A stretch of DNA of 64,000 nucleotides from contig NZ_CP007201.1 of NCBI RefSeq assembly GCF_000568815.1, positions 3,047,654-3,111,653 on the forward strand. Reading direction: 5' to 3'. Position numbers and translations under genes: made by a program. Each line of letters opens with the position of its first letter. Position 1 is the stretch's first letter. The notes under the pieces were generated by a model, which saw nothing but the letters and a program-made list of their open reading frames with translations, ran no database searches and was not told where the DNA came from. The DNA is from Sulfurospirillum multivorans DSM 12446 (GTDB lineage: Bacteria > Campylobacterota > Campylobacteria > Campylobacterales > Sulfurospirillaceae). This document shows positions 1 to 64,000 of the stretch, piece by piece.

Positions 1-39
1 GTTTAAAATTTGATTATTGGAACTGCTTGAAATGGTCAT
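1..39 (-). CDS. 5' end of a divergent gene, product unknown
   Basis: The first 13 codons of a minus-strand reading frame lie at the window edge, starting at the ATG at 37-39 and reading MTISSSSNNQILN. A clear Shine-Dalgarno AAGGAG (46-51, minus strand) sits 6 bases upstream and a well-formed promoter lies further upstream, so the start is credible. The remainder is outside the window and I do not recognise the product. It is divergent from pseB. Confidence 0.5.
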   Translation of the reverse strand, partial: MTISSSSNNQILN

Positions 40-67
40 CACAGGCTCCTTGTTTAAAGTTGTCTTT

Positions 68-2249
<2,182 letters not shown>

Positions 2250-2262
<13 letters not shown>

Positions 2263-2957
2263 ATATCGCCATCATCCCCGCACGTGGCGGAAGCAAGCGC
2301 ATTCCTCGCAAGAACATTAAAGATTTTTGCGGTAAACCGCTGATCGCCTACAGTATTGAAGTGGCGCTTCAAAGTGGACTTTTTGAAAAAATTATCGTTA
2401 GTACCGATGATGAAGAGATCGCAACGGTTGCCAAACAGTATGGCGCCGAGGTTCCTTTTCTGCGACCTCATGAACTGAGTGATGACTTTACAGGCACGGG
2501 TGCGGTGGTGGAACACGCCCTTCAAACCTTGCACGAAAGAGGTGAAACGTATGATTTTGCTTGCGCGATTTACGCGACTGCCCCTCTTTTAGAGCCACGC
2601 TACCTCATCGAAGGCTTTGAAAAACTACGTGAGAGTAACGCAGTGTACGCCTTTTCCGTCACATCGATGCCTTTTCCGATTTGGCGCACGTTTAAAATTA
2701 CCGAAGCAAAACGGTGCGAAATGTTCTGGAAAGACAAATTTTCTGCTCGTAGCCAAGACTTAGAGGAAGCGTACCAAGATGCAGGACAATTTTATTGGCA
2801 TGCTCTTCATAAAACCACGCACGATGTGATGTTTGGAAGTGAAAGTATTCCCATCGTTCTTCCACGCCATCTCGTCCAAGACATCGACACGCCCGAAGAT
2901 TGGACACGCGCCGAACTCATGTACAAAGTGCTTCATGAAAACACTGATAAGAGCTGA
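2250..2957 (+). CDS. pseF: Pseudaminic acid cytidylyltransferase, PseF
   Basis: This cytidylyltransferase activates pseudaminic acid with CTP to CMP-Pse, the donor used for flagellin glycosylation. It has 235 residues and the NeuA-like nucleotide-binding N-terminus PARGGSKRIPRKNI at residues 10-23, followed by STDDEEIA and the TAPLL segment. The product GQFYWHAL and the C-terminal DIDTPEDW are typical of PseF. The start ATG at 2250 overlaps the end of pseC by 13 bases. The next gene, pseG, starts inside this gene. Confidence 0.95.
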
Positions 2958-3816
2958 TAGTTCGAGCACCATCGGGCTTGGGCACATTATGCGCGATCTT
3001 GTGTTGGCACAAAGCGTGGAAGGCGAAATTTTGTTTGCGTGCCAAGCGCTTCAAGGCAGTATCATTGAGCAGATTCCCTATGAAGTTAACATCCTTCAAA
3101 CCAACGATGCAGACGAACTTATAGCGCTCATAAAATCTTTACATGTAAACCTTTTGGTGATCGACCATTATGGCATTGACGCGCGTTTTGAGCAAACCGT
3201 GAAAGAGGCGACAAATGTCACCATCCTCAGCTTTGATGACACGTATCAACCGCATCACTGCGATATACTGCTCAATCACACCATCTGCGCCGATGCCGCG
3301 CGTTACGCAAACCTTGTGCCCAAGGGGTGTGAATTGCGTTGTGGCAGTGCGTATACGCTGATTCGCGAGGAGTTTAAAGATGAGAAAAAAATCGCGCGTG
3401 AAAAGATCTACGATGTGCTGATTGCGATGGGTGGAAGTGACGCGGGGAATTTGACGTTAGAGATTTTAAAAACCCTTCCAAAATCGTTACATGTAAGCAT
3501 ACTTTCAACCACAGCCAATGCCCATCTGCACGAGCTTCAACGCTACGTCGAGGTGTTTCCAAACATCGCTTTACATGTAAACTCAAAGGAGGTTGCCAAA
3601 ATCATGAATCAAAGCAAATTCGCGATTGTCACGCCTAGCGGAATACTCCATGAGGTGCTTTTTATGGAAATGCCCTTTATTGCGATTAAAGTAGCCATCA
3701 ATCAAGACGATATGTATCAATATTTAGAGGAGCATGATTATCCAGTTATGCACGATTTTGAGCCTCAAACACTCAAAACCCTCATTCACGCATGGATGCA
3801 AGGAGAAACCCTTTGA
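2935..3816 (+). CDS. pseG: UDP-2,4-diacetamido-2,4,6-trideoxy-beta-L-altropyranose hydrolase, PseG
   Basis: This enzyme removes UDP from the bis-acetylated nucleotide sugar to release 2,4-diacetamido-2,4,6-trideoxy-L-altrose for PseI. The 294-residue protein has the MurG-like GT-B fold landmarks expected of PseG: the N-terminal IRADSSSTIGLGHIMR, which holds the likely catalytic His17, and the MGGSDAGN loop in the second half. The start ATG at 2935 lies 23 bases inside pseF; a longer in-frame extension to 2833 would run through pseF and has no family match. Three TTACATGTAA copies lie in this gene, giving SLHVN, SLHVS and ALHVN. Confidence 0.93.
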   Translation: MKTLIRADSSSTIGLGHIMRDLVLAQSVEGEILFACQALQGSIIEQIPYEVNILQTNDADELIALIKSLHVNLLVIDHYGIDARFEQTVKEATNVTILSFDDTYQPHHCDILLNHTICADAARYANLVPKGCELRCGSAYTLIREEFKDEKKIAREKIYDVLIAMGGSDAGNLTLEILKTLPKSLHVSILSTTANAHLHELQRYVEVFPNIALHVNSKEVAKIMNQSKFAIVTPSGILHEVLFMEMPFIAIKVAINQDDMYQYLEEHDYPVMHDFEPQTLKTLIHAWMQGETL

Positions 3817-4856
3817 AGATCGCTGATTTTGATTTTAAAAGCACCAAAACGTTCATCATCGCTGAGCTCTCCGCCAACCACAATGGCTCGTTGCAAACAG
3901 CAATTGAGACGATTAAGGCGGCCAAAAAAGCGGGGGCGGACGCGATTAAACTGCAAACCTATCGCGCCGATACGATCACGCTTGATTGCGACAGAGACGA
4001 GTTTATCATCCAAGGTGGTACACTCTGGGACAGTGCAAAACTGTACGATCTTTACCAAAAAGCCTACACGCCATGGGAGTGGCACGCAACGCTTTTTCGC
4101 ACGGCAAAGGAAGAGGGGCTTATCTGTTTTTCGTCTCCATTTGATGAAACTGCGGTCGATTTTTTACGACAATTTGATCCACCTGCGTATAAAATCGCCT
4201 CGTTTGAGATCACCGATCATGCGCTGATTCGCACGTGTGCTAAAGAGCATAAACCGATGATTATCTCAACAGGAACTGCCTATGTTGAAGAGATTGAAGA
4301 GGCCGTTGCCATTTGCAAACAAGAGAACAATGAAGAGATTATTCTCCTTCAATGCACCAGTTCTTACCCCGCACCCCTTGAGCATGCGCATCTTAAAACG
4401 ATTCCTGATTTGGCAAACCGTTTTGGCGTTATCGCAGGACTTTCTGACCACACGTTGGGCATGAGTGCTCCCATTGCCGCCGTGGCATTAGGGGCGCGCG
4501 TCATTGAGAAACATTTCATCCTGGATCGCTCCATCGGTGGGGCTGACGCAGCATTTTCGCTTGATATGGAGGCGTTTTCTGCCATGAGTAACGCCGTGCG
4601 CGAAACAGAGCTTCTTTTAGGCGATGTGCATTACGAGATGGACGCGTTTAAGCTCAAAAATCGCCGTTTCAATCGAAGCCTTTATGTGAGTGCGCCGATT
4701 CGCAAAGGAGAGATGTTAACACGGGACAACATCAAAAGTGTGCGCCCTTGCAATGGCTTGCATCCACGTCATTTACACGAAATCCTTGGCAAAAAAGCTG
4801 CCTGCGACTTAGCATTCGGGACACCTTTACGCCTTGAAGATGTTATAGTGTCATGA
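3813..4856 (+). CDS. pseI: Pseudaminic acid synthase, PseI
   Basis: This enzyme condenses the PseG product with phosphoenolpyruvate to give pseudaminic acid. The 347-residue protein has a NeuB-type TIM barrel (ELSANHNGS, KLQTYRADT, SSPFDETAVDFL, KIASFEI, STGTA, QCTSSYPAP, GLSDHT) and a C-terminal SAF/antifreeze-like domain from about residue 285 (RSLYVSAPIRKGE). I chose TTG at 3813 because AAGGAG at 3800-3805 lies 7 bases before it and it overlaps the pseG stop as TTGA; an ATG at 3792 would leave that site unused inside the coding sequence. Confidence 0.95.
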   Translation: MKIADFDFKSTKTFIIAELSANHNGSLQTAIETIKAAKKAGADAIKLQTYRADTITLDCDRDEFIIQGGTLWDSAKLYDLYQKAYTPWEWHATLFRTAKEEGLICFSSPFDETAVDFLRQFDPPAYKIASFEITDHALIRTCAKEHKPMIISTGTAYVEEIEEAVAICKQENNEEIILLQCTSSYPAPLEHAHLKTIPDLANRFGVIAGLSDHTLGMSAPIAAVALGARVIEKHFILDRSIGGADAAFSLDMEAFSAMSNAVRETELLLGDVHYEMDAFKLKNRRFNRSLYVSAPIRKGEMLTRDNIKSVRPCNGLHPRHLHEILGKKAACDLAFGTPLRLEDVIVS

Positions 4857-4872
4857 GAAAAGAAGACCTTAG

Positions 4873-5409
4873 ATGCTCTATTTGACCCCCTATTTTAGGC
4901 TCACGCAAGAAGAACACAAAGCCCTTTTGGCACTGCGCAACCAAGAAGCGATTCTTCGCTATACGCCAACCCAAAAAGAAATTGCGTTTAGCGACCATCT
5001 TGCATGGGTGGAAACACTGAAAAGCAATGATGACGCACTTTATTTAGCCCTCAAAGATGAACAGATCATTCAAGGGGCAATCCATGCGAATGCGCTTAAA
5101 AGTTGCTCACCCTCATGGGGACTTTTTTTTGATCCAACAACCTCACCGCTTGTGACATCAGCCGTTGCACTCTTTTTTTTAGATACACTTTTTAATCATT
5201 ATCGTGCACACAGTGTTAAGTCTTTCGTGCATGTTGAAAACAACCCTGCTTTAAAATTCAATGAACGTTTAGGATTTAAAATGAGAGATACACAACCATC
5301 TTCCTTTTGCACGATGGCATTAAGTCATGAAGAATGGCAGATGAAAAAAAGTTCCAAGCTCTTTCAACCCATTTTAAAAACAGCTTCGCAACTCACGATA
5401 AGGAACTAA
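4873..5409 (+). CDS. pseH: GNAT acetyltransferase, probable PseH
   Basis: This GNAT-fold protein of 178 residues is placed directly after pseI, where the pathway still needs the N-acetyltransferase that acts on UDP-4-amino-4,6-dideoxy-beta-L-AltNAc. It has the PseH-like start with RLTQEEHKALLALRNQ, a FSDHLAWVETL segment and ENNPALKFNERLGFK for acetyl-CoA binding. Identification as PseH is by family resemblance plus position; it is the only acetyltransferase in the run, so the pathway is then complete. A different acyl donor cannot be ruled out, because an acyl carrier protein gene follows immediately. Confidence 0.82.
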   Translation: MLYLTPYFRLTQEEHKALLALRNQEAILRYTPTQKEIAFSDHLAWVETLKSNDDALYLALKDEQIIQGAIHANALKSCSPSWGLFFDPTTSPLVTSAVALFFLDTLFNHYRAHSVKSFVHVENNPALKFNERLGFKMRDTQPSSFCTMALSHEEWQMKKSSKLFQPILKTASQLTIRN

Positions 5410-5411
5410 AT

Positions 5412-5699
5412 ATGGATAAGATTACAGACATCATCATAGCGGCACTTCAAGAGTTTAATGAAGAGCTCCAAGAGCCTTCCCTTGAGCATCCAAGCCTTGC
5501 TACCAAACTTTTTGGAGGCAATGGCGTACTAGATAGCCTTGCCCTTGTCTCCTTTATCGCGGACATTGAGGAAAAGGTATCGGAACACTATGGCAAAAAC
5601 ATTGTTTTAGCAGATGAAAAAGCCATGAGCCAAAAAGTCTCTCCGTTTCGAACCGTAGAAACGCTCTCTGCCTATATTGAAAAGCTCCTCAATGCCTAA
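5412..5699 (+). CDS. Acyl carrier protein-like protein
   Basis: This small acidic helical protein of 95 residues has NGVLDSLALVSFIADIEE; the serine in DSL is the expected attachment point for 4'-phosphopantetheine. It is longer than FabD-pathway ACP and stands alone, not in a fatty-acid cluster. The start ATG at 5412 follows pseH by 2 bases, and the gene overlaps the SDR gene by 8 bases, so it belongs to the pse transcription unit. Together with the next two genes it suggests that an acyl group is activated and delivered in glycan synthesis; the acyl group itself is unknown. Confidence 0.85.
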   Translation: MDKITDIIIAALQEFNEELQEPSLEHPSLATKLFGGNGVLDSLALVSFIADIEEKVSEHYGKNIVLADEKAMSQKVSPFRTVETLSAYIEKLLNA

Positions 5700-6393
5700 A
5701 ATCATCATCATCACAGGAAGCCGTAAAGGTATTGGGTATGCGTTGTGTGAAGCCTATCTCAGCGAAGGGCATACCGTGATTGGGTGCAGTCGTGAAGCCA
5801 CAACCCTTGCAGATCCACACTACCGACATTTTATCTTGGATGTTGCGGATGAAACGGCTGTGGTGGCAATGGTTCGAAGTGTCAAAAAAGAGTTTGGTCG
5901 TATCGATGTGCTACTCAATAATGCAGGGATTGCGAGTATGAACCATACGCTTACAACCTCGCTATCCACGCTCAATGCGATTCTTCAAACCAATATCGTC
6001 GGAACATTTCTCTTTCTTCGAGAAGTTTCCAAAGCAATGATGAAACAAAAAAAAGGGCGCATTGTCAATTATTCAACCATTGCGACAGCATTAAGGCTTG
6101 AAGGCGAAGCGATCTATGCAGCGAGTAAAGCAGCCATCGAAAACCTAACAGAGACAACGGCTAAAGAGCTTGCTCCTTTTGGCATTACCGTCAATGCGAT
6201 AGCCCCAACACCGATCGAAACCGATCTGATTAAAGCGGTACCAAAAGAGAAGATGGCATCCCTTCTTGCCCAACAAGCGATTGCACGATTTGGCACTTTT
6301 GACGATATTAAGCATGTCATCGATTTTTTGATAGACGATAAAAGTGATTTTATCACTGCGCAGATTATTCATCTTGGAGGAGTACATCGCTGA
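5692..6393 (+). CDS. Short-chain dehydrogenase/reductase (FabG-like)
   Basis: This classical SDR of 233 residues has the NAD(P)-binding TGSRKGIG near residue 8, NNAG near 82, a catalytic serine in NYSTIAT and the YAASK Tyr/Lys pair. FabG-type enzymes of this length reduce 3-oxoacyl groups carried on ACP. Position between an ACP gene (8-base overlap) and an AMP-forming ligase (TGATG overlap) supports a role on an ACP-bound intermediate. A role in reducing a sugar ketone is an alternative that the sequence does not exclude. Confidence 0.85.
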   Translation: MPKIIIITGSRKGIGYALCEAYLSEGHTVIGCSREATTLADPHYRHFILDVADETAVVAMVRSVKKEFGRIDVLLNNAGIASMNHTLTTSLSTLNAILQTNIVGTFLFLREVSKAMMKQKKGRIVNYSTIATALRLEGEAIYAASKAAIENLTETTAKELAPFGITVNAIAPTPIETDLIKAVPKEKMASLLAQQAIARFGTFDDIKHVIDFLIDDKSDFITAQIIHLGGVHR

Positions 6394-7727
6394 TGCTTAG
6401 TAAATTAGCTCTTTTTGATCAAAAAATTGCCATTATAGATCATGATGACCACTCCTATACGTACGATGATCTTATCAAACGTGCTTTGGTATATCAAAAG
6501 ACACTGCTTGACAACATTCCTGAAGGCTCAAGCGTTGCTATTCTTTCAGATTATAGCTTTGAGGCTATTGCACTTTTTAGTGCACTTTATGAAAAAAAAG
6601 CAATCATCACCCCCATAACAAGCACCACACCCGCAGAGATAAATGAGCGAATTGCGATTGCACAATGTTCGTATAGTATCGCCTATCATGGCGAATCTTT
6701 CGTTGTGACCGCTCATACCAACAATGCAACACCTCATCCGATGCTTGCAAACCTTCAAAAAATGGGCGATGCAGGATTGATTCTTTTTAGCAGTGGCAGT
6801 ACCGGAAAACCAAAAGCCATGGTGCACAATCTTTCCCATCTTGTAGCCCATTATGAGCTGAAAAAAAGTAAAACTTTAGTGATGCTTCTTTTCTTGATGT
6901 TTGACCATATCGGTGGACTCAATACCATGCTCAACATTCTCTCTATGGGCGCAACCATGGTGATACCTCATAATCGCAATCCTGAACATATTTGTTCGCT
7001 TATCGAACGTTATCATGTTGCCGTATTGCCCTCTTCGCCCACGTTTTTAAACCTGATTTTGATGAGTGGAGCACATGAGCGTTACGATGTGTCTTCTCTC
7101 AGAATGATCACATATGGCACAGAGACCATGCCAGAATCTCTGTTGAGTAAACTCAAAATTGTTTTTCCAAAAATAAAGTTTTTACAAACATTTGGCACCA
7201 GTGAAACAGGCATCGCGACAACATCTTCCAAAGCTTCTGATTCTACGCTGATGCGTATTGAAGATGCGTCGTGTGAATACAAAATCGTCAATCACACCTT
7301 GTGGCTCAAAAGCGATACGCAAATTTTAGGCTATCTCAATGCGTCTATGGAGAGTTTTCACGAGGGATGGTTTGACACGGGCGATCTTGTCGAAGAGAGC
7401 GAAGATGGATTTCTTCGCATCATTGGACGTGCAAAAGAGGTCATCAATGTCGGCGGACAAAAAGTGTTACCCAACGAGGTCGAATCGGTCATTTTGATGA
7501 TGCCCGAAGTGCAAGACTGCATGGTAAGTGCGATCTCTAATGCCATTACAGGGCAAAGTGTCGCCGTTGAAGTGGTTTTAAAAGACCCAAAAGAGGCAAC
7601 GTCCATTAAAAAAATGATCCGCGCTTTTTGCAAATCACGATTGGATGGTTATAAAATCCCAACGCATGTGACTGTTGTAGAACAGACGCACTTTAGTGAA
7701 CGCTTTAAGAAAATGAGACTCGGTTAA
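6393..7727 (+). CDS. AMP-dependent acyl ligase (ANL superfamily)
   Basis: This 444-residue adenylate-forming enzyme contains the P-loop SSGSTGKPKAM near residue 136, TFGTSETG near 270, WFDTGDLV near 330, and the hinge and C-terminal GRAKEVINVGGQKVLPNEVE (A8 region). These are the standard ANL motifs for carboxylate activation. It is shorter than typical acyl-CoA synthetases (500 or more). With the ACP two genes upstream, the likely reaction is loading of a carboxylic acid onto ACP, though CoA could be the acceptor. The start ATG overlaps the SDR stop. Confidence 0.85.
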   Translation: MLSKLALFDQKIAIIDHDDHSYTYDDLIKRALVYQKTLLDNIPEGSSVAILSDYSFEAIALFSALYEKKAIITPITSTTPAEINERIAIAQCSYSIAYHGESFVVTAHTNNATPHPMLANLQKMGDAGLILFSSGSTGKPKAMVHNLSHLVAHYELKKSKTLVMLLFLMFDHIGGLNTMLNILSMGATMVIPHNRNPEHICSLIERYHVAVLPSSPTFLNLILMSGAHERYDVSSLRMITYGTETMPESLLSKLKIVFPKIKFLQTFGTSETGIATTSSKASDSTLMRIEDASCEYKIVNHTLWLKSDTQILGYLNASMESFHEGWFDTGDLVEESEDGFLRIIGRAKEVINVGGQKVLPNEVESVILMMPEVQDCMVSAISNAITGQSVAVEVVLKDPKEATSIKKMIRAFCKSRLDGYKIPTHVTVVEQTHFSERFKKMRLG

Positions 7728-8707
7728 TGACATCGATGCATCCTAAAATTTGTACCATTGTGGTAACCTATAATCGTTATGCTCTTTTAAAGGAGTGTAT
7801 AGATAGCTTATTGCATCAAACCTATCCAACAGATATCTTAGTGATAGACAATGCTTCTACAGATGGAACGGAGGCTAATCTTATCAAAGAAGGATACACC
7901 TCTTTTGAGAATCTTTGCTATCAGAAGCTTGACACGAATTTAGGTGGAGCAGGAGGATTTCATGCAGGATGCGCGTATGCATCTGCGTATGAATATGATT
8001 TTATGTGGTTAATGGATGATGATGCTGAGCCAGAATACACTGCTTTGGAAAAACTTATAGAAGCCATCTCTCTTAATGCTTCCTATCCTGCATATGCGCC
8101 TTCTGTGTTTATTGGAACAAAAGAGAAACATACGCTTTCAACCTTCGGGCATAGGGGGCAATTTAACTATAAACAGACATTACCCTCTTTTCAACGTCCT
8201 CTTTCAGTAGAAACCTTTTTAAAAAAAACTGTTGAGATTGATATGGCCTCTTTCGTAGGTATTTTGATTTCTAGCAATGCGATGAAAAAAATTGGACTTC
8301 CTAAAAAAGAGTTTTTTATTCACCATGACGATACAGAATATAGCTTACGCTTAGCAACTTTAGGAAAAATCCTTTTAGTCAATGAGAGTAAGATTTACCA
8401 TAAAGAGAAACGCCAAAATGAGAAAATTGAGCGCCGATTTTTTGGGTTTCATAAAAATCGCATTCGTTTTGAGGTATTGTGGCTGAAATATTTTGGATTA
8501 AGAAATTCTATTTATATTGCTATCCAATACAGTAAAACTCCTTTCGTATGGCTCGATATTCTTAAACTCTATGGTACGTTATGCAAAGATATTCTGCTAT
8601 ACGATGATCACAAATGGCTACGTTTACGCTTCGCGACACATTCTATTTTAGATGGACTTCGAGGCCATTTTGACAATACCAAAGCCAAAAGACTTTTACA
8701 TGTATGA
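7727..8707 (+). CDS. Family 2 glycosyltransferase, galactofuranosyltransferase-like
   Basis: This GT-A fold glycosyltransferase of 326 residues begins with CTIVVTYNRYALLKECI, has the DNASTDGT loop and the metal-binding MDDDAEP. The NLGGAGGF motif is characteristic of the GlfT1/rhamnosyltransferase-like branch of GT2. It overlaps the previous gene (TAATG) and the following gene encodes UDP-galactopyranose mutase, so UDP-galactofuranose is the most likely donor. Acceptor unknown. Confidence 0.8.
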   Translation: MTSMHPKICTIVVTYNRYALLKECIDSLLHQTYPTDILVIDNASTDGTEANLIKEGYTSFENLCYQKLDTNLGGAGGFHAGCAYASAYEYDFMWLMDDDAEPEYTALEKLIEAISLNASYPAYAPSVFIGTKEKHTLSTFGHRGQFNYKQTLPSFQRPLSVETFLKKTVEIDMASFVGILISSNAMKKIGLPKKEFFIHHDDTEYSLRLATLGKILLVNESKIYHKEKRQNEKIERRFFGFHKNRIRFEVLWLKYFGLRNSIYIAIQYSKTPFVWLDILKLYGTLCKDILLYDDHKWLRLRFATHSILDGLRGHFDNTKAKRLLHV

Positions 8708-9833
8708 TTATGTCATTATAGGAGCCGGTTTTGCAGGCGCAGTCAGTGCCAATCTTTTAGCAACACAGCATAACAAAAAAGTTCTCGTGATTGAAAAAAG
8801 AGCACATGTCGGCGGTAACTGCTACGATGAAGTCGATGAAAACGGCATCGTCGTGCATCGCTACGGACCGCATCTGTTTCATACCTCTTCAAAAGAGGTG
8901 TGGGAGTATCTCTCACGCTTTACAGAGTGGACACCTTATGAACATAACGTTTTGGCTCATATCAAAGGGAAAAATGTTCCTATTCCTTTTAATTTCAACA
9001 CCATTGAAGCACTTTTTGCTCCGTTGGATGCAACGAGGTTTCAACAAAAACTTTTACACTATTATGCCCCCAATACCAAAGTGCCTATTTTAGATCTTAA
9101 AAAACATTTTGATGACGACTTACGGATGTTGGCAGATTTTATTTATGAAAACCTTTTCCTACACTATACGGCAAAACAGTGGGGATTGTCACCTCAAGAG
9201 ATCGATAGTACGGTCACCGCACGCGTGCCCATTTTTATCGGACGTGATAATCGCTACTTTAACGATACATTCCAAGCCATACCCAAAAATGGCTATACAA
9301 AACTTTTTGAAGCTTTATTGGATCACCCTAATATTACGGTTGAACTCCAAAAAGATTTTTTAAATGAAGTGTGTTGGCGTGAAAATCGTATTGGCTTTAG
9401 AAATGATTTTACATGTAAGGTTCTTTATACAGGAGCTGTTGATGCACTCTTTGATTATTGTTTCGATGCATTGCCATACCGCACAACAGAGATGGTATTT
9501 GAAACGATTGATCAAGCCTATTTTCAAGAGGCTGCAACGATAAATTACCCCAATGATCATGACTATACTCGCATCACAGAATTCAAGCATATTCATCCTA
9601 CCCTAAGCCCAAAAACGACCATTTTAAAAGAGTATCCCAAAGAGCATCGTAAAGAGATAACCGTTCCGTATTATCCTATTTTTAACGATAAAAATCAGGC
9701 ACAATATACACAATACATGCAAAAAGCACAGCACTTCTCCAACCTTACACTCATAGGAAGGCTTGCGGAGTATCGCTATTACGATATGGACGACATCGTT
9801 CTTCATGCATTAAATACCGTAGGCAACGTATGA
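8700..9833 (+). CDS. glf: UDP-galactopyranose mutase
   Basis: This FAD enzyme interconverts UDP-galactopyranose and UDP-galactofuranose. It has 377 residues, the dinucleotide-binding GAGFAGAVSANLLA at the N-terminus, the ERRxHVGGNCYDE-like segment (EKRAHVGGNCYDE), YGPHLFHT, and the C-terminal GRLAEYRYYDMDD motif of the family. The start is the ATG at 8700, which lies 8 bases inside the upstream glycosyltransferase; an earlier in-frame ATG at 8652 is not supported by the family. The start codon sits inside a one-base variant of the TTTACATGTAA repeat (8696-8706). Confidence 0.95.
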   Translation: MYDYVIIGAGFAGAVSANLLATQHNKKVLVIEKRAHVGGNCYDEVDENGIVVHRYGPHLFHTSSKEVWEYLSRFTEWTPYEHNVLAHIKGKNVPIPFNFNTIEALFAPLDATRFQQKLLHYYAPNTKVPILDLKKHFDDDLRMLADFIYENLFLHYTAKQWGLSPQEIDSTVTARVPIFIGRDNRYFNDTFQAIPKNGYTKLFEALLDHPNITVELQKDFLNEVCWRENRIGFRNDFTCKVLYTGAVDALFDYCFDALPYRTTEMVFETIDQAYFQEAATINYPNDHDYTRITEFKHIHPTLSPKTTILKEYPKEHRKEITVPYYPIFNDKNQAQYTQYMQKAQHFSNLTLIGRLAEYRYYDMDDIVLHALNTVGNV

Positions 9834-12115
9834 AGTATTTTGAGCATGCGTTGATCGAGCAAACGTTTCATCGTTATCTTGAAAATCCAGCAATTCAGAT
9901 TGTCTCTTTCGACATCTTTGACACTCTCTTTTTTCGAACATGCGGTACGCCCTCAATGGTTTTTGAAATTATGGGAATGCATGAAGAAGTACGCGCATGG
10001 TTTGATACGCCCTCTTCTTTTGCGCATTATCGACGTACTACGGAGCGCACGCTCAAAGCAGGCGGCAAAGAGGCCAGCCTTGCGGAAATTTACGACGCTC
10101 TTCCAATTCCTTTACAGCAAAAAAATCGTTTTTTAGAGATAGAACTCCAAACAGAACGTGATGTTTTGGTGCTCAATCCTCAACTCGAACGATGGATTGA
10201 CATGGCACATTCAGCAGGCAAGCAAATTATTTTAATTTCCGATATGTACCTGAGTACACAAGAAATCACATCCATTGCCCTGTCTCAACTTAAAAACCTC
10301 AACAAAATCTCTCACATCTACGTTTCGTGCGAACAGCAAAAAAGCAAAGCAACGGGAGAGCTTTTTTTACATGTAATGGATGATTTAAACATAAAAGCAT
10401 CCCAGCTTTTACACATTGGGGACAACCCAAATGCCGATATTTCCATAGCGAAAAGCTTTGGCATAGCAACACTTTACTATGGGTTAGAGAGCAATGAAAA
10501 AGAGGCGATGCACCATGAAGCGCTCTATCTCAAAGAAGTTTTACCCCACGGCAATCATGTACGCACACTGAGTCTTCTGTGCAATCCCTATGACACTGCC
10601 CTAGAGCGATTTTACTTCAGACTAGGCGCTTCTCTTTTTGCTCCGATTATAGGAGAATTGAGTCATTGGCTTTTGGCGTGTTCACACCAGTTTGGACTGG
10701 ACAAGCTCTTATTTCTTATGCGAGAAGGTGCCATCTTTCAACACTATTTTCAAAAGCTCTATCCGCATATCGCAACAGATCGTGTGTATGCTTCTCGAAG
10801 ATCCACTCAATTTCTCACGCTCATGCCAGACGATATTGGCAGTCTAAAGCCAGATACATTTAAAGGACTCACGCTTAAAGATCTTTACGAAAACTTTTTT
10901 ATCCCATTTGAGACGAGCGCTCTGCACGCTTATGGCGATCTTTCCTATGAGATGCTTCCAACCCTATACATAGAGGGAAAACCTCTTTTAGAGCATGTTC
11001 AAGAAGAGCTAAATGCAAACAAAAAGAGGATCAGTGATGCGTTTGGGGCGCAAAAAAAGCTCTTGTGTGCTTACCTTGACACGTTACATGTAAACACTTC
11101 ATCCGCCTTGATTGATTTTGGTGGAGGCGGAAGTGTTTTAAAAAACTTACACCCTTTATTTTCCCCTAAAACAAAACCGCATACTTCGATTCTTTTTTAT
11201 CAAAGTGTACGCGGTTACCAAAATTTAAATCACCAGCATACACTCTCCTTTTTACCACACAACGCCAAAACAGCTCATGCCTTAGAGTGCATTGCGCGAA
11301 CACCCGATTTTATTGAAATACTGCTCAACGGTGAGCACCCAACGACCGTAGGATATACAAAGAGTTCTGCTCAAACGGAGTACTTAGCGTGCAACGATCT
11401 CTCTATGAAAACCATCCAAAATGCTTTACATGCAGGCATTGAGAGCTTTTTTAGCCTTGCTCGCGACTATTCTCTTCCTTCCAAAACCTTTTCAAGAGAG
11501 CATTTAGCACTGATGCTTTCACGCCTCATTGAGCTTCCAACACACGAAGAGGTTAAATTTTTGGGAGCTTTGGAGTACGATGAAGGCAGAGGAAGTAGTC
11601 ACCGCTATACGATTATTCAACCTGAGCAGATTGCACAGGTTAAACGCCAAGGAGAAGAGGTCTTTTACAAACACTTTTTAGCCAATCCCTCACACATGAA
11701 ACAGCACTGTATTTGGCCACAAGGTGTTCTTACCACCATCAATCAAAACTTTCTTCTACCCTTTTATGGCACGAACACACATCCCAATCAAAAAGTCATC
11801 GACACCCTTTTAGAAAAATTGGGTGCTTTAAAACCAAAAAAAATCATGATTTACGGAGCAGGCGATCTGTTTAAAGAGCTTCTTCCTTTTTTACATGTAA
11901 GAGATATTCACATTGAAGCGGTGATAGACTCACGTGCAGAAATTCAACCGTTTATCTCCGAAGATTTTCGCGTATTCTCCTTGGAAGAGGCATTGCGCGA
12001 CAAAAAAGAAGCTGTCATTGTAATTGCCAGTGGCGTTTATGGGCAAAGCATCCAAAAGAAAATTGAAGATTTTAGCAAGACAACCGCCAAGCAGATTGTA
12101 GTTGTGACATCATAA
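9830..12115 (+). CDS. Large HAD-domain polysaccharide biosynthesis protein
   Basis: This 761-residue protein starts with a HAD-type phosphatase domain: SFDIFDTLFFR near residues 26-36 (two aspartates), ISDMYLS near 138 and HIGDNPNADI near 200. A long middle region (about 260-640) has DFGGGGS and no domain I can name. The last 90 residues form a Rossmann-like module, IMIYGAGDLFKELLPFL, then VIDS and a region ending in VIVIASG. Related multidomain HAD proteins occur in capsule and glycan clusters. The gene overlaps glf (ATGA) and ends by overlapping the convergent glycosyltransferase gene by 6 bases. The precise reaction is unknown. Confidence 0.7.
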   Translation: MKYFEHALIEQTFHRYLENPAIQIVSFDIFDTLFFRTCGTPSMVFEIMGMHEEVRAWFDTPSSFAHYRRTTERTLKAGGKEASLAEIYDALPIPLQQKNRFLEIELQTERDVLVLNPQLERWIDMAHSAGKQIILISDMYLSTQEITSIALSQLKNLNKISHIYVSCEQQKSKATGELFLHVMDDLNIKASQLLHIGDNPNADISIAKSFGIATLYYGLESNEKEAMHHEALYLKEVLPHGNHVRTLSLLCNPYDTALERFYFRLGASLFAPIIGELSHWLLACSHQFGLDKLLFLMREGAIFQHYFQKLYPHIATDRVYASRRSTQFLTLMPDDIGSLKPDTFKGLTLKDLYENFFIPFETSALHAYGDLSYEMLPTLYIEGKPLLEHVQEELNANKKRISDAFGAQKKLLCAYLDTLHVNTSSALIDFGGGGSVLKNLHPLFSPKTKPHTSILFYQSVRGYQNLNHQHTLSFLPHNAKTAHALECIARTPDFIEILLNGEHPTTVGYTKSSAQTEYLACNDLSMKTIQNALHAGIESFFSLARDYSLPSKTFSREHLALMLSRLIELPTHEEVKFLGALEYDEGRGSSHRYTIIQPEQIAQVKRQGEEVFYKHFLANPSHMKQHCIWPQGVLTTINQNFLLPFYGTNTHPNQKVIDTLLEKLGALKPKKIMIYGAGDLFKELLPFLHVRDIHIEAVIDSRAEIQPFISEDFRVFSLEEALRDKKEAVIVIASGVYGQSIQKKIEDFSKTTAKQIVVVTS

Positions 12116-13165
12116 ATCAAAGCTGTAAATCTGACGCTCTTCTATACCGATCTGTTCTATTAAATAGGTTCGCACTTCACTCTCTCTTCCCAAAAGACTA
12201 ATAAGGATCGTATCATAGTCGATTTCACGGTAAGAGAGCGGGTGAAAAACATGCGTTTTATTAATCGCCTTAGCATCAAGGTCAAAAATGCACGCTACGC
12301 TAGGTCCTAAAAAAGAGGCTATAAGCTTTCCCGTACCACCGTATCCGTAAACTGCAATTTTTGAGTATTTGCTTTTGAGTGTTTCAAGTTGTGAGACAAT
12401 TTTCCCCAGAGCGATAGAAACGCACATGTACGAGGAAGAGTCTGTTTGCGCATCTCGCAAACATTGATACGCTTCGTGCTCATAAATAGCATTGCATGTC
12501 TTCATATACTGCGATGTCACATACAGTTCATCCAAATAACCTCTTGGAACATCTTGCGTATGGATACCGCCCAATAAAAAATTAATAACCGGTATCTCTA
12601 ATTTTACATAAGAATGCCCCGCGTGATACAACTTCAAAATCAAATCAAGATCAGCGTTAATTTTAAATAAGGTATTAAATCGATAATGCTTTACTAACGC
12701 TGTTTTAAAAAAGATAGCTTGATGGCAACACGGCATACGTTTGAAGTACAACGCTAAATCCAATGGAGGTTGATAGACAAAACCGTGGCATTTTTCATTG
12801 CCAACATTAATCCCGCCATACACCATAGCTATATCGTTTTGAAATGCCTTTGCACATGTTTGAATCGTCTCTTGCGTCGTAAATGTATCTCCAGCATTGA
12901 TAAAATTGATCCACGCTCCCGTTGCTTTCATAACGCCTTTGTTCATCGCATCGTAGATTCCGTTATCGGGTTCACTGACCCAATAGGCTAAATATTTTTC
13001 ATATTTTTTAATAATCGCTACCGTGTCATCCGTTGAACCGCCGTCAATGATGATGTATTCTACCAACGGATAATCTTGCGCTATAACGCTTTGAATCGTT
13101 TGCTCAAGAAGTTTCTCAGCATTGTATGTGACCGTTACTACCGTAATTTTTGGCAATGTGCTCAT
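12110..13165 (-). CDS. Family 2 glycosyltransferase with C-terminal Rossmann-like module
   Basis: This 351-residue protein has a GT-A domain at residues 1-230 ([38 protein letters not shown] and NAGD in the place of the metal-binding DxD). After about residue 275 a second segment reads KIAVYGYGGTGKLIASF, then IFDLDAK and ILISLLGRESEV, resembling a nucleotide-binding Rossmann half. The gene is last in the minus-strand run and overlaps its upstream neighbour by ATGA. Donor and acceptor sugars cannot be told from the sequence. Confidence 0.85.
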   Translation of the reverse strand: MSTLPKITVVTVTYNAEKLLEQTIQSVIAQDYPLVEYIIIDGGSTDDTVAIIKKYEKYLAYWVSEPDNGIYDAMNKGVMKATGAWINFINAGDTFTTQETIQTCAKAFQNDIAMVYGGINVGNEKCHGFVYQPPLDLALYFKRMPCCHQAIFFKTALVKHYRFNTLFKINADLDLILKLYHAGHSYVKLEIPVINFLLGGIHTQDVPRGYLDELYVTSQYMKTCNAIYEHEAYQCLRDAQTDSSSYMCVSIALGKIVSQLETLKSKYSKIAVYGYGGTGKLIASFLGPSVACIFDLDAKAINKTHVFHPLSYREIDYDTILISLLGRESEVRTYLIEQIGIEERQIYSFDL

Positions 13166-15165
13166 ACAGAAAGTCTTATAATCTTTTCTTGGTTTACATG
13201 TAACGTTTGGGTAAGATAGTGTTCTATCTCCTCTTCTCTGCCCAAAACGGAAATAATGATTTTATCAAACGGTATATTTGAAAGATTGGAAGGGTTGTAT
13301 ACGCCTCCTTTTTTAATCTCTTTTGCAAGCTCATTACTTTTTTGATCAATAAAGGCAACGATTTTATCGGGAATCAACGCTTGGATAGTTCTACCTACAG
13401 CACCATGCCCATAAATCAAATAAGAAGCATTTAAAGCTCCAAGTTCTTGAATATGATGTATAAGAGCATTAAAATTCTGTTGAAAAGCTATTTTAGAATA
13501 ATTGGATGCAAACTGGTGATGATTGTTTTTTGACGAACACATTACTTGATTTAGCAACCCTCTTTGATCAGAAGTTGCAAATTGAGAAAACTGTCTAAAT
13601 TGTCCATTCTGCTTTACAAAAGCCACATCAACTTGCGCTAAAGCACCATCAAGGGGTCGATGTAAAAATCCAAAAATTCCATGAACCACATAACCTTTTG
13701 TATGCATATACGCTATGACCTCATGGAGCTGAGGACCATGTTTAAAAAACGGATGTAAAGAAACTTCTAAGACAATAACCTCTGTATTTTTTAACAGCTT
13801 TTCATATCCTGCCAATACATCCAGTTCAGCACCTTGAACATCAATTTTTAAAAAAACTTTTCGACTACCTGTGACATGTTCCGCACACAGCACATCCAAT
13901 CTTTCTGCATCAACTTCTCGACACTCTCCATCTGTTACATCCCCTTCACTCTCTTGGTATAAAGAAGATCCAACCAAATCAGGATGAACAAAAAAGGAGA
14001 GTTTTTGAGATTTTTTAGCAGCAGCAACTTTATAAATATGCACATCTTCATAGCGATTTGCAATAGCATCAAGATAATGCGAACACTCTTCTAAAGGCTC
14101 AACAAGCACGATAGTCGATTCTGGAAACACCTCATAGATCTCCCCTGTTCCAAAGGCCACTCCTACATCTACCACAACTTCAGGATAAAAAAGATGGTCA
14201 TTTTTAAGATAGTGAAGGTATTCACCAAGATTTTTATGGTTTGTTTTCATTCTGTGTTGAAGCTCATCTATCTGTGACATTATCTCTCCTTGTAATACGA
14301 ACTCTTTTTTTTGAAAATCAAAAATAATTTTAAAAGGATATTGAGCGATTTCTCTTATGCTAATTTCTTTCTTTTCAATGGAATCTTTGGTTAACCCTTG
14401 GTTCTGAATCTCTAATTTTATTTTTTGCATCGTCTTTAAATGACACTGATCAAAAAAAGAGAGTTTCTCTCGTTCTCTTTGAAGTGCATATTCACATTCA
14501 TCCCCATACTCTTGCTGATGCAACCGTGAAAGTTGACCCTCTCGTACGCGAAAACCTCCTATCAATGTATCTACTTCAAACAATCGAGTATGTTTAAAAA
14601 AACGCAACCATAGCTCAAAATCTCCAGCATATTTTAATGAAGTATCAACTTTACCACCTGCTTTTTCCCATAATTCTCTTCGCCAAAATGTTGACTCTTG
14701 CTGAATATGCAGTTGAGGCGTTAGAAACATATCGTACCAAGAACGTTGATGGGGCCTTCGAACAAGAACGGTTCGTCCTTGTTCATCAAATAGTGTATTC
14801 ATTCCTGTTAACCACTGAACGGTTGGTAATGCAGTAAAGATATTAGCGATGTTAAACAATGCTTTAGCATGATACATGTCATCAGCATTCAACCACGCCA
14901 TTATGTCTCCCGTTGCTTTCTCAAATCCTTTTTGAAGAGCATGATACATACCCCCATCAGGCTCACTAATCCAATACATAAGGTTTGCTTCGTAGTGTTT
15001 AATAATATCCACAGTCCTATCCGTACTTCCACCATCAATAATAATATATTCAAGATTTGGATAGTCTTGGCTTAGTAGGCTTTGAATTGTTTGCTCTAAA
15101 TACTGTTCAGCATTGTATGTGACGGTAACAATCGTAATTTTTGGGAAATTTACTCCTAGCATCAT
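13162..15165 (-). CDS. Fusion: GT2 glycosyltransferase, FkbM methyltransferase, Rossmann-like module
   Basis: This 667-residue protein has three parts. Residues 1-260 are a GT-A glycosyltransferase ([44 protein letters not shown]). Residues about 290-520 are an FkbM-type SAM methyltransferase ([37 protein letters not shown]). Residues about 585-667 are the same module seen at the ends of neighbouring proteins ([35 protein letters not shown]). It overlaps both neighbours by ATGA. The fusion suggests that a sugar is transferred and then methylated by one polypeptide. Confidence 0.85.
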
Positions 15166-15716
15166 GGTTCCGATTTCACAAAATATTTTTCAAAAAAAAG
15201 TTCTGATTTAAAGTCTTTCGCATGCGATTTAATCCATGCTATGTCTTTATCCCACCAGCGGAAATTTTCGAGAAACTCAATTTGTTCAGGACTAAACCGA
15301 TAAGAAATAATTTTTGCAGGAACGCCACCAACAATAGCATATGCAGGAACATCCTTTGTTACGATAGCTCCCGCTGCGATAATAGCACCATTCCCTATTG
15401 TAACCCCATTAAGCAAAATCGCCCGTAATCCAATCCACACATCATTGCCAACAATTACAGGTGTGTGTTCCTCATAGAGCTGTTCTTCTACAAAACTCAC
15501 CCCGCATCCAATATTGTTTTCAGAGAAAAAGGCAGGATATGTTGATATAAATTCTGTTGTTGGATGCTTACCAATGCCACTGCTTACTGCTGGGGCAATA
15601 GAACAAAATTTTCCTATCCGTGTGTTACTTAAACTGCATCCATTGCAAATATAGGTATATGGGCCTACCTCAACATTATTTGGAAATATGCGTACATCCT
15701 CGGATGATTCAATCAT
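15162..15716 (-). CDS. Left-handed beta-helix acetyltransferase, CatB/xenobiotic type
   Basis: This 184-residue protein has hexapeptide repeats ([54 protein letters not shown]) and the family ending [14 protein letters not shown]. This is the CatB-type hexapeptide O- or N-acetyltransferase fold that uses acetyl-CoA. Within a polysaccharide cluster it most likely acetylates a sugar hydroxyl; drug acetylation is the alternative by family name only. It starts at ATG 15716, 21 bases after the upstream gene, and overlaps the downstream fusion gene. Confidence 0.85.
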
Positions 15717-15737
15717 TTTTACTTTTCTCCTCTTCCA

Positions 15738-16958
15738 TTAATCGTTTAGAATATCAAGAGACACCATACGTTCCATAGGAACATTGTACATTACATGTAA
15801 TGTTGACATAATCTCTTTTGCCCTACCAAATGGACTAATCAAAATCTGATATTCAGGATTTTTATGCAACGAATCTAAATAATAGATAGGAATATTTTCT
15901 ATAAAATCGCCCTGCTTAGAAATGTCTTGATCAATCATATAAACAATGGATGTAGGCATAAAGTTAATAATCAATTTTGCTCCGAAGCCTGCACCATAAA
16001 CAATATAGTACTTATCATCGCGTTTTAGTGTAGATAAATAATTGTATACAATTCCCAAGCTTTTTGAAAATGCAATCGTGTCATTTTTTATTTGGATATT
16101 CTCTCTGTAAAAAAGTTTTATGCGATTGAGCGCAATTTCATTTTCTTCTATTTGGTGGGTGTAGGTTACCGTTTGTTTTGTATTTAATACTCCCGTATAA
16201 ATATCATTCGTATCACAGTGAATACCAGAACCATCAAACCCTATGTTATAAACATATGTCTGTGAAGGGCTAAGACAGAGCCCTTTATGTCTAAAAAAAG
16301 TTGCGTACCAAAAAACTGCCCACGTATTGATCTGATTTTTTGCATTTTTTATTACTTGTTGCCAGAAAAAATTTATCCCTTCGAGATCAAAAGCATAGAT
16401 ATCCTCTTGTGTAAAATTCTCTATTAAGTGTTGAGGATTCTTTTCAAAATGTTTCCATCTATCTTGCCAAGTTGCCCATCCCCAACATTGTATTGCCCGC
16501 CATAAAAAAGTGTCTTCCAAATGTGCTGTTTCAATAGGATAATTCCAACCACTTATATGCCATACTCGTTTCTCATTTTCATAAAAGATGAGAGCATTGT
16601 TCATAAAATTTAAAAATTGAGGACTAGTAACAATATCGTCTTCTAACACTATAACTTTGCCATATTTGGTGATAATGGCGCTCACTCCATCAATAATATT
16701 GTCAGCTAATCCCCAATTTATATCTCTTTCAATAATAGTGATTTTATTAAACCCTTTTATGGTTTTTAGATACGCTCTCACATTTTCAACTTCTCGCAAT
16801 GAATCTTCATCTTTTGCACCATCACTAAAGATGAATAATTGACTATCACCCGCTGTTTCATTTTTTTGGAGTGCTTCTACTGTTTGACGAGTGTGCCATA
16901 AGCGATTGTAGACAAATAGTACAATAGGCGCTAGTATCATAGTTTGCTTTACTTTCAT
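15738..16958 (-). CDS. Glycosyltransferase with C-terminal Rossmann-like module
   Basis: This 406-residue protein begins with PIVLFVYNRLWHTRQTVEAL and has IFSDGAKDEDS, EDDIVTS for metal and nucleotide binding, and the HISGWNYP and CWGWATWQDRW segments seen in GT-A proteins often annotated as HlpA-like glycosyltransferases. After about residue 310 there is the same module as in its neighbours (YYIVYGAGFGAKLIINF, YMIDQDIS, ILISPFGRAKEI). The DNA is A+T-rich relative to the pse genes. Sugar specificity unknown. Confidence 0.8.
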   Translation of the reverse strand: MKVKQTMILAPIVLFVYNRLWHTRQTVEALQKNETAGDSQLFIFSDGAKDEDSLREVENVRAYLKTIKGFNKITIIERDINWGLADNIIDGVSAIITKYGKVIVLEDDIVTSPQFLNFMNNALIFYENEKRVWHISGWNYPIETAHLEDTFLWRAIQCWGWATWQDRWKHFEKNPQHLIENFTQEDIYAFDLEGINFFWQQVIKNAKNQINTWAVFWYATFFRHKGLCLSPSQTYVYNIGFDGSGIHCDTNDIYTGVLNTKQTVTYTHQIEENEIALNRIKLFYRENIQIKNDTIAFSKSLGIVYNYLSTLKRDDKYYIVYGAGFGAKLIINFMPTSIVYMIDQDISKQGDFIENIPIYYLDSLHKNPEYQILISPFGRAKEIMSTLHVMYNVPMERMVSLDILND

Positions 16959-17013
16959 TATTTTTTCAGTTGATGTATCATAATAACAATCTCATGATAT
17001 GATTTTTAACATT

Positions 17014-17682
17014 TTAGCCCTTTGTGCAGAAATAAATCTCTCCAGAGGCTTTCGTAATACCCATTAACGTAATCTGTTGAGCATCTAAAAAATCTTTTGC
17101 ACAAATCACTTCTACACTCCAACCACACTCTTCTAATCTATTTTTATAGTCGATCCCATAATTTCTTACATGATCAGGGTCTCCATAATGTTTCATTCGT
17201 TCCTCTTTTGTAACAACAGAAAAATCTTCTTCCGTCTTCCCTTTTGAGACAATAGGAACAAGCAAAATAGCCCAACCATCATTTTTCAAAACTCTATGCA
17301 ACTCCTTCATTGCTTTTCTATCATCAACAATATGTTCTAGGACATGAGAACAAAAGATACAATCAAATGATTCATGTGGGTATGCAATGTTTGTGATATC
17401 CATTTTAACTTTAACACGTTTATCCGTGAGATCGGCTGTTATATAATTTTCTTCTCCAAAGATTGTCCCAAACTTATTTTTCAAAACATTTTCAGGCGCA
17501 ATATGTAACATTTTTTTATTTTTATATTCTTGAGGAGTTATTTTTTTTTCTAGAAATAACCAACTGAGACGATGTCTTTCAACTGCGCCACAGATAGGGC
17601 ACATAGCATCATCACGCGCGATATGACCGAACGGTTTAAAACTCTCGGAATTTTGTTGACAGATAGGGCAATATCTATTCAT
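17014..17682 (-). CDS. Class I SAM methyltransferase with N-terminal zinc-ribbon-like motif
   Basis: This 222-residue protein starts with two CxxC pairs (CPICQQ and CPICGAVERHR), likely a zinc-binding knuckle, followed by a methyltransferase domain. SAM-binding motif I is atypical (MLHIAPENVL); later motifs are DCIFCSHVLEHI and WAILLVPI. It overlaps the upstream methyltransferase gene by ATGA. The target could be a sugar in this cluster. It is separated from the downstream gene by 55 A+T-rich bases, where I see no clear terminator. Confidence 0.75.
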   Translation of the reverse strand: MNRYCPICQQNSESFKPFGHIARDDAMCPICGAVERHRLSWLFLEKKITPQEYKNKKMLHIAPENVLKNKFGTIFGEENYITADLTDKRVKVKMDITNIAYPHESFDCIFCSHVLEHIVDDRKAMKELHRVLKNDGWAILLVPIVSKGKTEEDFSVVTKEERMKHYGDPDHVRNYGIDYKNRLEECGWSVEVICAKDFLDAQQITLMGITKASGEIYFCTKG

Positions 17683-18392
17683 GTATCTCCTTTTCTAGCT
17701 ATTACAAAAAATCCAACACTTTCAAGAGACCATCCTCGATGGAGTTTATCGAATATCGGTGCTAATTTTTGGCTTGTATACCAAAGGGGTATCAGTAAAC
17801 ATTGTGTTAAAAATCGTCGCAGGAGAGAGCCTTTAATCCATCGTAAACTAAAATAATTCATTTTTAAAGACAGCATTGTAAAAAATCCACTCATAGGTTG
17901 TACATGGATATCCCTAAAACCTGCTTTTTCAAAGATGTATTTTAATCCATACGGAGAATATCGGAAATAATCATAAGGCGATTCATGAACCCACCACATC
18001 CAAGGAACTTGGAGAATCATATATCCACCATTTTTCAAGATTCGATAACTTTCATCTAAGAAAATTTGAGGCTCACAGAGATGCTCCATCACAGAAAACG
18101 AGATGACAGTATCTGCAAAATGATTTTCTAACTGGATTTTACCGTTTAAATCAGAGATGACATTGGCTTTTGAATTGTGCAATGTATGCGTCCAATCAAC
18201 TCCGATATACTGATCAACGTATGATAAAAAATATTCTTTATAAGGTGCTTCACCGCATCCCAAATCAACTAAAACCCCTTTGTAATAACGCGCATACGCA
18301 TTGAGCCATCTATCAAAATTATCATAAATTAACCAATTATAAGATTTTCTATTTGTATGTTTTTGACTTGGGTTTAAAATAATTTTTTTCAT
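17679..18392 (-). CDS. Class I SAM-dependent methyltransferase
   Basis: This 237-residue protein has SAM-binding motif I VDLGCGEAPYKEYF near residue 41, the motif II acid in IGVDWT, and VISFSVMEHLCEP, followed by GGYMILQVPW. This is the UbiE/Methyltransf_11 type of fold often found in glycan clusters. It overlaps both neighbours by ATGA and is thus co-transcribed with the formyltransferase. The substrate is not evident. Confidence 0.8.
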   Translation of the reverse strand: MKKIILNPSQKHTNRKSYNWLIYDNFDRWLNAYARYYKGVLVDLGCGEAPYKEYFLSYVDQYIGVDWTHTLHNSKANVISDLNGKIQLENHFADTVISFSVMEHLCEPQIFLDESYRILKNGGYMILQVPWMWWVHESPYDYFRYSPYGLKYIFEKAGFRDIHVQPMSGFFTMLSLKMNYFSLRWIKGSLLRRFLTQCLLIPLWYTSQKLAPIFDKLHRGWSLESVGFFVIARKGDT

Positions 18393-19114
18393 GGATTTTT
18401 TTTTAAATTTATTGAGATGAAAATTTTATCTCCATTCTCATCAATAAAATAGCTATTTTCATACGGAGGGTGCGTCATTGCTCTTAAGTAATCTATCGCT
18501 TCTTTCATTGTAACTTTTTTAGCAAGATCAATCTTACAAATATTATGATAGTCTTGAATAGAATTATAATTTCCTTCCTGCGAAGGTTTAATTGTCGTAT
18601 AACGGTTAGAGACAATAACATCAATATATTTTTCTAATAATTGAATTTCTTTATTTAAAATTCGCTTGTACACCTCAAATGATCTATCATCTGGCAATGT
18701 CTCCATCTCTTCTTGGACGATAATATCACCATGATCTATCTCTTCATCCATAACATGAATTGTTACACCAATAGGCAATTTGTTTATGATGGAAAATACT
18801 TGTGGAAACCACCCGCGATTATAAGGATTAAATCCTGGATGAATATTTATACATCGAATACTCGTGACAAGTTCTCGCGGGAAGACTTGCTTTGAATGAC
18901 AAGACATACCCAAAACATATCCACTATCTATTAAGTGATTGTAATTATTTTTTAAAATTATTGGTACAATTTTACTGCTTTCGATCTCTTCTCGAAAGAT
19001 TGCATCACTTTTTGGACTGCAATAATAATCTACCAAAAATCCTCTTTTTTGAAAAATTTTTGTAAATTGCTCATAAATAAATTTATTATCAATCACTACA
19101 AAGAATCTTTTCAT
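18389..19114 (-). CDS. Sugar N-formyltransferase (dTDP-4-amino-4,6-dideoxyhexose type)
   Basis: This 241-residue protein resembles the WlaRD/VioF group of N10-formyl-tetrahydrofolate-dependent sugar formyltransferases. The catalytic core is visible as NIHPGFNPYNRGWFPQ (Asn and His) with the later acid in VMDEEIDHGDII. Formylation of the 4-amino group of a dTDP-4-amino-4,6-dideoxyhexose fits the aminotransferase gene immediately upstream (ATGA overlap). No dTDP-glucose synthase or dehydratase is in the window, so the substrate must come from genes elsewhere. Confidence 0.82.
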   Translation of the reverse strand: MKRFFVVIDNKFIYEQFTKIFQKRGFLVDYYCSPKSDAIFREEIESSKIVPIILKNNYNHLIDSGYVLGMSCHSKQVFPRELVTSIRCINIHPGFNPYNRGWFPQVFSIINKLPIGVTIHVMDEEIDHGDIIVQEEMETLPDDRSFEVYKRILNKEIQLLEKYIDVIVSNRYTTIKPSQEGNYNSIQDYHNICKIDLAKKVTMKEAIDYLRAMTHPPYENSYFIDENGDKIFISINLKKNP

Positions 19115-20193
19115 ACCACAGCTCTCTTAATGCTATCTATAATGTTTTTTTGAATATCTTCAGATAACTCGCCATACATTGGTAAACACAAAATCTTGCT
19201 TGCAATATTTCTTGATATTGACATGTACTGTTTTGGCTCTATGTAATGTAACGTATCAAGAGAAGGGTAAAAATATCTTCGAGTAAAAATATTTTGTTTT
19301 CTAAGGACTGTTTCCACTTTCTTAAGTTGCGTTTCATTTTTAAAAACTACAGGAAAATAACCATAATTTTGGGTAGCATTATGATTTTGTGTTTGCATTT
19401 GTACAACATTGTGTAATTCACATCGATACCTTTCATAAACGATTTTTCGCTTCTGATGTATTGCTTCTATATCATCTAAGATGCAAAGACCCATTGCCGC
19501 TTCAAACTCATTCATTTTTGCGTTGGTTCCAAGCTCTGGTATCTCCTCAGCATTCTTAATGCCAAAATTTATAAGATATCTCGCCTTTTTTACCAAGGCA
19601 TCATCGTTAATGATCAATGCCCCACCTTCAATGGTATGAAAAATTTTTGTGGCATGAAAACTAAGGGTTGATATCTCTCCATAATTCAAGATACTTTGAT
19701 CTTTATATCTTACACCAAAAGCATGTGCCGCATCATAAATCACTTTCAAATGATACTTTTTAGATATCTTATCTATTGCTTCCACATCACAAGCATTACC
19801 AAAGACATGAACAGGAAGAATAGCAGAAGTATTAGGCGTAATGAGTTTCTCTATATTTTTGGGATTTAGATTAAAGGTTTGCTTATCAATATCTGCAAAA
19901 ATAGGCAAAAGCCCATTGGTCACAAGAGAGCTTGTTGTTGCAACAAAGCTAAAAGGAGTTGTTATAACAAAGCCCTTTAATCCCAGTGTTCTATAGGCTA
20001 TTTCAAGGGCAACTGTACCATTTGACACAAGAACAATGTTTTTTACGCCTAAGTATTCAGCCAATTTTTTTTCAAGTCTTTGTACTAATGAACCATTATT
20101 GGTCACCCACCCATTAGCATATATTTCATCAATATAACTTTTGTATTTTTCTTTGTTTGGCAAATATGTTTTGGTAACATTAATCACTCCCAT
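19111..20193 (-). CDS. DegT/DnrJ/EryC1/StrS sugar aminotransferase
   Basis: This PLP-dependent aminotransferase has 360 residues from ATG 20193; an extension to 20313 would run through the upstream gene and does not match the family. It has SNGTVALEIAY for phosphate binding, VIYDAAHAFG, and SFHATKIFHTIEGG with the Schiff-base lysine. The family makes 4-amino (or 3-amino) dideoxy sugars from dTDP-4-keto-6-deoxyglucose. Followed at once by a formyltransferase, it probably supplies the amino sugar that is formylated. It overlaps the WecF-like gene by 14 bases. Confidence 0.88.
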   Translation of the reverse strand: MGVINVTKTYLPNKEKYKSYIDEIYANGWVTNNGSLVQRLEKKLAEYLGVKNIVLVSNGTVALEIAYRTLGLKGFVITTPFSFVATTSSLVTNGLLPIFADIDKQTFNLNPKNIEKLITPNTSAILPVHVFGNACDVEAIDKISKKYHLKVIYDAAHAFGVRYKDQSILNYGEISTLSFHATKIFHTIEGGALIINDDALVKKARYLINFGIKNAEEIPELGTNAKMNEFEAAMGLCILDDIEAIHQKRKIVYERYRCELHNVVQMQTQNHNATQNYGYFPVVFKNETQLKKVETVLRKQNIFTRRYFYPSLDTLHYIEPKQYMSISRNIASKILCLPMYGELSEDIQKNIIDSIKRAVV

Positions 20194-21205
20194 AGCTAAA
20201 AACCTTTCCCCATGCATAAGCTGCTTTTCTCTCAGAAAAAGTATCATTAATCGTCGAAATATTAAAACGAGCCTCAGCTGTTGAAATTTCATCCAGCGCT
20301 GTAAATATATCAATATCTTTAATAAACATTCCTAAATGTGCAAACATCTCCCATGTTGTTGGAATTTTTGACATATAAACTGTTTTACCCATACCAAGCA
20401 ATGACATCATCGTACTAACGGCTTGTTGTCGGTTATGTTTGAAGATTGCAACATCCATGGTTTCTAAAAATAATTGATAAGAAGACGAGTCCATTGAATG
20501 AACAAGTGGATAAAAATATTGAAAACATTTTCTACCATAGGCAATAACTTCTTTTGCATAATCTTTATCGCCATACGATAAAGGGACATAAACTTCAATA
20601 TTATTCGTGCCACGTAATTTGTCAAAAATTTCAAAATGAAAATTTGTTTGAGTTGCCGAATTCCCAACTAAAACTTTTTTCACGTTATCCTTGTTTCTCT
20701 CGACACTAAAGTCTTTATTTTGAATTAAAATAGATCTTGGATAATTTAAACACTCATGATAGATCGCGCTAGAAGTATAATGTTCTTTAATATACAGATA
20801 ATCGCCATAATTGACAGGTATGCAATGCCCCATCTTTTTGATCACTTCTTTTCTCATCACGCTTTTCGTCTCAGGAAAATAAAAATCCCCACCCCACATA
20901 ACCCAATAGCATTTTTTGAGCAATGTTTGATTCGAATACAATAAAAGATCAATTTTATCTCGCCAAAGGCCGTGGAGTATAATTTTTTTTGCCTGTATCA
21001 TACACTCCAAAAGCGTTATAAAAATATCATCATCTGTATGTAAAAATTCAACATTATGCTCTTTTGTGAGTCCATATTCATATTTTTCACTTGTAATAAA
21101 TACATAGTGGTGATTCTCTCTTCCAAAATGTTCATCTATAAAGTCAATAAAAGAGGGAAGAAACTTGTCAAGTATCATTACATGTAAGATTGTAGCCTCA
21201 TTCAT
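20180..21205 (-). CDS. WecF-like 4-acetamido-4,6-dideoxyhexose transferase
   Basis: This 341-residue protein resembles the Fuc4NAc transferase (WecF, GT56) family: an N-terminal ILHVMILDKFLPSFIDFI, KIILHGLW and the signature-like WVMWGGDFYF near residue 115, then VLVGNSAT and VYVPLSYGD in the second half. WecF moves a 4-amino-4,6-dideoxy sugar from a dTDP donor. Here the neighbouring aminotransferase and formyltransferase suggest a 4-formamido sugar as donor. The acceptor is unknown; lipid-linked sugar or flagellin glycan are both possible. It overlaps the maf gene by 8 bases. Confidence 0.75.
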   Translation of the reverse strand: MNEATILHVMILDKFLPSFIDFIDEHFGRENHHYVFITSEKYEYGLTKEHNVEFLHTDDDIFITLLECMIQAKKIILHGLWRDKIDLLLYSNQTLLKKCYWVMWGGDFYFPETKSVMRKEVIKKMGHCIPVNYGDYLYIKEHYTSSAIYHECLNYPRSILIQNKDFSVERNKDNVKKVLVGNSATQTNFHFEIFDKLRGTNNIEVYVPLSYGDKDYAKEVIAYGRKCFQYFYPLVHSMDSSSYQLFLETMDVAIFKHNRQQAVSTMMSLLGMGKTVYMSKIPTTWEMFAHLGMFIKDIDIFTALDEISTAEARFNISTINDTFSERKAAYAWGKVFSYGSD

Positions 21206-23996
21206 GAATCATAAACTTTAACATCTGTCTCACAAACTTAATGTTGTTTTTGAAAAATTGATGATTTTTCAAACCAAGCTTTAGATTCCAATAAACATAC
21301 GCTCTTGATACAGTCTCATTTAAGTTGAAATCAATATCTACATCATAATATTCACTGGCTTTTTTATAGTAAATTTCATGGAAGGTATGTCCATATTTTT
21401 CACTATCCTCGTTACTAAATCCTAATGCCTCTAGATGATCAAAAAAATTGCCAAAATACTGAGGGTTCTTATTTTCATGCTCTCGTAGAGAGGTCTTTTG
21501 CTGATTTAGCCCCAGTCCTATGCACATAACATCCGTTGAATTTGTCCTTAAATACTGCACGATTGTATTTTCTATATCATTAAAATATGAACGCTCATAA
21601 TTGGACATATACACTTCTACGTGCTTAAAAATATCCCATATATCAAATAACAAGACCATTTCAAGGGAATCTGTTTCAAATTTTGCGCTTACAAGAGAAG
21701 GTGTCTTGGAGTTAAGGTACAGTGCTTTAAACGTACATTTGGGGAAATCTACCATCAATGCTTTAATGTATCTTACGAACTCTTTATCATTCAAGTTCTC
21801 TTCCGTTGCTAAAAATCCTATCGCATTTGGGCAATACAGATCTGTGATCTTCGCTGTATCGATCGGCGCTTCAAGGCTTGCCCTAAAACGTAGTTTGTTA
21901 TACTGCTCATCCGTTCGGTCAATGACACGCACAAAAGCTTCAGGGAGTATTTCGCCCGTTTTTGCATCTTTAAAAAGCATGTTTTGCCCTAAATATTCAT
22001 CAGGAACATCGTATAAAATCCCTCGCATATCAGCATCAAAAACACGTCCATTTTGAGCTTGCATATTTTTACATGTAATCGTATCTATTTGTGTATTGTC
22101 ATGCCAAACATCAATCTCATGAACCGTGTGAATCAAGGCTCTGTTGTTGCCATAATCCATTGTTTTGACAATAGCATCGATGCATCCAGCCAATGAAAAA
22201 AGCCATCCTTTATACGTATGCAAAAGATCCACCATTTTTTGACGGCGTGACGCTTCATCAGGGGCATACCGCACTTCGATTGGTGCAATAGTGATCTCTT
22301 GAACAAGCATCATTGACTGAGCGATATGCCAGATCACTTTATCAAAAATTTCCTCTTTACTCTTCGCTCTTATCCCTTCAATAGCTTCCAATAAAACGTG
22401 TATCGCCTCATTGGACACTTCGTGCTTAGCAGCTAGGGCATCACACGTTTGCGCTACTTTTAAAAAAAGCGTTTCCACTTCGTGTTGTGTTGTTCGAAGA
22501 TACTCCTCGATAGATGCAACGGTGTGCATGACATTTTGGGTAATCGTCGTGATCTCTTTTGGAGAAACGTGAGAAAGTTTGAGAGGCGTTTTAGCGCTTT
22601 TTTTCTTTACATGTAAAGAGAGTGCTTTTTCAAAAGGAAGCTCGATAGCCCCAAAAATACGAGCCCCGCCTTCTGTAGCATTAATCGTCTCCATACGCGC
22701 TTTGGCTTCGGCGATATCTTTTTCAAAAAATCCTCGAAACATATTCCAAATAGCCGTTGTCTTGACCTTGCCTTCACCACCATATGCCACAGTCCAGCCA
22801 TCAACCGCACTCTGTTTGACATCATTTTCACCAAAGACATGCCCACTCGCATGACTTTTACCATCTTTCCCATACGCCAAATCTTGTCCGATGAGAATAC
22901 ACGTTTTAAAATGACTGTGGTAAATAAGTTCATACGCCATATTCGCCGCACTCATACCGATACCAATGTATCCCCATTCTTTAGGACCTGTGACGCGCAT
23001 ATACCCCAAAGGTCGTAAACTGATGATCACATCATGACCTTGTACACTGTCAATCACTTCAGCATGTTGCAAGGAGCTAAGAACTGTTATGATACCTTTC
23101 ATCGCTTCTTTGGGTGTCTCTTCAAAAAAACGACTGGTAATCGCCACACGTTCTATCGAGGTTACGACATCAGGTTTAATCCCCTGTTGAATTAAGATCG
23201 GCAAACTCGCATCGACTGCAAATATCCTCACATACGGAGCTATTTTTTTAAGCAAAGGAAGTTGTTTCGCAAGCGAAGGTCCTGTGGAAACAAGCACCGC
23301 AACATCCGTCGTACCCACTTTTTTAATCAGGTCAAAAAGAGGTGGCGTATGTGGGATGCAGGGCAGATTGGTCATGTGATGTTTAAGCCCTATCAGAGCA
23401 TCTGTCGTATCGTTCCCTGCTAAAGCAATCGTATGATGGATGGTTTCAATAAAAAGATGATTGCTTTTATGAATCAGTTCTTGAAATGCTTCATAAAAAG
23501 GTGTCATGACATGCAAATAGTACAATTTAACATAACGTTGCACTTCAAGTTCTTTAAACAAGGGTGCGATAGAAGGAAAATCCAGCTGTTCTTGACCTAA
23601 AATCACCAAACGTCCATCGCGTATCTCTTGTGAAAAATCAATCATATGCAATACAATATAAGCGATCTGCGGATCTGGCTCAATCACCACAATGCGCTTT
23701 AAATGAGAATTTGAGAGTAAATATTTCAACAACACGCCATTTCCCAAACCAAAAAAGTAGAAATAGGGGTATTCTTGAAATACTTCAAAAGAAGCTGTTT
23801 GCTCAGCAAACGCTAGGCTAGGAGCCGTGTCGTAAAGTGGTTTAAACAGCGTTGTATGCACAAGATTGAGACTCTCTATGCTATTTTCATCCATAAAAAC
23901 TTCGTAATGAAGGGGCGTGTCTTCCAACGGTAATGTCGAAGCAAACGCTGGATTGACCTGATGCAGGGCAGAAAAATTAATTTCGTAAAAAGACAT
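21198..23996 (-). CDS. Motility accessory factor Maf, flagellin glycosyltransferase
   Basis: This 932-residue protein carries the DUF115/MAF_flag10 core with VLVSTGPSLAKQLPLL near residue 235, VDASLPILIQQGIKPDVV and GQDLAYGKDGKSHA. Maf proteins are required for transfer of pseudaminic or legionaminic acid to flagellin in Campylobacter, Helicobacter and Aeromonas. The flagellin gene lies immediately upstream and the pse genes are in the same island. It is longer than usual Maf (about 620-700 residues): the last 230 or so residues, encoded in more A+T-rich DNA, look like an added domain. The TTACATGTAA repeat occurs twice inside. Confidence 0.9.
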   Translation of the reverse strand: MSFYEINFSALHQVNPAFASTLPLEDTPLHYEVFMDENSIESLNLVHTTLFKPLYDTAPSLAFAEQTASFEVFQEYPYFYFFGLGNGVLLKYLLSNSHLKRIVVIEPDPQIAYIVLHMIDFSQEIRDGRLVILGQEQLDFPSIAPLFKELEVQRYVKLYYLHVMTPFYEAFQELIHKSNHLFIETIHHTIALAGNDTTDALIGLKHHMTNLPCIPHTPPLFDLIKKVGTTDVAVLVSTGPSLAKQLPLLKKIAPYVRIFAVDASLPILIQQGIKPDVVTSIERVAITSRFFEETPKEAMKGIITVLSSLQHAEVIDSVQGHDVIISLRPLGYMRVTGPKEWGYIGIGMSAANMAYELIYHSHFKTCILIGQDLAYGKDGKSHASGHVFGENDVKQSAVDGWTVAYGGEGKVKTTAIWNMFRGFFEKDIAEAKARMETINATEGGARIFGAIELPFEKALSLHVKKKSAKTPLKLSHVSPKEITTITQNVMHTVASIEEYLRTTQHEVETLFLKVAQTCDALAAKHEVSNEAIHVLLEAIEGIRAKSKEEIFDKVIWHIAQSMMLVQEITIAPIEVRYAPDEASRRQKMVDLLHTYKGWLFSLAGCIDAIVKTMDYGNNRALIHTVHEIDVWHDNTQIDTITCKNMQAQNGRVFDADMRGILYDVPDEYLGQNMLFKDAKTGEILPEAFVRVIDRTDEQYNKLRFRASLEAPIDTAKITDLYCPNAIGFLATEENLNDKEFVRYIKALMVDFPKCTFKALYLNSKTPSLVSAKFETDSLEMVLLFDIWDIFKHVEVYMSNYERSYFNDIENTIVQYLRTNSTDVMCIGLGLNQQKTSLREHENKNPQYFGNFFDHLEALGFSNEDSEKYGHTFHEIYYKKASEYYDVDIDFNLNETVSRAYVYWNLKLGLKNHQFFKNNIKFVRQMLKFMIHE

Positions 23997-24067
23997 TCAA
24001 AACCTTTGCTGTAAAGATGAAACACCTATTTTGTACCTATGAAGCAAAAACCATGCCTATAAAGCAT

Positions 24068-24102
24068 AAAAAAAGGGGTTAGTGAGTTACCTCACCAACC
24101 CC
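24068..24102 (-). terminator. Rho-independent terminator of the flagellin gene
   Basis: Read on the minus strand, the arms GGGGTTGGTGAG and CTCACTAACCCC pair around a 4-base loop and are followed by seven T. It lies 35 bases after the flagellin stop codon and separates it from maf. Confidence 0.9.
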
Positions 24103-24136
24103 TGAACAATAGCTAAGGTCGCTACGCAACCTTAAA

Positions 24137-25618
24137 TTATTGTAATAATTTAAGAACGTTTTGTTGTACTGAGTTTGCTTGACTCAACGCATAACTTCCT
24201 GATTGCGCAAGAATGTTATATTTTGAGTAGTTTGCTGACTCAGTTGCAAAGTCAACGTCACGGATTTGAGATTCCGCTGATGTAACGTTTACTTGAGTTA
24301 CAGAGATGTTACTGATCGTTGATTCCAATTGATTTTGAACAGAACCGATACTTGCACGAATACCATCAAGTGACTCTTGTGCAGTTTGAGCAATTTTGAT
24401 CATCGCTTGTGCACCTGCATACGTTGTAACACCCGCACCGATATCTTCGTTTGCACCAACAGCATAATCATTGGTAAAGGCACCCATGGCTTCTGCAACA
24501 GAAGAGCTGATCGTACCCATCATATCTTTAAGTCCAACACTTGTTTGATTAGCAGACGTATCAACACTTACGGAACCACTTGTTACGGTAGCAGTATAAT
24601 TAATATCCGCTGCACCTGCTTTTGTCAATGTTAAACGACCCGCATAGGTACCATCAGCAATTCCAGCATCACCAGTAGTGTTAGCTAAGCCAGCAACTTC
24701 AATAGCACGACCATCGCTTGAGGTAAGCTCTAGTGCACCCTCAGAGTTAACACTTGCGCTAACACCTGTTGTTGCAGAGTATTGATTGATCGCATCAACT
24801 AACGTACCGCTACTATCGTTTGCTTTAACATCAAGAGAAGAGGCAATCGTAACACCGTTAATCGTGATTACTCCTGTAGTACCTGAGACAACTGCTGAAT
24901 CACCTGTTTGTGTCAAACTCCAGCTTGCACTCACACCTGTTGCATCCGTACTTTTATTGATCTCATTTGCCAATGCACCAACACCCGTACCTGCACTAGT
25001 ACTGATAATAACAGAAGCAATCGTAATGTCTGCACCCGATGCTGATGAAAACACCATTGACACTTTACCCGTACCCGACATCATATCAGTCGTTTCAAAA
25101 CGCGTTTGACCGATTTTATCAGAACTGGTTGCACCAATACTCATGCTAATGGTTTGGTTAGCATACGCACCGATTTGGAACTCAGAGTTGGTAAAGTTAC
25201 CAGAGAGCAAACTTTTACCGTTGTACGAAGTTGTAGAAGCGATATTATCAAGTTCCGTCAACAAAGAAGCGATGTCAGATTGAAGCGCTTTACGAGAGCT
25301 TGTGCTTTGACCATCTTGTGCTGCTTGCGTTGCTTTGGTTTTGATAGTATCAAGAATACTAATTTGCTCATCCATCGCACCATCCGCAATTTGAGCGATA
25401 GATACACCATCGTTCGCATTAGAGATCGCTTGGCTAAGAGAATTAGCTTGTGAACGAAGAGAGTCAGCAATTGACATACCTGATGCATCATCAGCTGCAG
25501 AGTTGATTCTCAAACCTGAAGACAATTTGGAGAGCGAGTCGTTCAAACTGTTACTTGTTTTGTTAAGGCTGGTTTGCGCAGTAAGAGCCGCAATGTTTGT
25601 ATTAATACGGAAACTCAT
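24137..25618 (-). CDS. fla: Flagellin
   Basis: This is the major filament subunit, 493 residues, exported by the flagellar type III system and expected to carry pseudaminic acid. The conserved N-terminal D0/D1 region ([37 protein letters not shown]) and the C-terminal D0/D1 ([19 protein letters not shown], ending in VLKLLQ) are intact. Residues about 180-390 form the variable, Ser/Thr-rich surface domain where O-glycosylation is expected. The segment around 88-97 reads [10 protein letters not shown], the Campylobacterota type that lacks the classical TLR5 site. It is transcribed alone from a sigma-28 promoter and ends at a strong terminator. Paralogues are not in this window, so flaA/flaB cannot be distinguished. 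Confidence 0.97.
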
Positions 25619-25673
25619 GATAAATCCTTTTATCTTTGGTATTTCGCAGGCATCCTTGCCTTTGATGAAAACA

Positions 25674-25700
25674 AGATCGTCGCCTCAAAAAAAAACTTTA
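25674..25700 (-). promoter_or_regulatory. Sigma-28 (FliA) promoter of the flagellin gene
   Basis: On the minus strand TAAAGTTT (25693-25700) and GACGATCT (25674-25681) are spaced by exactly 11 bases. This matches the FliA pattern TAAAGTTT-N11-GCCGATAA closely. A leader of about 50 bases with an AAAGGA ribosome site leads to the ATG at 25618. Confidence 0.88.
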
Positions 25701-25776
25701 ATCTAAGACGCTATTTTTAAAAAGATTTTTTTTAGATAGAATACACAAAAATGTTTACATGTAAAATGGAAAAGAA

Positions 25777-27849
25777 TTGAAAAATCTCATTATTGTCGAA
25801 TCCCCGACTAAAGCAAAAACGATTAAGAATTTTTTAGGTAAAGACTATACAGTTGTCGCTTCCAAAGGACATATCCGCGATCTTCCCAAAAGCAGTTTTG
25901 GTATCAAGATCGATAACCAAACGTTCATACCAGAGTATCGCATCCCAAAAGATCATGCCGCTGTGGTCAAAGAGATCAAAGATCTTGCCAAAACCGCTGA
26001 TCAAGTCTATATCGCGACCGATGAGGACCGCGAGGGTGAAGCCATTGGTTTTCATATCGCTACTGCCATTGGTAAAGACCCACAGTCGCTTCCACGTATC
26101 GTCTTTCACGAAATTACCAAAAATGCCATCACCCATGCGCTTGAAAATCCTAGGGTTTTAGATGCAAGCAGCATTAACGCGCAACAAGCGAGGCGCTTGT
26201 TGGACCGAATCGTTGGGTATAAGCTCTCTCCACTCCTCTCTTCCAAAATCCAAAAAGGGTTAAGTGCAGGACGCGTTCAATCTTCCAGTCTTAAAATCAT
26301 TGTGGATCGTGAAAAAGAGATAAAGGCGTTTAAAGAAGAAGAGTTCTGGAACATCGATGCACTGTTTAACAAAACCATTGAGTCCTCTTTGGTCGAGTTT
26401 GAAGGTGAAAAAATCGAAAAGATGACGATCACCAACACAGAACGTGCCCATGCGATCAAAGAAAAACTCCTTCAAGAAACGTTTAAAGTAGCCCTTTTAG
26501 AGAAAAAAGAGCGTGAGAGTTCACCAAGTCCTGCGTTTATGACGTCAACCCTTCAACAAAGTGCGTCTAGTAGCCTAGGCTATTCGCCTAAGAAAAGTAT
26601 GATGATCGCGCAAACTTTGTACGAAGGTGTTAAAACGCACCAAGGTGTCATGGGTGTCATCACCTATATGAGAACGGACTCCCTCAATATTTCCAAGGAA
26701 GCAATCGAAGCGGCACGTGATCAAATCAAAAAAAACTATGGTGATGCGTATCTGCCTAAAAAACCACGTTTTTATGCTAACAAATCTAAAAGTGCCCAAG
26801 AGGCGCACGAAGCGATTCGCCCTACTATCTTAGAATTTACTCCAAATATTGCCAAAGAGTTTCTCAAACCTGATGAACTCAAGCTCTATACACTCATCTA
26901 CAACCGTTTTTTAGCGTCTCAAATGAACAATGCACGTTTTGAATCCCAAACGTTGATGTTTGAAAGCAACAGTGGAAAGTTCAAAGCCAGCGGTCGCAAG
27001 CTTCTTTTTGATGGTTTCTATAAAGTCTATGGAGACAATGACAAAGATAAACTTTTGCCAGACCTAACACTTGGACAAGAGGTCAAACTGACCAAAATTG
27101 ATGCCAACCAACACTTTACAGAGCCACCATCACGTTATTCCGAAGCGAGCCTTATTAAAAAACTTGAAGGTCTTGGCATTGGTCGTCCATCAACCTATGC
27201 ACCAACCATCTCGGTTTTAACGGCGCGTGATTACATTACGATTGAGAAAAAACAGATCATCCCCACCGAAATTGCCTTTCAAGTAACCGAGCTTTTAGAA
27301 AAGCATTTCCCCCAAATTGTTGACTCCTCGTTTACCTCTACGATGGAAGAAAGACTTGACTTAATCGCTGAAGACAAAGAGGATTGGCAGGCGATTTTAT
27401 GGGAATTTTATGAGCCTTTTGAAGCACAGGTTGCCAAAGGTAAAACGGACATCGAAAGCCAAAAAGTGGTTGTTTTCACCGGCGAAATATGCCCAGAGTG
27501 TGGTAAAGAGCTTGTCAGACGCAAAGGGCGTTTTGGCGAGTTTATTGCATGCAGTACGTATCCTACATGTAAATACACCCAAAACCTTAAAAAAATAAGT
27601 GAAACAGCTCCTAAGGAAAAAATAACCCTTGCGGTGCCTTGTCCTGAATGTGGAGGACCTATCTTAGAGCGCAGTTCACGCAGAGGTAAATTCTTTGGTT
27701 GTGGGAACTACCCAAAATGCAAATTTATCTCTAACCACGAACCGACTGAGAAAAAATGCCCAGAATGTGACTACATCATGGCAAAACGCGAACTGCGTAA
27801 AAAAGAAATTTTTGAATGTATCAAATGCAAACATAAAGAGGACGCTTAA
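25777..27849 (+). CDS. topA: DNA topoisomerase I
   Basis: This type IA topoisomerase relaxes negative supercoils. It has 690 residues: N-terminal Toprim (LIIVESPTKAKTI and DEDREGEAIGFH), the active-site tyrosine in TYMRTDS near residue 297, and three C-terminal four-cysteine zinc ribbons (CPECGKELVRR, CPECGGPILERS, CPECDYIMAKR). The start is TTG at 25777; the nearby ATG at 25766 hits a stop after four codons, and GGAAAAG gives the ribosome site. A TTTACATGTAA copy lies in the leader at 25754. The gene is divergent from flagellin. Confidence 0.97.
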   Translation: MKNLIIVESPTKAKTIKNFLGKDYTVVASKGHIRDLPKSSFGIKIDNQTFIPEYRIPKDHAAVVKEIKDLAKTADQVYIATDEDREGEAIGFHIATAIGKDPQSLPRIVFHEITKNAITHALENPRVLDASSINAQQARRLLDRIVGYKLSPLLSSKIQKGLSAGRVQSSSLKIIVDREKEIKAFKEEEFWNIDALFNKTIESSLVEFEGEKIEKMTITNTERAHAIKEKLLQETFKVALLEKKERESSPSPAFMTSTLQQSASSSLGYSPKKSMMIAQTLYEGVKTHQGVMGVITYMRTDSLNISKEAIEAARDQIKKNYGDAYLPKKPRFYANKSKSAQEAHEAIRPTILEFTPNIAKEFLKPDELKLYTLIYNRFLASQMNNARFESQTLMFESNSGKFKASGRKLLFDGFYKVYGDNDKDKLLPDLTLGQEVKLTKIDANQHFTEPPSRYSEASLIKKLEGLGIGRPSTYAPTISVLTARDYITIEKKQIIPTEIAFQVTELLEKHFPQIVDSSFTSTMEERLDLIAEDKEDWQAILWEFYEPFEAQVAKGKTDIESQKVVVFTGEICPECGKELVRRKGRFGEFIACSTYPTCKYTQNLKKISETAPKEKITLAVPCPECGGPILERSSRRGKFFGCGNYPKCKFISNHEPTEKKCPECDYIMAKRELRKKEIFECIKCKHKEDA

Positions 27850-27920
27850 GTCGTTTTCACAGATAAAACCCTGCGCACCCTTGGTGCTTGACTGTTTGTG
27901 CATCTTCATGTGCAAGCAGT
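27850..27920. repeat. Possible degenerate copy of intergenic repeat family 1
   Basis: Between topA and bioB a small hairpin GCACCCTTGGTGC (27875-27887) is followed by a longer imperfect hairpin with arms ACTGTTTGTGCA and TGTGCAAGCAGT (27891-27920). The pairing of a GCACC/GGTGC hairpin with a neighbouring TGCAA-type hairpin recalls the copies at 35663 and 41179, in reverse order. Resemblance is partial. Confidence 0.35.
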
Positions 27921-27950
27921 CTCAACTTTACATGTAAGGAATCTTCATTG

Positions 27951-28796
27951 ATGAAAAAATCAATTTTTTTATGTTCTATTTGTAATATCTCCAGTGGAAG
28001 CTGTGCCGAGGATTGTGGATTTTGCACCCAAAGTGCACACCATCATGCAGACATTGAACGTTACAAATATAAACCTATCGATCAAATTGTTTTTGAAGCA
28101 AAAAGTGCCGCGAGTAATGGTGCTTTAGGATTTTGCCTCGTCACCTCAGGTCTGGGATTGGATGAGAAAAAGCTTGCCTTTGTTACTGAAGCGGCGCGTG
28201 CCGTGCGCTCAGCTCTTCCTGAGATTCACCTCATAGCCTGTAATGGCATGGCAAACATTGAGCAACTTCGCGCGCTTAAAGAGGCTGGTGTAAACTCATA
28301 CAACCACAATCTTGAGAGCTCTAAAGAGTTTTATAAAACAATCTGCACCACGCACACATGGGAAAGTCGTTACGAAACCTGTTTACATGTAAAAGAGTCA
28401 GGGCTTTTCTTGTGCAGTGGTGGCATTTTTGGTTTAGGCGAAAGTAAAGAAGATCGCGCTTCGTTTATCGAAAGTGTCAAATCACTAAGCCCTGAGACAA
28501 TGCCACTGAATTTTTACATTCAAAACCCCGCACTACCACTCAAAGCAAACCCGTTAAGTGAAACAGAAGCGTTAGAAATTATTACGCAAGTAAGAGCGGC
28601 ACTGCCTAATACACGGTTGATGGTTGCTGGAGGACGCGAGATCACATTTGTTAGCCCCAATTGCGATATATTTGCAGCCGGAGCCGATGCCATCGTTATT
28701 GGCGACTATCTGACCACCAAAGGTGAACTGCCTAAAAAAGATCGCGAGATGATTGAACGTTTAGGATACGATATTGCGATAAGCTGTCACGCGTAG
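27951..28796 (+). CDS. bioB: Biotin synthase
   Basis: This radical-SAM enzyme inserts sulfur into dethiobiotin. It has 281 residues, the cluster-binding CAEDCGFC (C-x3-C-x2-C) near residues 18-25, YNHNLESS and the biotin-synthase ending region GDYLTTKG. It is shorter than E. coli BioB (346), as is usual in Campylobacterota. The ATG at 27951 is used; an in-frame ATG at 27888 would add a cysteine-rich stretch not found in the family and translated from the repeat region. A GCGTAGCAG/CTGCTACGC hairpin (28791-28813) overlaps the stop codon, but no T-run follows. Confidence 0.95.
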   Translation: MKKSIFLCSICNISSGSCAEDCGFCTQSAHHHADIERYKYKPIDQIVFEAKSAASNGALGFCLVTSGLGLDEKKLAFVTEAARAVRSALPEIHLIACNGMANIEQLRALKEAGVNSYNHNLESSKEFYKTICTTHTWESRYETCLHVKESGLFLCSGGIFGLGESKEDRASFIESVKSLSPETMPLNFYIQNPALPLKANPLSETEALEIITQVRAALPNTRLMVAGGREITFVSPNCDIFAAGADAIVIGDYLTTKGELPKKDREMIERLGYDIAISCHA

Positions 28797-28905
28797 CAGA
28801 TACACTGCTACGCTCTAGCTAAAACTTTCAAACTAACTTTTATACTATTCTTCTCTCTAATATAATAACGCTTACAATTTATGAAGCATGCAAAACAAAA
28901 TTTGA

Positions 28906-28936
28906 TATACTATTTTATTACTAATAAAGGATGCCT
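28906..28936 (+). promoter_or_regulatory. Probable promoter and leader of gltA
   Basis: TATACT at 28906-28911 in an A+T-rich setting is followed by a short leader with AAAGGA just before the ATG at 28937. I see no good -35 element, which is usual for vegetative promoters of Campylobacterota. Confidence 0.4.
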
Positions 28937-30223
28937 ATGAGTAAAGAGACCGTTACCCTTATCGACAATCGTACGGGCACAGAGTATGAATTTCCGATCC
29001 TTAAGTCAACACTAGGACCTGATGTTGTAGATATTTCTACATTTTATGGTAACACAGGGATGTTTACGCTTGATCGCGGCTTTACCTCTACGGCAAGCTG
29101 TAGGTCACGGATTACCTACATTGATGGGGATCTGGGCAAGTTGATGTATCGTGGTTACGACATCGCCTATTTGGCAACCAAAAAGTCGTTTTTAGATACT
29201 GCTTTTTTATTGCTTCATAAAGAGCTTCCCAATAAAGATGAGTATAAAAACTTTTTACTAGAGCTTAAAAAGCGCTCTTTCATCCATGAAAGTATGCGTA
29301 AACTCTTTGATGCGTTTCCTGATAATGCCCATCCAATGGCGATTCTCTCCGCAGCAGTTTCAGCACTTTCGACCTTCTATTTCGATCACCTCGATATGGA
29401 CTCACCCGATCAAGCCAAAGAGATGGCACACCGCATCATTGCAAAAATACCAACGATTGCCGCCTTTTCATACCGTTACTCTCAGGGCTTACCGATCATC
29501 TATCCTGATTTAGACAAAGGGTTTACGGAGAACTTTTTATACATGATCAGAGGCTATCCTCATCACCATATTGACCTCAAACCGATCGAAGTCAAAGCAC
29601 TCGACACCATCTTTACACTGCATGCAGACCACGAACAAAATGCCTCTACAACAGCGGTTCGTGTCGTTGCCTCCACTCATGCACATCCGTATGCGGCTAT
29701 TTCAGCGGGTATTGGAGCACTTTGGGGAAGGGCTCATGGAGGAGCAAACGAGTCGGTGATTCGTCAGCTTGAATTGATTGGCAGTGTTGAGAATGTGGAT
29801 AAATTTATTGCCAAAGCAAAAGATCCGAATGATCCGTTTAGACTGATGGGCTTTGGCCACAGGGTCTATAAAAACTTTGACCCACGTGCAACGATTTTGA
29901 AAAATCTTCAAAAACAGTTGGTCAATGATCTTTCGATTGATAGCGAATTGATGGAAGTGGCACACCGAATTGAAGAGATTGCGCTCAATGATGAGTATTT
30001 CATCAAACGTAAACTTTACCCCAATATCGACTTCTATTCAGGGCTTATCCTACAAGCACTCAAAATCCCTAAAGAGATGTTTGCCGTTATCTTTGTGATT
30101 GGTCGAACACCTGGCTGGATTGCGCAATGGCTTGAGCTGAAAGAACAACCCGATATGAAGATTGCACGCCCGCGCCAACACTACCTTGGACCGCTTGAGC
30201 GTACCCCTAAATACGATATATAA
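28937..30223 (+). CDS. gltA: Citrate synthase
   Basis: This enzyme condenses acetyl-CoA with oxaloacetate in the (oxidative or reductive-capable) TCA pathway. The 428-residue protein has the hexameric GltA-type N-terminus, the histidine segments in TLHADHEQNAST and ALWGRAHGGANE, and GFGHRVYKNFDPRA with the third active-site residues further on. The second ATG (28937) is chosen because AAAGGA is 5 bases before it; the first ATG (28931) overlaps that site. It is alone, ending at a hairpin made of two TTTACATGTAA repeats. Confidence 0.95.
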   Translation: MSKETVTLIDNRTGTEYEFPILKSTLGPDVVDISTFYGNTGMFTLDRGFTSTASCRSRITYIDGDLGKLMYRGYDIAYLATKKSFLDTAFLLLHKELPNKDEYKNFLLELKKRSFIHESMRKLFDAFPDNAHPMAILSAAVSALSTFYFDHLDMDSPDQAKEMAHRIIAKIPTIAAFSYRYSQGLPIIYPDLDKGFTENFLYMIRGYPHHHIDLKPIEVKALDTIFTLHADHEQNASTTAVRVVASTHAHPYAAISAGIGALWGRAHGGANESVIRQLELIGSVENVDKFIAKAKDPNDPFRLMGFGHRVYKNFDPRATILKNLQKQLVNDLSIDSELMEVAHRIEEIALNDEYFIKRKLYPNIDFYSGLILQALKIPKEMFAVIFVIGRTPGWIAQWLELKEQPDMKIARPRQHYLGPLERTPKYDI

Positions 30224-30227
30224 CACC

Positions 30228-30261
30228 GTTTACATGTAAGGATTTTCCTTACATGTAAAAC
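30228..30261. terminator. Bidirectional terminator-like hairpin built from two TTTACATGTAA repeats
   Basis: TTTACATGTAAGG (30229-30241) and CCTTACATGTAAA (30247-30259) are exact inverted copies with a 5-base loop ATTTT. The hairpin sits between the stop of gltA and the end of the convergent AMIN gene, so it could end transcription from both sides. The U-run is short. Confidence 0.65.
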
Positions 30262-30268
30262 CTTTCCC

Positions 30269-30976
30269 CTACTTCAATTTAACAATATACCCACCATTAA
30301 ACGCTTGCAAATCATAACGATAATGCCCATCGAGCAAGAGCGCAATACGGTAAAATCCATCATGACTGCCTAGCGTTGCAGAGACAAAAGGTGCTTTGTT
30401 AAACTCTAAGCTTTTCGTTCCGTACGCATTCACTTTTTTAAAATCGATCACAACCTTGTAAGGATCAGCAATGAGAAAATCGCGAATTTTACTCTCTTTG
30501 GTAAAAATAGTAATCTCGTTTTGATTGATAAAAAAGGAGAGGTCTTCATTTAACTTAAAGGCGTTACTTGCGTTTACATTAGCCGTTGATGAGGGTTTTT
30601 CCTCTTTGAGAAGCGGTGCGGGGGGGAGATCTTTTTTCTCAATTGACGGTGGTGTTACAACAGGGGCACTCGGTTTAGGCGCAGTGGTTTCTGTTTTTTG
30701 ACTTAACATAAGCGGTAAATGCCAATCAACATTCTGATCAATTGCAACAATCTCTTCGCTGATAGATCCGTCTAAATTTTGAAACGTTACAGAAGCACTT
30801 TTTAAAATACGTGCACTGCTTGGAAGGGTTAGCGTGGTGCTTTTAAAGTCGGTTAATTCGTCTTTAATTTGTGTGGTTTTTCCCACCGTTTGCGGAGACA
30901 TACTTGTCTCAAAAGGATTTTCTCTCGCCTCTAATATCACTGCAAGAGATAGAAAAAGCCAAAGAATCTTCTGCAT
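30269..30976 (-). CDS. AMIN-domain secreted protein
   Basis: This 235-residue protein has a Sec signal peptide (KILWLFLSLAVILEA) and a proline-rich linker around residues 95-125. The C-terminal 100 residues (FFINQNEITIFTKES, YKVVIDFKKVNAYG, FYRIALLLDGHYRYDL) resemble the AMIN beta-sandwich that localises proteins to peptidoglycan. The order recA-eno-ftsB-like-AMIN is the same as in Campylobacter jejuni (Cj1673-Cj1670), where the equivalent protein is a periplasmic glycoprotein. A cell-envelope role at the septum or transport machinery is likely but unproven. Confidence 0.75.
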   Translation of the reverse strand: MQKILWLFLSLAVILEARENPFETSMSPQTVGKTTQIKDELTDFKSTTLTLPSSARILKSASVTFQNLDGSISEEIVAIDQNVDWHLPLMLSQKTETTAPKPSAPVVTPPSIEKKDLPPAPLLKEEKPSSTANVNASNAFKLNEDLSFFINQNEITIFTKESKIRDFLIADPYKVVIDFKKVNAYGTKSLEFNKAPFVSATLGSHDGFYRIALLLDGHYRYDLQAFNGGYIVKLK

Positions 30977-30989
30977 CTGCTCTCCTTAA

Positions 30990-31262
30990 TTATCGATCGG
31001 GGTCCAATTGTCGCAATTCAAAATACTCTTTTTGTAACACAGCATTCTCATCTTTAAGACTTTTGATTTTTGAAGTTAACGTGTCTTTGTCGGCTTGGAG
31101 ATTTAAAAGCACATCCAGTGAGCTTTTTCCAAATAAAACATCTCCGATATAGAGTCCAAAGCCAACGACCAAAACAACTAACGATAAAATTTTGAGATAA
31201 AAGAGAGCAGATCTTCCGCTCTCTTCGGCTTCATCGTCAAATTCGTCTAAAACATCACTCAT
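30990..31262 (-). CDS. FtsB/DivIC-like septum protein
   Basis: This 90-residue protein has an acidic cytoplasmic start, one membrane segment ([19 protein letters not shown], residues 29-47) and a coiled coil ([29 protein letters not shown]). This architecture is that of FtsB/DivIC proteins of the divisome. It overlaps eno by ATGA and precedes the AMIN gene by 13 bases; this operon order is known in Campylobacter. Assigned from topology and context. Confidence 0.7.
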
Positions 31263-32530
31263 TTAGTAAAGAGTTGTTTTCCTATGTACTCGCCAAGCTC
31301 AAGCTCTTTGTCGATCTCTAGCAAACGGTTGTATTTAGCCGTTCGCTCACCGCGAGCTGTTGCGCCTGTTTTGATCTCACCGGTGTTCAACGCTACGGCA
31401 AAATCGGCAATAAACGCATCTTCGCTCTCACCACTTCGGTGACTCATCACACATTTGTAGTTGTTGCGTTGTGCAAGGCGAACCGTTCGCATGGTTTCTG
31501 TGACAGAGCCAATTTGATTGGGTTTAATCAAAATCGCATTACCAATGCCTTTGGCAATTCCTTCTGCTAAGATTTTTTCATTGGTCACAAAGAGATCATC
31601 ACCCACAAGTTGAATTTTTGAACCCAATTTCTCAGTCAAAAGTTTCCAGCCATCCCAGTCATCTTCGCTCAAACCATCTTCGATCGAAACAATCGGATAT
31701 TTTGCACAAAGGTTCTCATAGTAAGCCACAAGCTCCGCACTGCTGAGTGTTCTTTTTTCAGAGTCAAGTTTATAACCACCCTCACATACAAGCTCACTGC
31801 TAGCAACATCCAGTGCAATCGCAATATCAATGCCTGGTTTATACCCCGCTTTTTCAATCGCTTGCATAATCACTTTAATCGGTTCTTCATTGTCTTTCAA
31901 ATTGGGCGCAAAACCACCCTCGTCACCAAGGGCTGTGCTCTCACCCATACCCGCGATGATTTTTTTCAACTGATGATAGACTTCCACACATGATCTGAGT
32001 GCGTCAGAAAAATTCTCAAAATTAAGTGGCATGATCATGTATTCTTGAAAATCAACGCTGTTATTGGCATGACTTCCGCCATTGATGATATTAAACATAG
32101 GCGTTGGAAGCGTCATCGCATTGCTTCCACCAAGGTAACGGTAGAGTGGAATGCCTAGACTCATAGCAGAAGCGCGCGCAACCGCCATAGAAACACCAAG
32201 CACTGCGTTTGCACCTAAGCGTCCATAGTTCTCTGTTCCATCAAGGTTTTTCATCGTTTCATCAATCATTGCTTGATTAAATGGGTTAAGTCCAATCAGT
32301 TCATCTGAAATTTCAGTATTCACATTTTCACACGCTTTGAGCACACCTTTGCCCATATAGCGACCATCCGCATCTCTGAGTTCTAACGCTTCTCGTTTGC
32401 CCGTACTTGCACCACTGGGTACGATCGCACTGGCAACGGTTCCATCGCTAAGGGTTACTTTGGCACGAACCGTTGGATTGCCACGACTATCGAGTACTTC
32501 GTCTGCTGCAATATCTTCGATATAGATCAT
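31259..32530 (-). CDS. eno: Enolase
   Basis: This enzyme interconverts 2-phosphoglycerate and phosphoenolpyruvate. The 423-residue protein has DSRGNPTV, the metal ligands in [23 protein letters not shown] and VGDDLFVTN, the catalytic lysine region [12 protein letters not shown], and the SHRSGESED loop. It overlaps recA upstream and the ftsB-like gene downstream by ATGA, so it is translated within the recA operon. No TTACATGTAA copy lies in it. Confidence 0.97.
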
Positions 32531-33570
32531 TCATCTTCCTTTATCTCATCGGCGCCACATGTCATAACCATCGCATTGCCACCGATTGCTTGTTTGATTT
32601 TCTCTTCAATTTCTAACGCTAACGCTGTGTTTTCTTTTAAAAATGCTTTTACATTCTCGCGACCTTGCCCCAATTTTGTCTCATTGTAACTAAACCAAGC
32701 GCCACTTTTATCGATGATGTCAAGTTTGACACCATAATCGACCATTTCGCCCTCTTTTGAAATACCTTCGCCGAACATAATATCAAACTCCGCTTGACGA
32801 AACGGAGGTGCCACTTTATTTTTAATGACTTTGGCTTTCACCCTGTTACCAATCTGCTCTTCACCTTGTTTCAAAGTTGCGATTTTACGCACATCAATAC
32901 GCACAGAAGCGTAAAATTTCAAGGCATTGCCACCCGTTGTAGTTTCAGGGGAACCATAACCCATCGTACCGATTTTCATACGAATTTGGTTAATAAAAAT
33001 AACTGTCGTATTCATTTTATGTACCACTGCGGTGAGTTTACGAAGCGCTTGACTCATCAGTCTTGCTTGAACGCCCATGTGCGAATCGCCCATATCGCCT
33101 TCAATCTCACTTTTAGGTGTGAGTGCTGCGACCGAGTCAATAACAATCACATCTACCGCGCCACTGCGTGCCAATGTTTCAACAATATCAAGTGCTTGTT
33201 CACCAAAGTCAGGTTGGGAAACCAAAAGGTTTTCGATGTCCACGCCCAAATTTCCTGCGTATTTGACATCAAGGGCATGTTCCGCATCGACAAAGGCACA
33301 AACACCGCCTTGGGATTGAGACTCCGCAATGATTTGAAGCGACAATGTCGTTTTTCCCGAACTCTCAGGTCCGTAAATTTCAATCACACGACCTTGAGGA
33401 ATACCGCCAATTCCAAGGGCAAGATCGAGTCCAATGGAACCCGTACTAATGGATGCAATGGGTTCAACCACTTTATCGCCTAGTCTGACCAGTGCCCCTT
33501 TTCCAAACGCTTTGTCGATCTGTTTGATCGCAAGGTCAAGTGCTTTTCTTTTATTTTCGTCGATTTGCAT
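32527..33570 (-). CDS. recA: RecA recombinase
   Basis: This ATP-dependent strand-exchange protein for homologous recombination and SOS-type responses has 347 residues, Walker [10 protein letters not shown] near 67-75, Walker [11 protein letters not shown], the L1/L2 DNA loops ([12 protein letters not shown] and [11 protein letters not shown]) and an acidic C-terminus EIKEDE. It leads an operon with eno, the ftsB-like gene and the AMIN gene. I see no LexA-like operator in the A+T-rich 150 bases shared with the divergent mqnD; a TAAAAT box lies upstream of the ribosome site. Confidence 0.98.
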
Positions 33571-33684
33571 TGTACTACCTCTTTTATAGTGTTATTATTT
33601 TATCATTTTGAGCTTGAAAAAGCCCTTTGAAGCAATTCTATACGATTTTTACAAAAGCAGTTCAAAATATTTCAATATGTAATA

Positions 33685-33703
33685 TGTTAGAATAATCCTA
33701 ACA
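33685..33703 (+). promoter_or_regulatory. Inverted repeat over the mqnD promoter
   Basis: TGTTAG and CTAACA are perfect 6-base arms separated by 7 bases, and a -10-like TAGAAT lies inside. The element is about 20 bases before the TTG start of mqnD. It could be an operator; no cognate regulator is in view. Confidence 0.35.
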
Positions 33704-33720
33704 CTTTTGTAAGGATACTT

Positions 33721-34584
33721 TTGAAAACCTTAACCGTAGCGCATTCACCCGATGCTGATGATATTTTTATGTATTATGCCATTAAATTTGGCTGGGTGAG
33801 CACCCCTGAACTTCGCTTTGAAAACCTTGCGCTTGACATCGAAACTTTGAATGTTGAAGCCCTGAAAAACAGTTATGACATTACCGCCATTAGCTTTGCC
33901 CTTTACCCTAAAATTCGCAGTGAATACGCACTTTTGCGTACTGCGGTGAGTTTTGGAGAGGGGTATGGCCCTAAGCTTGTGAAGAAACAAGCGTCCAAAC
34001 TCAAACGCAATTTTAAAGTAGCCCTCAGTGGAACCCACACGACCAATGCCCTTTTATTTAAAATCGCTTATCCTGAAGCGCGTATCATCTACAAAAACTT
34101 CTTAGAGATCGAGCAAGCGGTACTGGATGGCGAAGTGGATGCGGGAGTTTTGATTCATGAGAGTATCCTCAATTTTAGCGATGAGCTCGTGGTTGAACGA
34201 GAGCTCTGGGACATCTGGAAAGAGTTGTGCAAAGAAGAGCTTCCACTTCCTTTAGGCGGCATGGCGCTTCGTCGCTCGATGCCCATTTCGCGAGCGATTG
34301 TTTGCGAAGATGCACTCATTCAAGCCGTCAATGTCGCACATACGCACCAAGGAGTTCTTTCAAAAATGCTGCTTGAGCGAAATCTGGTTCGAGTCGATCA
34401 AGCAACGCTGAAAAAATACCTTGGACTTTATGCCAATGAACACTCCATTGAGATGAGCGATCTTCAGTACCAAGCGATTGACACACTCTTTGAAATCGGC
34501 TTTAAACATGGCTTTTACGACCAATCTATCAAGGCACGTGAGCATCTTATTCCTAAAGAATACGACGCACTGCGCAACAGCTAA
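33721..34584 (+). CDS. mqnD: 1,4-dihydroxy-6-naphthoate synthase, MqnD
   Basis: This enzyme of the futalosine pathway to menaquinone acts on cyclic de-hypoxanthine futalosine. It is a periplasmic-binding-protein-like fold of 287 residues with no signal peptide and with VAHSPDADDIFMYYAI at residues 6-21, the family hallmark. TTG at 33721 is used, with AAGGA about 5 bases before it. A related enzyme, MqnA, shares the fold but lacks this HSPDxDD start. The order mqnD-like, fliQ, murB beside recA is as in Campylobacter. Confidence 0.88.
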   Translation: MKTLTVAHSPDADDIFMYYAIKFGWVSTPELRFENLALDIETLNVEALKNSYDITAISFALYPKIRSEYALLRTAVSFGEGYGPKLVKKQASKLKRNFKVALSGTHTTNALLFKIAYPEARIIYKNFLEIEQAVLDGEVDAGVLIHESILNFSDELVVERELWDIWKELCKEELPLPLGGMALRRSMPISRAIVCEDALIQAVNVAHTHQGVLSKMLLERNLVRVDQATLKKYLGLYANEHSIEMSDLQYQAIDTLFEIGFKHGFYDQSIKAREHLIPKEYDALRNS

Positions 34585-34597
34585 AAGGAGCGATTGA

Positions 34598-34864
34598 ATG
34601 GAAGCAAAGCTTATCGGTCTTGGCGTTGAAACGTTTAAAATAGCCCTTCTTCTCTCCATGCCGATGCTTCTTGCGGGTTTGGTGGCAGGTCTAGCGATTA
34701 GTATTTTTCAAGCCGTAACGCAAATCAACGAATCAACCCTGAGCTTTGTGCCCAAAATTCTTATCACCATTGTGGTCGCCATTTTGACAATGCCGTGGAT
34801 GATGAACATGATGATCGAGTTTACCACTCGCATTATTGATATGATCCCTTCGTTTATCTTTTAA
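34598..34864 (+). CDS. fliQ: Flagellar export protein FliQ
   Basis: This 88-residue inner-membrane component of the flagellar type III export gate has two membrane segments (residues about 13-37 and 50-75) and the conserved LAISIFQAVTQINESTLSF. AAAGGAG lies before the ATG. It follows mqnD by 13 bases and overlaps murB (TAATG), so a flagellar export gene is embedded in a metabolic transcription unit. Confidence 0.95.
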   Translation: MEAKLIGLGVETFKIALLLSMPMLLAGLVAGLAISIFQAVTQINESTLSFVPKILITIVVAILTMPWMMNMMIEFTTRIIDMIPSFIF

Positions 34865-35637
34865 TGACAAAAACCGTTAATTTTTCGACCTTCTCCAGCA
34901 TCAAAATTGGCCCGATCGTCGATGTTTTACTGCTAGATTCTCTGTCACCTCTGCCCTCAAACTACCGTCTGATTGGAGGCGCAAACAACCTTCTTGTAAG
35001 CCCAACACCACCGCTTCTTGCGATGCTGGATAAGTGTTTTGACTTCATTCGTTTGGACAAAAATGTTTTACATGTAGGCGGTGCAACACCGAGTGGAAAG
35101 ATGCTCTCTTTTGCTAAAAAGCACGATCTTACAGGCTTCGAGCTGATGCAAAAACTCCCAGGAACGCTTGGAGGCATGATCGCGATGAACGCAGGACTCA
35201 AAGAGTGGGAAATTTTTAACACCCTTATTGCGATTCGAACCGAACAGGGATGGATCCCAAAATCACAGATAGACTATGGTTACCGCTTTGCTAAAATAGA
35301 GGGCATTGTGTATGAAGCAACCTTTACATGTAAAGAAGGTTTTGATGAAAATCTACTCGCGATGTTCAAACAAATGCGCGACAATCAACCCAAAGAGGCA
35401 AGTGCAGGAAGCTGTTTTAAAAACCCTGTGGGCAATTTCGCAGGTAAACTCATTGAAGAGGCTGGCTTTAAAGGCAAACGCGTAGGCGCTATGATGTTTA
35501 GCCCTGTACACGCCAACTTTTTGGTCAATTGTGGAGGCGGAACCTACGAGCAAGCGATAGAACTAATCGCATCGGTGAAAAAAGAGGTTTTCAAGCGCTT
35601 TGGCGTGAAACTGGAAGAAGAGATTATCATCCTCTAG
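34864..35637 (+). CDS. murB: UDP-N-acetylmuramate dehydrogenase (MurB)
   Basis: This FAD-dependent reductase makes UDP-MurNAc for peptidoglycan. It is the short Campylobacterota form of 257 residues with the FAD site IGGANNLLV, the GTLGGMIAMNAG loop, SAGSCFKNP with the catalytic serine and the C-terminal glutamate in LEEEI. The gene overlaps fliQ. Two repeat-related sites (an exact TTACATGTAA at 35324 and a variant at 35068) lie inside and a perfect 18-base palindrome covers its stop codon. Confidence 0.95.
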   Translation: MTKTVNFSTFSSIKIGPIVDVLLLDSLSPLPSNYRLIGGANNLLVSPTPPLLAMLDKCFDFIRLDKNVLHVGGATPSGKMLSFAKKHDLTGFELMQKLPGTLGGMIAMNAGLKEWEIFNTLIAIRTEQGWIPKSQIDYGYRFAKIEGIVYEATFTCKEGFDENLLAMFKQMRDNQPKEASAGSCFKNPVGNFAGKLIEEAGFKGKRVGAMMFSPVHANFLVNCGGGTYEQAIELIASVKKEVFKRFGVKLEEEIIIL

Positions 35638-35653
35638 CTTTACATGTAAAGCT
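35636..35653. repeat. 18-base palindrome extending the TTACATGTAA repeat, at the murB stop
   Basis: AGCTTTACATGTAAAGCT is a perfect palindrome centred on a TTACATGTAA copy. It overlaps the last two bases of the murB stop codon. It could fold into a short hairpin in RNA, but no T-run follows. Confidence 0.6.
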
Positions 35654-35662
35654 GTTAATAGA

Positions 35663-35790
35663 CGTCTTGCAAAACTAAGTTTGCAAGACGTAAAAAGCAC
35701 CAAAGGTGCGTGGGCATTCCGCCGAGGAAAACGCAGTGTTAACGTAGTCTTTTCACAGAAACTTCGTTTTGAGCTTTGCTTTAAAGACGT
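35663..35790. repeat. Intergenic repeat family 1, copy A
   Basis: The element contains a hairpin with 11-base arms CGTCTTGCAAA/TTTGCAAGACG, a second hairpin GCACCAAAGGTGC, then GTGGGCATTCCGCCGAGG, CAGTGTTAACGTAGTCTTT and GAGCTTTGCTTTAAAGACGT. The same blocks in the same order recur at 41179-41287. It has no coding potential of note and lies between convergent murB and tsaD. Confidence 0.85.
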
Positions 35791-35795
35791 GTAAA

Positions 35796-35813
35796 GAGTT
35801 CTGCAAAGAACTC
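35796..35813 (-). terminator. Hairpin at the tsaD stop codon
   Basis: GAGTTCT/AGAACTC with a 4-base loop overlaps the first base of the tsaD stop codon on the minus strand and is followed there by CTTTA. It is a weak terminator candidate. Confidence 0.4.
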
Positions 35814-36814
35814 TAATAAAAAATATCTTTCGATGAACTGCGTACTTTTAAATCAGCGACAGCGACAAAAGCGCCTTTTTGGTACGCTTCTACCGCGCAG
35901 CGTCCGATCATGGCGGCATTGTCGGAGCAAAACTCCATTTTAGCCGTGTGCAATTTGGCTTTTTTGGAGGCGCAAAAAGCTTCGAGTTCACCTCGCAAGT
36001 ACAGATTGGCACTTGCTCCACCTACGACTCCAAAATGTTCCACAGAGCGCTCTTTGTACGCTTTTTTGATCTTTTGCATGAGGTGTGCAACCGCTACTCG
36101 TTGAAACGAAGCGCAAATGTCGCAGATGGTTTGCTCATCAAGATTCCCTTGTGCTTCAATGCAGAGCCTCACTTGGTTTTTAAGCCCCGAATAGCTAAAC
36201 GCCAGCAGTGAGGAAGAGGTACCTTGCAGCGGAATCGTAAAATCAAACCGCTTTGCATCGCCTTTTTTAGCATAGCTTTCGATAATCGCTCCCGCAGGAT
36301 AAGGCAGTCCGAGCATTTTTCCCACTTTGTCAAAACTTTCACCAAAGCTATCATCCATCGTTGTGGCAAGGAGCTTTATCTCGTCCAAATTCGTTACATG
36401 TAAAAGCTGTGTGTGTCCGCCCGAAACCAGTAAAACATCGAGAGGGAAAAGCGTTTCAGCCTCAATAAACAAAGAGCAGATATGCCCTTTGAGATGATTG
36501 ATACCCAAAAGCGGAAGATTCAGCGCCACACTGAGCGCTTTTGCCATACTCACACCCTCAACCAGTGTCACCGAAAGCCCTGGCTCATTCGTTACCGCAA
36601 TCGCTTTAAGCTGTGAAAAATAGGATTTTGCCTCTTCCAGTATCTTGGGCAATGTCACCGCGTGTAGACGGGCAGCCAGTTCAGGAACCACGCCACCATA
36701 CTGAGCATGTTCCGCATCTTGGGAGATTTTTTTATGAAAAAGAAGTTTTTTGTCTTTAAGGCGCGTGATCGCAATCGAGCTATCATCGCAGCTGCTTTCA
36801 ATGCTTAAAATCAT
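35813..36814 (-). CDS. tsaD: tRNA threonylcarbamoyladenosine transferase TsaD
   Basis: This ASKHA-fold protein transfers the threonylcarbamoyl group to A37 of ANN-decoding tRNAs, together with TsaB and TsaE. It has 333 residues with the N-terminal [13 protein letters not shown], the metal-binding [15 protein letters not shown], the [15 protein letters not shown] loop and [10 protein letters not shown]. The downstream hairpin overlaps its stop. Upstream it abuts the M15-type peptidase gene with no gap. Confidence 0.96.
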
Positions 36815-37561
36815 CTACACAATCTTCACGTGCCACGGCTCAAACCTGACGCCATCGCCATTGCCAATGGTGTAGCGTGTTGAGACATAGGAGAGTTTTT
36901 GCAGATTCCAAAACTCCTCGGTACGTGCGAAATTTGCTGTAAAATTTTGATGTCCCCAACCACGTTTACCCACATCAAAATCACCCACAGAGTGGTATGA
37001 AAATCCTGGAGGCACGAGCGAGCGCGATGCCATAGTGATGTTGCCATTTTCATTTTTTATTTTTTCGAGATGGAGGCTCAGCTGTTTGACCACACTGCGC
37101 ACACCCGAGGTTAAAACAAGGGTCGGTCCAATATCTTTCATCAAACGAAGTAAAAGCTCTTGGGAGATGTCACGGTAAACATAATGCCCTGTACCATCTA
37201 TCTTGATCACATCTTTTTCTTGGATCGTATCGCTTAAATGCTCAATCGTCCGCTTCCCGTAAAAGCCATAGATCACAGGGTCGGTGTAAAAAATCTCTTC
37301 CATATAGGCAATTTCAGTAGGCGTGAAGGCACCAATTTTAGGGAAATTTTTAGCGATTTTTAGGGTTTCATCAAAGGAGATTAGATTGAAGTTTGCATAT
37401 CCAACGGTATGTTCTACCTTATCCAGTTTTTGAATGACAGATTCAAAGACGGCTTTGTGTTCATTTTTAATCCAAATATCAGGATGTTTCAGCTCATCGG
37501 CTTGTGCTAAACTCCCGATAAGCGTTGCGCCCATCACTCCTAAAAAGTCTCTTCGTATCAT
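36815..37561 (-). CDS. Tat-exported M15/VanY-like peptidase
   Basis: This 248-residue protein has a twin-arginine signal (MIRRDFLGVMGATLIGSLAQA) and a C-terminal region resembling D-alanyl-D-alanine carboxypeptidases of family M15B. SGVRSVVKQ, PPGFSYHSVGDFDVG (possible zinc ligands His and Asp) and GVRFEPWHVKIV with the EPWH motif are in the expected order. The spacing between His and Asp is one residue shorter than in VanY, so activity is uncertain. An exported peptidoglycan-modifying enzyme is the best guess. Confidence 0.65.
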   Translation of the reverse strand: MIRRDFLGVMGATLIGSLAQADELKHPDIWIKNEHKAVFESVIQKLDKVEHTVGYANFNLISFDETLKIAKNFPKIGAFTPTEIAYMEEIFYTDPVIYGFYGKRTIEHLSDTIQEKDVIKIDGTGHYVYRDISQELLLRLMKDIGPTLVLTSGVRSVVKQLSLHLEKIKNENGNITMASRSLVPPGFSYHSVGDFDVGKRGWGHQNFTANFARTEEFWNLQKLSYVSTRYTIGNGDGVRFEPWHVKIV

Positions 37562-37595
37562 TTTCGCCCTATGTGTTGGTCATTATTCTATGTGA

Positions 37596-40481
37596 TTATA
37601 ACATGTGCGCTTGATTTTTCAATAAGAGCTCCACATCGTGCGCAGGTATGGGTTTGCTAAAGAGATACCCTTGCATCAATTCACACCCACTGCTGTAAAT
37701 AAACTCTTTTTGCCCTTTCGTCTCCACACCTTCTGCAAGCACCTTAAGCCCAAGCCCACGGCCAAGTTCAATGATGGTGCGTGCAATCGCGCGATCTGCC
37801 CCACTCTCTTCGAGATTTTGCACAAAACTTTGGTCAATTTTAAGCTTTGTGATCGGAAGTTGCTTCAGGTACGCCAAAGAGGAGTGCCCTGTTCCAAAAT
37901 CGTCGATGGAAATGTCTACGCCCAGTTCTCGAAAACGCTTTAAAAGGGCGATGGATTTGGAGGTATCTTTCATAATAAACCGCTCCACAATCTCCATCTC
38001 AATCCATTCAGGCTTACAGCCGCTCTCCCGTAAACTTTGAATCATAAACGCGACTAACCCCGCAGATTCGAGCTGTTTTCCTGCGATATTGATCGCCGTT
38101 TTACCAGGATCAAGGCCCATGTCATACCATGCTTTAATTTGGCGCATGACCTCTTTGATGACCCAATTACCAATCTCAACGATCAGTTCGCTCTCTTCAG
38201 CAATGTGAATAAAATACCCTGGTGCGGTAAGGCCTCTGGTCGGATGATTCCACCGTATCAACGCTTCAAATCCCACAATTTTATCGGTCTGAAGGTTAAT
38301 CTGCGGTTGATAAAAAATAACAAATTCATCATTGGCAAGTGCTTTATTTAAACTTTTTTCCACTTCCAGATGTTCATTGGTCTCTTCGTTCATCTCTTGG
38401 TCAAAAAAGACGTAGCGATTGCGCCCTTTTGATTTGGCTTTATACATGGCAATATCGGCATTTTTAAGCAGTTTGCTCGCCGTTTCACCGTCATTTGGGT
38501 ACACACTCACCCCAATACTCATCGTGATTTTAAAGCTCTCATTCCCTAGAAAAAAGGGCTCTTGAAAGGCACCAACCAGTTTTTTAATCGCAATAAAAAT
38601 ATCGCTCACATCTTTACAGCCATCGAGCAAGACGATAAACTCATCCCCACTCAGACGCGCTACCGTATCGGTCTCACGCACACTGCTCTGCATCCGTCCT
38701 GCAATCGTTTTTAAAAGCATATCGCCCGCGTCATGTCCCAAGGAGTCATTGACACTTTTAAATTTATCGACATCCACAAACATCACGCCTAACACTTTGT
38801 TATCACGACTCGCTTTTTTGATCGACTGGGTGAGTCTGTCTTGCAGAAGATTGCGGTTGGGAAGCCCAGTGAGCGTATCGTGTTCTACTTGATGAATTAA
38901 GAGTTTTTTCTGCTTTTTATTCTCTTCCTCAAGCTCTTTACGCATCGTAATATCTCGTACCGAACAGTGCTAGATGATGCCTTTATCCATGCGAATCGTT
39001 GTCATCATCACACTGATCCAAAACAGCGCTCCATCACACGCCCTTGCTTGCCACTCAAACTTATGCACCCCTTGTTGCGATGCTAACGCATTCATCCAGA
39101 GCGCTTTTTCATACGAACTTTGATCATCGGGTTGAAATTCAGGAGAGAGGTCGGAGAGGGTTACATTGATGAGCTCTTTTTTATCGCTGGCTTTAAACAT
39201 GCGTATGATGGCTTCGTTACAATCAACAAAAATACCTTCTTTGAGTAACCAAATACCATCGGCAGACTTTTGATACAGCGTTTCAAACACCAATTTTTGC
39301 TCACGAATCTGTTTATTGCTCAGCAAAAGATGATTTTCGTAGCGAGATAAAACCGATCGAAGCTTCGTTGAGATAAAAAACATAATGCCCATCACTAAAA
39401 GCATAATGATAAGGGAAACGGCTAGCATATTGATGATGGTGGATTGCATTTTAGCGCGCAGCAATTGTTCTTGCTCTAAAAGGGCATTGTTCTCCTCAAA
39501 AAGATAGGCACCGGTTCCAATTACCCATCTAAAACTTGGAATGGGGCGAATAAAAGAGATCTTGCTGCGATCCTCTGCCGTGGGATGATACGAAGCGACA
39601 TAGGTCATGAAAAAGCCCTCAAGATTTCGCTTACCCCCTTCGACAATATCTTTGATCACAGAATGCCCATTGATCACGACATCGAGTCTATTTTTCCCCA
39701 CCAACGAGTGATCACCATGGGAGATCGTGTACCCATCGTAATCGTAGGCAAAGATGTAACCGTATTCGCCATACTTGGTATTTAACAGCAGTTTTTGGGT
39801 CTCTTTTTTAATGCGCTCTCGCACTTCATCTTCATACCGACCACTGGCGACATAGATGTTTAAAGGAGAAAACTTTCGTACATAGCCTATTTTATTGCGT
39901 ACGTTTGTATCTCGAGGGTTTTTCCAAGGGTAAACTAAAGAGAAAGCCTCTTCTGCTTTAAGCCGCTCAATCCCCTCTTTGATAAAAAATCGACCGTTCT
40001 CATCTTGCTCATCAAGAAAATTTTTACCCTCTAACTCTTTATTGGCACCGTGCATGACACACGTTCCATCCAACCCAAAAACCACATAATACCCACTTAG
40101 ATCGCTAAAAAAGCGTGTATCTCGAAGTTTATTTTTGATTTTTTGCAAGATCTGTTCACGGGGGAGATTAGGGTTTTCGGTATAAATATCATTGATAATT
40201 TGATACGAAAGATTAACAATATTTTTGATCTCGTCTCTGGCTTCACGCATGATAAATTTCTCATTTTCATTGATATATTCTATGAGTTTATCAATACGCT
40301 CTTGCGCTTGCGCTTTGGAACGTTTCACATAAGCAATGCGTGTGTTATCAAGGGATTTTTGGTACTCCGCGCGCTCTGCGGTGATCACAATAACCAACGT
40401 AATCGAGAAAGTCAGCAAAATGGCAAACGCTGGCAAAAAAACAATCCATTTGGTAATATTTTGTTTCTTTAAGCTCAGCAA
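37596..40481 (-). pseudogene. Cache-PAS-GGDEF-EAL c-di-GMP protein interrupted by an in-frame amber codon
   Basis: Two open segments (40481-38970 and 38945-37596) lie in the same frame, separated by TAG at 38970-38972 and eight sense codons reading HCSVRDIT. Together they give about 961 residues: a membrane segment, a two-part Cache sensor (WVIGTGAYLF), a second membrane segment near 358-380, a PAS domain (about 395-510), GGDEF with SGDEF, and EAL (FEALIRW, EIVERF). The PAS-to-GGDEF junction CSVRDITMRKELE is the normal linker, so the stop is a point change. It is either a recent nonsense mutation, read-through, or a sequence error. The second half has its own ATG (38943-38945) and could be made separately. 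Confidence 0.85.
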
Positions 40482-40504
40482 TGCGCACTCCAGCCTGATA
40501 AGGA

Positions 40505-41098
40505 TTATTTTATGGTTATTACTTTATCAAAATTTTCTAAAATTTTGGCTACCCTTTTCTGCCATAGCTCCCTAAACAGCACTTTTTCTGATTCATCCAA
40601 GGTTTTCGTGAGTAATTTTTGCATCAAAGGCTGTAGGCTCGGGTCTGACTCAATCTTCTGAGGGTCATACGCCACATCCACAAAGGCTTGTGTATCCATG
40701 CGAAGCATCCTTACATGTAAAGGAATATCTGCGTTAAAAACCATCAAATCGTTACGCTTATACGCACCTCCAAGCCCTTTAAATCCCCATGAATCCGTAG
40801 CACCCGTGATGAGGGAAAACGCATTGGCGATCACGCCCGTTGTTCCTTCATTTTGGCGCTCTTTAAACCATACTTTTACCGAGCCTCGCTCTGGTAGGCT
40901 GTGAGGATAAAGCGCTTTAAGCCCTTCTCTCATCATCAGATACGCTCCTGCCATCGTAGGGCAGCTGTGCCCTGCACTTTTGACCACATCGCCGTAGCTA
41001 AACGTTATTTTCCCCTCTTCAAAGGCACCTAAAGCTTCAGAAAGTGGGTCATAGAGCGTTATAGAGTCTGTTGTATCAAAAAAAGTAGGGTATTTCAT
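40505..41098 (-). CDS. FmdE-like protein
   Basis: This 197-residue protein resembles the FmdE fold found in formylmethanofuran dehydrogenase subunit E and stand-alone relatives: YGDVVKSAGHSCPTMAGAYLMM has the His/Cys pair and the TTGVIANAFSLITGATDSWGF region follows, with GLGGAY near the middle. Stand-alone FmdE-like proteins occur in many anaerobes and their reaction is not settled. It has no signal peptide. It is preceded by A+T-rich sequence and the repeat family 1 copy B. Confidence 0.55.
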   Translation of the reverse strand: MKYPTFFDTTDSITLYDPLSEALGAFEEGKITFSYGDVVKSAGHSCPTMAGAYLMMREGLKALYPHSLPERGSVKVWFKERQNEGTTGVIANAFSLITGATDSWGFKGLGGAYKRNDLMVFNADIPLHVRMLRMDTQAFVDVAYDPQKIESDPSLQPLMQKLLTKTLDESEKVLFRELWQKRVAKILENFDKVITIK

Positions 41099-41178
41099 AG
41101 GTTGCTCCTTGTTATTTAGTAACGATTTTAATACAATTTAAAAACAAAGTCATTGATCTAAATTGTGTGACACGAATG

Positions 41179-41287
41179 TTCTTGCAAAATTCATTTTGCA
41201 AGAAGGTAGAGCACCAAAGGTGCGTGGGCATTCTGCCGAAGAAAACCCAGTGTTAACGTAGTCTTTAGAGCTTTGCTTTAAAGACGT
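41179..41287. repeat. Intergenic repeat family 1, copy B
   Basis: This element matches copy A (35663) in order: hairpin TTCTTGCAAAAT/ATTTTGCAAGAA, then AGCACCAAAGGTGCGTGGG, CATTCTGCCGAAG, CAGTGTTAACGTAGTCTTT and GAGCTTTGCTTTAAAGACGT. It lacks about 20 bases present in A between the last two blocks. The stem bases of the first hairpin differ from copy A yet still pair. It lies between divergent genes. Confidence 0.85.
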
Positions 41288-41322
41288 ATTAAGAATTCTA
41301 TATAAAAAGCAAAAGGTGCAGG

Positions 41323-41946
41323 ATGCAAGCATTTTGGAATGCCAAGTTTCAAACAAAAAATCTCATTTATGGGGAAGCACCCAACAACTTTATCAAAGAA
41401 AATGCAGACCTTTTTTTAAATCTCAAAACCGTGATGTGTCTGGGCGAAGGGGAAGGACGCAATGCCATCTTTCTTGCCGACAAGGGACTTGAAGTCGAAG
41501 CCCTTGATATTTCCGATATAGCCTTGCTTAAACTGCGCAGACGGGCGAAAGAGAGTTATATTTTTGTTAAAACGCGCCACACGCTGTTGGAGTATTGGGA
41601 GCCAGATCAACTCTATGATGCCGTGGTGTGTACCTACCTTCATCTGCCCAAAGAGAACCAAAACATGCTGTTTGAAAAATCACTCGAAGCGCTGGCTCCG
41701 CATGGCTATTTTGTTGCGGAACTGTTCAGTGAGAGTCAGATTCATTTTGAAAGTGGCGGGCCTAAAAATATCGCACTCCTGTATGATCTCAACGATATTT
41801 TAGATATCGCAAAAACGCTTCCGTGCAAAATTCTCAAACTCTCCCAAGAGGTCATCGTCTTAAACGAAGGTGACAAACATGTCGGACGGGCGAGTGTGAT
41901 TCGCATTATTTTGCAAAAGCTCGATCACTCTCCAATCGTTCCATAA
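41323..41946 (+). CDS. Class I SAM methyltransferase (TehB-like)
   Basis: This 207-residue protein begins FWNAKFQTKNLIYGEAPN and has SAM motif I in VMCLGEGEGRNAIFLA, motif II acid in EALDIS and YDAVVCTYLHLP. This start and motif order match small TehB-like/thiopurine-type methyltransferases of Proteobacteria. The substrate is unknown; such proteins may act on tellurite, selenite or small thiols. It ends overlapping the convergent lipoprotein gene by 22 bases. Confidence 0.75.
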   Translation: MQAFWNAKFQTKNLIYGEAPNNFIKENADLFLNLKTVMCLGEGEGRNAIFLADKGLEVEALDISDIALLKLRRRAKESYIFVKTRHTLLEYWEPDQLYDAVVCTYLHLPKENQNMLFEKSLEALAPHGYFVAELFSESQIHFESGGPKNIALLYDLNDILDIAKTLPCKILKLSQEVIVLNEGDKHVGRASVIRIILQKLDHSPIVP

Positions 41947-42467
41947 TAACGACTTCGCTCTAAATTTTCAACCCATTTGTACTCAGGATCATCGCCCAAT
42001 TTTGCCCAGTAAAGCACGCCTGAATTGCGCCATGGATCGATCAAGATGCCTGTGGAAAAAGACGCGCCTTTCGCAACCACGACGACGGAGTTGTGTTCAT
42101 TAAATTCACCCTTATTCGCGACACCCCAGCGCAGATCAAAACTTTGGTATTTGAGGTTTTTCAGATGGGTGATCATATCTTCGCTCCACTCGTAGCAGAG
42201 TCCTCGTTCTTTGAGCCCTGTGTTGATCAAAAAATTGTGAAAGGTTGGCGGATAAACAAGCCCGTAACGTTCCGCCAAAATCTGCGGATAAAGCAGTGCT
42301 TCGTACGCAAACATGCGCGCCTCTTGATAGTCCACTGTGTCGCTTAAATGTGTCAGTTCACTGGTCAGTGCGGAGACACTATTGGGCGTTACATGTAAAG
42401 CGTCTTGCTTGGCACTACAGCCTGCAAAAAGAAGCGAAAAGACGAGAAGAAAAAGGAACTGTTTCAT
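41925..42467 (-). CDS. Lipoprotein of unknown function
   Basis: This 180-residue protein has a lipoprotein signal peptide with lipobox FAGC at residues 15-18. I do not recognise the mature domain; it has YQEARMFAYEAL, GLCYEWSEDM, WGVANKGEFNEHNSVV and LIDPWRNSG, with a Cys, His and Asp that could be a papain-like or transglutaminase-like triad. It overlaps the upstream phosphoesterase gene by ATGA, so the two are co-transcribed. A TTACATGTAA copy near the 5' end encodes ALHVTP. Confidence 0.75.
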   Translation of the reverse strand: MKQFLFLLVFSLLFAGCSAKQDALHVTPNSVSALTSELTHLSDTVDYQEARMFAYEALLYPQILAERYGLVYPPTFHNFLINTGLKERGLCYEWSEDMITHLKNLKYQSFDLRWGVANKGEFNEHNSVVVVAKGASFSTGILIDPWRNSGVLYWAKLGDDPEYKWVENLERSRYYGTIGE

Positions 42468-43588
42468 GCTTTTTTGACTTTGAGAGTAAGTTTGATGATT
42501 TCACTCGGAGCTAAAATACGCACCGCTGGTCCCCAATAACCCGCCCCATTGCTGACAAAAATTTGGGTCTGTTTGGAATGCTGATACAGCCCACTGAGGT
42601 AAGGCTGATCTAAAAGCACTAACAGTCCAAACGGGAAAATCTGCCCACCATGCGTATGCCCGCTTAGGATGAGATCGATCTTTTCATCGTTGATCTCGTT
42701 AACAAATTTTGGTTGATGGGCAAGCAAAATCGTCGGCAATTCTGGCTTTACATGTAAAAGCGCTTTGGCAAGATCGGGTGGCTCAAAATCGAAACGTTTG
42801 CCCATCATATCCATGACACCGGCAAGGTTGATCGTGTGGTTAATGACGATGGAGCGGTTGGAGAGCACGTGCACGCCCAAAGAGCGAACATGATCCATAA
42901 TCGCGTTGACCCCGTAAAAATATTCATGATTCCCCGGCACATAGTACACGCCTAAACGACTTTCGATGGAACTTAGGGAGTCGAGTTTATCGCCAATTTG
43001 ACCCACGGGCATGTCGACTAAATCGCCTGTAATCACGACAATATCAGCATCCAGTGTATTGATCTGCTTCACCACGTCATCCATAAACGCTTTGCCAAGG
43101 GTTTTGCCAATGTGCAAATCGGTGATCTGCACAATACTCAACTCCGATGCTAACCCGTTAATAAAAACATCGACCTCTTTAATGCGAGGCGCTTTCATGC
43201 CATTAATAAACCCTTTGGCGATATACGAAAACGCCAAAATAAGCATCGTAACATCAAAAACCATCTTGATAAACAGCCGCCTGGAGTAGTCATGAGGGAT
43301 TTTCGCATAAGGAATATGAAATAGATCGTACACAATCGCCACACAAAAGAGCATAAACGAAACACCGATCATCGCGGAAAAGAGCAGGTACAAAATCGGA
43401 TCAAGATTGTCCAAACGCAAGACGGCAAAGTAAAAAATTTCGCACAGCGTCATAAGAACCATCAGCCATTTGATCACGCCTTGAATCTTGCAAAAAATGT
43501 CCAAGCGCTTTAAAAAGCGCTTGTAACTGTAAAAATTAATGAGGGAAAGCACCGCGATGGCGGCAAATGCGAACGAGAGGCGAAACAT
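42464..43588 (-). CDS. Membrane-anchored metallophosphoesterase
   Basis: This 374-residue protein has four or so N-terminal membrane segments (residues 1-130) and a calcineurin-like phosphoesterase domain: QITDLHIGKTLG, VVITGDLVDMP, YYVPGNHEYFYG, LLAHQP and ILSGHTHGGQIFP are the five metal-binding motifs. Similar YaeI/YkuE-type proteins hydrolyse UDP-sugar lipids or phosphodiesters at the membrane. It starts 15 bases after the AGCS gene and overlaps the lipoprotein gene. Confidence 0.88.
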   Translation of the reverse strand: MFRLSFAFAAIAVLSLINFYSYKRFLKRLDIFCKIQGVIKWLMVLMTLCEIFYFAVLRLDNLDPILYLLFSAMIGVSFMLFCVAIVYDLFHIPYAKIPHDYSRRLFIKMVFDVTMLILAFSYIAKGFINGMKAPRIKEVDVFINGLASELSIVQITDLHIGKTLGKAFMDDVVKQINTLDADIVVITGDLVDMPVGQIGDKLDSLSSIESRLGVYYVPGNHEYFYGVNAIMDHVRSLGVHVLSNRSIVINHTINLAGVMDMMGKRFDFEPPDLAKALLHVKPELPTILLAHQPKFVNEINDEKIDLILSGHTHGGQIFPFGLLVLLDQPYLSGLYQHSKQTQIFVSNGAGYWGPAVRILAPSEIIKLTLKVKKA

Positions 43589-43603
43589 GCTTTTACGTTT
43601 TCC

Positions 43604-44935
43604 TTACTTGAGGCTCTCAAAATAGCGCTTACTCTCAGCCGAAATGACTTTGGAGAGCAGCAGAAGCGCTATGAGGTTAGGAATCGCCATCAAACCATTG
43701 GTGAGGTCTGAAAAATTCCATACAAATTCGAGTTTCAGCATCGAGCCGACCATGACGCCTGCGATAAATAAAACACGATATAAGCGGATGAAACGCTCAC
43801 CAAAAATATATTCAAATGCTTTTTCACCGTAATAACTCCAACCCAAAATCGTTGAATAGGCAAACAGTACGGTTGAGAGAATCACCACAGCCCCACCAAA
43901 AGAGCCAAGATAGAGCTGAAAACTCTGCATGGTAAGGGCACTCGGACTTACCCCTTGTTGCCAAAAGGGAGAGATCAAGATAATCAGTGCTGTCATCGTA
44001 CAAACAACCAACGTATCAATAAACGTTTGAGTCATGCTGACCAATGCTTGACGCACAGGATCGTTCGTTTTAGCCGCCGCTGCTGCAATAGGAGCAGATC
44101 CAAGTCCTGATTCGTTGGAGAAGACACCACGCGCCACACCATAGCGAATCGCTGCTGCCATCGTAGCACCTACAAATCCACCACCTGCGGCAATAGGATT
44201 GAACGCATGGTAAAAGATAAGGCTAAAGGCATCCCCTAATTTATCAAAATTCATCGCTAAAATTACCAAAGAGACAGAGACATACACTAAGATCATAAAC
44301 GGTACCAGAAAAGAGGTAAAGTTACCAATCGACTTAATGCCACCTAAAATAACCACTGCGGTTAACGTAAGCAGAACCACACCCGTAATCCATGTTGGAA
44401 TAGCCATTTCCGTGTATAAAATTTGCGCAACCGCATTGGCTTGGGTCATATTGCCAATACCAAATGCCGCAATGGCGGTAAAAATAGCAAATGCCATACC
44501 CAATTTTGGCATATTAAGACCATAGGTAAGGTAGTACATCGGTCCACCCTTAAAGCCGTGATGATGACCCTTTTGACGGTATTTTACCGCTAAAACCGCC
44601 TCAGAGTATTTCGTTGCCATACCCACAAGCCCTGTCATCCACATCCAAAAAACAGCCCCAGGGCCGCCAAGCGTAATCGCGGTTGCAACACCCACAATGT
44701 TACCAATGCCAACCGTTGCCGCAAGAGCAGTCATGAGTGCAGCAAAGTGACTGATTTCACCCTCGCCATCATGCTCTTTGTGAAAAATAAGCTTTAACGC
44801 ATGCGGCAATGCCCAAAACTGCATCCCTTTTAAAATAATCGTCAAGTAAATTCCCGTACCAACCAACAAAACCAACATAGGAGCACCCCAAACAATGCCT
44901 GAAAGGGTTGCTACCCATTTTTCAATCATCTCCAT
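43604..44935 (-). CDS. Sodium:alanine symporter (AGCS family)
   Basis: This 443-residue inner-membrane protein has about ten membrane segments and AGCS family motifs: ATVGIGNIVGVATAITLGGPGAVFWMW split across the first half, GGPMYYL, SNESGLGSAPIAAAAAKT and VFWMWMTG. AGCS carriers import alanine or glycine with Na+. It lies between uraA and the phosphoesterase gene at short distances (16 and 15 bases). Confidence 0.92.
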   Translation of the reverse strand: MEMIEKWVATLSGIVWGAPMLVLLVGTGIYLTIILKGMQFWALPHALKLIFHKEHDGEGEISHFAALMTALAATVGIGNIVGVATAITLGGPGAVFWMWMTGLVGMATKYSEAVLAVKYRQKGHHHGFKGGPMYYLTYGLNMPKLGMAFAIFTAIAAFGIGNMTQANAVAQILYTEMAIPTWITGVVLLTLTAVVILGGIKSIGNFTSFLVPFMILVYVSVSLVILAMNFDKLGDAFSLIFYHAFNPIAAGGGFVGATMAAAIRYGVARGVFSNESGLGSAPIAAAAAKTNDPVRQALVSMTQTFIDTLVVCTMTALIILISPFWQQGVSPSALTMQSFQLYLGSFGGAVVILSTVLFAYSTILGWSYYGEKAFEYIFGERFIRLYRVLFIAGVMVGSMLKLEFVWNFSDLTNGLMAIPNLIALLLLSKVISAESKRYFESLK

Positions 44936-44951
44936 CTAACTTCCTTACCTA

Positions 44952-46205
44952 TTATTCACTGATATGATGCCCTTTTGGCAACACTAAATTAAGCACGATG
45001 CCCACAATCGCACCTAAACCAATACCACTAAATGCAACACCACCCAGATCGACGACCATACCACCAATGGCTAAAACCAAAATCATTGAGACGATGATCA
45101 TATTGCGAGGATCGTTCATATCGACTTTTTCTCGCACCATCGTGCCTAAACCAATGGAAGCGATAATGCCAAAAAGAAGCAATAAAATGCCTCCCATTAC
45201 GGGTACGGGAATCGTCGCCAAAAGACCACCTAGTTTTCCCACAAACGCTAACACAATGGCAAAAAGTGCTGCCCATGTCATAATGGCAGGATTGAATGCT
45301 TTGGTAATGGTCACCGCACCCGTCACTTCGGAGTAGGTCGTATTTGGAGGTCCACCCAGCATAGAAGCCGCCGTGGTTGCAATCGCATCGCCCAAAAGGG
45401 TCGTTTTCAAACCGGGCTTTTTCAAATAATCGGTTTTTGTCACATTGCTGATCGTTAAAATACCACCAACATGTTCCACCGCTGGGGCAATCGCAATCGG
45501 TAAAATATAGATAATCGCTTCAAGATTCCATTCCGGTGTTACAAAATTTGGTATTGCAAACCATGCCGCTTTGGCTACTGAGTCAAAACTGACAATGCCC
45601 AAGATTAATGAAACCGAGTACCCTGCAATGATGCCACACAAAATAGGCAATAATTTAAGCACGCCTTTACCTAAAAGTGCCACCAAAAGCGTTACAATAA
45701 GTGCTGACATCGAAACCATCATCGCTTGATGCAGAGGCACTAAAACAATCGCGCCATCGCCTGTTTTCCCCATCGCCATATTGACCGCCACGGGAGAGAG
45801 GATCAAACCAATCGTCATAATGACAGGGCCTACGACAACGGCTGGGAAAATTTTATGTAAAAAGTCTGAGCCTTTAATACGTACAAGAACACTGAGGAAA
45901 AAGTAGAACAAACCCGCCGCCGCAAGACCACACATCGTGCCTGCAAGTCCCCATGTTTTAAGCCCGTAAATAATCGGCGCGATAAACGAAAACGAAGACG
46001 CCAAGAAAATTGGAGGAATCTGCTCGCGCGTAGTAAGTTGAAACAGAAGCGTTCCAAACCCTGCGGTAAAAAGCGCAACGTTAGGATCAAGCCCTGTCAA
46101 AATGGGAACTAAAACCAACGCCCCAAAAGCAACAAATAAGAACTGCAAACCAATAATGCTGTCCCTGAGTCTAAAATTATAGTCTGTCTTGTGTAACATT
46201 GACAC
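44952..46205 (-). CDS. uraA: Uracil-xanthine permease (NCS2 family)
   Basis: This 417-residue inner-membrane nucleobase:cation symporter has about 12-14 membrane segments, the QHLFAMFG-equivalent N-terminal region replaced by IIGLQFLFVAFGALV, and the NCS2 motif region AIAPAVEHVGGILTISNVT plus GGPPNTTYSE, which forms the substrate site in UraA. The uracil specificity is inferred from similarity to UraA. A TTACATGTAA copy lies in the 45-base gap to dxr. Confidence 0.88.
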   Translation of the reverse strand: MSMLHKTDYNFRLRDSIIGLQFLFVAFGALVLVPILTGLDPNVALFTAGFGTLLFQLTTREQIPPIFLASSFSFIAPIIYGLKTWGLAGTMCGLAAAGLFYFFLSVLVRIKGSDFLHKIFPAVVVGPVIMTIGLILSPVAVNMAMGKTGDGAIVLVPLHQAMMVSMSALIVTLLVALLGKGVLKLLPILCGIIAGYSVSLILGIVSFDSVAKAAWFAIPNFVTPEWNLEAIIYILPIAIAPAVEHVGGILTISNVTKTDYLKKPGLKTTLLGDAIATTAASMLGGPPNTTYSEVTGAVTITKAFNPAIMTWAALFAIVLAFVGKLGGLLATIPVPVMGGILLLLFGIIASIGLGTMVREKVDMNDPRNMIIVSMILVLAIGGMVVDLGGVAFSGIGLGAIVGIVLNLVLPKGHHISE

Positions 46206-46250
46206 CTCACTATGGAAATTTTGTGTGTTTGAAAATCTTTACATGTAAAA

Positions 46251-47321
46251 CTAAAACGATAAGCAGTAACGACGAACTTCACGGTCAATCTCAAAAACCT
46301 CATCCAAACTCTTAGGAATCGCATCTTCAAAGTGTCGATACGCTTTAATCGTTCGCTCTGCCAGTTCTAAAATGGTAATTTCTTGGTTGAAAAACTTGGT
46401 AATGCCCACTTCATTGGCAGCATTGATCACAACACCGCGCGTTGGATGTGCTAATACGTCGTCTTTAATCTCCCAAATCGGATAGCGTGCTGGCTCAATT
46501 TTTTGAAACGAGAATGAGCCAATGGAAGCTAAATCAATGGAAGGTAAGATCGGCTCTTCAACTTCACCTAAAAGGGCAAAAGCGATAGGAAGTTTCATAT
46601 CGGCTGCGGCTAAATGTGCGGTGGTACTGCCATCTTGAAAATCAACAAAGGCGTGAATCAACGACTTAGGCTCAATGATGGCATCCAGCTTGTCAACGCC
46701 AAACAGCCATTTGGCCTCCAAAAGTTCAAAAAGTTTATTGGTCATCGTTGCACTATCGATGGTAATTTTTGCGCCCATACTCCAGTTGGGATGTTTGAGG
46801 GCATCTTGAAAGGATTTTTGAGCAAGTTCATTGAGTGGTGTGTCACGAAACGCTCCACCGCTTGCCGTAATCGTCATGCCACGAACGGGACGTTTACCTA
46901 AAAGATACCACAGTCCAAAATGCTCACTGTCAATCGGCGTAATATGAGACGTGTCGAGCAGATGCCCTGCGACAACAAGGGATTCTTTATTGGCAAGGGC
47001 AAGGCGTTTTCCAAGGCGCAAAGCTTCGATGCTAGGAGCGAGCCCTACAAAACCGACCAAAGCATTCACCACTAAAAAACTTTCTGTTTTTTGAAGCAGT
47101 TCTAAAATGCCCGCTTGCCCAACAAGGACATTGGGATGATTCACCAAAGCGCGATCGTTTGCATCATGGATTGCGACATATTTGGGTTGGTGCTCTTTTA
47201 TCTGCTCGTTGAGAAGTGCTATGTTTTTGCCTGCAACCAGTGCTTCCACCGTAATGCCAAAGCGTTTGGCGATCAGGAGCGCGTTAACGCCAATGGAGCC
47301 TGTTGAGCCTAGAAGTACCAC
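46251..47321 (-). CDS. dxr: 1-deoxy-D-xylulose 5-phosphate reductoisomerase
   Basis: This enzyme makes 2-C-methyl-D-erythritol 4-phosphate in the non-mevalonate isoprenoid pathway. It has 356 residues with the NADPH-binding LLGSTGSIGVNAL at the start, ANKESLVVAG, the metal-binding PIDSEHFGLW and ITASGGAFRDTPL. GTG at 47321 is the start and follows the cdsA stop directly. The dxr-cdsA order is conserved in Campylobacterota. Confidence 0.96.
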   Translation of the reverse strand: MVLLGSTGSIGVNALLIAKRFGITVEALVAGKNIALLNEQIKEHQPKYVAIHDANDRALVNHPNVLVGQAGILELLQKTESFLVVNALVGFVGLAPSIEALRLGKRLALANKESLVVAGHLLDTSHITPIDSEHFGLWYLLGKRPVRGMTITASGGAFRDTPLNELAQKSFQDALKHPNWSMGAKITIDSATMTNKLFELLEAKWLFGVDKLDAIIEPKSLIHAFVDFQDGSTTAHLAAADMKLPIAFALLGEVEEPILPSIDLASIGSFSFQKIEPARYPIWEIKDDVLAHPTRGVVINAANEVGITKFFNQEITILELAERTIKAYRHFEDAIPKSLDEVFEIDREVRRYCLSF

Positions 47322-48086
47322 TTACGCGAGCCCTCGAAGCAGAATGACCATAACGACACCGCCAAAAAGATAGCCATCAAGTCTGTCTAACATGCCGCCG
47401 TGTCCTGGGAAAAGATTGCCACTGTCTTTTAAGCCTGCTTCGCGTTTGAGATAACTCTCGAAAAGATCGCCAAAAACCGAAGCAATGGATGTCACAAGGG
47501 CGATAATGGCAGAGAGCCACAAAGAAATAAAGAATGTGCCATACAGTGCGCCCACTACCGTACCGATGAGCACGCCGCCGATGACGCCTTCGAGTGTTTT
47601 ATTGGGAGAAGTCGGCGAAAACGATGTTTTACCGATGCTTTTGCCTACAAAATAAGCGCCTGTATCGGTGAGTGCGACAACGATAACCAACCATACCAAA
47701 ACAGACATACCAAAGTCGTGGTAGAGTGCGTAGAGAAACAGCATTGAAACGGAAGGGTATAAAAATGGGGCGAGAAGCCTATAATCAACCTTTTTCGTGT
47801 ACGCCATAACCGCTAAAAAGCCAATGATAGCGAGGTAAATAAGATCATCAGGATTGGGGTAGATAAACGCCGCGAGCCATAGAAGCACGGCATACACATA
47901 CAGTTTGTTGTCTTTGACGTCAAAGAGGTTCATCGCCTCGTAAAAGGCAAACAGATACATGACGCCTAAAATAAGCCATGTTAAAAGTGCGTTGTTTAAA
48001 AATGCAACCAATGAGGCAAATGCCGCCATCACTAAGCCCGTGAAAACGCGCTGTTTATTGGATTCGTAGAGTGTTTTCAAGTTCAT
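47322..48086 (-). CDS. cdsA: Phosphatidate cytidylyltransferase
   Basis: This integral membrane enzyme makes CDP-diacylglycerol from phosphatidic acid and CTP. It has 254 residues, about eight membrane segments and the C-terminal CdsA signature: SVFGDLFESYLKREAGLKDSG and FPGHGGMLDRLDGYLF, with DTGAYFVGKSIGK further upstream. It is immediately followed by dxr. Confidence 0.96.
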   Translation of the reverse strand: MNLKTLYESNKQRVFTGLVMAAFASLVAFLNNALLTWLILGVMYLFAFYEAMNLFDVKDNKLYVYAVLLWLAAFIYPNPDDLIYLAIIGFLAVMAYTKKVDYRLLAPFLYPSVSMLFLYALYHDFGMSVLVWLVIVVALTDTGAYFVGKSIGKTSFSPTSPNKTLEGVIGGVLIGTVVGALYGTFFISLWLSAIIALVTSIASVFGDLFESYLKREAGLKDSGNLFPGHGGMLDRLDGYLFGGVVMVILLRGLA

Positions 48087-48143
48087 AAAGACTCTTTTAA
48101 TGGTGGTGTGTTAAGCAGCAATCATAGCAAAGTCAAGGTGAGG

Positions 48144-48479
48144 CTAAGCTTTAATGTCCAAATGACCGTTCTGTACCGCAGGCACTTCCTCTTCTTTGGT
48201 CTCTTGATGCTCAGCAAGCTCCTCTTTTTGCTTCATTTGCTCTTCCGTTGCGCCATTTTCTTCATCACGTCTTTGGTGTTCATGTTCATGTTCAGGGTCA
48301 ATTTTATAGGTCTCTTCCGCAGGTCTAACCTCTTCAACGACCTCTTCTTTTTCGTTTTGCAAGGCAGAAGCTATGGCACTTTGCATTTGAACACTGTTTT
48401 GGTAGTCCATCTGTTTTCCCGCTTGCACGGTTATCATTTGGTTGGCATAAATCACATTTCCAATTGGTCCTACAGGCAT
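48144..48479 (-). CDS. Conserved small acidic protein, function unknown
   Basis: This 111-residue protein starts at ATG 48479 behind a perfect AGGAGG; an in-frame ATG at 48503 would put that site inside the gene. The N-terminus VGPIGNVIYANQMITVQA is hydrophobic-uncharged; the rest is Glu- and Lys-rich and probably helical (EEQMKQKEELAEHQ), with a run of HEHEHQ. A coiled-coil protein in the same position next to cdsA occurs in Campylobacter (Cj1348). No known domain. Confidence 0.75.
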   Translation of the reverse strand: MPVGPIGNVIYANQMITVQAGKQMDYQNSVQMQSAIASALQNEKEEVVEEVRPAEETYKIDPEHEHEHQRRDEENGATEEQMKQKEELAEHQETKEEEVPAVQNGHLDIKA

Positions 48480-48514
48480 AATACACTCCTCCTTTTTGGG
48501 CAAGTTGGGAAGGC

Positions 48515-48535
48515 TAAAAAAAGAGCTTTAGCTCT
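48515..48535 (-). terminator. Terminator candidate downstream of the NFACT gene
   Basis: On the minus strand AGAGCTAAAGCTCT (48522-48535) folds into a short hairpin and is followed by seven T. It separates the NFACT gene from the small acidic protein gene. Confidence 0.55.
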
Positions 48536-48551
48536 ACTCCTTATCTATTTT

Positions 48552-48623
48552 GATACGCTTCTTAGGCAAAGCCTAAGAACCTACGCTGCGTTATGCACTG
48601 AAGCTTGGCTCTACGAGCCAGAA
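48552..48623. repeat. Intergenic repeat family 2, copy 1
   Basis: The copy begins ATACGCTTCTTAGGC and contains the hairpins TTCTTAGGC/GCCTAAGAA (loop AAA) and GGCTC/GAGCC (loop TA with flanking). It matches the copy at 50005 over about 72 bases in block order. A further small hairpin CTTAAC/GTTAAG follows at about 48630-48646. Confidence 0.75.
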
Positions 48624-48649
48624 AACTTCTTAACGAAAAAGTTAAGCGT

Positions 48650-49984
48650 TTATTCCTTGTAAATTTTCAGCGTTTGATACTCTTCATAAGCAACATTCGC
48701 TCCATCAAAAGGTTTGACGTTTTTGCGTTTGGTATAATCGACCAAATAGCCACCTTTTTGAGTGAGGCTAAACTCAACGCACAGTTTTGCGGCAAATATC
48801 AAAACCGATTCTGGAACATTCTGTTTTTCGGTACAGATAATCACATGGGATGATGGCATATCTTTTACATGTAACCATATATCGTTCTTTTTCGCCTCTT
48901 GCAAGAGTGCAATGTTCCCTTTTTCATTTTTACCGAGCAAAATGCGATACCCCTCTAACAAAAAGGTCTCATAGAGATTGCTTTCATCGCCTTTTTGCTT
49001 TGATTTGCGCTGTTTTGGCACTAAAATCTGTATCTCTTCAGGATCACTCGCCGCGTTAATGACACCGACCATGCGCTCTAAAAAGAGTCGTTTCTCGTCT
49101 AAGTTCTCTTTTTGACGATGCACCGAGAGTGCTTTTTGACGCAATTTCTTTGACTTTTTAAACAGCAGATTCGCCGCCATTTGAGGCGTTTGCGCTTGGG
49201 GTAACACAATGGTAACAGCGTTGCCTTCAAAATCCTGTAATGTCACGCTCTCTTGATAACCTTTGATCATATTGGTATGCAAATGCGCCAAAACCAATGA
49301 TGCCTCTTTTTGCGCTTCATCACTTTTAAGCATCAACTCGGCTTCGTTTTCAAGCGCATCGATCGCTTGGGTGAGCTTCGTTATCTTTTTCTCCACCTGC
49401 GCGATTTTCTGTTTCTTGATCTCTTCGATCTTTACATGTAACCGTTTTTCGTAGGATAATTGAAGATACTCCTCAAGGGTTACGTTCAGGTCAAAAGGCT
49501 TCTCTTTAAGCTCTTTAGGCGGTAATTTTTCCAGTATTTCATTGACCTTGACACTGCGAAATGAAACACTCGCGTCAATATGCCGCATCGCCTCTAACAC
49601 CACTTCGTTTTCATCTAAAATGATCGCATTGGTATTGCGCCCCGTAAACTCTAACTGCAAGGTTGTGCGCATCGCCTTGTAACTCGAACTTGCCAACACG
49701 CCAATACGCCAAATACGATTCCCCTCTTCCACGTCCATCGACTCGATCTTCGCATTAGAAAATCGCTTAGCAAGCAAAACATCAAACGGTGCGGTATAAC
49801 GCTTCGCTTGTTTGAAATCTTCTTTAAAAAACATATACGAATCCCCACGCCCAAGGTCAACAAACAACGGCTCACCCGCTTCAAAAATAATGCGCAAAAC
49901 ACTGTCATCCACACGGTAAATCGATGAAATTTTATGGTATTGCTTTAAATAGTCATTAATACAAACAAGTTCTGCGTGTTTCAT
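48650..49984 (-). CDS. NFACT-family protein (RqcH/FbpA-like)
   Basis: This 444-residue protein resembles the NEMF/RqcH/FbpA family: an N-terminal NFACT-N domain (LKQYHKISSIYRVDDSVLR, LEFTGRNTNAII), a long central coiled coil (residues about 165-300) and the C-terminal NFACT-R domain (ETFLLEGYRILLGKNEKGN, DIWLHVKDMPSSHVII). Bacterial RqcH adds alanine tails to stalled nascent chains at the 50S subunit; some members bind fibronectin. The second ATG (49984) is chosen because AAAGAGA precedes it. The equivalent is Cj1349 beside cdsA-dxr. Confidence 0.88.
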   Translation of the reverse strand: MKHAELVCINDYLKQYHKISSIYRVDDSVLRIIFEAGEPLFVDLGRGDSYMFFKEDFKQAKRYTAPFDVLLAKRFSNAKIESMDVEEGNRIWRIGVLASSSYKAMRTTLQLEFTGRNTNAIILDENEVVLEAMRHIDASVSFRSVKVNEILEKLPPKELKEKPFDLNVTLEEYLQLSYEKRLHVKIEEIKKQKIAQVEKKITKLTQAIDALENEAELMLKSDEAQKEASLVLAHLHTNMIKGYQESVTLQDFEGNAVTIVLPQAQTPQMAANLLFKKSKKLRQKALSVHRQKENLDEKRLFLERMVGVINAASDPEEIQILVPKQRKSKQKGDESNLYETFLLEGYRILLGKNEKGNIALLQEAKKNDIWLHVKDMPSSHVIICTEKQNVPESVLIFAAKLCVEFSLTQKGGYLVDYTKRKNVKPFDGANVAYEEYQTLKIYKE

Positions 49985-50004
49985 ACATCTCTTTTTCATT
50001 TTTA

Positions 50005-50079
50005 ATACGCTTTATAGGCAAAGCCTAAAAAGCTACGTTAGCCACTATGGCGCTAAAGCTTGCCTCTTACGAGGCAGAA
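50005..50079. repeat. Intergenic repeat family 2, copy 2
   Basis: The copy contains TAGGC/GCCTA (loop AAA) and TGCCTC/GAGGCA (loop TTA or TTAC). It overlaps the 3' end of the glycerate kinase gene, so the last few codons (NSAS, stop) of that gene come from the repeat. Relative to copy 1 the second stem has one compensated base pair change. Confidence 0.75.
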
Positions 50080-51212
50080 TTTTTTATTAATTTTATAAGT
50101 CTAAATATCTCTTTCACACTCTGCTTGACAAGTTTTTCAGCTCTTGGTTTTTCCATCGCCTCTTCCAAACTCATCGGATAGCGCATAATGGAAAAAAGTG
50201 CGTCCACGCCTTCGTGCTCTTCCAATTCATCGGCAATGCCACCGCCTAAGGCGATGAGGGGCACGCCTGCTTTTTGAGCGCGTTTGGAGACGCCACTGAG
50301 CACTTTGCCCATTAAGGATTGCTGATCGATGCGCCCTTCTCCCGTGATAACGAGCGTTGCCTCTTTGAGGTGCGCAGCAAACCCGATTTGATCTAAAATA
50401 ATCTCAATGCCCGAACGAAGGGTCGCATCTAAAAAAGCTTGCATTCCGCCGCCCATTCCACCCGCCGCACCTGAGCCTGCGTTCATTGCCACATCTTTGC
50501 CCAGCGTGCTTTTAAGGACGTGCGTAAAATGCTTCATCCCCGCATCGAGGCGCTCGATCATGGCCGCGTCCGCGCCTTTTTGAGCCGCATAAATGTGCGC
50601 TGAACCACTGGGTCCAAACATGACGTTATCTACATCGCACGCGACGGTAAATTCACATGTTTTAAGCTCTAGTAACACACGGCTTTCATCCACATGATGC
50701 ACGCTCTCCAAAATCGCTCCACCAAGACCTAATTCATTGCCCGCTTCATCCAAAAAACGATACCCAAGCGCTTGAAGCATGCCAAGTGCCGCGTCATTGG
50801 TCGCACTGCCACCGATGCCGACGATAAATTTCCGACACCCTTTTGCAATGGCATCTTTCACCATCTCTCCCACACCAAAGGTTGTGGTCAAAAGCGGATT
50901 GCGTTTTTCTTTGGGAACGAGCGGAAGCCCCCCTGCTTGCGCCATTTCAATGACGGCGGTTATGCCATCCTCTAAAATACCATACTGCGCGCTGATCGGA
51001 TTCATCAACGGGTCATGGACTTTACATGTAACGATTTCTCCACGTACATTTTGCATGATCGCCGCTAACATTCCCTCTCCACCATCGGCGATATAACACG
51101 CAGTGACGCTTGCCTCTTGGTAAACCTCTTTAATGCCCTCTTCTATCCACGATGAGAGTTCCTGCGAACTCGCACACCCTTTAAATGAATCAATTGCTAA
51201 AACGACGTTCAT
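50067..51212 (-). CDS. Glycerate kinase (type 1)
   Basis: This 381-residue protein of the GarK/GlxK family phosphorylates D-glycerate (to 2-phosphoglycerate for this group). It has IDSFKGCASSQE, DGGEGM, the FIVGIGGSATND loop, GSGAAGGMGGG and ITGEGRIDQQS. The C-terminus runs into repeat family 2. It overlaps the ogt gene upstream by ATGA. Symbol left open because GarK and GlxK cannot be told apart here. Confidence 0.92.
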   Translation of the reverse strand: MNVVLAIDSFKGCASSQELSSWIEEGIKEVYQEASVTACYIADGGEGMLAAIMQNVRGEIVTCKVHDPLMNPISAQYGILEDGITAVIEMAQAGGLPLVPKEKRNPLLTTTFGVGEMVKDAIAKGCRKFIVGIGGSATNDAALGMLQALGYRFLDEAGNELGLGGAILESVHHVDESRVLLELKTCEFTVACDVDNVMFGPSGSAHIYAAQKGADAAMIERLDAGMKHFTHVLKSTLGKDVAMNAGSGAAGGMGGGMQAFLDATLRSGIEIILDQIGFAAHLKEATLVITGEGRIDQQSLMGKVLSGVSKRAQKAGVPLIALGGGIADELEEHEGVDALFSIMRYPMSLEEAMEKPRAEKLVKQSVKEIFRLIKLIKNSAS

Positions 51213-51664
51213 CGATATTTCTGCTCCAATGCTAATAAATACTCTTTACGCCACAATCCTCCGCTGTACCCGCCGATCCCGCCATTTTTGGCAATGACGC
51301 GGTGGCATGGGATGATAATAGCGATCTTATTTTTACCATTCGCATTCGCAACGGCGCGCGTGGCTTTGGGGTGTTTTAGAAGCTCTGCTTCTTGGCTGTA
51401 CGAGATGGTTTCGCCGTAGGGAATGCTTTGAAGCACATTCCACACACCTTGCTGAAAAAAGGTGCCCTTGGGGTGTAAGGTCACGCTAAAGGTTTTGAGT
51501 TTTCCCGAAAAATAGGCTTCTAGCTCTTTTTTGAGTAGTTCAATATGTTGATTTGAATCTTTAAGAATTTCGCCATTATCATCAAAATCCAAAGCGCAAA
51601 TGCCACGCTCATCCGCTGAGATCAGTAACGTTCCTACAGGAGAAGAAAAGGTGCAGTGTACCAT
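51209..51664 (-). CDS. ogt: Methylated-DNA-protein-cysteine methyltransferase
   Basis: This suicide DNA-repair enzyme takes the methyl group from O6-methylguanine. The 151-residue protein has the active-site IIPCHRVIAKNGGIGGYSGG (Cys in PCHRV) and the recognition helix region SYSQEAELLKHPKATRAV. No Ada-type N-terminal domain is present, so it is the Ogt type. It is one base after the GNAT gene and overlaps glycerate kinase by ATGA. Confidence 0.95.
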   Translation of the reverse strand: MVHCTFSSPVGTLLISADERGICALDFDDNGEILKDSNQHIELLKKELEAYFSGKLKTFSVTLHPKGTFFQQGVWNVLQSIPYGETISYSQEAELLKHPKATRAVANANGKNKIAIIIPCHRVIAKNGGIGGYSGGLWRKEYLLALEQKYR

Positions 51665-51665
51665 G

Positions 51666-52118
51666 CTAATTCCTTAGTTTTTTAGACATACAAACGCTGT
51701 TTTCCATCCCCACATAAGGTCCATAATTGGGAATGACCGCATACCCCATTTTGGCATAAAGCGCAATCGCTTCGGGTTGAGCTTTACCTGTCTCCAAGCG
51801 CGCTTCGCTAAAGCCAAGCTCCGCTGCCCACGCCTCTAATATTCCTAAAATCTGTGACGAAAACCCACGTCTTCGATACGTTGGACTTACAAACATGCGT
51901 TTGATCTCCACTGTTTTGGCATCGATCTTTTTAAAACATCCGCACGCCACAGGTAGGTCATCTTCATACCCGACCAATGCGGTTTCGATAGGATCGATCA
52001 CATTGTGTTGATCGTACAGTGCTTGCACTTTGCCATAGCGCGCACCCAGTTCGGTGTCCAAAGCGTGCGTTAGGGCACAAAAATCTTCATGTGTGTTGGA
52101 TAGTTTACATGTAACCAT
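51666..52118 (-). CDS. GNAT N-acetyltransferase
   Basis: This 150-residue acetyltransferase has EIKRMFVSPTYRRRGFSSQIL for acetyl-CoA binding near residue 80 and ALYAKMGYAVIPNYGPY in the last motif. The start is ATG 52118 with GAGG upstream; the longer frame to 52229 has no family match. A TTACATGTAA copy sits at the fourth codon and encodes VTCKL. The substrate is unknown. Confidence 0.82.
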   Translation of the reverse strand: MVTCKLSNTHEDFCALTHALDTELGARYGKVQALYDQHNVIDPIETALVGYEDDLPVACGCFKKIDAKTVEIKRMFVSPTYRRRGFSSQILGILEAWAAELGFSEARLETGKAQPEAIALYAKMGYAVIPNYGPYVGMENSVCMSKKLRN

Positions 52119-52222
52119 TAAAAACCTCGGATGATTTCTTATTATTATACCTTCATTTGCACAGATTTTGATCACCCAAATGGGTGCAAAGCGTGGTAAG
52201 ATTTTCATCAAGGAGCAGGCAC

Positions 52223-52624
52223 ATGACACACCTCTTTACGTATGGATCATTGATGTTTGAAGACGTCTGGAACAGGCTGGTTAAAGGCAATTATCTCTCG
52301 CAAAAAGCGACCTTAAGCGGTTATGCCAGACGTTCTGTCAAAGATGATGTTTACCCTGTCATCTTCCAAGCCGATGAGCTTGTCGAAGGGGTCGTTTATT
52401 ATGATATAAGCGAGGAAGATAGGATCATTCTTGATATTTTTGAAGGCGAATATTACGAGCGTAAAGAGGTGGAGCTTCTGGTTAAAAATGAGCTGATTCG
52501 TGCGTGCGTGTATGTTCTAAAAGAGGAACACTTTGATATTATCGACCCCAAACCGTGGGGTGAAGCCCTCTTCGCGACCGAGGGCATCAAACGTTTTTTA
52601 GCCAACTACAAAGGGTTTGCTTAG
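52223..52624 (+). CDS. Gamma-glutamylcyclotransferase-like (AIG2) protein
   Basis: This 133-residue protein begins THLFTYGSLMFEDVW (the YGSL motif of the GGCT/AIG2-like fold) and has VYYDISEEDRIILDIFEGEYYER with the expected catalytic glutamate. Members cleave gamma-glutamyl-amines or degrade glutathione-like dipeptides. ATG 52223 is chosen because AGGAG lies 7 bases before it. It is convergent with the ankyrin gene, with a CTCAG/CTGAG hairpin (52634-52659) over the gap. Confidence 0.82.
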   Translation: MTHLFTYGSLMFEDVWNRLVKGNYLSQKATLSGYARRSVKDDVYPVIFQADELVEGVVYYDISEEDRIILDIFEGEYYERKEVELLVKNELIRACVYVLKEEHFDIIDPKPWGEALFATEGIKRFLANYKGFA

Positions 52625-52638
52625 TCTTTAGGTCTCAG

Positions 52639-53172
52639 TTAGGCGCTACGCGCGCTGAGAATATGTCTAGGTTTTCCCGTAAAAAGCATCTTTAGAGACA
52701 ACACGACACGGGCAACAAGACGCAGTGAAATCCCTAAAATCGTTTCATCGCGCCCTTTTTCCCCAACACTTTGCAGATACTCCACAACCGCAACACGCCC
52801 AAAGAGTGCTGCAAACATGATGGGCGTTCGTCCGCCACCATTGTCGGCATGCACCTTCGCACCTGCTTCCACCAAGACTTTGCAAATCTCCAGATAGCCC
52901 TTAAATGAAGCTCCCCCTAGAGGTGTTTGGTCTCGATCGTTGCGCTGATCGACACACGCACCATACGCAATAAGCGCTCTTACTGTCTCAAGTTCGCCAT
53001 TATACGAAGCAAGCATCAAGAGCGTATTACCTTTGGCATCCGATAAGTTTACATGTAAACCACTTTCTAGCATGGAAGCTAAAATATCACTCTGCCCTTT
53101 GCGTGCAAAATCAAGCGCCATTTCCTGAAGCTCGACGTAGCGAGCCTCCTCTTCTTGGGAAATTGGTTGCAT
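52639..53172 (-). CDS. Ankyrin-repeat protein, catalase-associated
   Basis: This 177-residue protein has about four ankyrin repeats (VNLSDAKGNTLLMLASYNG, VDQRNDRDQTPLGGASFKG, VHADNGGGRTPIMFAALFG) and no signal peptide. It directly follows katA in the same direction. In Campylobacter jejuni the equivalent neighbour of katA (Cj1386) is needed for full catalase activity through heme delivery, so the same role is inferred. The last 30 residues form a basic hydrophobic tail. Confidence 0.85.
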   Translation of the reverse strand: MQPISQEEEARYVELQEMALDFARKGQSDILASMLESGLHVNLSDAKGNTLLMLASYNGELETVRALIAYGACVDQRNDRDQTPLGGASFKGYLEICKVLVEAGAKVHADNGGGRTPIMFAALFGRVAVVEYLQSVGEKGRDETILGISLRLVARVVLSLKMLFTGKPRHILSARSA

Positions 53173-53173
53173 T

Positions 53174-54610
53174 TTAGATGCCTAAAGCGTGACGCACACC
53201 TGCGCCATACGCGGGATCAGCTTGGTCAAACAAGGCAATCTGACGATCCACAATCTCTCGTGGCACGCCATCCATGGCTCTTGCGATGTTGCCAAAAAGT
53301 TGTGCTTTTTGATCTTCATTCATCAGTCTAAACAGCGCTCCTGGCTGTGAAAAATCATCGTTTCCAATGCGGTGATCGTACCTATCGCCATCCCCATTGA
53401 CAGGAAATGCGGGTTCCAAATAAGCTTTATCTTCTTTGGGGCCTCCAAAGCTGTTTGGTTCATAAAAAGCATCACCAAAATCTGGCACATCAAAACGCAT
53501 GGACCCATCGGCATTGTAAGTATTGACCTCTGCTTTTGGTCGGTTGATCGGAAGCATCTCATAGTGCGTTCCCACACGATAACGGTGTGCGTCGGCATAC
53601 GAAAAGACTCTGGCTGCGAGCATTTTATCAGGCGAAAAGCCGATGCCTGGTACCACATTGGATGGGCTGAATGAGGATTGTTCTACCTCAGCAAAGTAAT
53701 TTTGTGGATTGCGATTCAGCTCCATCACACCCACATCAATCAATGGATAATCCCCATGTGGCCATACTTTAGTGAGATCAAAGGGATTGAAAGCACACAC
53801 TTCTGCTTGCTCTTTGGTCATGATCTGAATTTTAAATTTCCACCGTGGAAACTCTTGGCGCTCAATGGCTTCATACAGATCTTCTTGAGAACTTTCACGT
53901 GATTTTGCCACAACGGCTTCTGCTTCTGCGTCGGTGTAGTTCTCAATTTCTTGCTCGGTTTTGAAATGAAACTTCACCCAAAAACGCTCATTTTGGGCAT
54001 TGATAAGGCTAAACGTATGCGAACCAAATCCATCAATGTTCCGATACCCTTTTGGAAGCCCTCGATCGGACATCAAAATCGTCACTTGGTGCAGACTCTC
54101 AGGCGAAAGTGACCAAAAATCCCATTTAGCGGTATTGCTTCTAAGATTGGTCTTTGGGTGACGTTTTTGGGTGTGAATAAAATCGGGAAACTTTTGAGGA
54201 TCACGAACGAAAAAGACTGGCGTGTTATTGCCCACCAAGTCCCAATTTCCCTCTTCAGTGTAAAACTTCATCGCAAAGCCTCGCACATCACGCTCGGCAT
54301 CTGCCCCACCTCGCTCTGCAGCGACGATCGAAAAACGTAAAAAAAGATCGGTCACTGTTCCTTTTTGAAGCACTTTTGCTTTTGTGTAGCGCGAAATATC
54401 CTCCGTAATCGTGAGCGTTCCAAACGCGGCAGAGCCTTTCGCATGCACCGTTCGTTCAGGAATGCGCTCACGATTTTGATGCGCAAGTTTTTCAATCAGT
54501 TGATAATCATGAAGTAAGAGCGGTCCACGCGAACCTGCGCTTAAAGAATTTTGGTTATCCGCGATTGGATTTCCACCTGTGGTTGTCATTGTTTTTGAGT
54601 GTTGTGTCAT
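53174..54610 (-). CDS. katA: Catalase (heme, small-subunit clade 3)
   Basis: This enzyme breaks hydrogen peroxide into water and oxygen. The 478-residue protein has the catalytic histidine in [16 protein letters not shown] (residues about 47-62), the distal asparagine in [10 protein letters not shown], and the heme-ligand tyrosine in [14 protein letters not shown]. There is no signal peptide, so it is cytoplasmic. Its promoter carries a box almost identical to the one before the ahpC-type gene. No TTACATGTAA copy lies in it. Confidence 0.97.
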
Positions 54611-54661
54611 TATTTTTTCCTTTTTTTGATAGCCATAACGTTCAATTTTAAGGCTAATATA

Positions 54662-54710
54662 ACCATATCACTTTGATAATTATTTGTCAATAGGAATTTT
54701 TATTATTTAA
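54662..54710 (-). promoter_or_regulatory. katA promoter with shared peroxide-regulon box
   Basis: On the minus strand TTGACA (54685-54690) and TATGGT (54662-54667) are spaced by 17 bases. The 35-base block 54676-54710 around and upstream of the -35 is the same, apart from 2 bases, as the block at 55605-55639 before the ahpC-type gene. PerR control of katA and ahpC is known in C. jejuni; the regulator here is not shown. Confidence 0.65.
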
Positions 54711-54801
54711 GAACTAGTTTGCATTACTGTCATTATTTAGATTATGAATGATTTTATTTTGATAATTGTATTTAATGAAGGACTTAAAAAAGAGGAAAGG
54801 C

Positions 54802-54826
54802 AAAGACCCTCAATTAAAGGGTCTTT
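54802..54826 (-). terminator. Terminator candidate after the peroxiredoxin gene
   Basis: AAAGACCCT and AGGGTCTTT pair around a 7-base loop. On the minus strand the hairpin is followed by GCCTTTCC and then a T-rich stretch. It sits 21 bases past the stop, next to a TTACATGTAA copy at 54832. Confidence 0.6.
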
Positions 54827-54847
54827 AGCGTTTACATGTAACGTCGT

Positions 54848-55552
54848 TTAAGAAAGAATCTCTTCGATGGTAATATAATCACCCACGCGACCTGTCATCT
54901 TCTCAACGTCAGTATTAACAGGCAATGTTTTTTTGCCTGGTCTCCAACCTGCAGGGCATACTTCGCCTGTTTTGCTGGCATGTTGCCATGCTCTGACTTG
55001 GCGTAAAAATTCGTTCACGTTTCGTCCAACCATCGGCGCTTGAACCTCTTGTGCGACACACACACCTTCGGGATTGATCAGAAAACGTCCACGAAGGGCA
55101 ATGCCTTCATCTTCGATCATCACGCCAAAAGCACGACTTACGGTACCCGTTGGATCGGCACCGATAGTTAGTTTTAAACCTGCTAAAATAGGCTCAGTCT
55201 CAACGAAACGTTTGTGTGAAAATTTTGTATCAGTTGAAACCGCTAAGATCTCAACACCTAGCTCTTGAAACTCATCGTATTTTGCATTCATTGCCGCAAT
55301 TTCTGTTGGGCAGACAAAGGTAAAATCGGCTGGATAAAAGCAGACCACATGCCATTTTCCTTCGTAATCTTCACTTTTAACCGTGGTATAGTGACCTGTT
55401 TTGGCGTCGTATGCATCCATTTTAAATATTGGGGCTTTTTGTAGAACTAAAGATGAACTCATTGTTTTTTTCTCCTGTATTTTCATTTCTGAATTGTTTT
55501 CTTCGACGGTATTAGAAGCTTTCGCTTCAACATTAGTGGTATCACATGCCAT
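54848..55552 (-). CDS. AhpC/TSA-type 2-Cys peroxiredoxin
   Basis: This thiol peroxidase reduces hydrogen and organic peroxides. The core has the peroxidatic cysteine in FYPADFTFVCPTE, the conserved RGRFLINPEG and the resolving cysteine in GEVCPAGWRPG. Two starts are possible: ATG 55552 (AAGGA before it, 234 residues with an acidic, Ser/Thr-rich extension of about 30 residues) and ATG 55462 (AGGAG 8 bases before it, giving the normal family length of about 204). I report the longer frame because the promoter precedes it, but the shorter is equally well supported. Confidence 0.9.
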   Translation of the reverse strand: MACDTTNVEAKASNTVEENNSEMKIQEKKTMSSSLVLQKAPIFKMDAYDAKTGHYTTVKSEDYEGKWHVVCFYPADFTFVCPTEIAAMNAKYDEFQELGVEILAVSTDTKFSHKRFVETEPILAGLKLTIGADPTGTVSRAFGVMIEDEGIALRGRFLINPEGVCVAQEVQAPMVGRNVNEFLRQVRAWQHASKTGEVCPAGWRPGKKTLPVNTDVEKMTGRVGDYITIEEILS

Positions 55553-55590
55553 TTGTTTTCCTTATGATTTAGATTTTGTTTTGTGATGAA

Positions 55591-55639
55591 ATTCTAACAT
55601 ATCAATAATTATTTGTCAATAGTAATTTTTATCATTTAA
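55591..55639 (-). promoter_or_regulatory. Peroxiredoxin-gene promoter with shared peroxide-regulon box
   Basis: On the minus strand TTGACA (55614-55619) and TAGAAT (55591-55596) are spaced by 17 bases. The block 55605-55639 is nearly identical to that in front of katA. Confidence 0.7.
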
Positions 55640-55704
55640 TGAATAGATTCTTATTTATTGCTCTTTTTTTTGTACAATAATCTATTTACATGTAAAGGTT
55701 CGGG

Positions 55705-56319
55705 ATGCTTGATTTACACGATTTTGAATTTGCCAAAGTGCTTAACGGCGAGGAGTTTGACTATCTTTTACGCCATGCTAAACGCGTATCGATTCCTAAA
55801 CATACGATCCTTTTTTACCAAGAAGCGATTTGCAAAGATATTTTGCTCTTAGGCAAAGGCGAAATTGAGCTTTACATGTACGCAAAAAACGATCAAAAAA
55901 TCCCTCTGTATGCGCTCAAAGAAGGCGAACAGTGCGTCATCAACACCTCAAGCACCATCTCTCAAACGCCTGCGATTGGAACGGCGCAAAGTCTTAGCGA
56001 TGTTGAAGGCTGGATGGTCAGCGAAGAGGTGGTCAAATACCTCATGCATCGCTCGCCCTCGTACCTCAACTATGTTTTTCCCTTTTTACGTATCAAACTT
56101 GACGCTCTTGCGACACTGATTCAAGACATCAAATTTAAAAAACTCGACAGTCGCATCTTGGAGTGGCTTCGCGCTCACCCTTCAAAGATCGTTCAAGCAA
56201 CACATGAAGAGATCGCCGAAGCACTGGGTACATCGCGCGTTGTGATCAGTCGGGTGCTTAAAGACCTTGAAAAGCAGAACTTCGTGAAGTTGCACCGCAA
56301 AGCGATTGAGATTTTGTAA
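55705..56319 (+). CDS. Crp/Fnr-family transcription regulator
   Basis: This 204-residue protein has an N-terminal cyclic-nucleotide-binding-like beta-barrel (LLGKGEIELYMYAK) and a C-terminal winged helix with THEEIAEALGTSRVVISRVLKDLEKQ, the recognition helix. It lacks the FNR cysteine cluster. It is divergent from the peroxiredoxin gene and may control it or the downstream genes; no site for it can be named. A TACAAT box (55673-55678) and a TTACATGTAA copy (55686) precede the ATG. Confidence 0.85.
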   Translation: MLDLHDFEFAKVLNGEEFDYLLRHAKRVSIPKHTILFYQEAICKDILLLGKGEIELYMYAKNDQKIPLYALKEGEQCVINTSSTISQTPAIGTAQSLSDVEGWMVSEEVVKYLMHRSPSYLNYVFPFLRIKLDALATLIQDIKFKKLDSRILEWLRAHPSKIVQATHEEIAEALGTSRVVISRVLKDLEKQNFVKLHRKAIEIL

Positions 56320-56394
56320 CACTTTTGTAACGTATGTTACTGACAGAACAAGGTTAATTGTCTTATAATGATTCAAATTAGATAAGGAGTTAAA

Positions 56395-56622
56395 ATGAAA
56401 TGTAATATAGGAAAAACAGACCGAATGCTTCGTGCGATTGTGGGTGTTGCTGTGATTATTTTAGGGGTTATTTTTAACAGCTGGTTTGGGCTGATTGGTA
56501 TCGTGTTGCTGGCAACGGCACTGTTTCGTTTCTGCCCAGCGTACTTTCCTTTTTCCATCGACACGTCTAAAAATGATGATGGAACTTCATGCGGTGGTGG
56601 CGGTTGCGGCTGCGGTAAATAA
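56395..56622 (+). CDS. Small DUF2892-type inner-membrane protein
   Basis: This 75-residue protein starts MKCNIGKTDRMLRAIVG, has two hydrophobic stretches (AIVGVAVIILGVIF and IGIVLLATALFRF) separated by SWFG, then a CPAYFPF motif and a Gly/Cys-rich tail CGGGGCGCGK. The first part matches the YgaP-like DUF2892 family. The cysteine tail might bind metal. AAGGAG precedes the ATG. It may be co-regulated with the Crp/Fnr gene 75 bases upstream. Confidence 0.8.
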   Translation: MKCNIGKTDRMLRAIVGVAVIILGVIFNSWFGLIGIVLLATALFRFCPAYFPFSIDTSKNDDGTSCGGGGCGCGK

Positions 56623-56632
56623 TCTTTCTTAA

Positions 56633-56669
56633 GAGTCGCCCTTTTTAGGGGACTCCTCTGCTCTTTTTT
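56633..56669 (+). terminator. Rho-independent terminator
   Basis: GAGTC-G-CCCT and AGGG-GACTC pair around a T-rich loop, and a run of T follows after a short CTCTGC spacer (56661-56672). It is 10 bases after the DUF2892 gene. Confidence 0.75.
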
Positions 56670-56730
56670 TTTCTTAAACCTTTTTTCGCTAAAATACCCC
56701 TAATTCTTACATGTAAACAAAAGGCATACC

Positions 56731-57996
56731 ATGGGACAAACCATCACTGAAAAGATTTTTAGCGACCACGTGGGTCACGCTGTCAAAGCGGGCGAGATTA
56801 TCAAAAGTAAAATCGACATGGTCATCGGCAACGACATTACCACGCCCATTTCCATTAGGGCGTTTGAAGAGAGTGGCGCGACCAAGCTTGCCAACCCTGA
56901 TGGCTTTAGCATCGTCATGGATCACTACATTCCTGCCAAAGACATTGCCAGTGCCAATCAAGCCAAAATTAGCCGTGAATTTGCGTACAAACACGACCTT
57001 AAACACTATTTTGATGAAAAAGATATGGGCATTGAGCATGCGCTTTTACCTGAAAAAGGTCTTATCGTTCCAGGCGATGTCATCATCGGTGCCGATTCAC
57101 ACACCTGTACGCACGGCGCTCTTGGTGCTTTTGCTACGGGCATGGGTTCCACTGACCTTGCATTTGCGATGATCACCGGTGAGAACTGGTTTAAAGTACC
57201 CGAATCCATCAAAGTCGTCTTTAGTGGCAAACCTAAAAAATACGTTTACGGAAAAGATCTCATCCTTGAAGTGATTCGTATTTTAGGAGTTGACGGCGCG
57301 TTGTACCGAACGCTCGAATTTACAGGCGATACTATTGGCTATCTCAGTATGGATGATCGTTTCTCCTTGTGCAACATGGCGATTGAAGCGGGTGCCAAAA
57401 GCGGTATCGTCGCGGTGGATGACATTACCAAAGCCTTTTTAAACGACAAAAATCTTGCACGCGAGCCAAAATTCTTCTACTCAGACGAAGACGCTACCTA
57501 TGTCCACGTCCTTCACATCGATGTCGCGAACCTTGAGCCCGTGATTGCGTATCCATTTTTACCATCAAATGGCAAATCGATCAATGAAGCGGTCAAAGAT
57601 GATTTGAGCATCGATCAAGTCTTTATCGGCAGTTGCACCAACGGTCGTTTGGAAGATTTGCGTATCGCGGCAACCATCTTAAAAGGTCGCAAAGTCGCAC
57701 GTAAAACACGCCTTATCATCACCCCAGCAACACAAAAAATCTCCTTGCAAGCGCAAAAAGAGGGCTTGGTGGACATTTTTATAGAAGCAGGAGCCGTCTT
57801 TAGTAACCCAACCTGTGGTGCCTGTTTAGGCGGTTATATGGGCATTTTGGGCGAAGGGGAACGTTGTGTCTCCACGACCAATCGTAATTTTGTGGGACGC
57901 ATGGGTGCGCGCACCAGTGAGATTTATCTTGCCAACTCAGCCGTAGCAGCTGCCAGTGCCGTTATGGGCAAAATCACCGATCCAAGATCACTGTAA
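56731..57996 (+). CDS. leuC: 3-isopropylmalate dehydratase large subunit
   Basis: This [4Fe-4S] hydro-lyase isomerises 2- and 3-isopropylmalate in leucine synthesis, with LeuD as the small subunit. It has 421 residues, the shorter LeuC type, with GADSHTCTHGALG, the first cluster cysteine in GSCTNGR and the pair in PTCGACLGGYMG. leuD is not adjacent, which is unusual; mobA follows with TAATG overlap. Homoaconitase-type activity cannot be excluded from the sequence alone. Confidence 0.9.
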   Translation: MGQTITEKIFSDHVGHAVKAGEIIKSKIDMVIGNDITTPISIRAFEESGATKLANPDGFSIVMDHYIPAKDIASANQAKISREFAYKHDLKHYFDEKDMGIEHALLPEKGLIVPGDVIIGADSHTCTHGALGAFATGMGSTDLAFAMITGENWFKVPESIKVVFSGKPKKYVYGKDLILEVIRILGVDGALYRTLEFTGDTIGYLSMDDRFSLCNMAIEAGAKSGIVAVDDITKAFLNDKNLAREPKFFYSDEDATYVHVLHIDVANLEPVIAYPFLPSNGKSINEAVKDDLSIDQVFIGSCTNGRLEDLRIAATILKGRKVARKTRLIITPATQKISLQAQKEGLVDIFIEAGAVFSNPTCGACLGGYMGILGEGERCVSTTNRNFVGRMGARTSEIYLANSAVAAASAVMGKITDPRSL

Positions 57997-58571
57997 TGCC
58001 TTTGATCCCACTGCCTTTGGTGATTATTGCTGGTGGGAAAAGTTCGCGCATGGGAAGCGATAAAGCCTTGCTTCCCTTTGGCGGATTTAAAACACTCACC
58101 GAGTTTCAACTGCACAGGCTCAAACCTTACTTTTCTCGTTTACATGTAAGCGCTAAAAACAGCGAAAAATTTGCGTTTGAAGCCTCCTTTATCGACGATA
58201 ATCCAAACTTTGCCGACCACTCACCGCTCGTTGCACTGCTCTCCATTTTGGAGCAGTTACAAACGCCCGTGTGTGTGCTCAGCGTCGATACCCCGTTTGT
58301 CACGCCTGAGATTTTTGAAACACTGTATAAAAATTTTGAAGAGGGCGATGATGCGATTGTTGCCACCTCACCGTGCGCTTCGCATCAACTCTGCGCGATT
58401 TATGCTCCGTCCATTGTGAAAACCATTCGTGCGCAACTTGCCAAGAATGAGCACAAAATCCGCTCCGTTTTCAGCCAAAGCCGTACCAAATTTATCGCTT
58501 TTGAATCAGACGAGCCTTTTTTTAACCTTAACCATCCTGATGAATACCAAAAAGCACAGGAGCTTTTATGA
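57996..58571 (+). CDS. mobA: Molybdenum cofactor guanylyltransferase
   Basis: This enzyme adds GMP to molybdopterin to form the MGD cofactor used by enzymes such as nitrate or formate dehydrogenases. The 191-residue protein has the GTP-binding IIAGGKSSRMGSDKALLPFGG near residues 10-29, SVDTPFVTPE and NLNHPDEY. It overlaps leuC at its start and the frameshifted EAL gene at its end (ATGA). It fits moaC at the other end of the region. Confidence 0.92.
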   Translation: MPLIPLPLVIIAGGKSSRMGSDKALLPFGGFKTLTEFQLHRLKPYFSRLHVSAKNSEKFAFEASFIDDNPNFADHSPLVALLSILEQLQTPVCVLSVDTPFVTPEIFETLYKNFEEGDDAIVATSPCASHQLCAIYAPSIVKTIRAQLAKNEHKIRSVFSQSRTKFIAFESDEPFFNLNHPDEYQKAQELL

Positions 58572-59729
58572 TCGATTCACTGACTAACGTCTCTTCCCTC
58601 AATGCGTTTGAAGCCAAACTGCTTACATGTAAAAGCCCAAAACTCTTTTTGGTCGACATCAAACAGTTCAAAAATATCAATCTGGAGTTTGGCGACGAAG
58701 GGGGGAAATTTCGTATTGTGCGCGTTTTCGATGACGCTACAAAGCTTTGCAAGAGCCAAAGAGATGGAGCTTTTTCGCATACACGATGATAAATTTGCTC
58801 TTTTGCTCGACACTCCTTTTGAACTCTCCAAGATGGAGAACCTCATCTTTGCGCTGTCTGAAGAGATGGAGCGTCTAAGCTTTGCCTATCAAAATAAAAA
58901 TATCGAGGTCGAAGTTCACATCGGCATCAGTTTTGACCATTTTGAACCTTTGGAAAAAGCACAAAAAGCCCTTTTAGTCGCCAAAGCAGAAAATCAACCC
59001 TTTGTCACCTACTCCGAATTTGCCAATGTGTTGATGAGTGAAAACGAAGAAGCGATGGAAGCGATGATGAAAAGTGCGATTGAAAATGGGCAAATCGTGC
59101 TCCATTTTCAAGCGATTGTTGATCAAAATGAAGAGCCTTTTTACTACGAAGCACTCCTTCGCTTAGCCTATCATCAAACCCTCCAATCGCCCAAACTCTT
59201 TTTAAAAATTGCCAAAGAACGCAATCTCTACAATGCACTTTTTGAAAGCATCGCACACAAAGTAGCACAACTGTGCGACCAAACAGGGCTGCGCCTTGCA
59301 CTCAACCTCTCCTCTGAAGATCTGATCAACACCAACCATGTAAGCTTTTTGAAAACGTGTTTTGCAGAAAAATCAATCGTCCTAGAGATTCAATACGATC
59401 CAAAAACGCCTCTTGGAAATTTAAAAAAAGCGATGCGAGAACTCAAAGATGCGGGGCTGATGCTTGCGCTGGATAATGTCGAGCTGATCAACGAGTTTGA
59501 AGCAGGGCTCATTGATGTAATCAAAGTGCATGGTGATCTCATTCGAAATCTCGCACTGGGCGCATCTGCACAGCTTACATGTAAAAGCCTTGTCGTGCTA
59601 GCGCAGAGTAAACATATTCAAAGTGTGGCAACACACCTTAACGCAAAAGCCGTTGTTGAGGCTGCTCGTGAACTTGAATTTGATCTTTTTCAAGGCTATA
59701 TCTTCGAGCAACCTCATTCATTGGTCTAA
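58568..59729 (+). pseudogene. GGDEF-like/EAL protein with a one-base frameshift at a G6 tract
   Basis: The frame from ATG 58568 reads NLEFGDEGG and then loses homology at six G (58700-58705); the frame one base further on carries the natural continuation NFVLCAFSMTLQ, then the degenerate HDDKF in place of GGDEF and an EAL domain with YYEALLRL and ALNLSSEDL. Removing one G restores a single protein of about 387 residues. The two-frame picture may be a real mutation, a slippage site, or a sequence error. The GGDEF part is inactive by motif; the EAL part keeps EALLR but lacks several metal ligands I would expect. ATG overlaps the mobA stop. Confidence 0.82.
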
Positions 59730-59730
59730 C

Positions 59731-60861
59731 TTACTTGTCCTGCGCGTAAACCAGCGCTTCATCGATCTTAGAAAACTCTACCACCTGTAGTCCTTTATGA
59801 TCTTTCATAAACGTTTGCGCACTGGTGAGGGTTTTAAAAGGAATAAACTCTTTTCCCATCGGTCCTACAACATCGCTTCCCACAACATAAAATGCTTTCA
59901 TTCCATCGATCGCATCCCCCGTGTAGTAATCACTGACCAAAATGGTAAGCTCAGCATCTTTATGTTTCGTGTAATTGCCCCATTTTGAAGGCGCATGATA
60001 AAATTTCAACAGATCTTTCACACCATCAAACGCATGGCTAACAGGTTTGCCATTTTCACTGTAATTCATGCGCGCAGCCCATTTGGGATACTTGTAAACG
60101 AACATCCCGCATACAGGGCATTTTTCATCTTTTTCGACATGAATCGTTGTTTTATGCTCATGCGCTTCTAAACGTACAATTTCCCAAAGATACAGCGAAA
60201 CCGCTTGGAGTTCTTGTTCATTTAGCTCTCCACACACTTGCGTTTTTTTCAAACCAACTTTGAGCTCCGCAATGGTGTTAAACGCTTCGAGATGAATCTT
60301 CTCTTTTTCACATTTGCCATTGTAGATTTTCTCACCCATCGGGTACATACCCTTTTGCTTTTTCTTGATAAACTCATCAACATCATTGGCTAAAGAGGCT
60401 TTTGCTTTGGCAAAGGCTGCATCGAAATTCATCACTTCACCACCATTTTCTGTCGCAAATGCTTTGGCATCGGCTTCATTAGCAAAGGCAAGTTTACTGA
60501 CCATGCTCATCGTTCCAGGCACTTTGGAACCGACCACATAAAATGCACTCTTCACGTCGATGAGTTTTTCACTTTTGACATCGGTGACCACAATTTTAGA
60601 GATGTGTGATTCAATGGCTGGATAGTCCGCTGCAAGACATCTGATAGAGCAGTACTGTTTTGCGGTACCATCTTTTAAGATCACCCCATGTGACGTTTTG
60701 TAGAACATTTTCAGACTCATGCCACATATAGGACAATACGCTTTTTCATCCCCTTTTTGAATCAATTCTGGCTCACCCGTCGCCATTTTATTGAACTCAT
60801 TTGCGTGTAATCCCAATGCTAAAACGATTGCGAAAACGATCACCCATAGACTTTTTTGCAT
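59731..60861 (-). CDS. Double NosL-domain exported protein with a heme-less cytochrome-like linker
   Basis: This 376-residue exported protein has a signal peptide (SLWVIVFAIVLALGLHA). NosL-like domain 1 is around residues 30-165 (CPICGMSLKMFYKT, YCSIRCLAADYP) and domain 2 around 250-376 (CPVCGMFVYKYPKW, FDGVKDLLKFYH). NosL binds copper(I) and delivers it to nitrous oxide reductase. Between them (about 180-235) is a c-type-cytochrome-like stretch (EKIYNGKCEKEKIH, ELNEQELQAVSLYLW) without CxxCH. ATG 60861 is used, with AAGGAG before it; a longer frame to 60903 breaks the signal peptide. Confidence 0.82.
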   Translation of the reverse strand: MQKSLWVIVFAIVLALGLHANEFNKMATGEPELIQKGDEKAYCPICGMSLKMFYKTSHGVILKDGTAKQYCSIRCLAADYPAIESHISKIVVTDVKSEKLIDVKSAFYVVGSKVPGTMSMVSKLAFANEADAKAFATENGGEVMNFDAAFAKAKASLANDVDEFIKKKQKGMYPMGEKIYNGKCEKEKIHLEAFNTIAELKVGLKKTQVCGELNEQELQAVSLYLWEIVRLEAHEHKTTIHVEKDEKCPVCGMFVYKYPKWAARMNYSENGKPVSHAFDGVKDLLKFYHAPSKWGNYTKHKDAELTILVSDYYTGDAIDGMKAFYVVGSDVVGPMGKEFIPFKTLTSAQTFMKDHKGLQVVEFSKIDEALVYAQDK

Positions 60862-60993
60862 CCTTTGCTCCTTTTTGGAAAATTGTGTTGAGTCTATCGC
60901 CAAAGTGTTAAATTAGTGTTAAATGTCACACGTCATTGCATCATTTCTTTCTCCTTTATATTTGCTATAATGTCCAAAAATGAAGGAGAAATG

Positions 60994-61281
60994 ATGGTTA
61001 AGCATATTGTATTTTTTAAACTGCCTGATAATTCTGAGGCGTCTAAACAAGCGGTGAAAGATCGCATTATGAGTATGCAAGGCAAGCTTGATTTTGTGAA
61101 GCATCTGGAAGTTGGCATCAATTTTTGCACAGAAGAGCGAGCCTTTGATGTCGCCCTCATCAGTGATTTTGAGACCAAAGAGGATTTGCAAACCTACGCA
61201 ACGCATCCGATTCATGTCGAAGTGGTGAATTTCATCAAATCACTGAATGCCGTCTCTAAAGTGGTCGATTACGAGTATTAA
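60994..61281 (+). CDS. Stress-responsive A/B-barrel (Dabb) protein
   Basis: This 95-residue protein has the Dabb ferredoxin-like fold: VKHIVFFKLPDNSEA at the start and DVALISDFETKEDLQTYATHPIHVEVV, then the VVDYE end. The ATG at 60994 is chosen because AAGGAG is 5 bases away; the ATG at 60991 is too close. Its role is unknown. It overlaps the convergent EamA gene by 26 bases. Confidence 0.82.
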   Translation: MVKHIVFFKLPDNSEASKQAVKDRIMSMQGKLDFVKHLEVGINFCTEERAFDVALISDFETKEDLQTYATHPIHVEVVNFIKSLNAVSKVVDYEY

Positions 61282-62161
61282 TCTTTGAAAGCAACCCTTT
61301 AAAAAAAGGGAGGGAAGAGAGTATCGAACCAAGGACGATCAGGGCACACGCGATCCAAATTGCGCTGTTGGGAGCTGATCGTCCAAAAAGCACTAACATG
61401 AGTGTTGAAAGAAGCGGTGTCGCATACGAGAGCGAGCCAATTAACTTAATGTCACCTTGTTTCATCCCATAATCCCAGACAAAAAAAGCCACCCCAACGG
61501 GACCGAGTCCCAACCCAATTGCCGCGATACACTCTTCAAAAGTAGGCGTATACGTCTGCTCAAACACCAAATGTGCACATAAGGCAAGCAGTGCACTCGC
61601 ACCACAAAATCCGCCAACGCTGAGGGTGGGAACTGCACCAAAATAGCGTGAAAGCACCGAATAACTGCTCCAAATAAACGCACACAAAAGCGCGTACATG
61701 TAACCGTGCGTATACTGAGAAGAAAAAGCGATCTCTTTGCCAAATCCTAAAAGTACTAAAGCTCCCAAAAACCCTAAAAGGGCTCCTGCGATATGAAACC
61801 ATCGTAGTTTTTCATTGGGAAGAAAGCTGCTCAAAAGCACAATCAGCAAAGGCCAGAGGTAATTAATCAGATTGGCTTCCAAAGCAGGAGCACTTTTAAG
61901 CGCTAAAAAGTAAAAAAAGTGGTAACCAAAAAGACCGTAAATGCCCACTATCCAGACTTTCCATGGCAATCTCAGATGAATCATAATGCCTTTACCCTCT
62001 TTGATCCACAATCCAAGCCCAATCATAAATGCCACACTAAATGCCATAAACGTCAGCTGAAACGGGGGAATCTTTTGGGTAAAAACGGTAAAAAGTGCCA
62101 ACGTTGCCCACAGCAAAATGGCACTAAGCCCTGCAATATTTCCTTGTTGTATACGATTCAT
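61256..62161 (-). CDS. EamA/DMT-family exporter
   Basis: This 301-residue inner-membrane protein has ten membrane segments in two EamA halves, starting GNIAGLSAILLWATLALF. It has LINYLWPLLIVLLSS and GPVGVAFFVWDYGMKQGDIK, as in the YddG-like aromatic amino-acid exporter group. Substrate is inferred only. It is divergent from pldA. Confidence 0.85.
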   Translation of the reverse strand: MNRIQQGNIAGLSAILLWATLALFTVFTQKIPPFQLTFMAFSVAFMIGLGLWIKEGKGIMIHLRLPWKVWIVGIYGLFGYHFFYFLALKSAPALEANLINYLWPLLIVLLSSFLPNEKLRWFHIAGALLGFLGALVLLGFGKEIAFSSQYTHGYMYALLCAFIWSSYSVLSRYFGAVPTLSVGGFCGASALLALCAHLVFEQTYTPTFEECIAAIGLGLGPVGVAFFVWDYGMKQGDIKLIGSLSYATPLLSTLMLVLFGRSAPNSAIWIACALIVLGSILSSLPFFKGLLSKINTRNRPL

Positions 62162-62211
62162 TTTATATCCACCATTATTGCGTTATAATTTTATCTTTTG
62201 AAAGGTAACGC

Positions 62212-63258
62212 GTGAAAAAATTAGTTTTGTGTGCTATTCTAGCACAAATTCCTTGGGGGCTACTGGCAGATGAGCTCAGCGTTCTTGAGGATCAAGCCAA
62301 ACGTGGCGATGCGAAGGCTGCGTATGAGTTAGCCAAACAATACGAGGCACAGCACAATAATGAACGTTCATTATACTGGTACAAACAAGCGGCGATTTTA
62401 AGTTTTGAAGCCAAAACTTCCCAAAATAAAGAGTTAGAAAACAGCATTGCGCAACAGCACCAAAAAGCGGAACGCACGGAAGCCATCTACAGCTCTTTCT
62501 TAACACCGTATGACGATGACGAAGAGACACAAAGTTCGGTGCGCCAAATGGTCACCAAAACATTTGACATAGCGCCTTATAAGATGAACTATCTTCTGCC
62601 CATCACGTACGACACCGTCGATCACGCAAACAGAGATAATCAAGAGACCAAATTTCAAGTCAGTTTTCAAAAAGGCTTGACCGATAATCTTTTGGGGCTC
62701 AACGAGAGCTTTGTGGTTGCGTATACCCAAACCTCGTGGTGGCAAACGGCGTCTGATTCATCTCCGTTTCGCGAGAGCAATTATGAGCCAGAGCTTTTTA
62801 TGATTATGCCTCACTTTGATACCGATAGTTTCATCAAAGCCTATCAATTGGGTATCGTGCATCAATCCAATGGCCAAGGTGGTGATAAATCGCGTTCATG
62901 GAACAGAGTCTACGCCAAAGCCTTTTTCCAAGCAGGCGGACTTGTTATTTCACCTCGTGTCTGGTACCGTTTACCCGAGGATGAAGCAACCGATGATAAT
63001 CCCGACATTGATGACTATTTAGGGTATGGGGATTTGGAACTGATCTATCCGTGGAAAAAACAGACCTTTAAAGTATTGGTGCGCAACAATATGCGATCCA
63101 GTGAGAACAAAGGTGCGGTGCAATTTGACTGGACATTCCCAATGTGGGCAGAGAATTTATTTGGATACATTCAACTCTATAGCGGCTATTCAGAAAGTTT
63201 GATTGATTATAATAAACGAACCGATCGTATCGGCATAGGTTTTGCGCTTTCACGCTAA
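62212..63258 (+). CDS. pldA: Outer-membrane phospholipase A with N-terminal Sel1-like repeat
   Basis: This 348-residue protein has a signal peptide (MKKLVLCAILAQIPWGLLA), a region of Sel1/TPR-like helices (QAKRGDAKAAYELAKQY, NERSLYWYKQAAIL) and a C-terminal 12-strand barrel of the OMPLA type. The active-site His and Ser are visible in HQSNGQGGDKSRSWNRVY, and QVSFQKGLTDNL begins the barrel. It hydrolyses phospholipids in the outer membrane when activated by dimerisation and calcium. GTG at 62212 is the start with AAAGG before it. Confidence 0.88.
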   Translation: MKKLVLCAILAQIPWGLLADELSVLEDQAKRGDAKAAYELAKQYEAQHNNERSLYWYKQAAILSFEAKTSQNKELENSIAQQHQKAERTEAIYSSFLTPYDDDEETQSSVRQMVTKTFDIAPYKMNYLLPITYDTVDHANRDNQETKFQVSFQKGLTDNLLGLNESFVVAYTQTSWWQTASDSSPFRESNYEPELFMIMPHFDTDSFIKAYQLGIVHQSNGQGGDKSRSWNRVYAKAFFQAGGLVISPRVWYRLPEDEATDDNPDIDDYLGYGDLELIYPWKKQTFKVLVRNNMRSSENKGAVQFDWTFPMWAENLFGYIQLYSGYSESLIDYNKRTDRIGIGFALSR

Positions 63259-63272
63259 GTAGGATAAAAGGG

Positions 63273-63310
63273 GTAAAGAAACCCATGCCAAGAGCGTGGG
63301 GCTTCTTTAC
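63273..63310. terminator. Bidirectional terminator-like hairpin between pldA and the RRM gene
   Basis: GTAAAGAA and TTCTTTAC form 8 perfect pairs, extended inside by CCCATGC/GCGTGGG. The right arm runs into a TTTACATGTAA copy (63306-63316). It lies between two convergent genes. Confidence 0.7.
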
Positions 63311-63319
63311 ATGTAACGC

Positions 63320-63598
63320 CTAGTTAAAATCTCTTGGAGATCTTCTTGGGCGCTCTTCGCGAGGTCTGGCTTCATTCACTTTTAAAGTTCTTCCACCGAT
63401 CTCTTTCTCGTTTGTCGCTTCGATAGCAGCTAACGCTTCTGAATCATTTGGCATTTCAACAAAACCGAAACCTTTGGATCGTCCAGTCTCTCTATCACTG
63501 ATGATTCTTGCACTTGATACTTCACCATACGCTGAGAACATCTCTTTAAGTTGATCTCCCGTCATCTCATACTTTACATTGCCCACGTAAATATTCAT
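63320..63598 (-). CDS. RNA-binding protein with one RRM domain
   Basis: This 92-residue protein has one RNA recognition motif: NIYVGNVKYEMTGDQLKEMF has RNP2 (IYVGNV) and RSKGFGFVEM has RNP1, with an Arg-rich tail RPREERPRRS. Such Rbp proteins are common in cyanobacteria and Campylobacterota and are often cold-induced. ATG 63598 is chosen because AGGAG is about 10 bases before it; the ATG at 63607 is only 1 base away. A TACAAT-type -10 lies further upstream. Confidence 0.9.
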   Translation of the reverse strand: MNIYVGNVKYEMTGDQLKEMFSAYGEVSSARIISDRETGRSKGFGFVEMPNDSEALAAIEATNEKEIGGRTLKVNEARPREERPRRSPRDFN

Positions 63599-63797
63599 CT
63601 TGACCATACTCCTCATTTTTCAACCACCCGCGTTACCTTTTGCCCGTAACTACGTTAATTTCAAGGTAACTTGAATGACTTTTCATAATCATTGTAGCAT
63701 AAAATCAAGATTTCTAGTCTGCAAGTGGGCTGTTTTTCTGAATAATGAGAAAAAATGACACACTCTTATCACACGTATGACTTAAGAGAAATGGTGT

Positions 63798-63863
63798 TAT
63801 AATAGATTTGACTTCTTTTCCAAGCAGCAGGGCAGATTCAATCACCTAAGTGCCGAAGAGAAG
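63798..63863 (+). promoter_or_regulatory. moaC promoter and foldable leader
   Basis: TATAAT lies at 63798-63803. The leader that follows folds: CTTCTTTTC (63812-63820) pairs with GAAGAGAAG (63855-63863) over nine base pairs with one G-U, and GGCA (63831-63834) pairs with TGCC (63851-63854), stacked on it. The region GAGGGGCGG then precedes the ATG. This is compatible with a riboswitch or protein-bound leader; I cannot identify the class. Confidence 0.45.
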
Positions 63864-63890
63864 AAACCAAGTAAAACCAAAGAGGGGCGG

Positions 63891-64000
63891 ATGAAACTCA
63901 CCCATTTAGATGAAAAAGATAGACCAAAGATGGTCGATGTTAGCGATAAAGTTGAGAGTTTTAGGGTTGCGATTGCCAGTGGCATGATCACGATGAGTCA
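63891..64000 (+). CDS. moaC: Cyclic pyranopterin monophosphate synthase MoaC, 5' part
   Basis: This gene for molybdopterin synthesis is cut by the window end. The first 36 codons give the MoaC start [19 protein letters not shown], then FRVAIASG. MoaC converts the MoaA product to cPMP. ATG 63891 has GAGGGG before it and an unusual folded leader. It complements mobA in this region. Confidence 0.9.

Follow-up and report, generated by a model that had tools for sequence, protein, structure and literature searches.

Two similar intergenic repeats stand on either side of a single gene in Sulfurospirillum multivorans DSM 12446. They raise the question of whether the hairpins that they can form are preserved by selection and, if so, whether the structure is kept for the host mRNA or for the copying of the repeat itself. 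Both lie in a window of 64,000 nucleotides (contig NZ_CP007201.1, positions 3,047,654 to 3,111,653), and the coordinates of features below are those of this window unless a genome is named.

Two folded repeats around an NFACT-family gene

The gene between the repeats is an ORF of 449 aa on the minus strand (48650..49999), a putative member of the NFACT family judging from its sequence, and it is flanked by both copies as originally predicted. Copy 1 (48545..48623, minus strand; type 1 with a short middle hairpin) lies directly downstream of the NFACT stop codon. In cmsearch it scored 65.3 bits (E 2.3e-15) with R1, a covariance model built from 15 long-form copies, a training set that included copy 2 and not copy 1. 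Copy 2 (49997..50079, minus strand; type 1 with a long middle hairpin) scored 102.4 bits (E 3.2e-25) and, as the ORF ends show, is placed between the stop of the glycerate kinase ORF (50067-51212, minus strand) and the start of NFACT; the 3' end of the R1 match extends to the first ATG of the NFACT ORF. The two copies are direct repeats, and both are better read on the minus strand. On that strand each has the order UUC, hairpin B, AAGCUUYAGYG, hairpin C, UARCGUAG, stem D and CGU.

The original prediction described a stem TAGGC-AAA-GCCTA common to both copies and a second stem, GGCTC/GAGCC in copy 1 and GCCTC/GAGGC in copy 2, in which a G-C pair had become C-G with pairing retained, and this is what the sequence holds. 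The first stem forms the upper part of stem D, which in copy 1 occupies 48580-48571 / 48567-48558 with AGGCUUUGCCU at its tip. The second is hairpin B, in which UGGCUC pairs with GAGCCA in copy 1 (48620-48615 / 48611-48606) and UGCCUC with GAGGCA in copy 2 (50076-50071 / 50066-50061). The loop of the latter contains the kinase stop codon TAA (50069-50067), so that the proposed overlap of copy 2 with the 3' end of glycerate kinase is also borne out. As a refinement, the two stems are separated by a third, short hairpin, and the first stem is closed by a conserved helix, ACG...CGT, that has a TAG bulge. By their folding alone the two copies stand out only slightly (minus strand, z -2.29 and -2.82; plus strand, z -2.94 and -3.03), and the case for the fold rests on the alignment of many copies. 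After copy 1 on the minus strand, AGAGCTAAAGCTCTTTTTTT (48512-48535) resembles an intrinsic terminator by eye.

Two relatives of a second type are present on the plus strand of the same window. The one at 41207..41299 scored 42.4 bits with R1 over 41231-41297 and 112.6 bits with R2 (3088860-3088952 of contig C1 in the S. multivorans genome, G000). Its 3' half is as in type 1 (AACGTAG, stem D, CGT) and its 5' half differs, consisting of a GCACC-AAA-GGTGC hairpin and a covarying hairpin with a GCCGA loop. The other (35717..35800) reached only 12.0 bits with R1 (E 0.33 alone), carries a 17-base insertion in stem D and lines up with a type-2 copy at the equivalent position in a sister species (G006, 2945364). 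Inserts of this form (CAnAGAAACTTCGTTTTG, 17-20 bases, itself a small hairpin) were seen in this copy and in three other loci (L059, L064, L054), and they occupy different stems or loops in several copies.

Covariation and distribution of the repeat family

Our strongest evidence that the fold matters, as the original prediction had argued from one exchanged pair, comes from aligned copies. In 15 copies, mostly from the S. multivorans genome, 96.7% of the cells of 22 pairs were paired, both sides had changed in 12 pairs and the covariation score was 0.479, as against 0.171 when shuffled and at most 0.117 when the partners were slid. With 89 copies from across genera of the Campylobacterota, 96.2% of pair cells were paired, both-side changes were found in 20 of the 22 pairs (382 such cells) and the score rose to 0.589, versus 0.175 for shuffles (none of 500 reached it) and at most 0.107 for slid partners. 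Seventeen type-2 copies (alignment A5, without copy L141 on account of its length) gave 98.3% paired cells and double changes in seven pairs. Shuffled controls ignore ancestry and slid controls keep it; alignment A4 was fitted to the structure of R1. The fold is under selection. An alignment of many copies with no further paired changes had been named as the result that would overturn the prediction, and we found the opposite.

The same alignments bear on which strand folds. Among the 1902 pair cells of the 89-copy set there were 173 G-U and 17 A-C cells, and the corresponding counts were 23 and 3 in alignment A2 and 22 and 2 in alignment A5. The ACG/CGU helix alone contributed 79 of the G-U cells, and stem D alone gave 89 G-U versus 8 A-C. 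This excess of G-U over A-C indicates that the strand read here is the folding strand. Moreover, the 19 copies of the set that lie antisense to both neighbouring genes had 39 G-U and 4 A-C cells, which argues that the constraint concerns more than the mRNA of the operon.

The unit is about 80 bases long, with sharp borders (TCT ... CGTnntAAA) and three hairpins on one strand. Its unpaired segments AAGCTTTAGYG, AYAGY and TARCGTAG are constant and its stems change freely; the pattern used in our scan specifies the central part of the element, so that constancy there is partly a matter of how copies were selected, and stems B and D were not fixed. Type 2 is about 93 bases long and shares its 3' half with type 1. 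In its different 5' half, GCACC-AAA-GGTGC comes first and is followed by a hairpin whose stem has four covarying pairs and whose loop resembles GCCGA. A candidate pseudoknot, GGC/GCC, pairs in 98% of type-2 cells without covariation. Outside the unit, hairpins AATAGACTTCTTGC..GCAAGAAG and AGAGTTCTGCAAGAACTCT in the flanks of type-2 copies bracket many of them (for example at 41185-41206 and 41300-41310 in the window). They form an imperfect inverted repeat, and similar 5' hairpins accompany some Sulfurimonas copies. A palindrome, TTTACATGTAAA, recurs in the intergenic flanks of many loci (L021-L032, L129-L148).

Dispersed copies were first found by a DNA search of the S. multivorans genome (3,175,729 bases), which has 63 R1 matches at E<=1 with both architectures taken together; type 1 and near variants of it account for the top 27, and most of the others are of the second type. 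Within the genus, each of the 24 genomes contains matches to R1 (between 8 and 89 at E<=0.01, a count that includes type 2) and to R2 (between 5 and 69 at E<=1e-5). In a sample of the order, R1 matched in 43 of 149 genomes (E<=1e-3) and R2 in 41 of 149 (E<=1e-4), and in a sample of the phylum R1 matched in 40 of 298 (E<=1e-6). A pattern scan of bacterial and archaeal genomes returned at least 120 stretches; among the 80 matches listed, 79 carry Campylobacterota names and one is a 'Proteobacteria bacterium'. Tandem and nested copies exist. A gathering scan of the window against the 4227 families of Rfam 15 gave no match, a permissive scan of six loci gave two matches at chance level, and there was no phage match at the blastn level. 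The core pattern does occur in one IMG/VR viral contig (L290:1313-1340). No conserved promoter-like block was seen in the 45 bases upstream of 88 copies. We recognised no description of these repeats in the literature searched, and the Campylobacterota terms tried in a word search were absent from PMC8632094 and PMC11109978. This is a large, previously unlisted family of intergenic folded repeats in sulfur-metabolising Campylobacterota.

Turnover between genomes and placement relative to genes

In a syntenic comparison of G000 with G006, 10 of 19 comparable sites were shared, two were filled only in G000 and six only in G006, and one held type 1 in G000 and type 2 in G006. The eight one-sided sites are unpolarised and may reflect gain or loss alike. 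The other genome is not cleanly empty at 558813 and 600560, where it carries another hairpin, and the match at 534363 is weak (E 0.065). The 19 sites were counted without five G000 matches at 1.01-1.05 Mb and without sites whose flank was missing or partial (430650, 432348, 3025173 and 3040143 in G000; 2921985 and 626287 in G006).

The pair flanking NFACT had been suspected of mobilising the gene between them. We find no support for this: the copies are two direct repeats out of 63 matches in the genome, and the gene stays put as the repeats turn over around it. At the 3' end of NFACT, a type 1 copy was present in 13 of 13 genomes read (12 intact, one truncated at its 5' end), in a set chosen by existing matches and therefore not a census; three further stretches were without NFACT. 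NFACT identity among the 13 falls as low as 68.7%, and persistence of a copy at this distance could mean that the host makes use of it. At the 5' end, type 1 was found in G000 and G004, a hybrid joining hairpin B to type 2 in G006, G011, G017 and G009, a decayed form of this hybrid in G012 and none within the 140 bases read in G016, G013, G002, G003 and G022; this end was not readable in G018. The hairpin B pair singled out in the original prediction is C-G in G009 and G-C in the other 11 aligned 3' copies.

The last codons of NFACT recur beyond the element in G004 (L012/L397), G013 (L018), G016 (L017), G002 (L019), G018 (L400) and G003 (L402), where the element thus sits between two copies of the NFACT 3' end. 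Long target duplications, which these recurrences suggested for several species, proved not to be general: flanking direct repeats scoring at least 14 were found at 2 of 108 copies and 1 of 286 controls, and both copies are at multi-copy loci.

With regard to gene context, which was taken from an ORF caller rather than from annotation, none of the 62 placed copies of the S. multivorans genome lies inside a gene (match 3040142, without a usable locus, was left out). Of these copies, 24 are sense and 14 antisense in codirectional pairs, 14 are in divergent gaps and 10 in convergent gaps. For 68 pattern copies the figures were 35 sense and 18 antisense between codirectional genes, 9 convergent, 5 divergent and 1 undetermined, and for the 89-copy set, which overlaps with the former, 40 sense, 19 antisense, 10 convergent, 5 divergent, 14 at locus edges and 1 undetermined. 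When the 89-copy set and the S. multivorans genome were pooled, sense copies outnumbered antisense copies in codirectional gaps by 64 to 33 (p 0.002), a mild hint of effects on mRNA. The neighbouring genes are diverse and unrelated, and with both orientations and all four contexts represented the repeats have no stable orientation to genes. Copies often abut a stop codon or immediately precede a ribosome-binding site, and their 3' ends are often 19-30 bases from a start codon. All eight type-2 copies in divergent gaps are close to the gene to which they are sense.

What preserves the fold

We favor the possibility that these are composite, non-autonomous small mobile elements of the Campylobacterota in which selection sees the folded single strand, and we consider this probable. 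A trans-acting factor would copy or move the folded single strand of the element, be it DNA or RNA. Propagation would be restricted to copies that still fold, which would lead to compensatory change across the family, and copies inside operons would be harmless or mildly modulating hairpins in mRNA. Our reasoning is that antisense copies and turnover favor selection at the copying step, again as the probable case. The rival that we take most seriously is a structured UTR RNA that serves the host (as a processing site, an mRNA stabiliser or a site for an RNA-binding protein), is duplicated occasionally and is kept by host selection. Strong covariation around constant loops is typical of functional RNA, and the spacing of 3' ends ahead of start codons and the uniform placement of type-2 copies in divergent gaps also speak for such a role. 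Against it, in the 33 of 97 codirectional copies that are antisense the folding strand is absent from the operon transcript, and the antisense copies of the 89-copy set have the same G-U excess; furthermore, neighbouring genes are diverse and the sister species disagree at 8 of 19 sites. At the orthologous NFACT 3' site (12 genomes; alignment A6, without the truncated copy of G003), covariation was not clearly above that of shuffles, with 95.8% paired versus 95.1% shuffled (27/500) and one double change. The sense excess and the copy beside NFACT in many species keep this explanation alive, and we regard it as unlikely. The covarying stems around constant unpaired motifs are like those of the riboswitch and cis-regulatory families of Rfam 15; unlike those families, the repeats have no fixed orientation and no related gene class downstream, and no described family matched.

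Movement by a known type of transposase was also considered. Were the repeats GTAG-tagged REPs or BIMEs moved by a REP-associated tyrosine transposase (RAYT), one would point to the unpaired GTAG directly before stem D (the TAG of CGTAG is unpaired in nearly all 89 copies by eye), which is the tag of a large REP superfamily in the part of PMC3733652 used here, where GTAG repeats in a Sulfurovum are also reported. A Y1 transposase gene was indeed found in 28 of 43 genomes with the element and in 39 of 106 without it (p 0.002, uncorrected for ancestry). We nevertheless think this very unlikely. When Y1_Tnp was searched for in the S. multivorans genome and in the order, the element was at none of 31 loci (E<=1; these are part of all Y1 genes found), which lends a RAYT link no support. 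The only Y1 gene of S. multivorans (L149:1462-2220) lies between inverted ends of its own, GGGGTCAGGGCTAAA; a Y1 gene is missing (E<=1e-5) from genomes that carry 27, 10, 9, 9 and 8 copies, and there was no replication-fork orientation bias (37/63, p 0.21, with the origin assumed at base 1). No mobilising enzyme emerged from these searches. Even less probable, in our view, is a MITE that depends on a DDE transposase and has its terminal inverted repeats beyond the conserved core. Non-coding, dispersed and present in many copies with presence/absence polymorphism, the repeats do resemble MITEs. AATAGA[C/G]TTCTTGCA and its complement bracket many type-2 and some type-1 copies in the genus as possible genus-specific outer inverted ends, and one insertion (G006, 766414) lies between 8-base TTTATATT direct repeats. 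On the other hand, the core ends TCTGCC / CGTnntAAA are not inverted, the flanks are uninformative across genera and, that single 8-base case apart, the 108 copies had no general excess of target-site duplications. Integron attC sites have RYYYAAC / GTTRRRY boxes at the ends of their fold; such boxes were not seen by eye at the core ends. The hallmarks of RAYT-REPs and of classical MITEs are thus mostly missing.

Returning to a composite element selected at copying, our best reading is that it works much as BOX, Correia and REP elements do. Correia elements, like ERIC and NIME repeats, are also small, intergenic and able to enter transcripts; they carry inverted ends of 26 bp, whereas the core described here has none. 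All three are named in the part of PMC3049150 used here. According to the same part of that paper, BOX elements of Streptococcus pneumoniae are also composite, small, interspersed and intergenic, are predicted to form hairpins if transcribed, insert into one another and show low recent mobility. Modules are recombined in our family too, since types 1 and 2 share a 3' half and hybrids occur at the NFACT 5' site. BOX has another sequence and host phylum, the comparison being one of descriptions, and is in excess between convergent genes, whereas the repeats studied here are mostly between codirectional genes (PMC3049150, in part); 'covar' and 'compensatory' are absent from the text of that paper. 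As for GTAG REPs and BIMEs, the part of PMC3733652 used here describes an unpaired GTAG beside a stem, many intergenic copies, frequent placement between codirectional genes and the supply of stop codons, all as in our family. However, those are single palindromes of 20-40 bases with one hairpin, as against about 80 bases, four helices and three hairpins here. Also unlike them, our repeats are absent from the scanned RAYT loci and vary in their stems within a genome as their unpaired parts stay constant. The Sulfurovum repeats of Di Nocera et al. 2013 (PMC3733652, compared in part and by text only) may overlap stem D of our family. A bolder version of our model, in which the family spread via folded ssDNA or RNA by an enzyme not yet linked to it, and copying selection rather than host function drove a selfish 80-base fold to evolve by compensation throughout the order, is one that we put forward as speculation and would not bet on.

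Small intergenic repeats usually resemble decaying copies of a single consensus. Here the stems turn over as pairing and unpaired motifs persist across several families of the Campylobacterota, and the G-U excess reveals the folding strand; together, stem turnover and this strand signal make it testable whether structure is kept for the host mRNA or for the element's own copying. The observations fit a composite mobile repeat that may operate in the manner of BOX, with the twist that its stems evolve by compensation and its unpaired motifs are fixed. The earlier interpretation of the two NFACT copies is thus partly supported, and the observation behind it understated the case. For Sulfurospirillum, Sulfurimonas and Sulfuricurvum, tens of unannotated hairpins per genome bear on how operon expression is understood.
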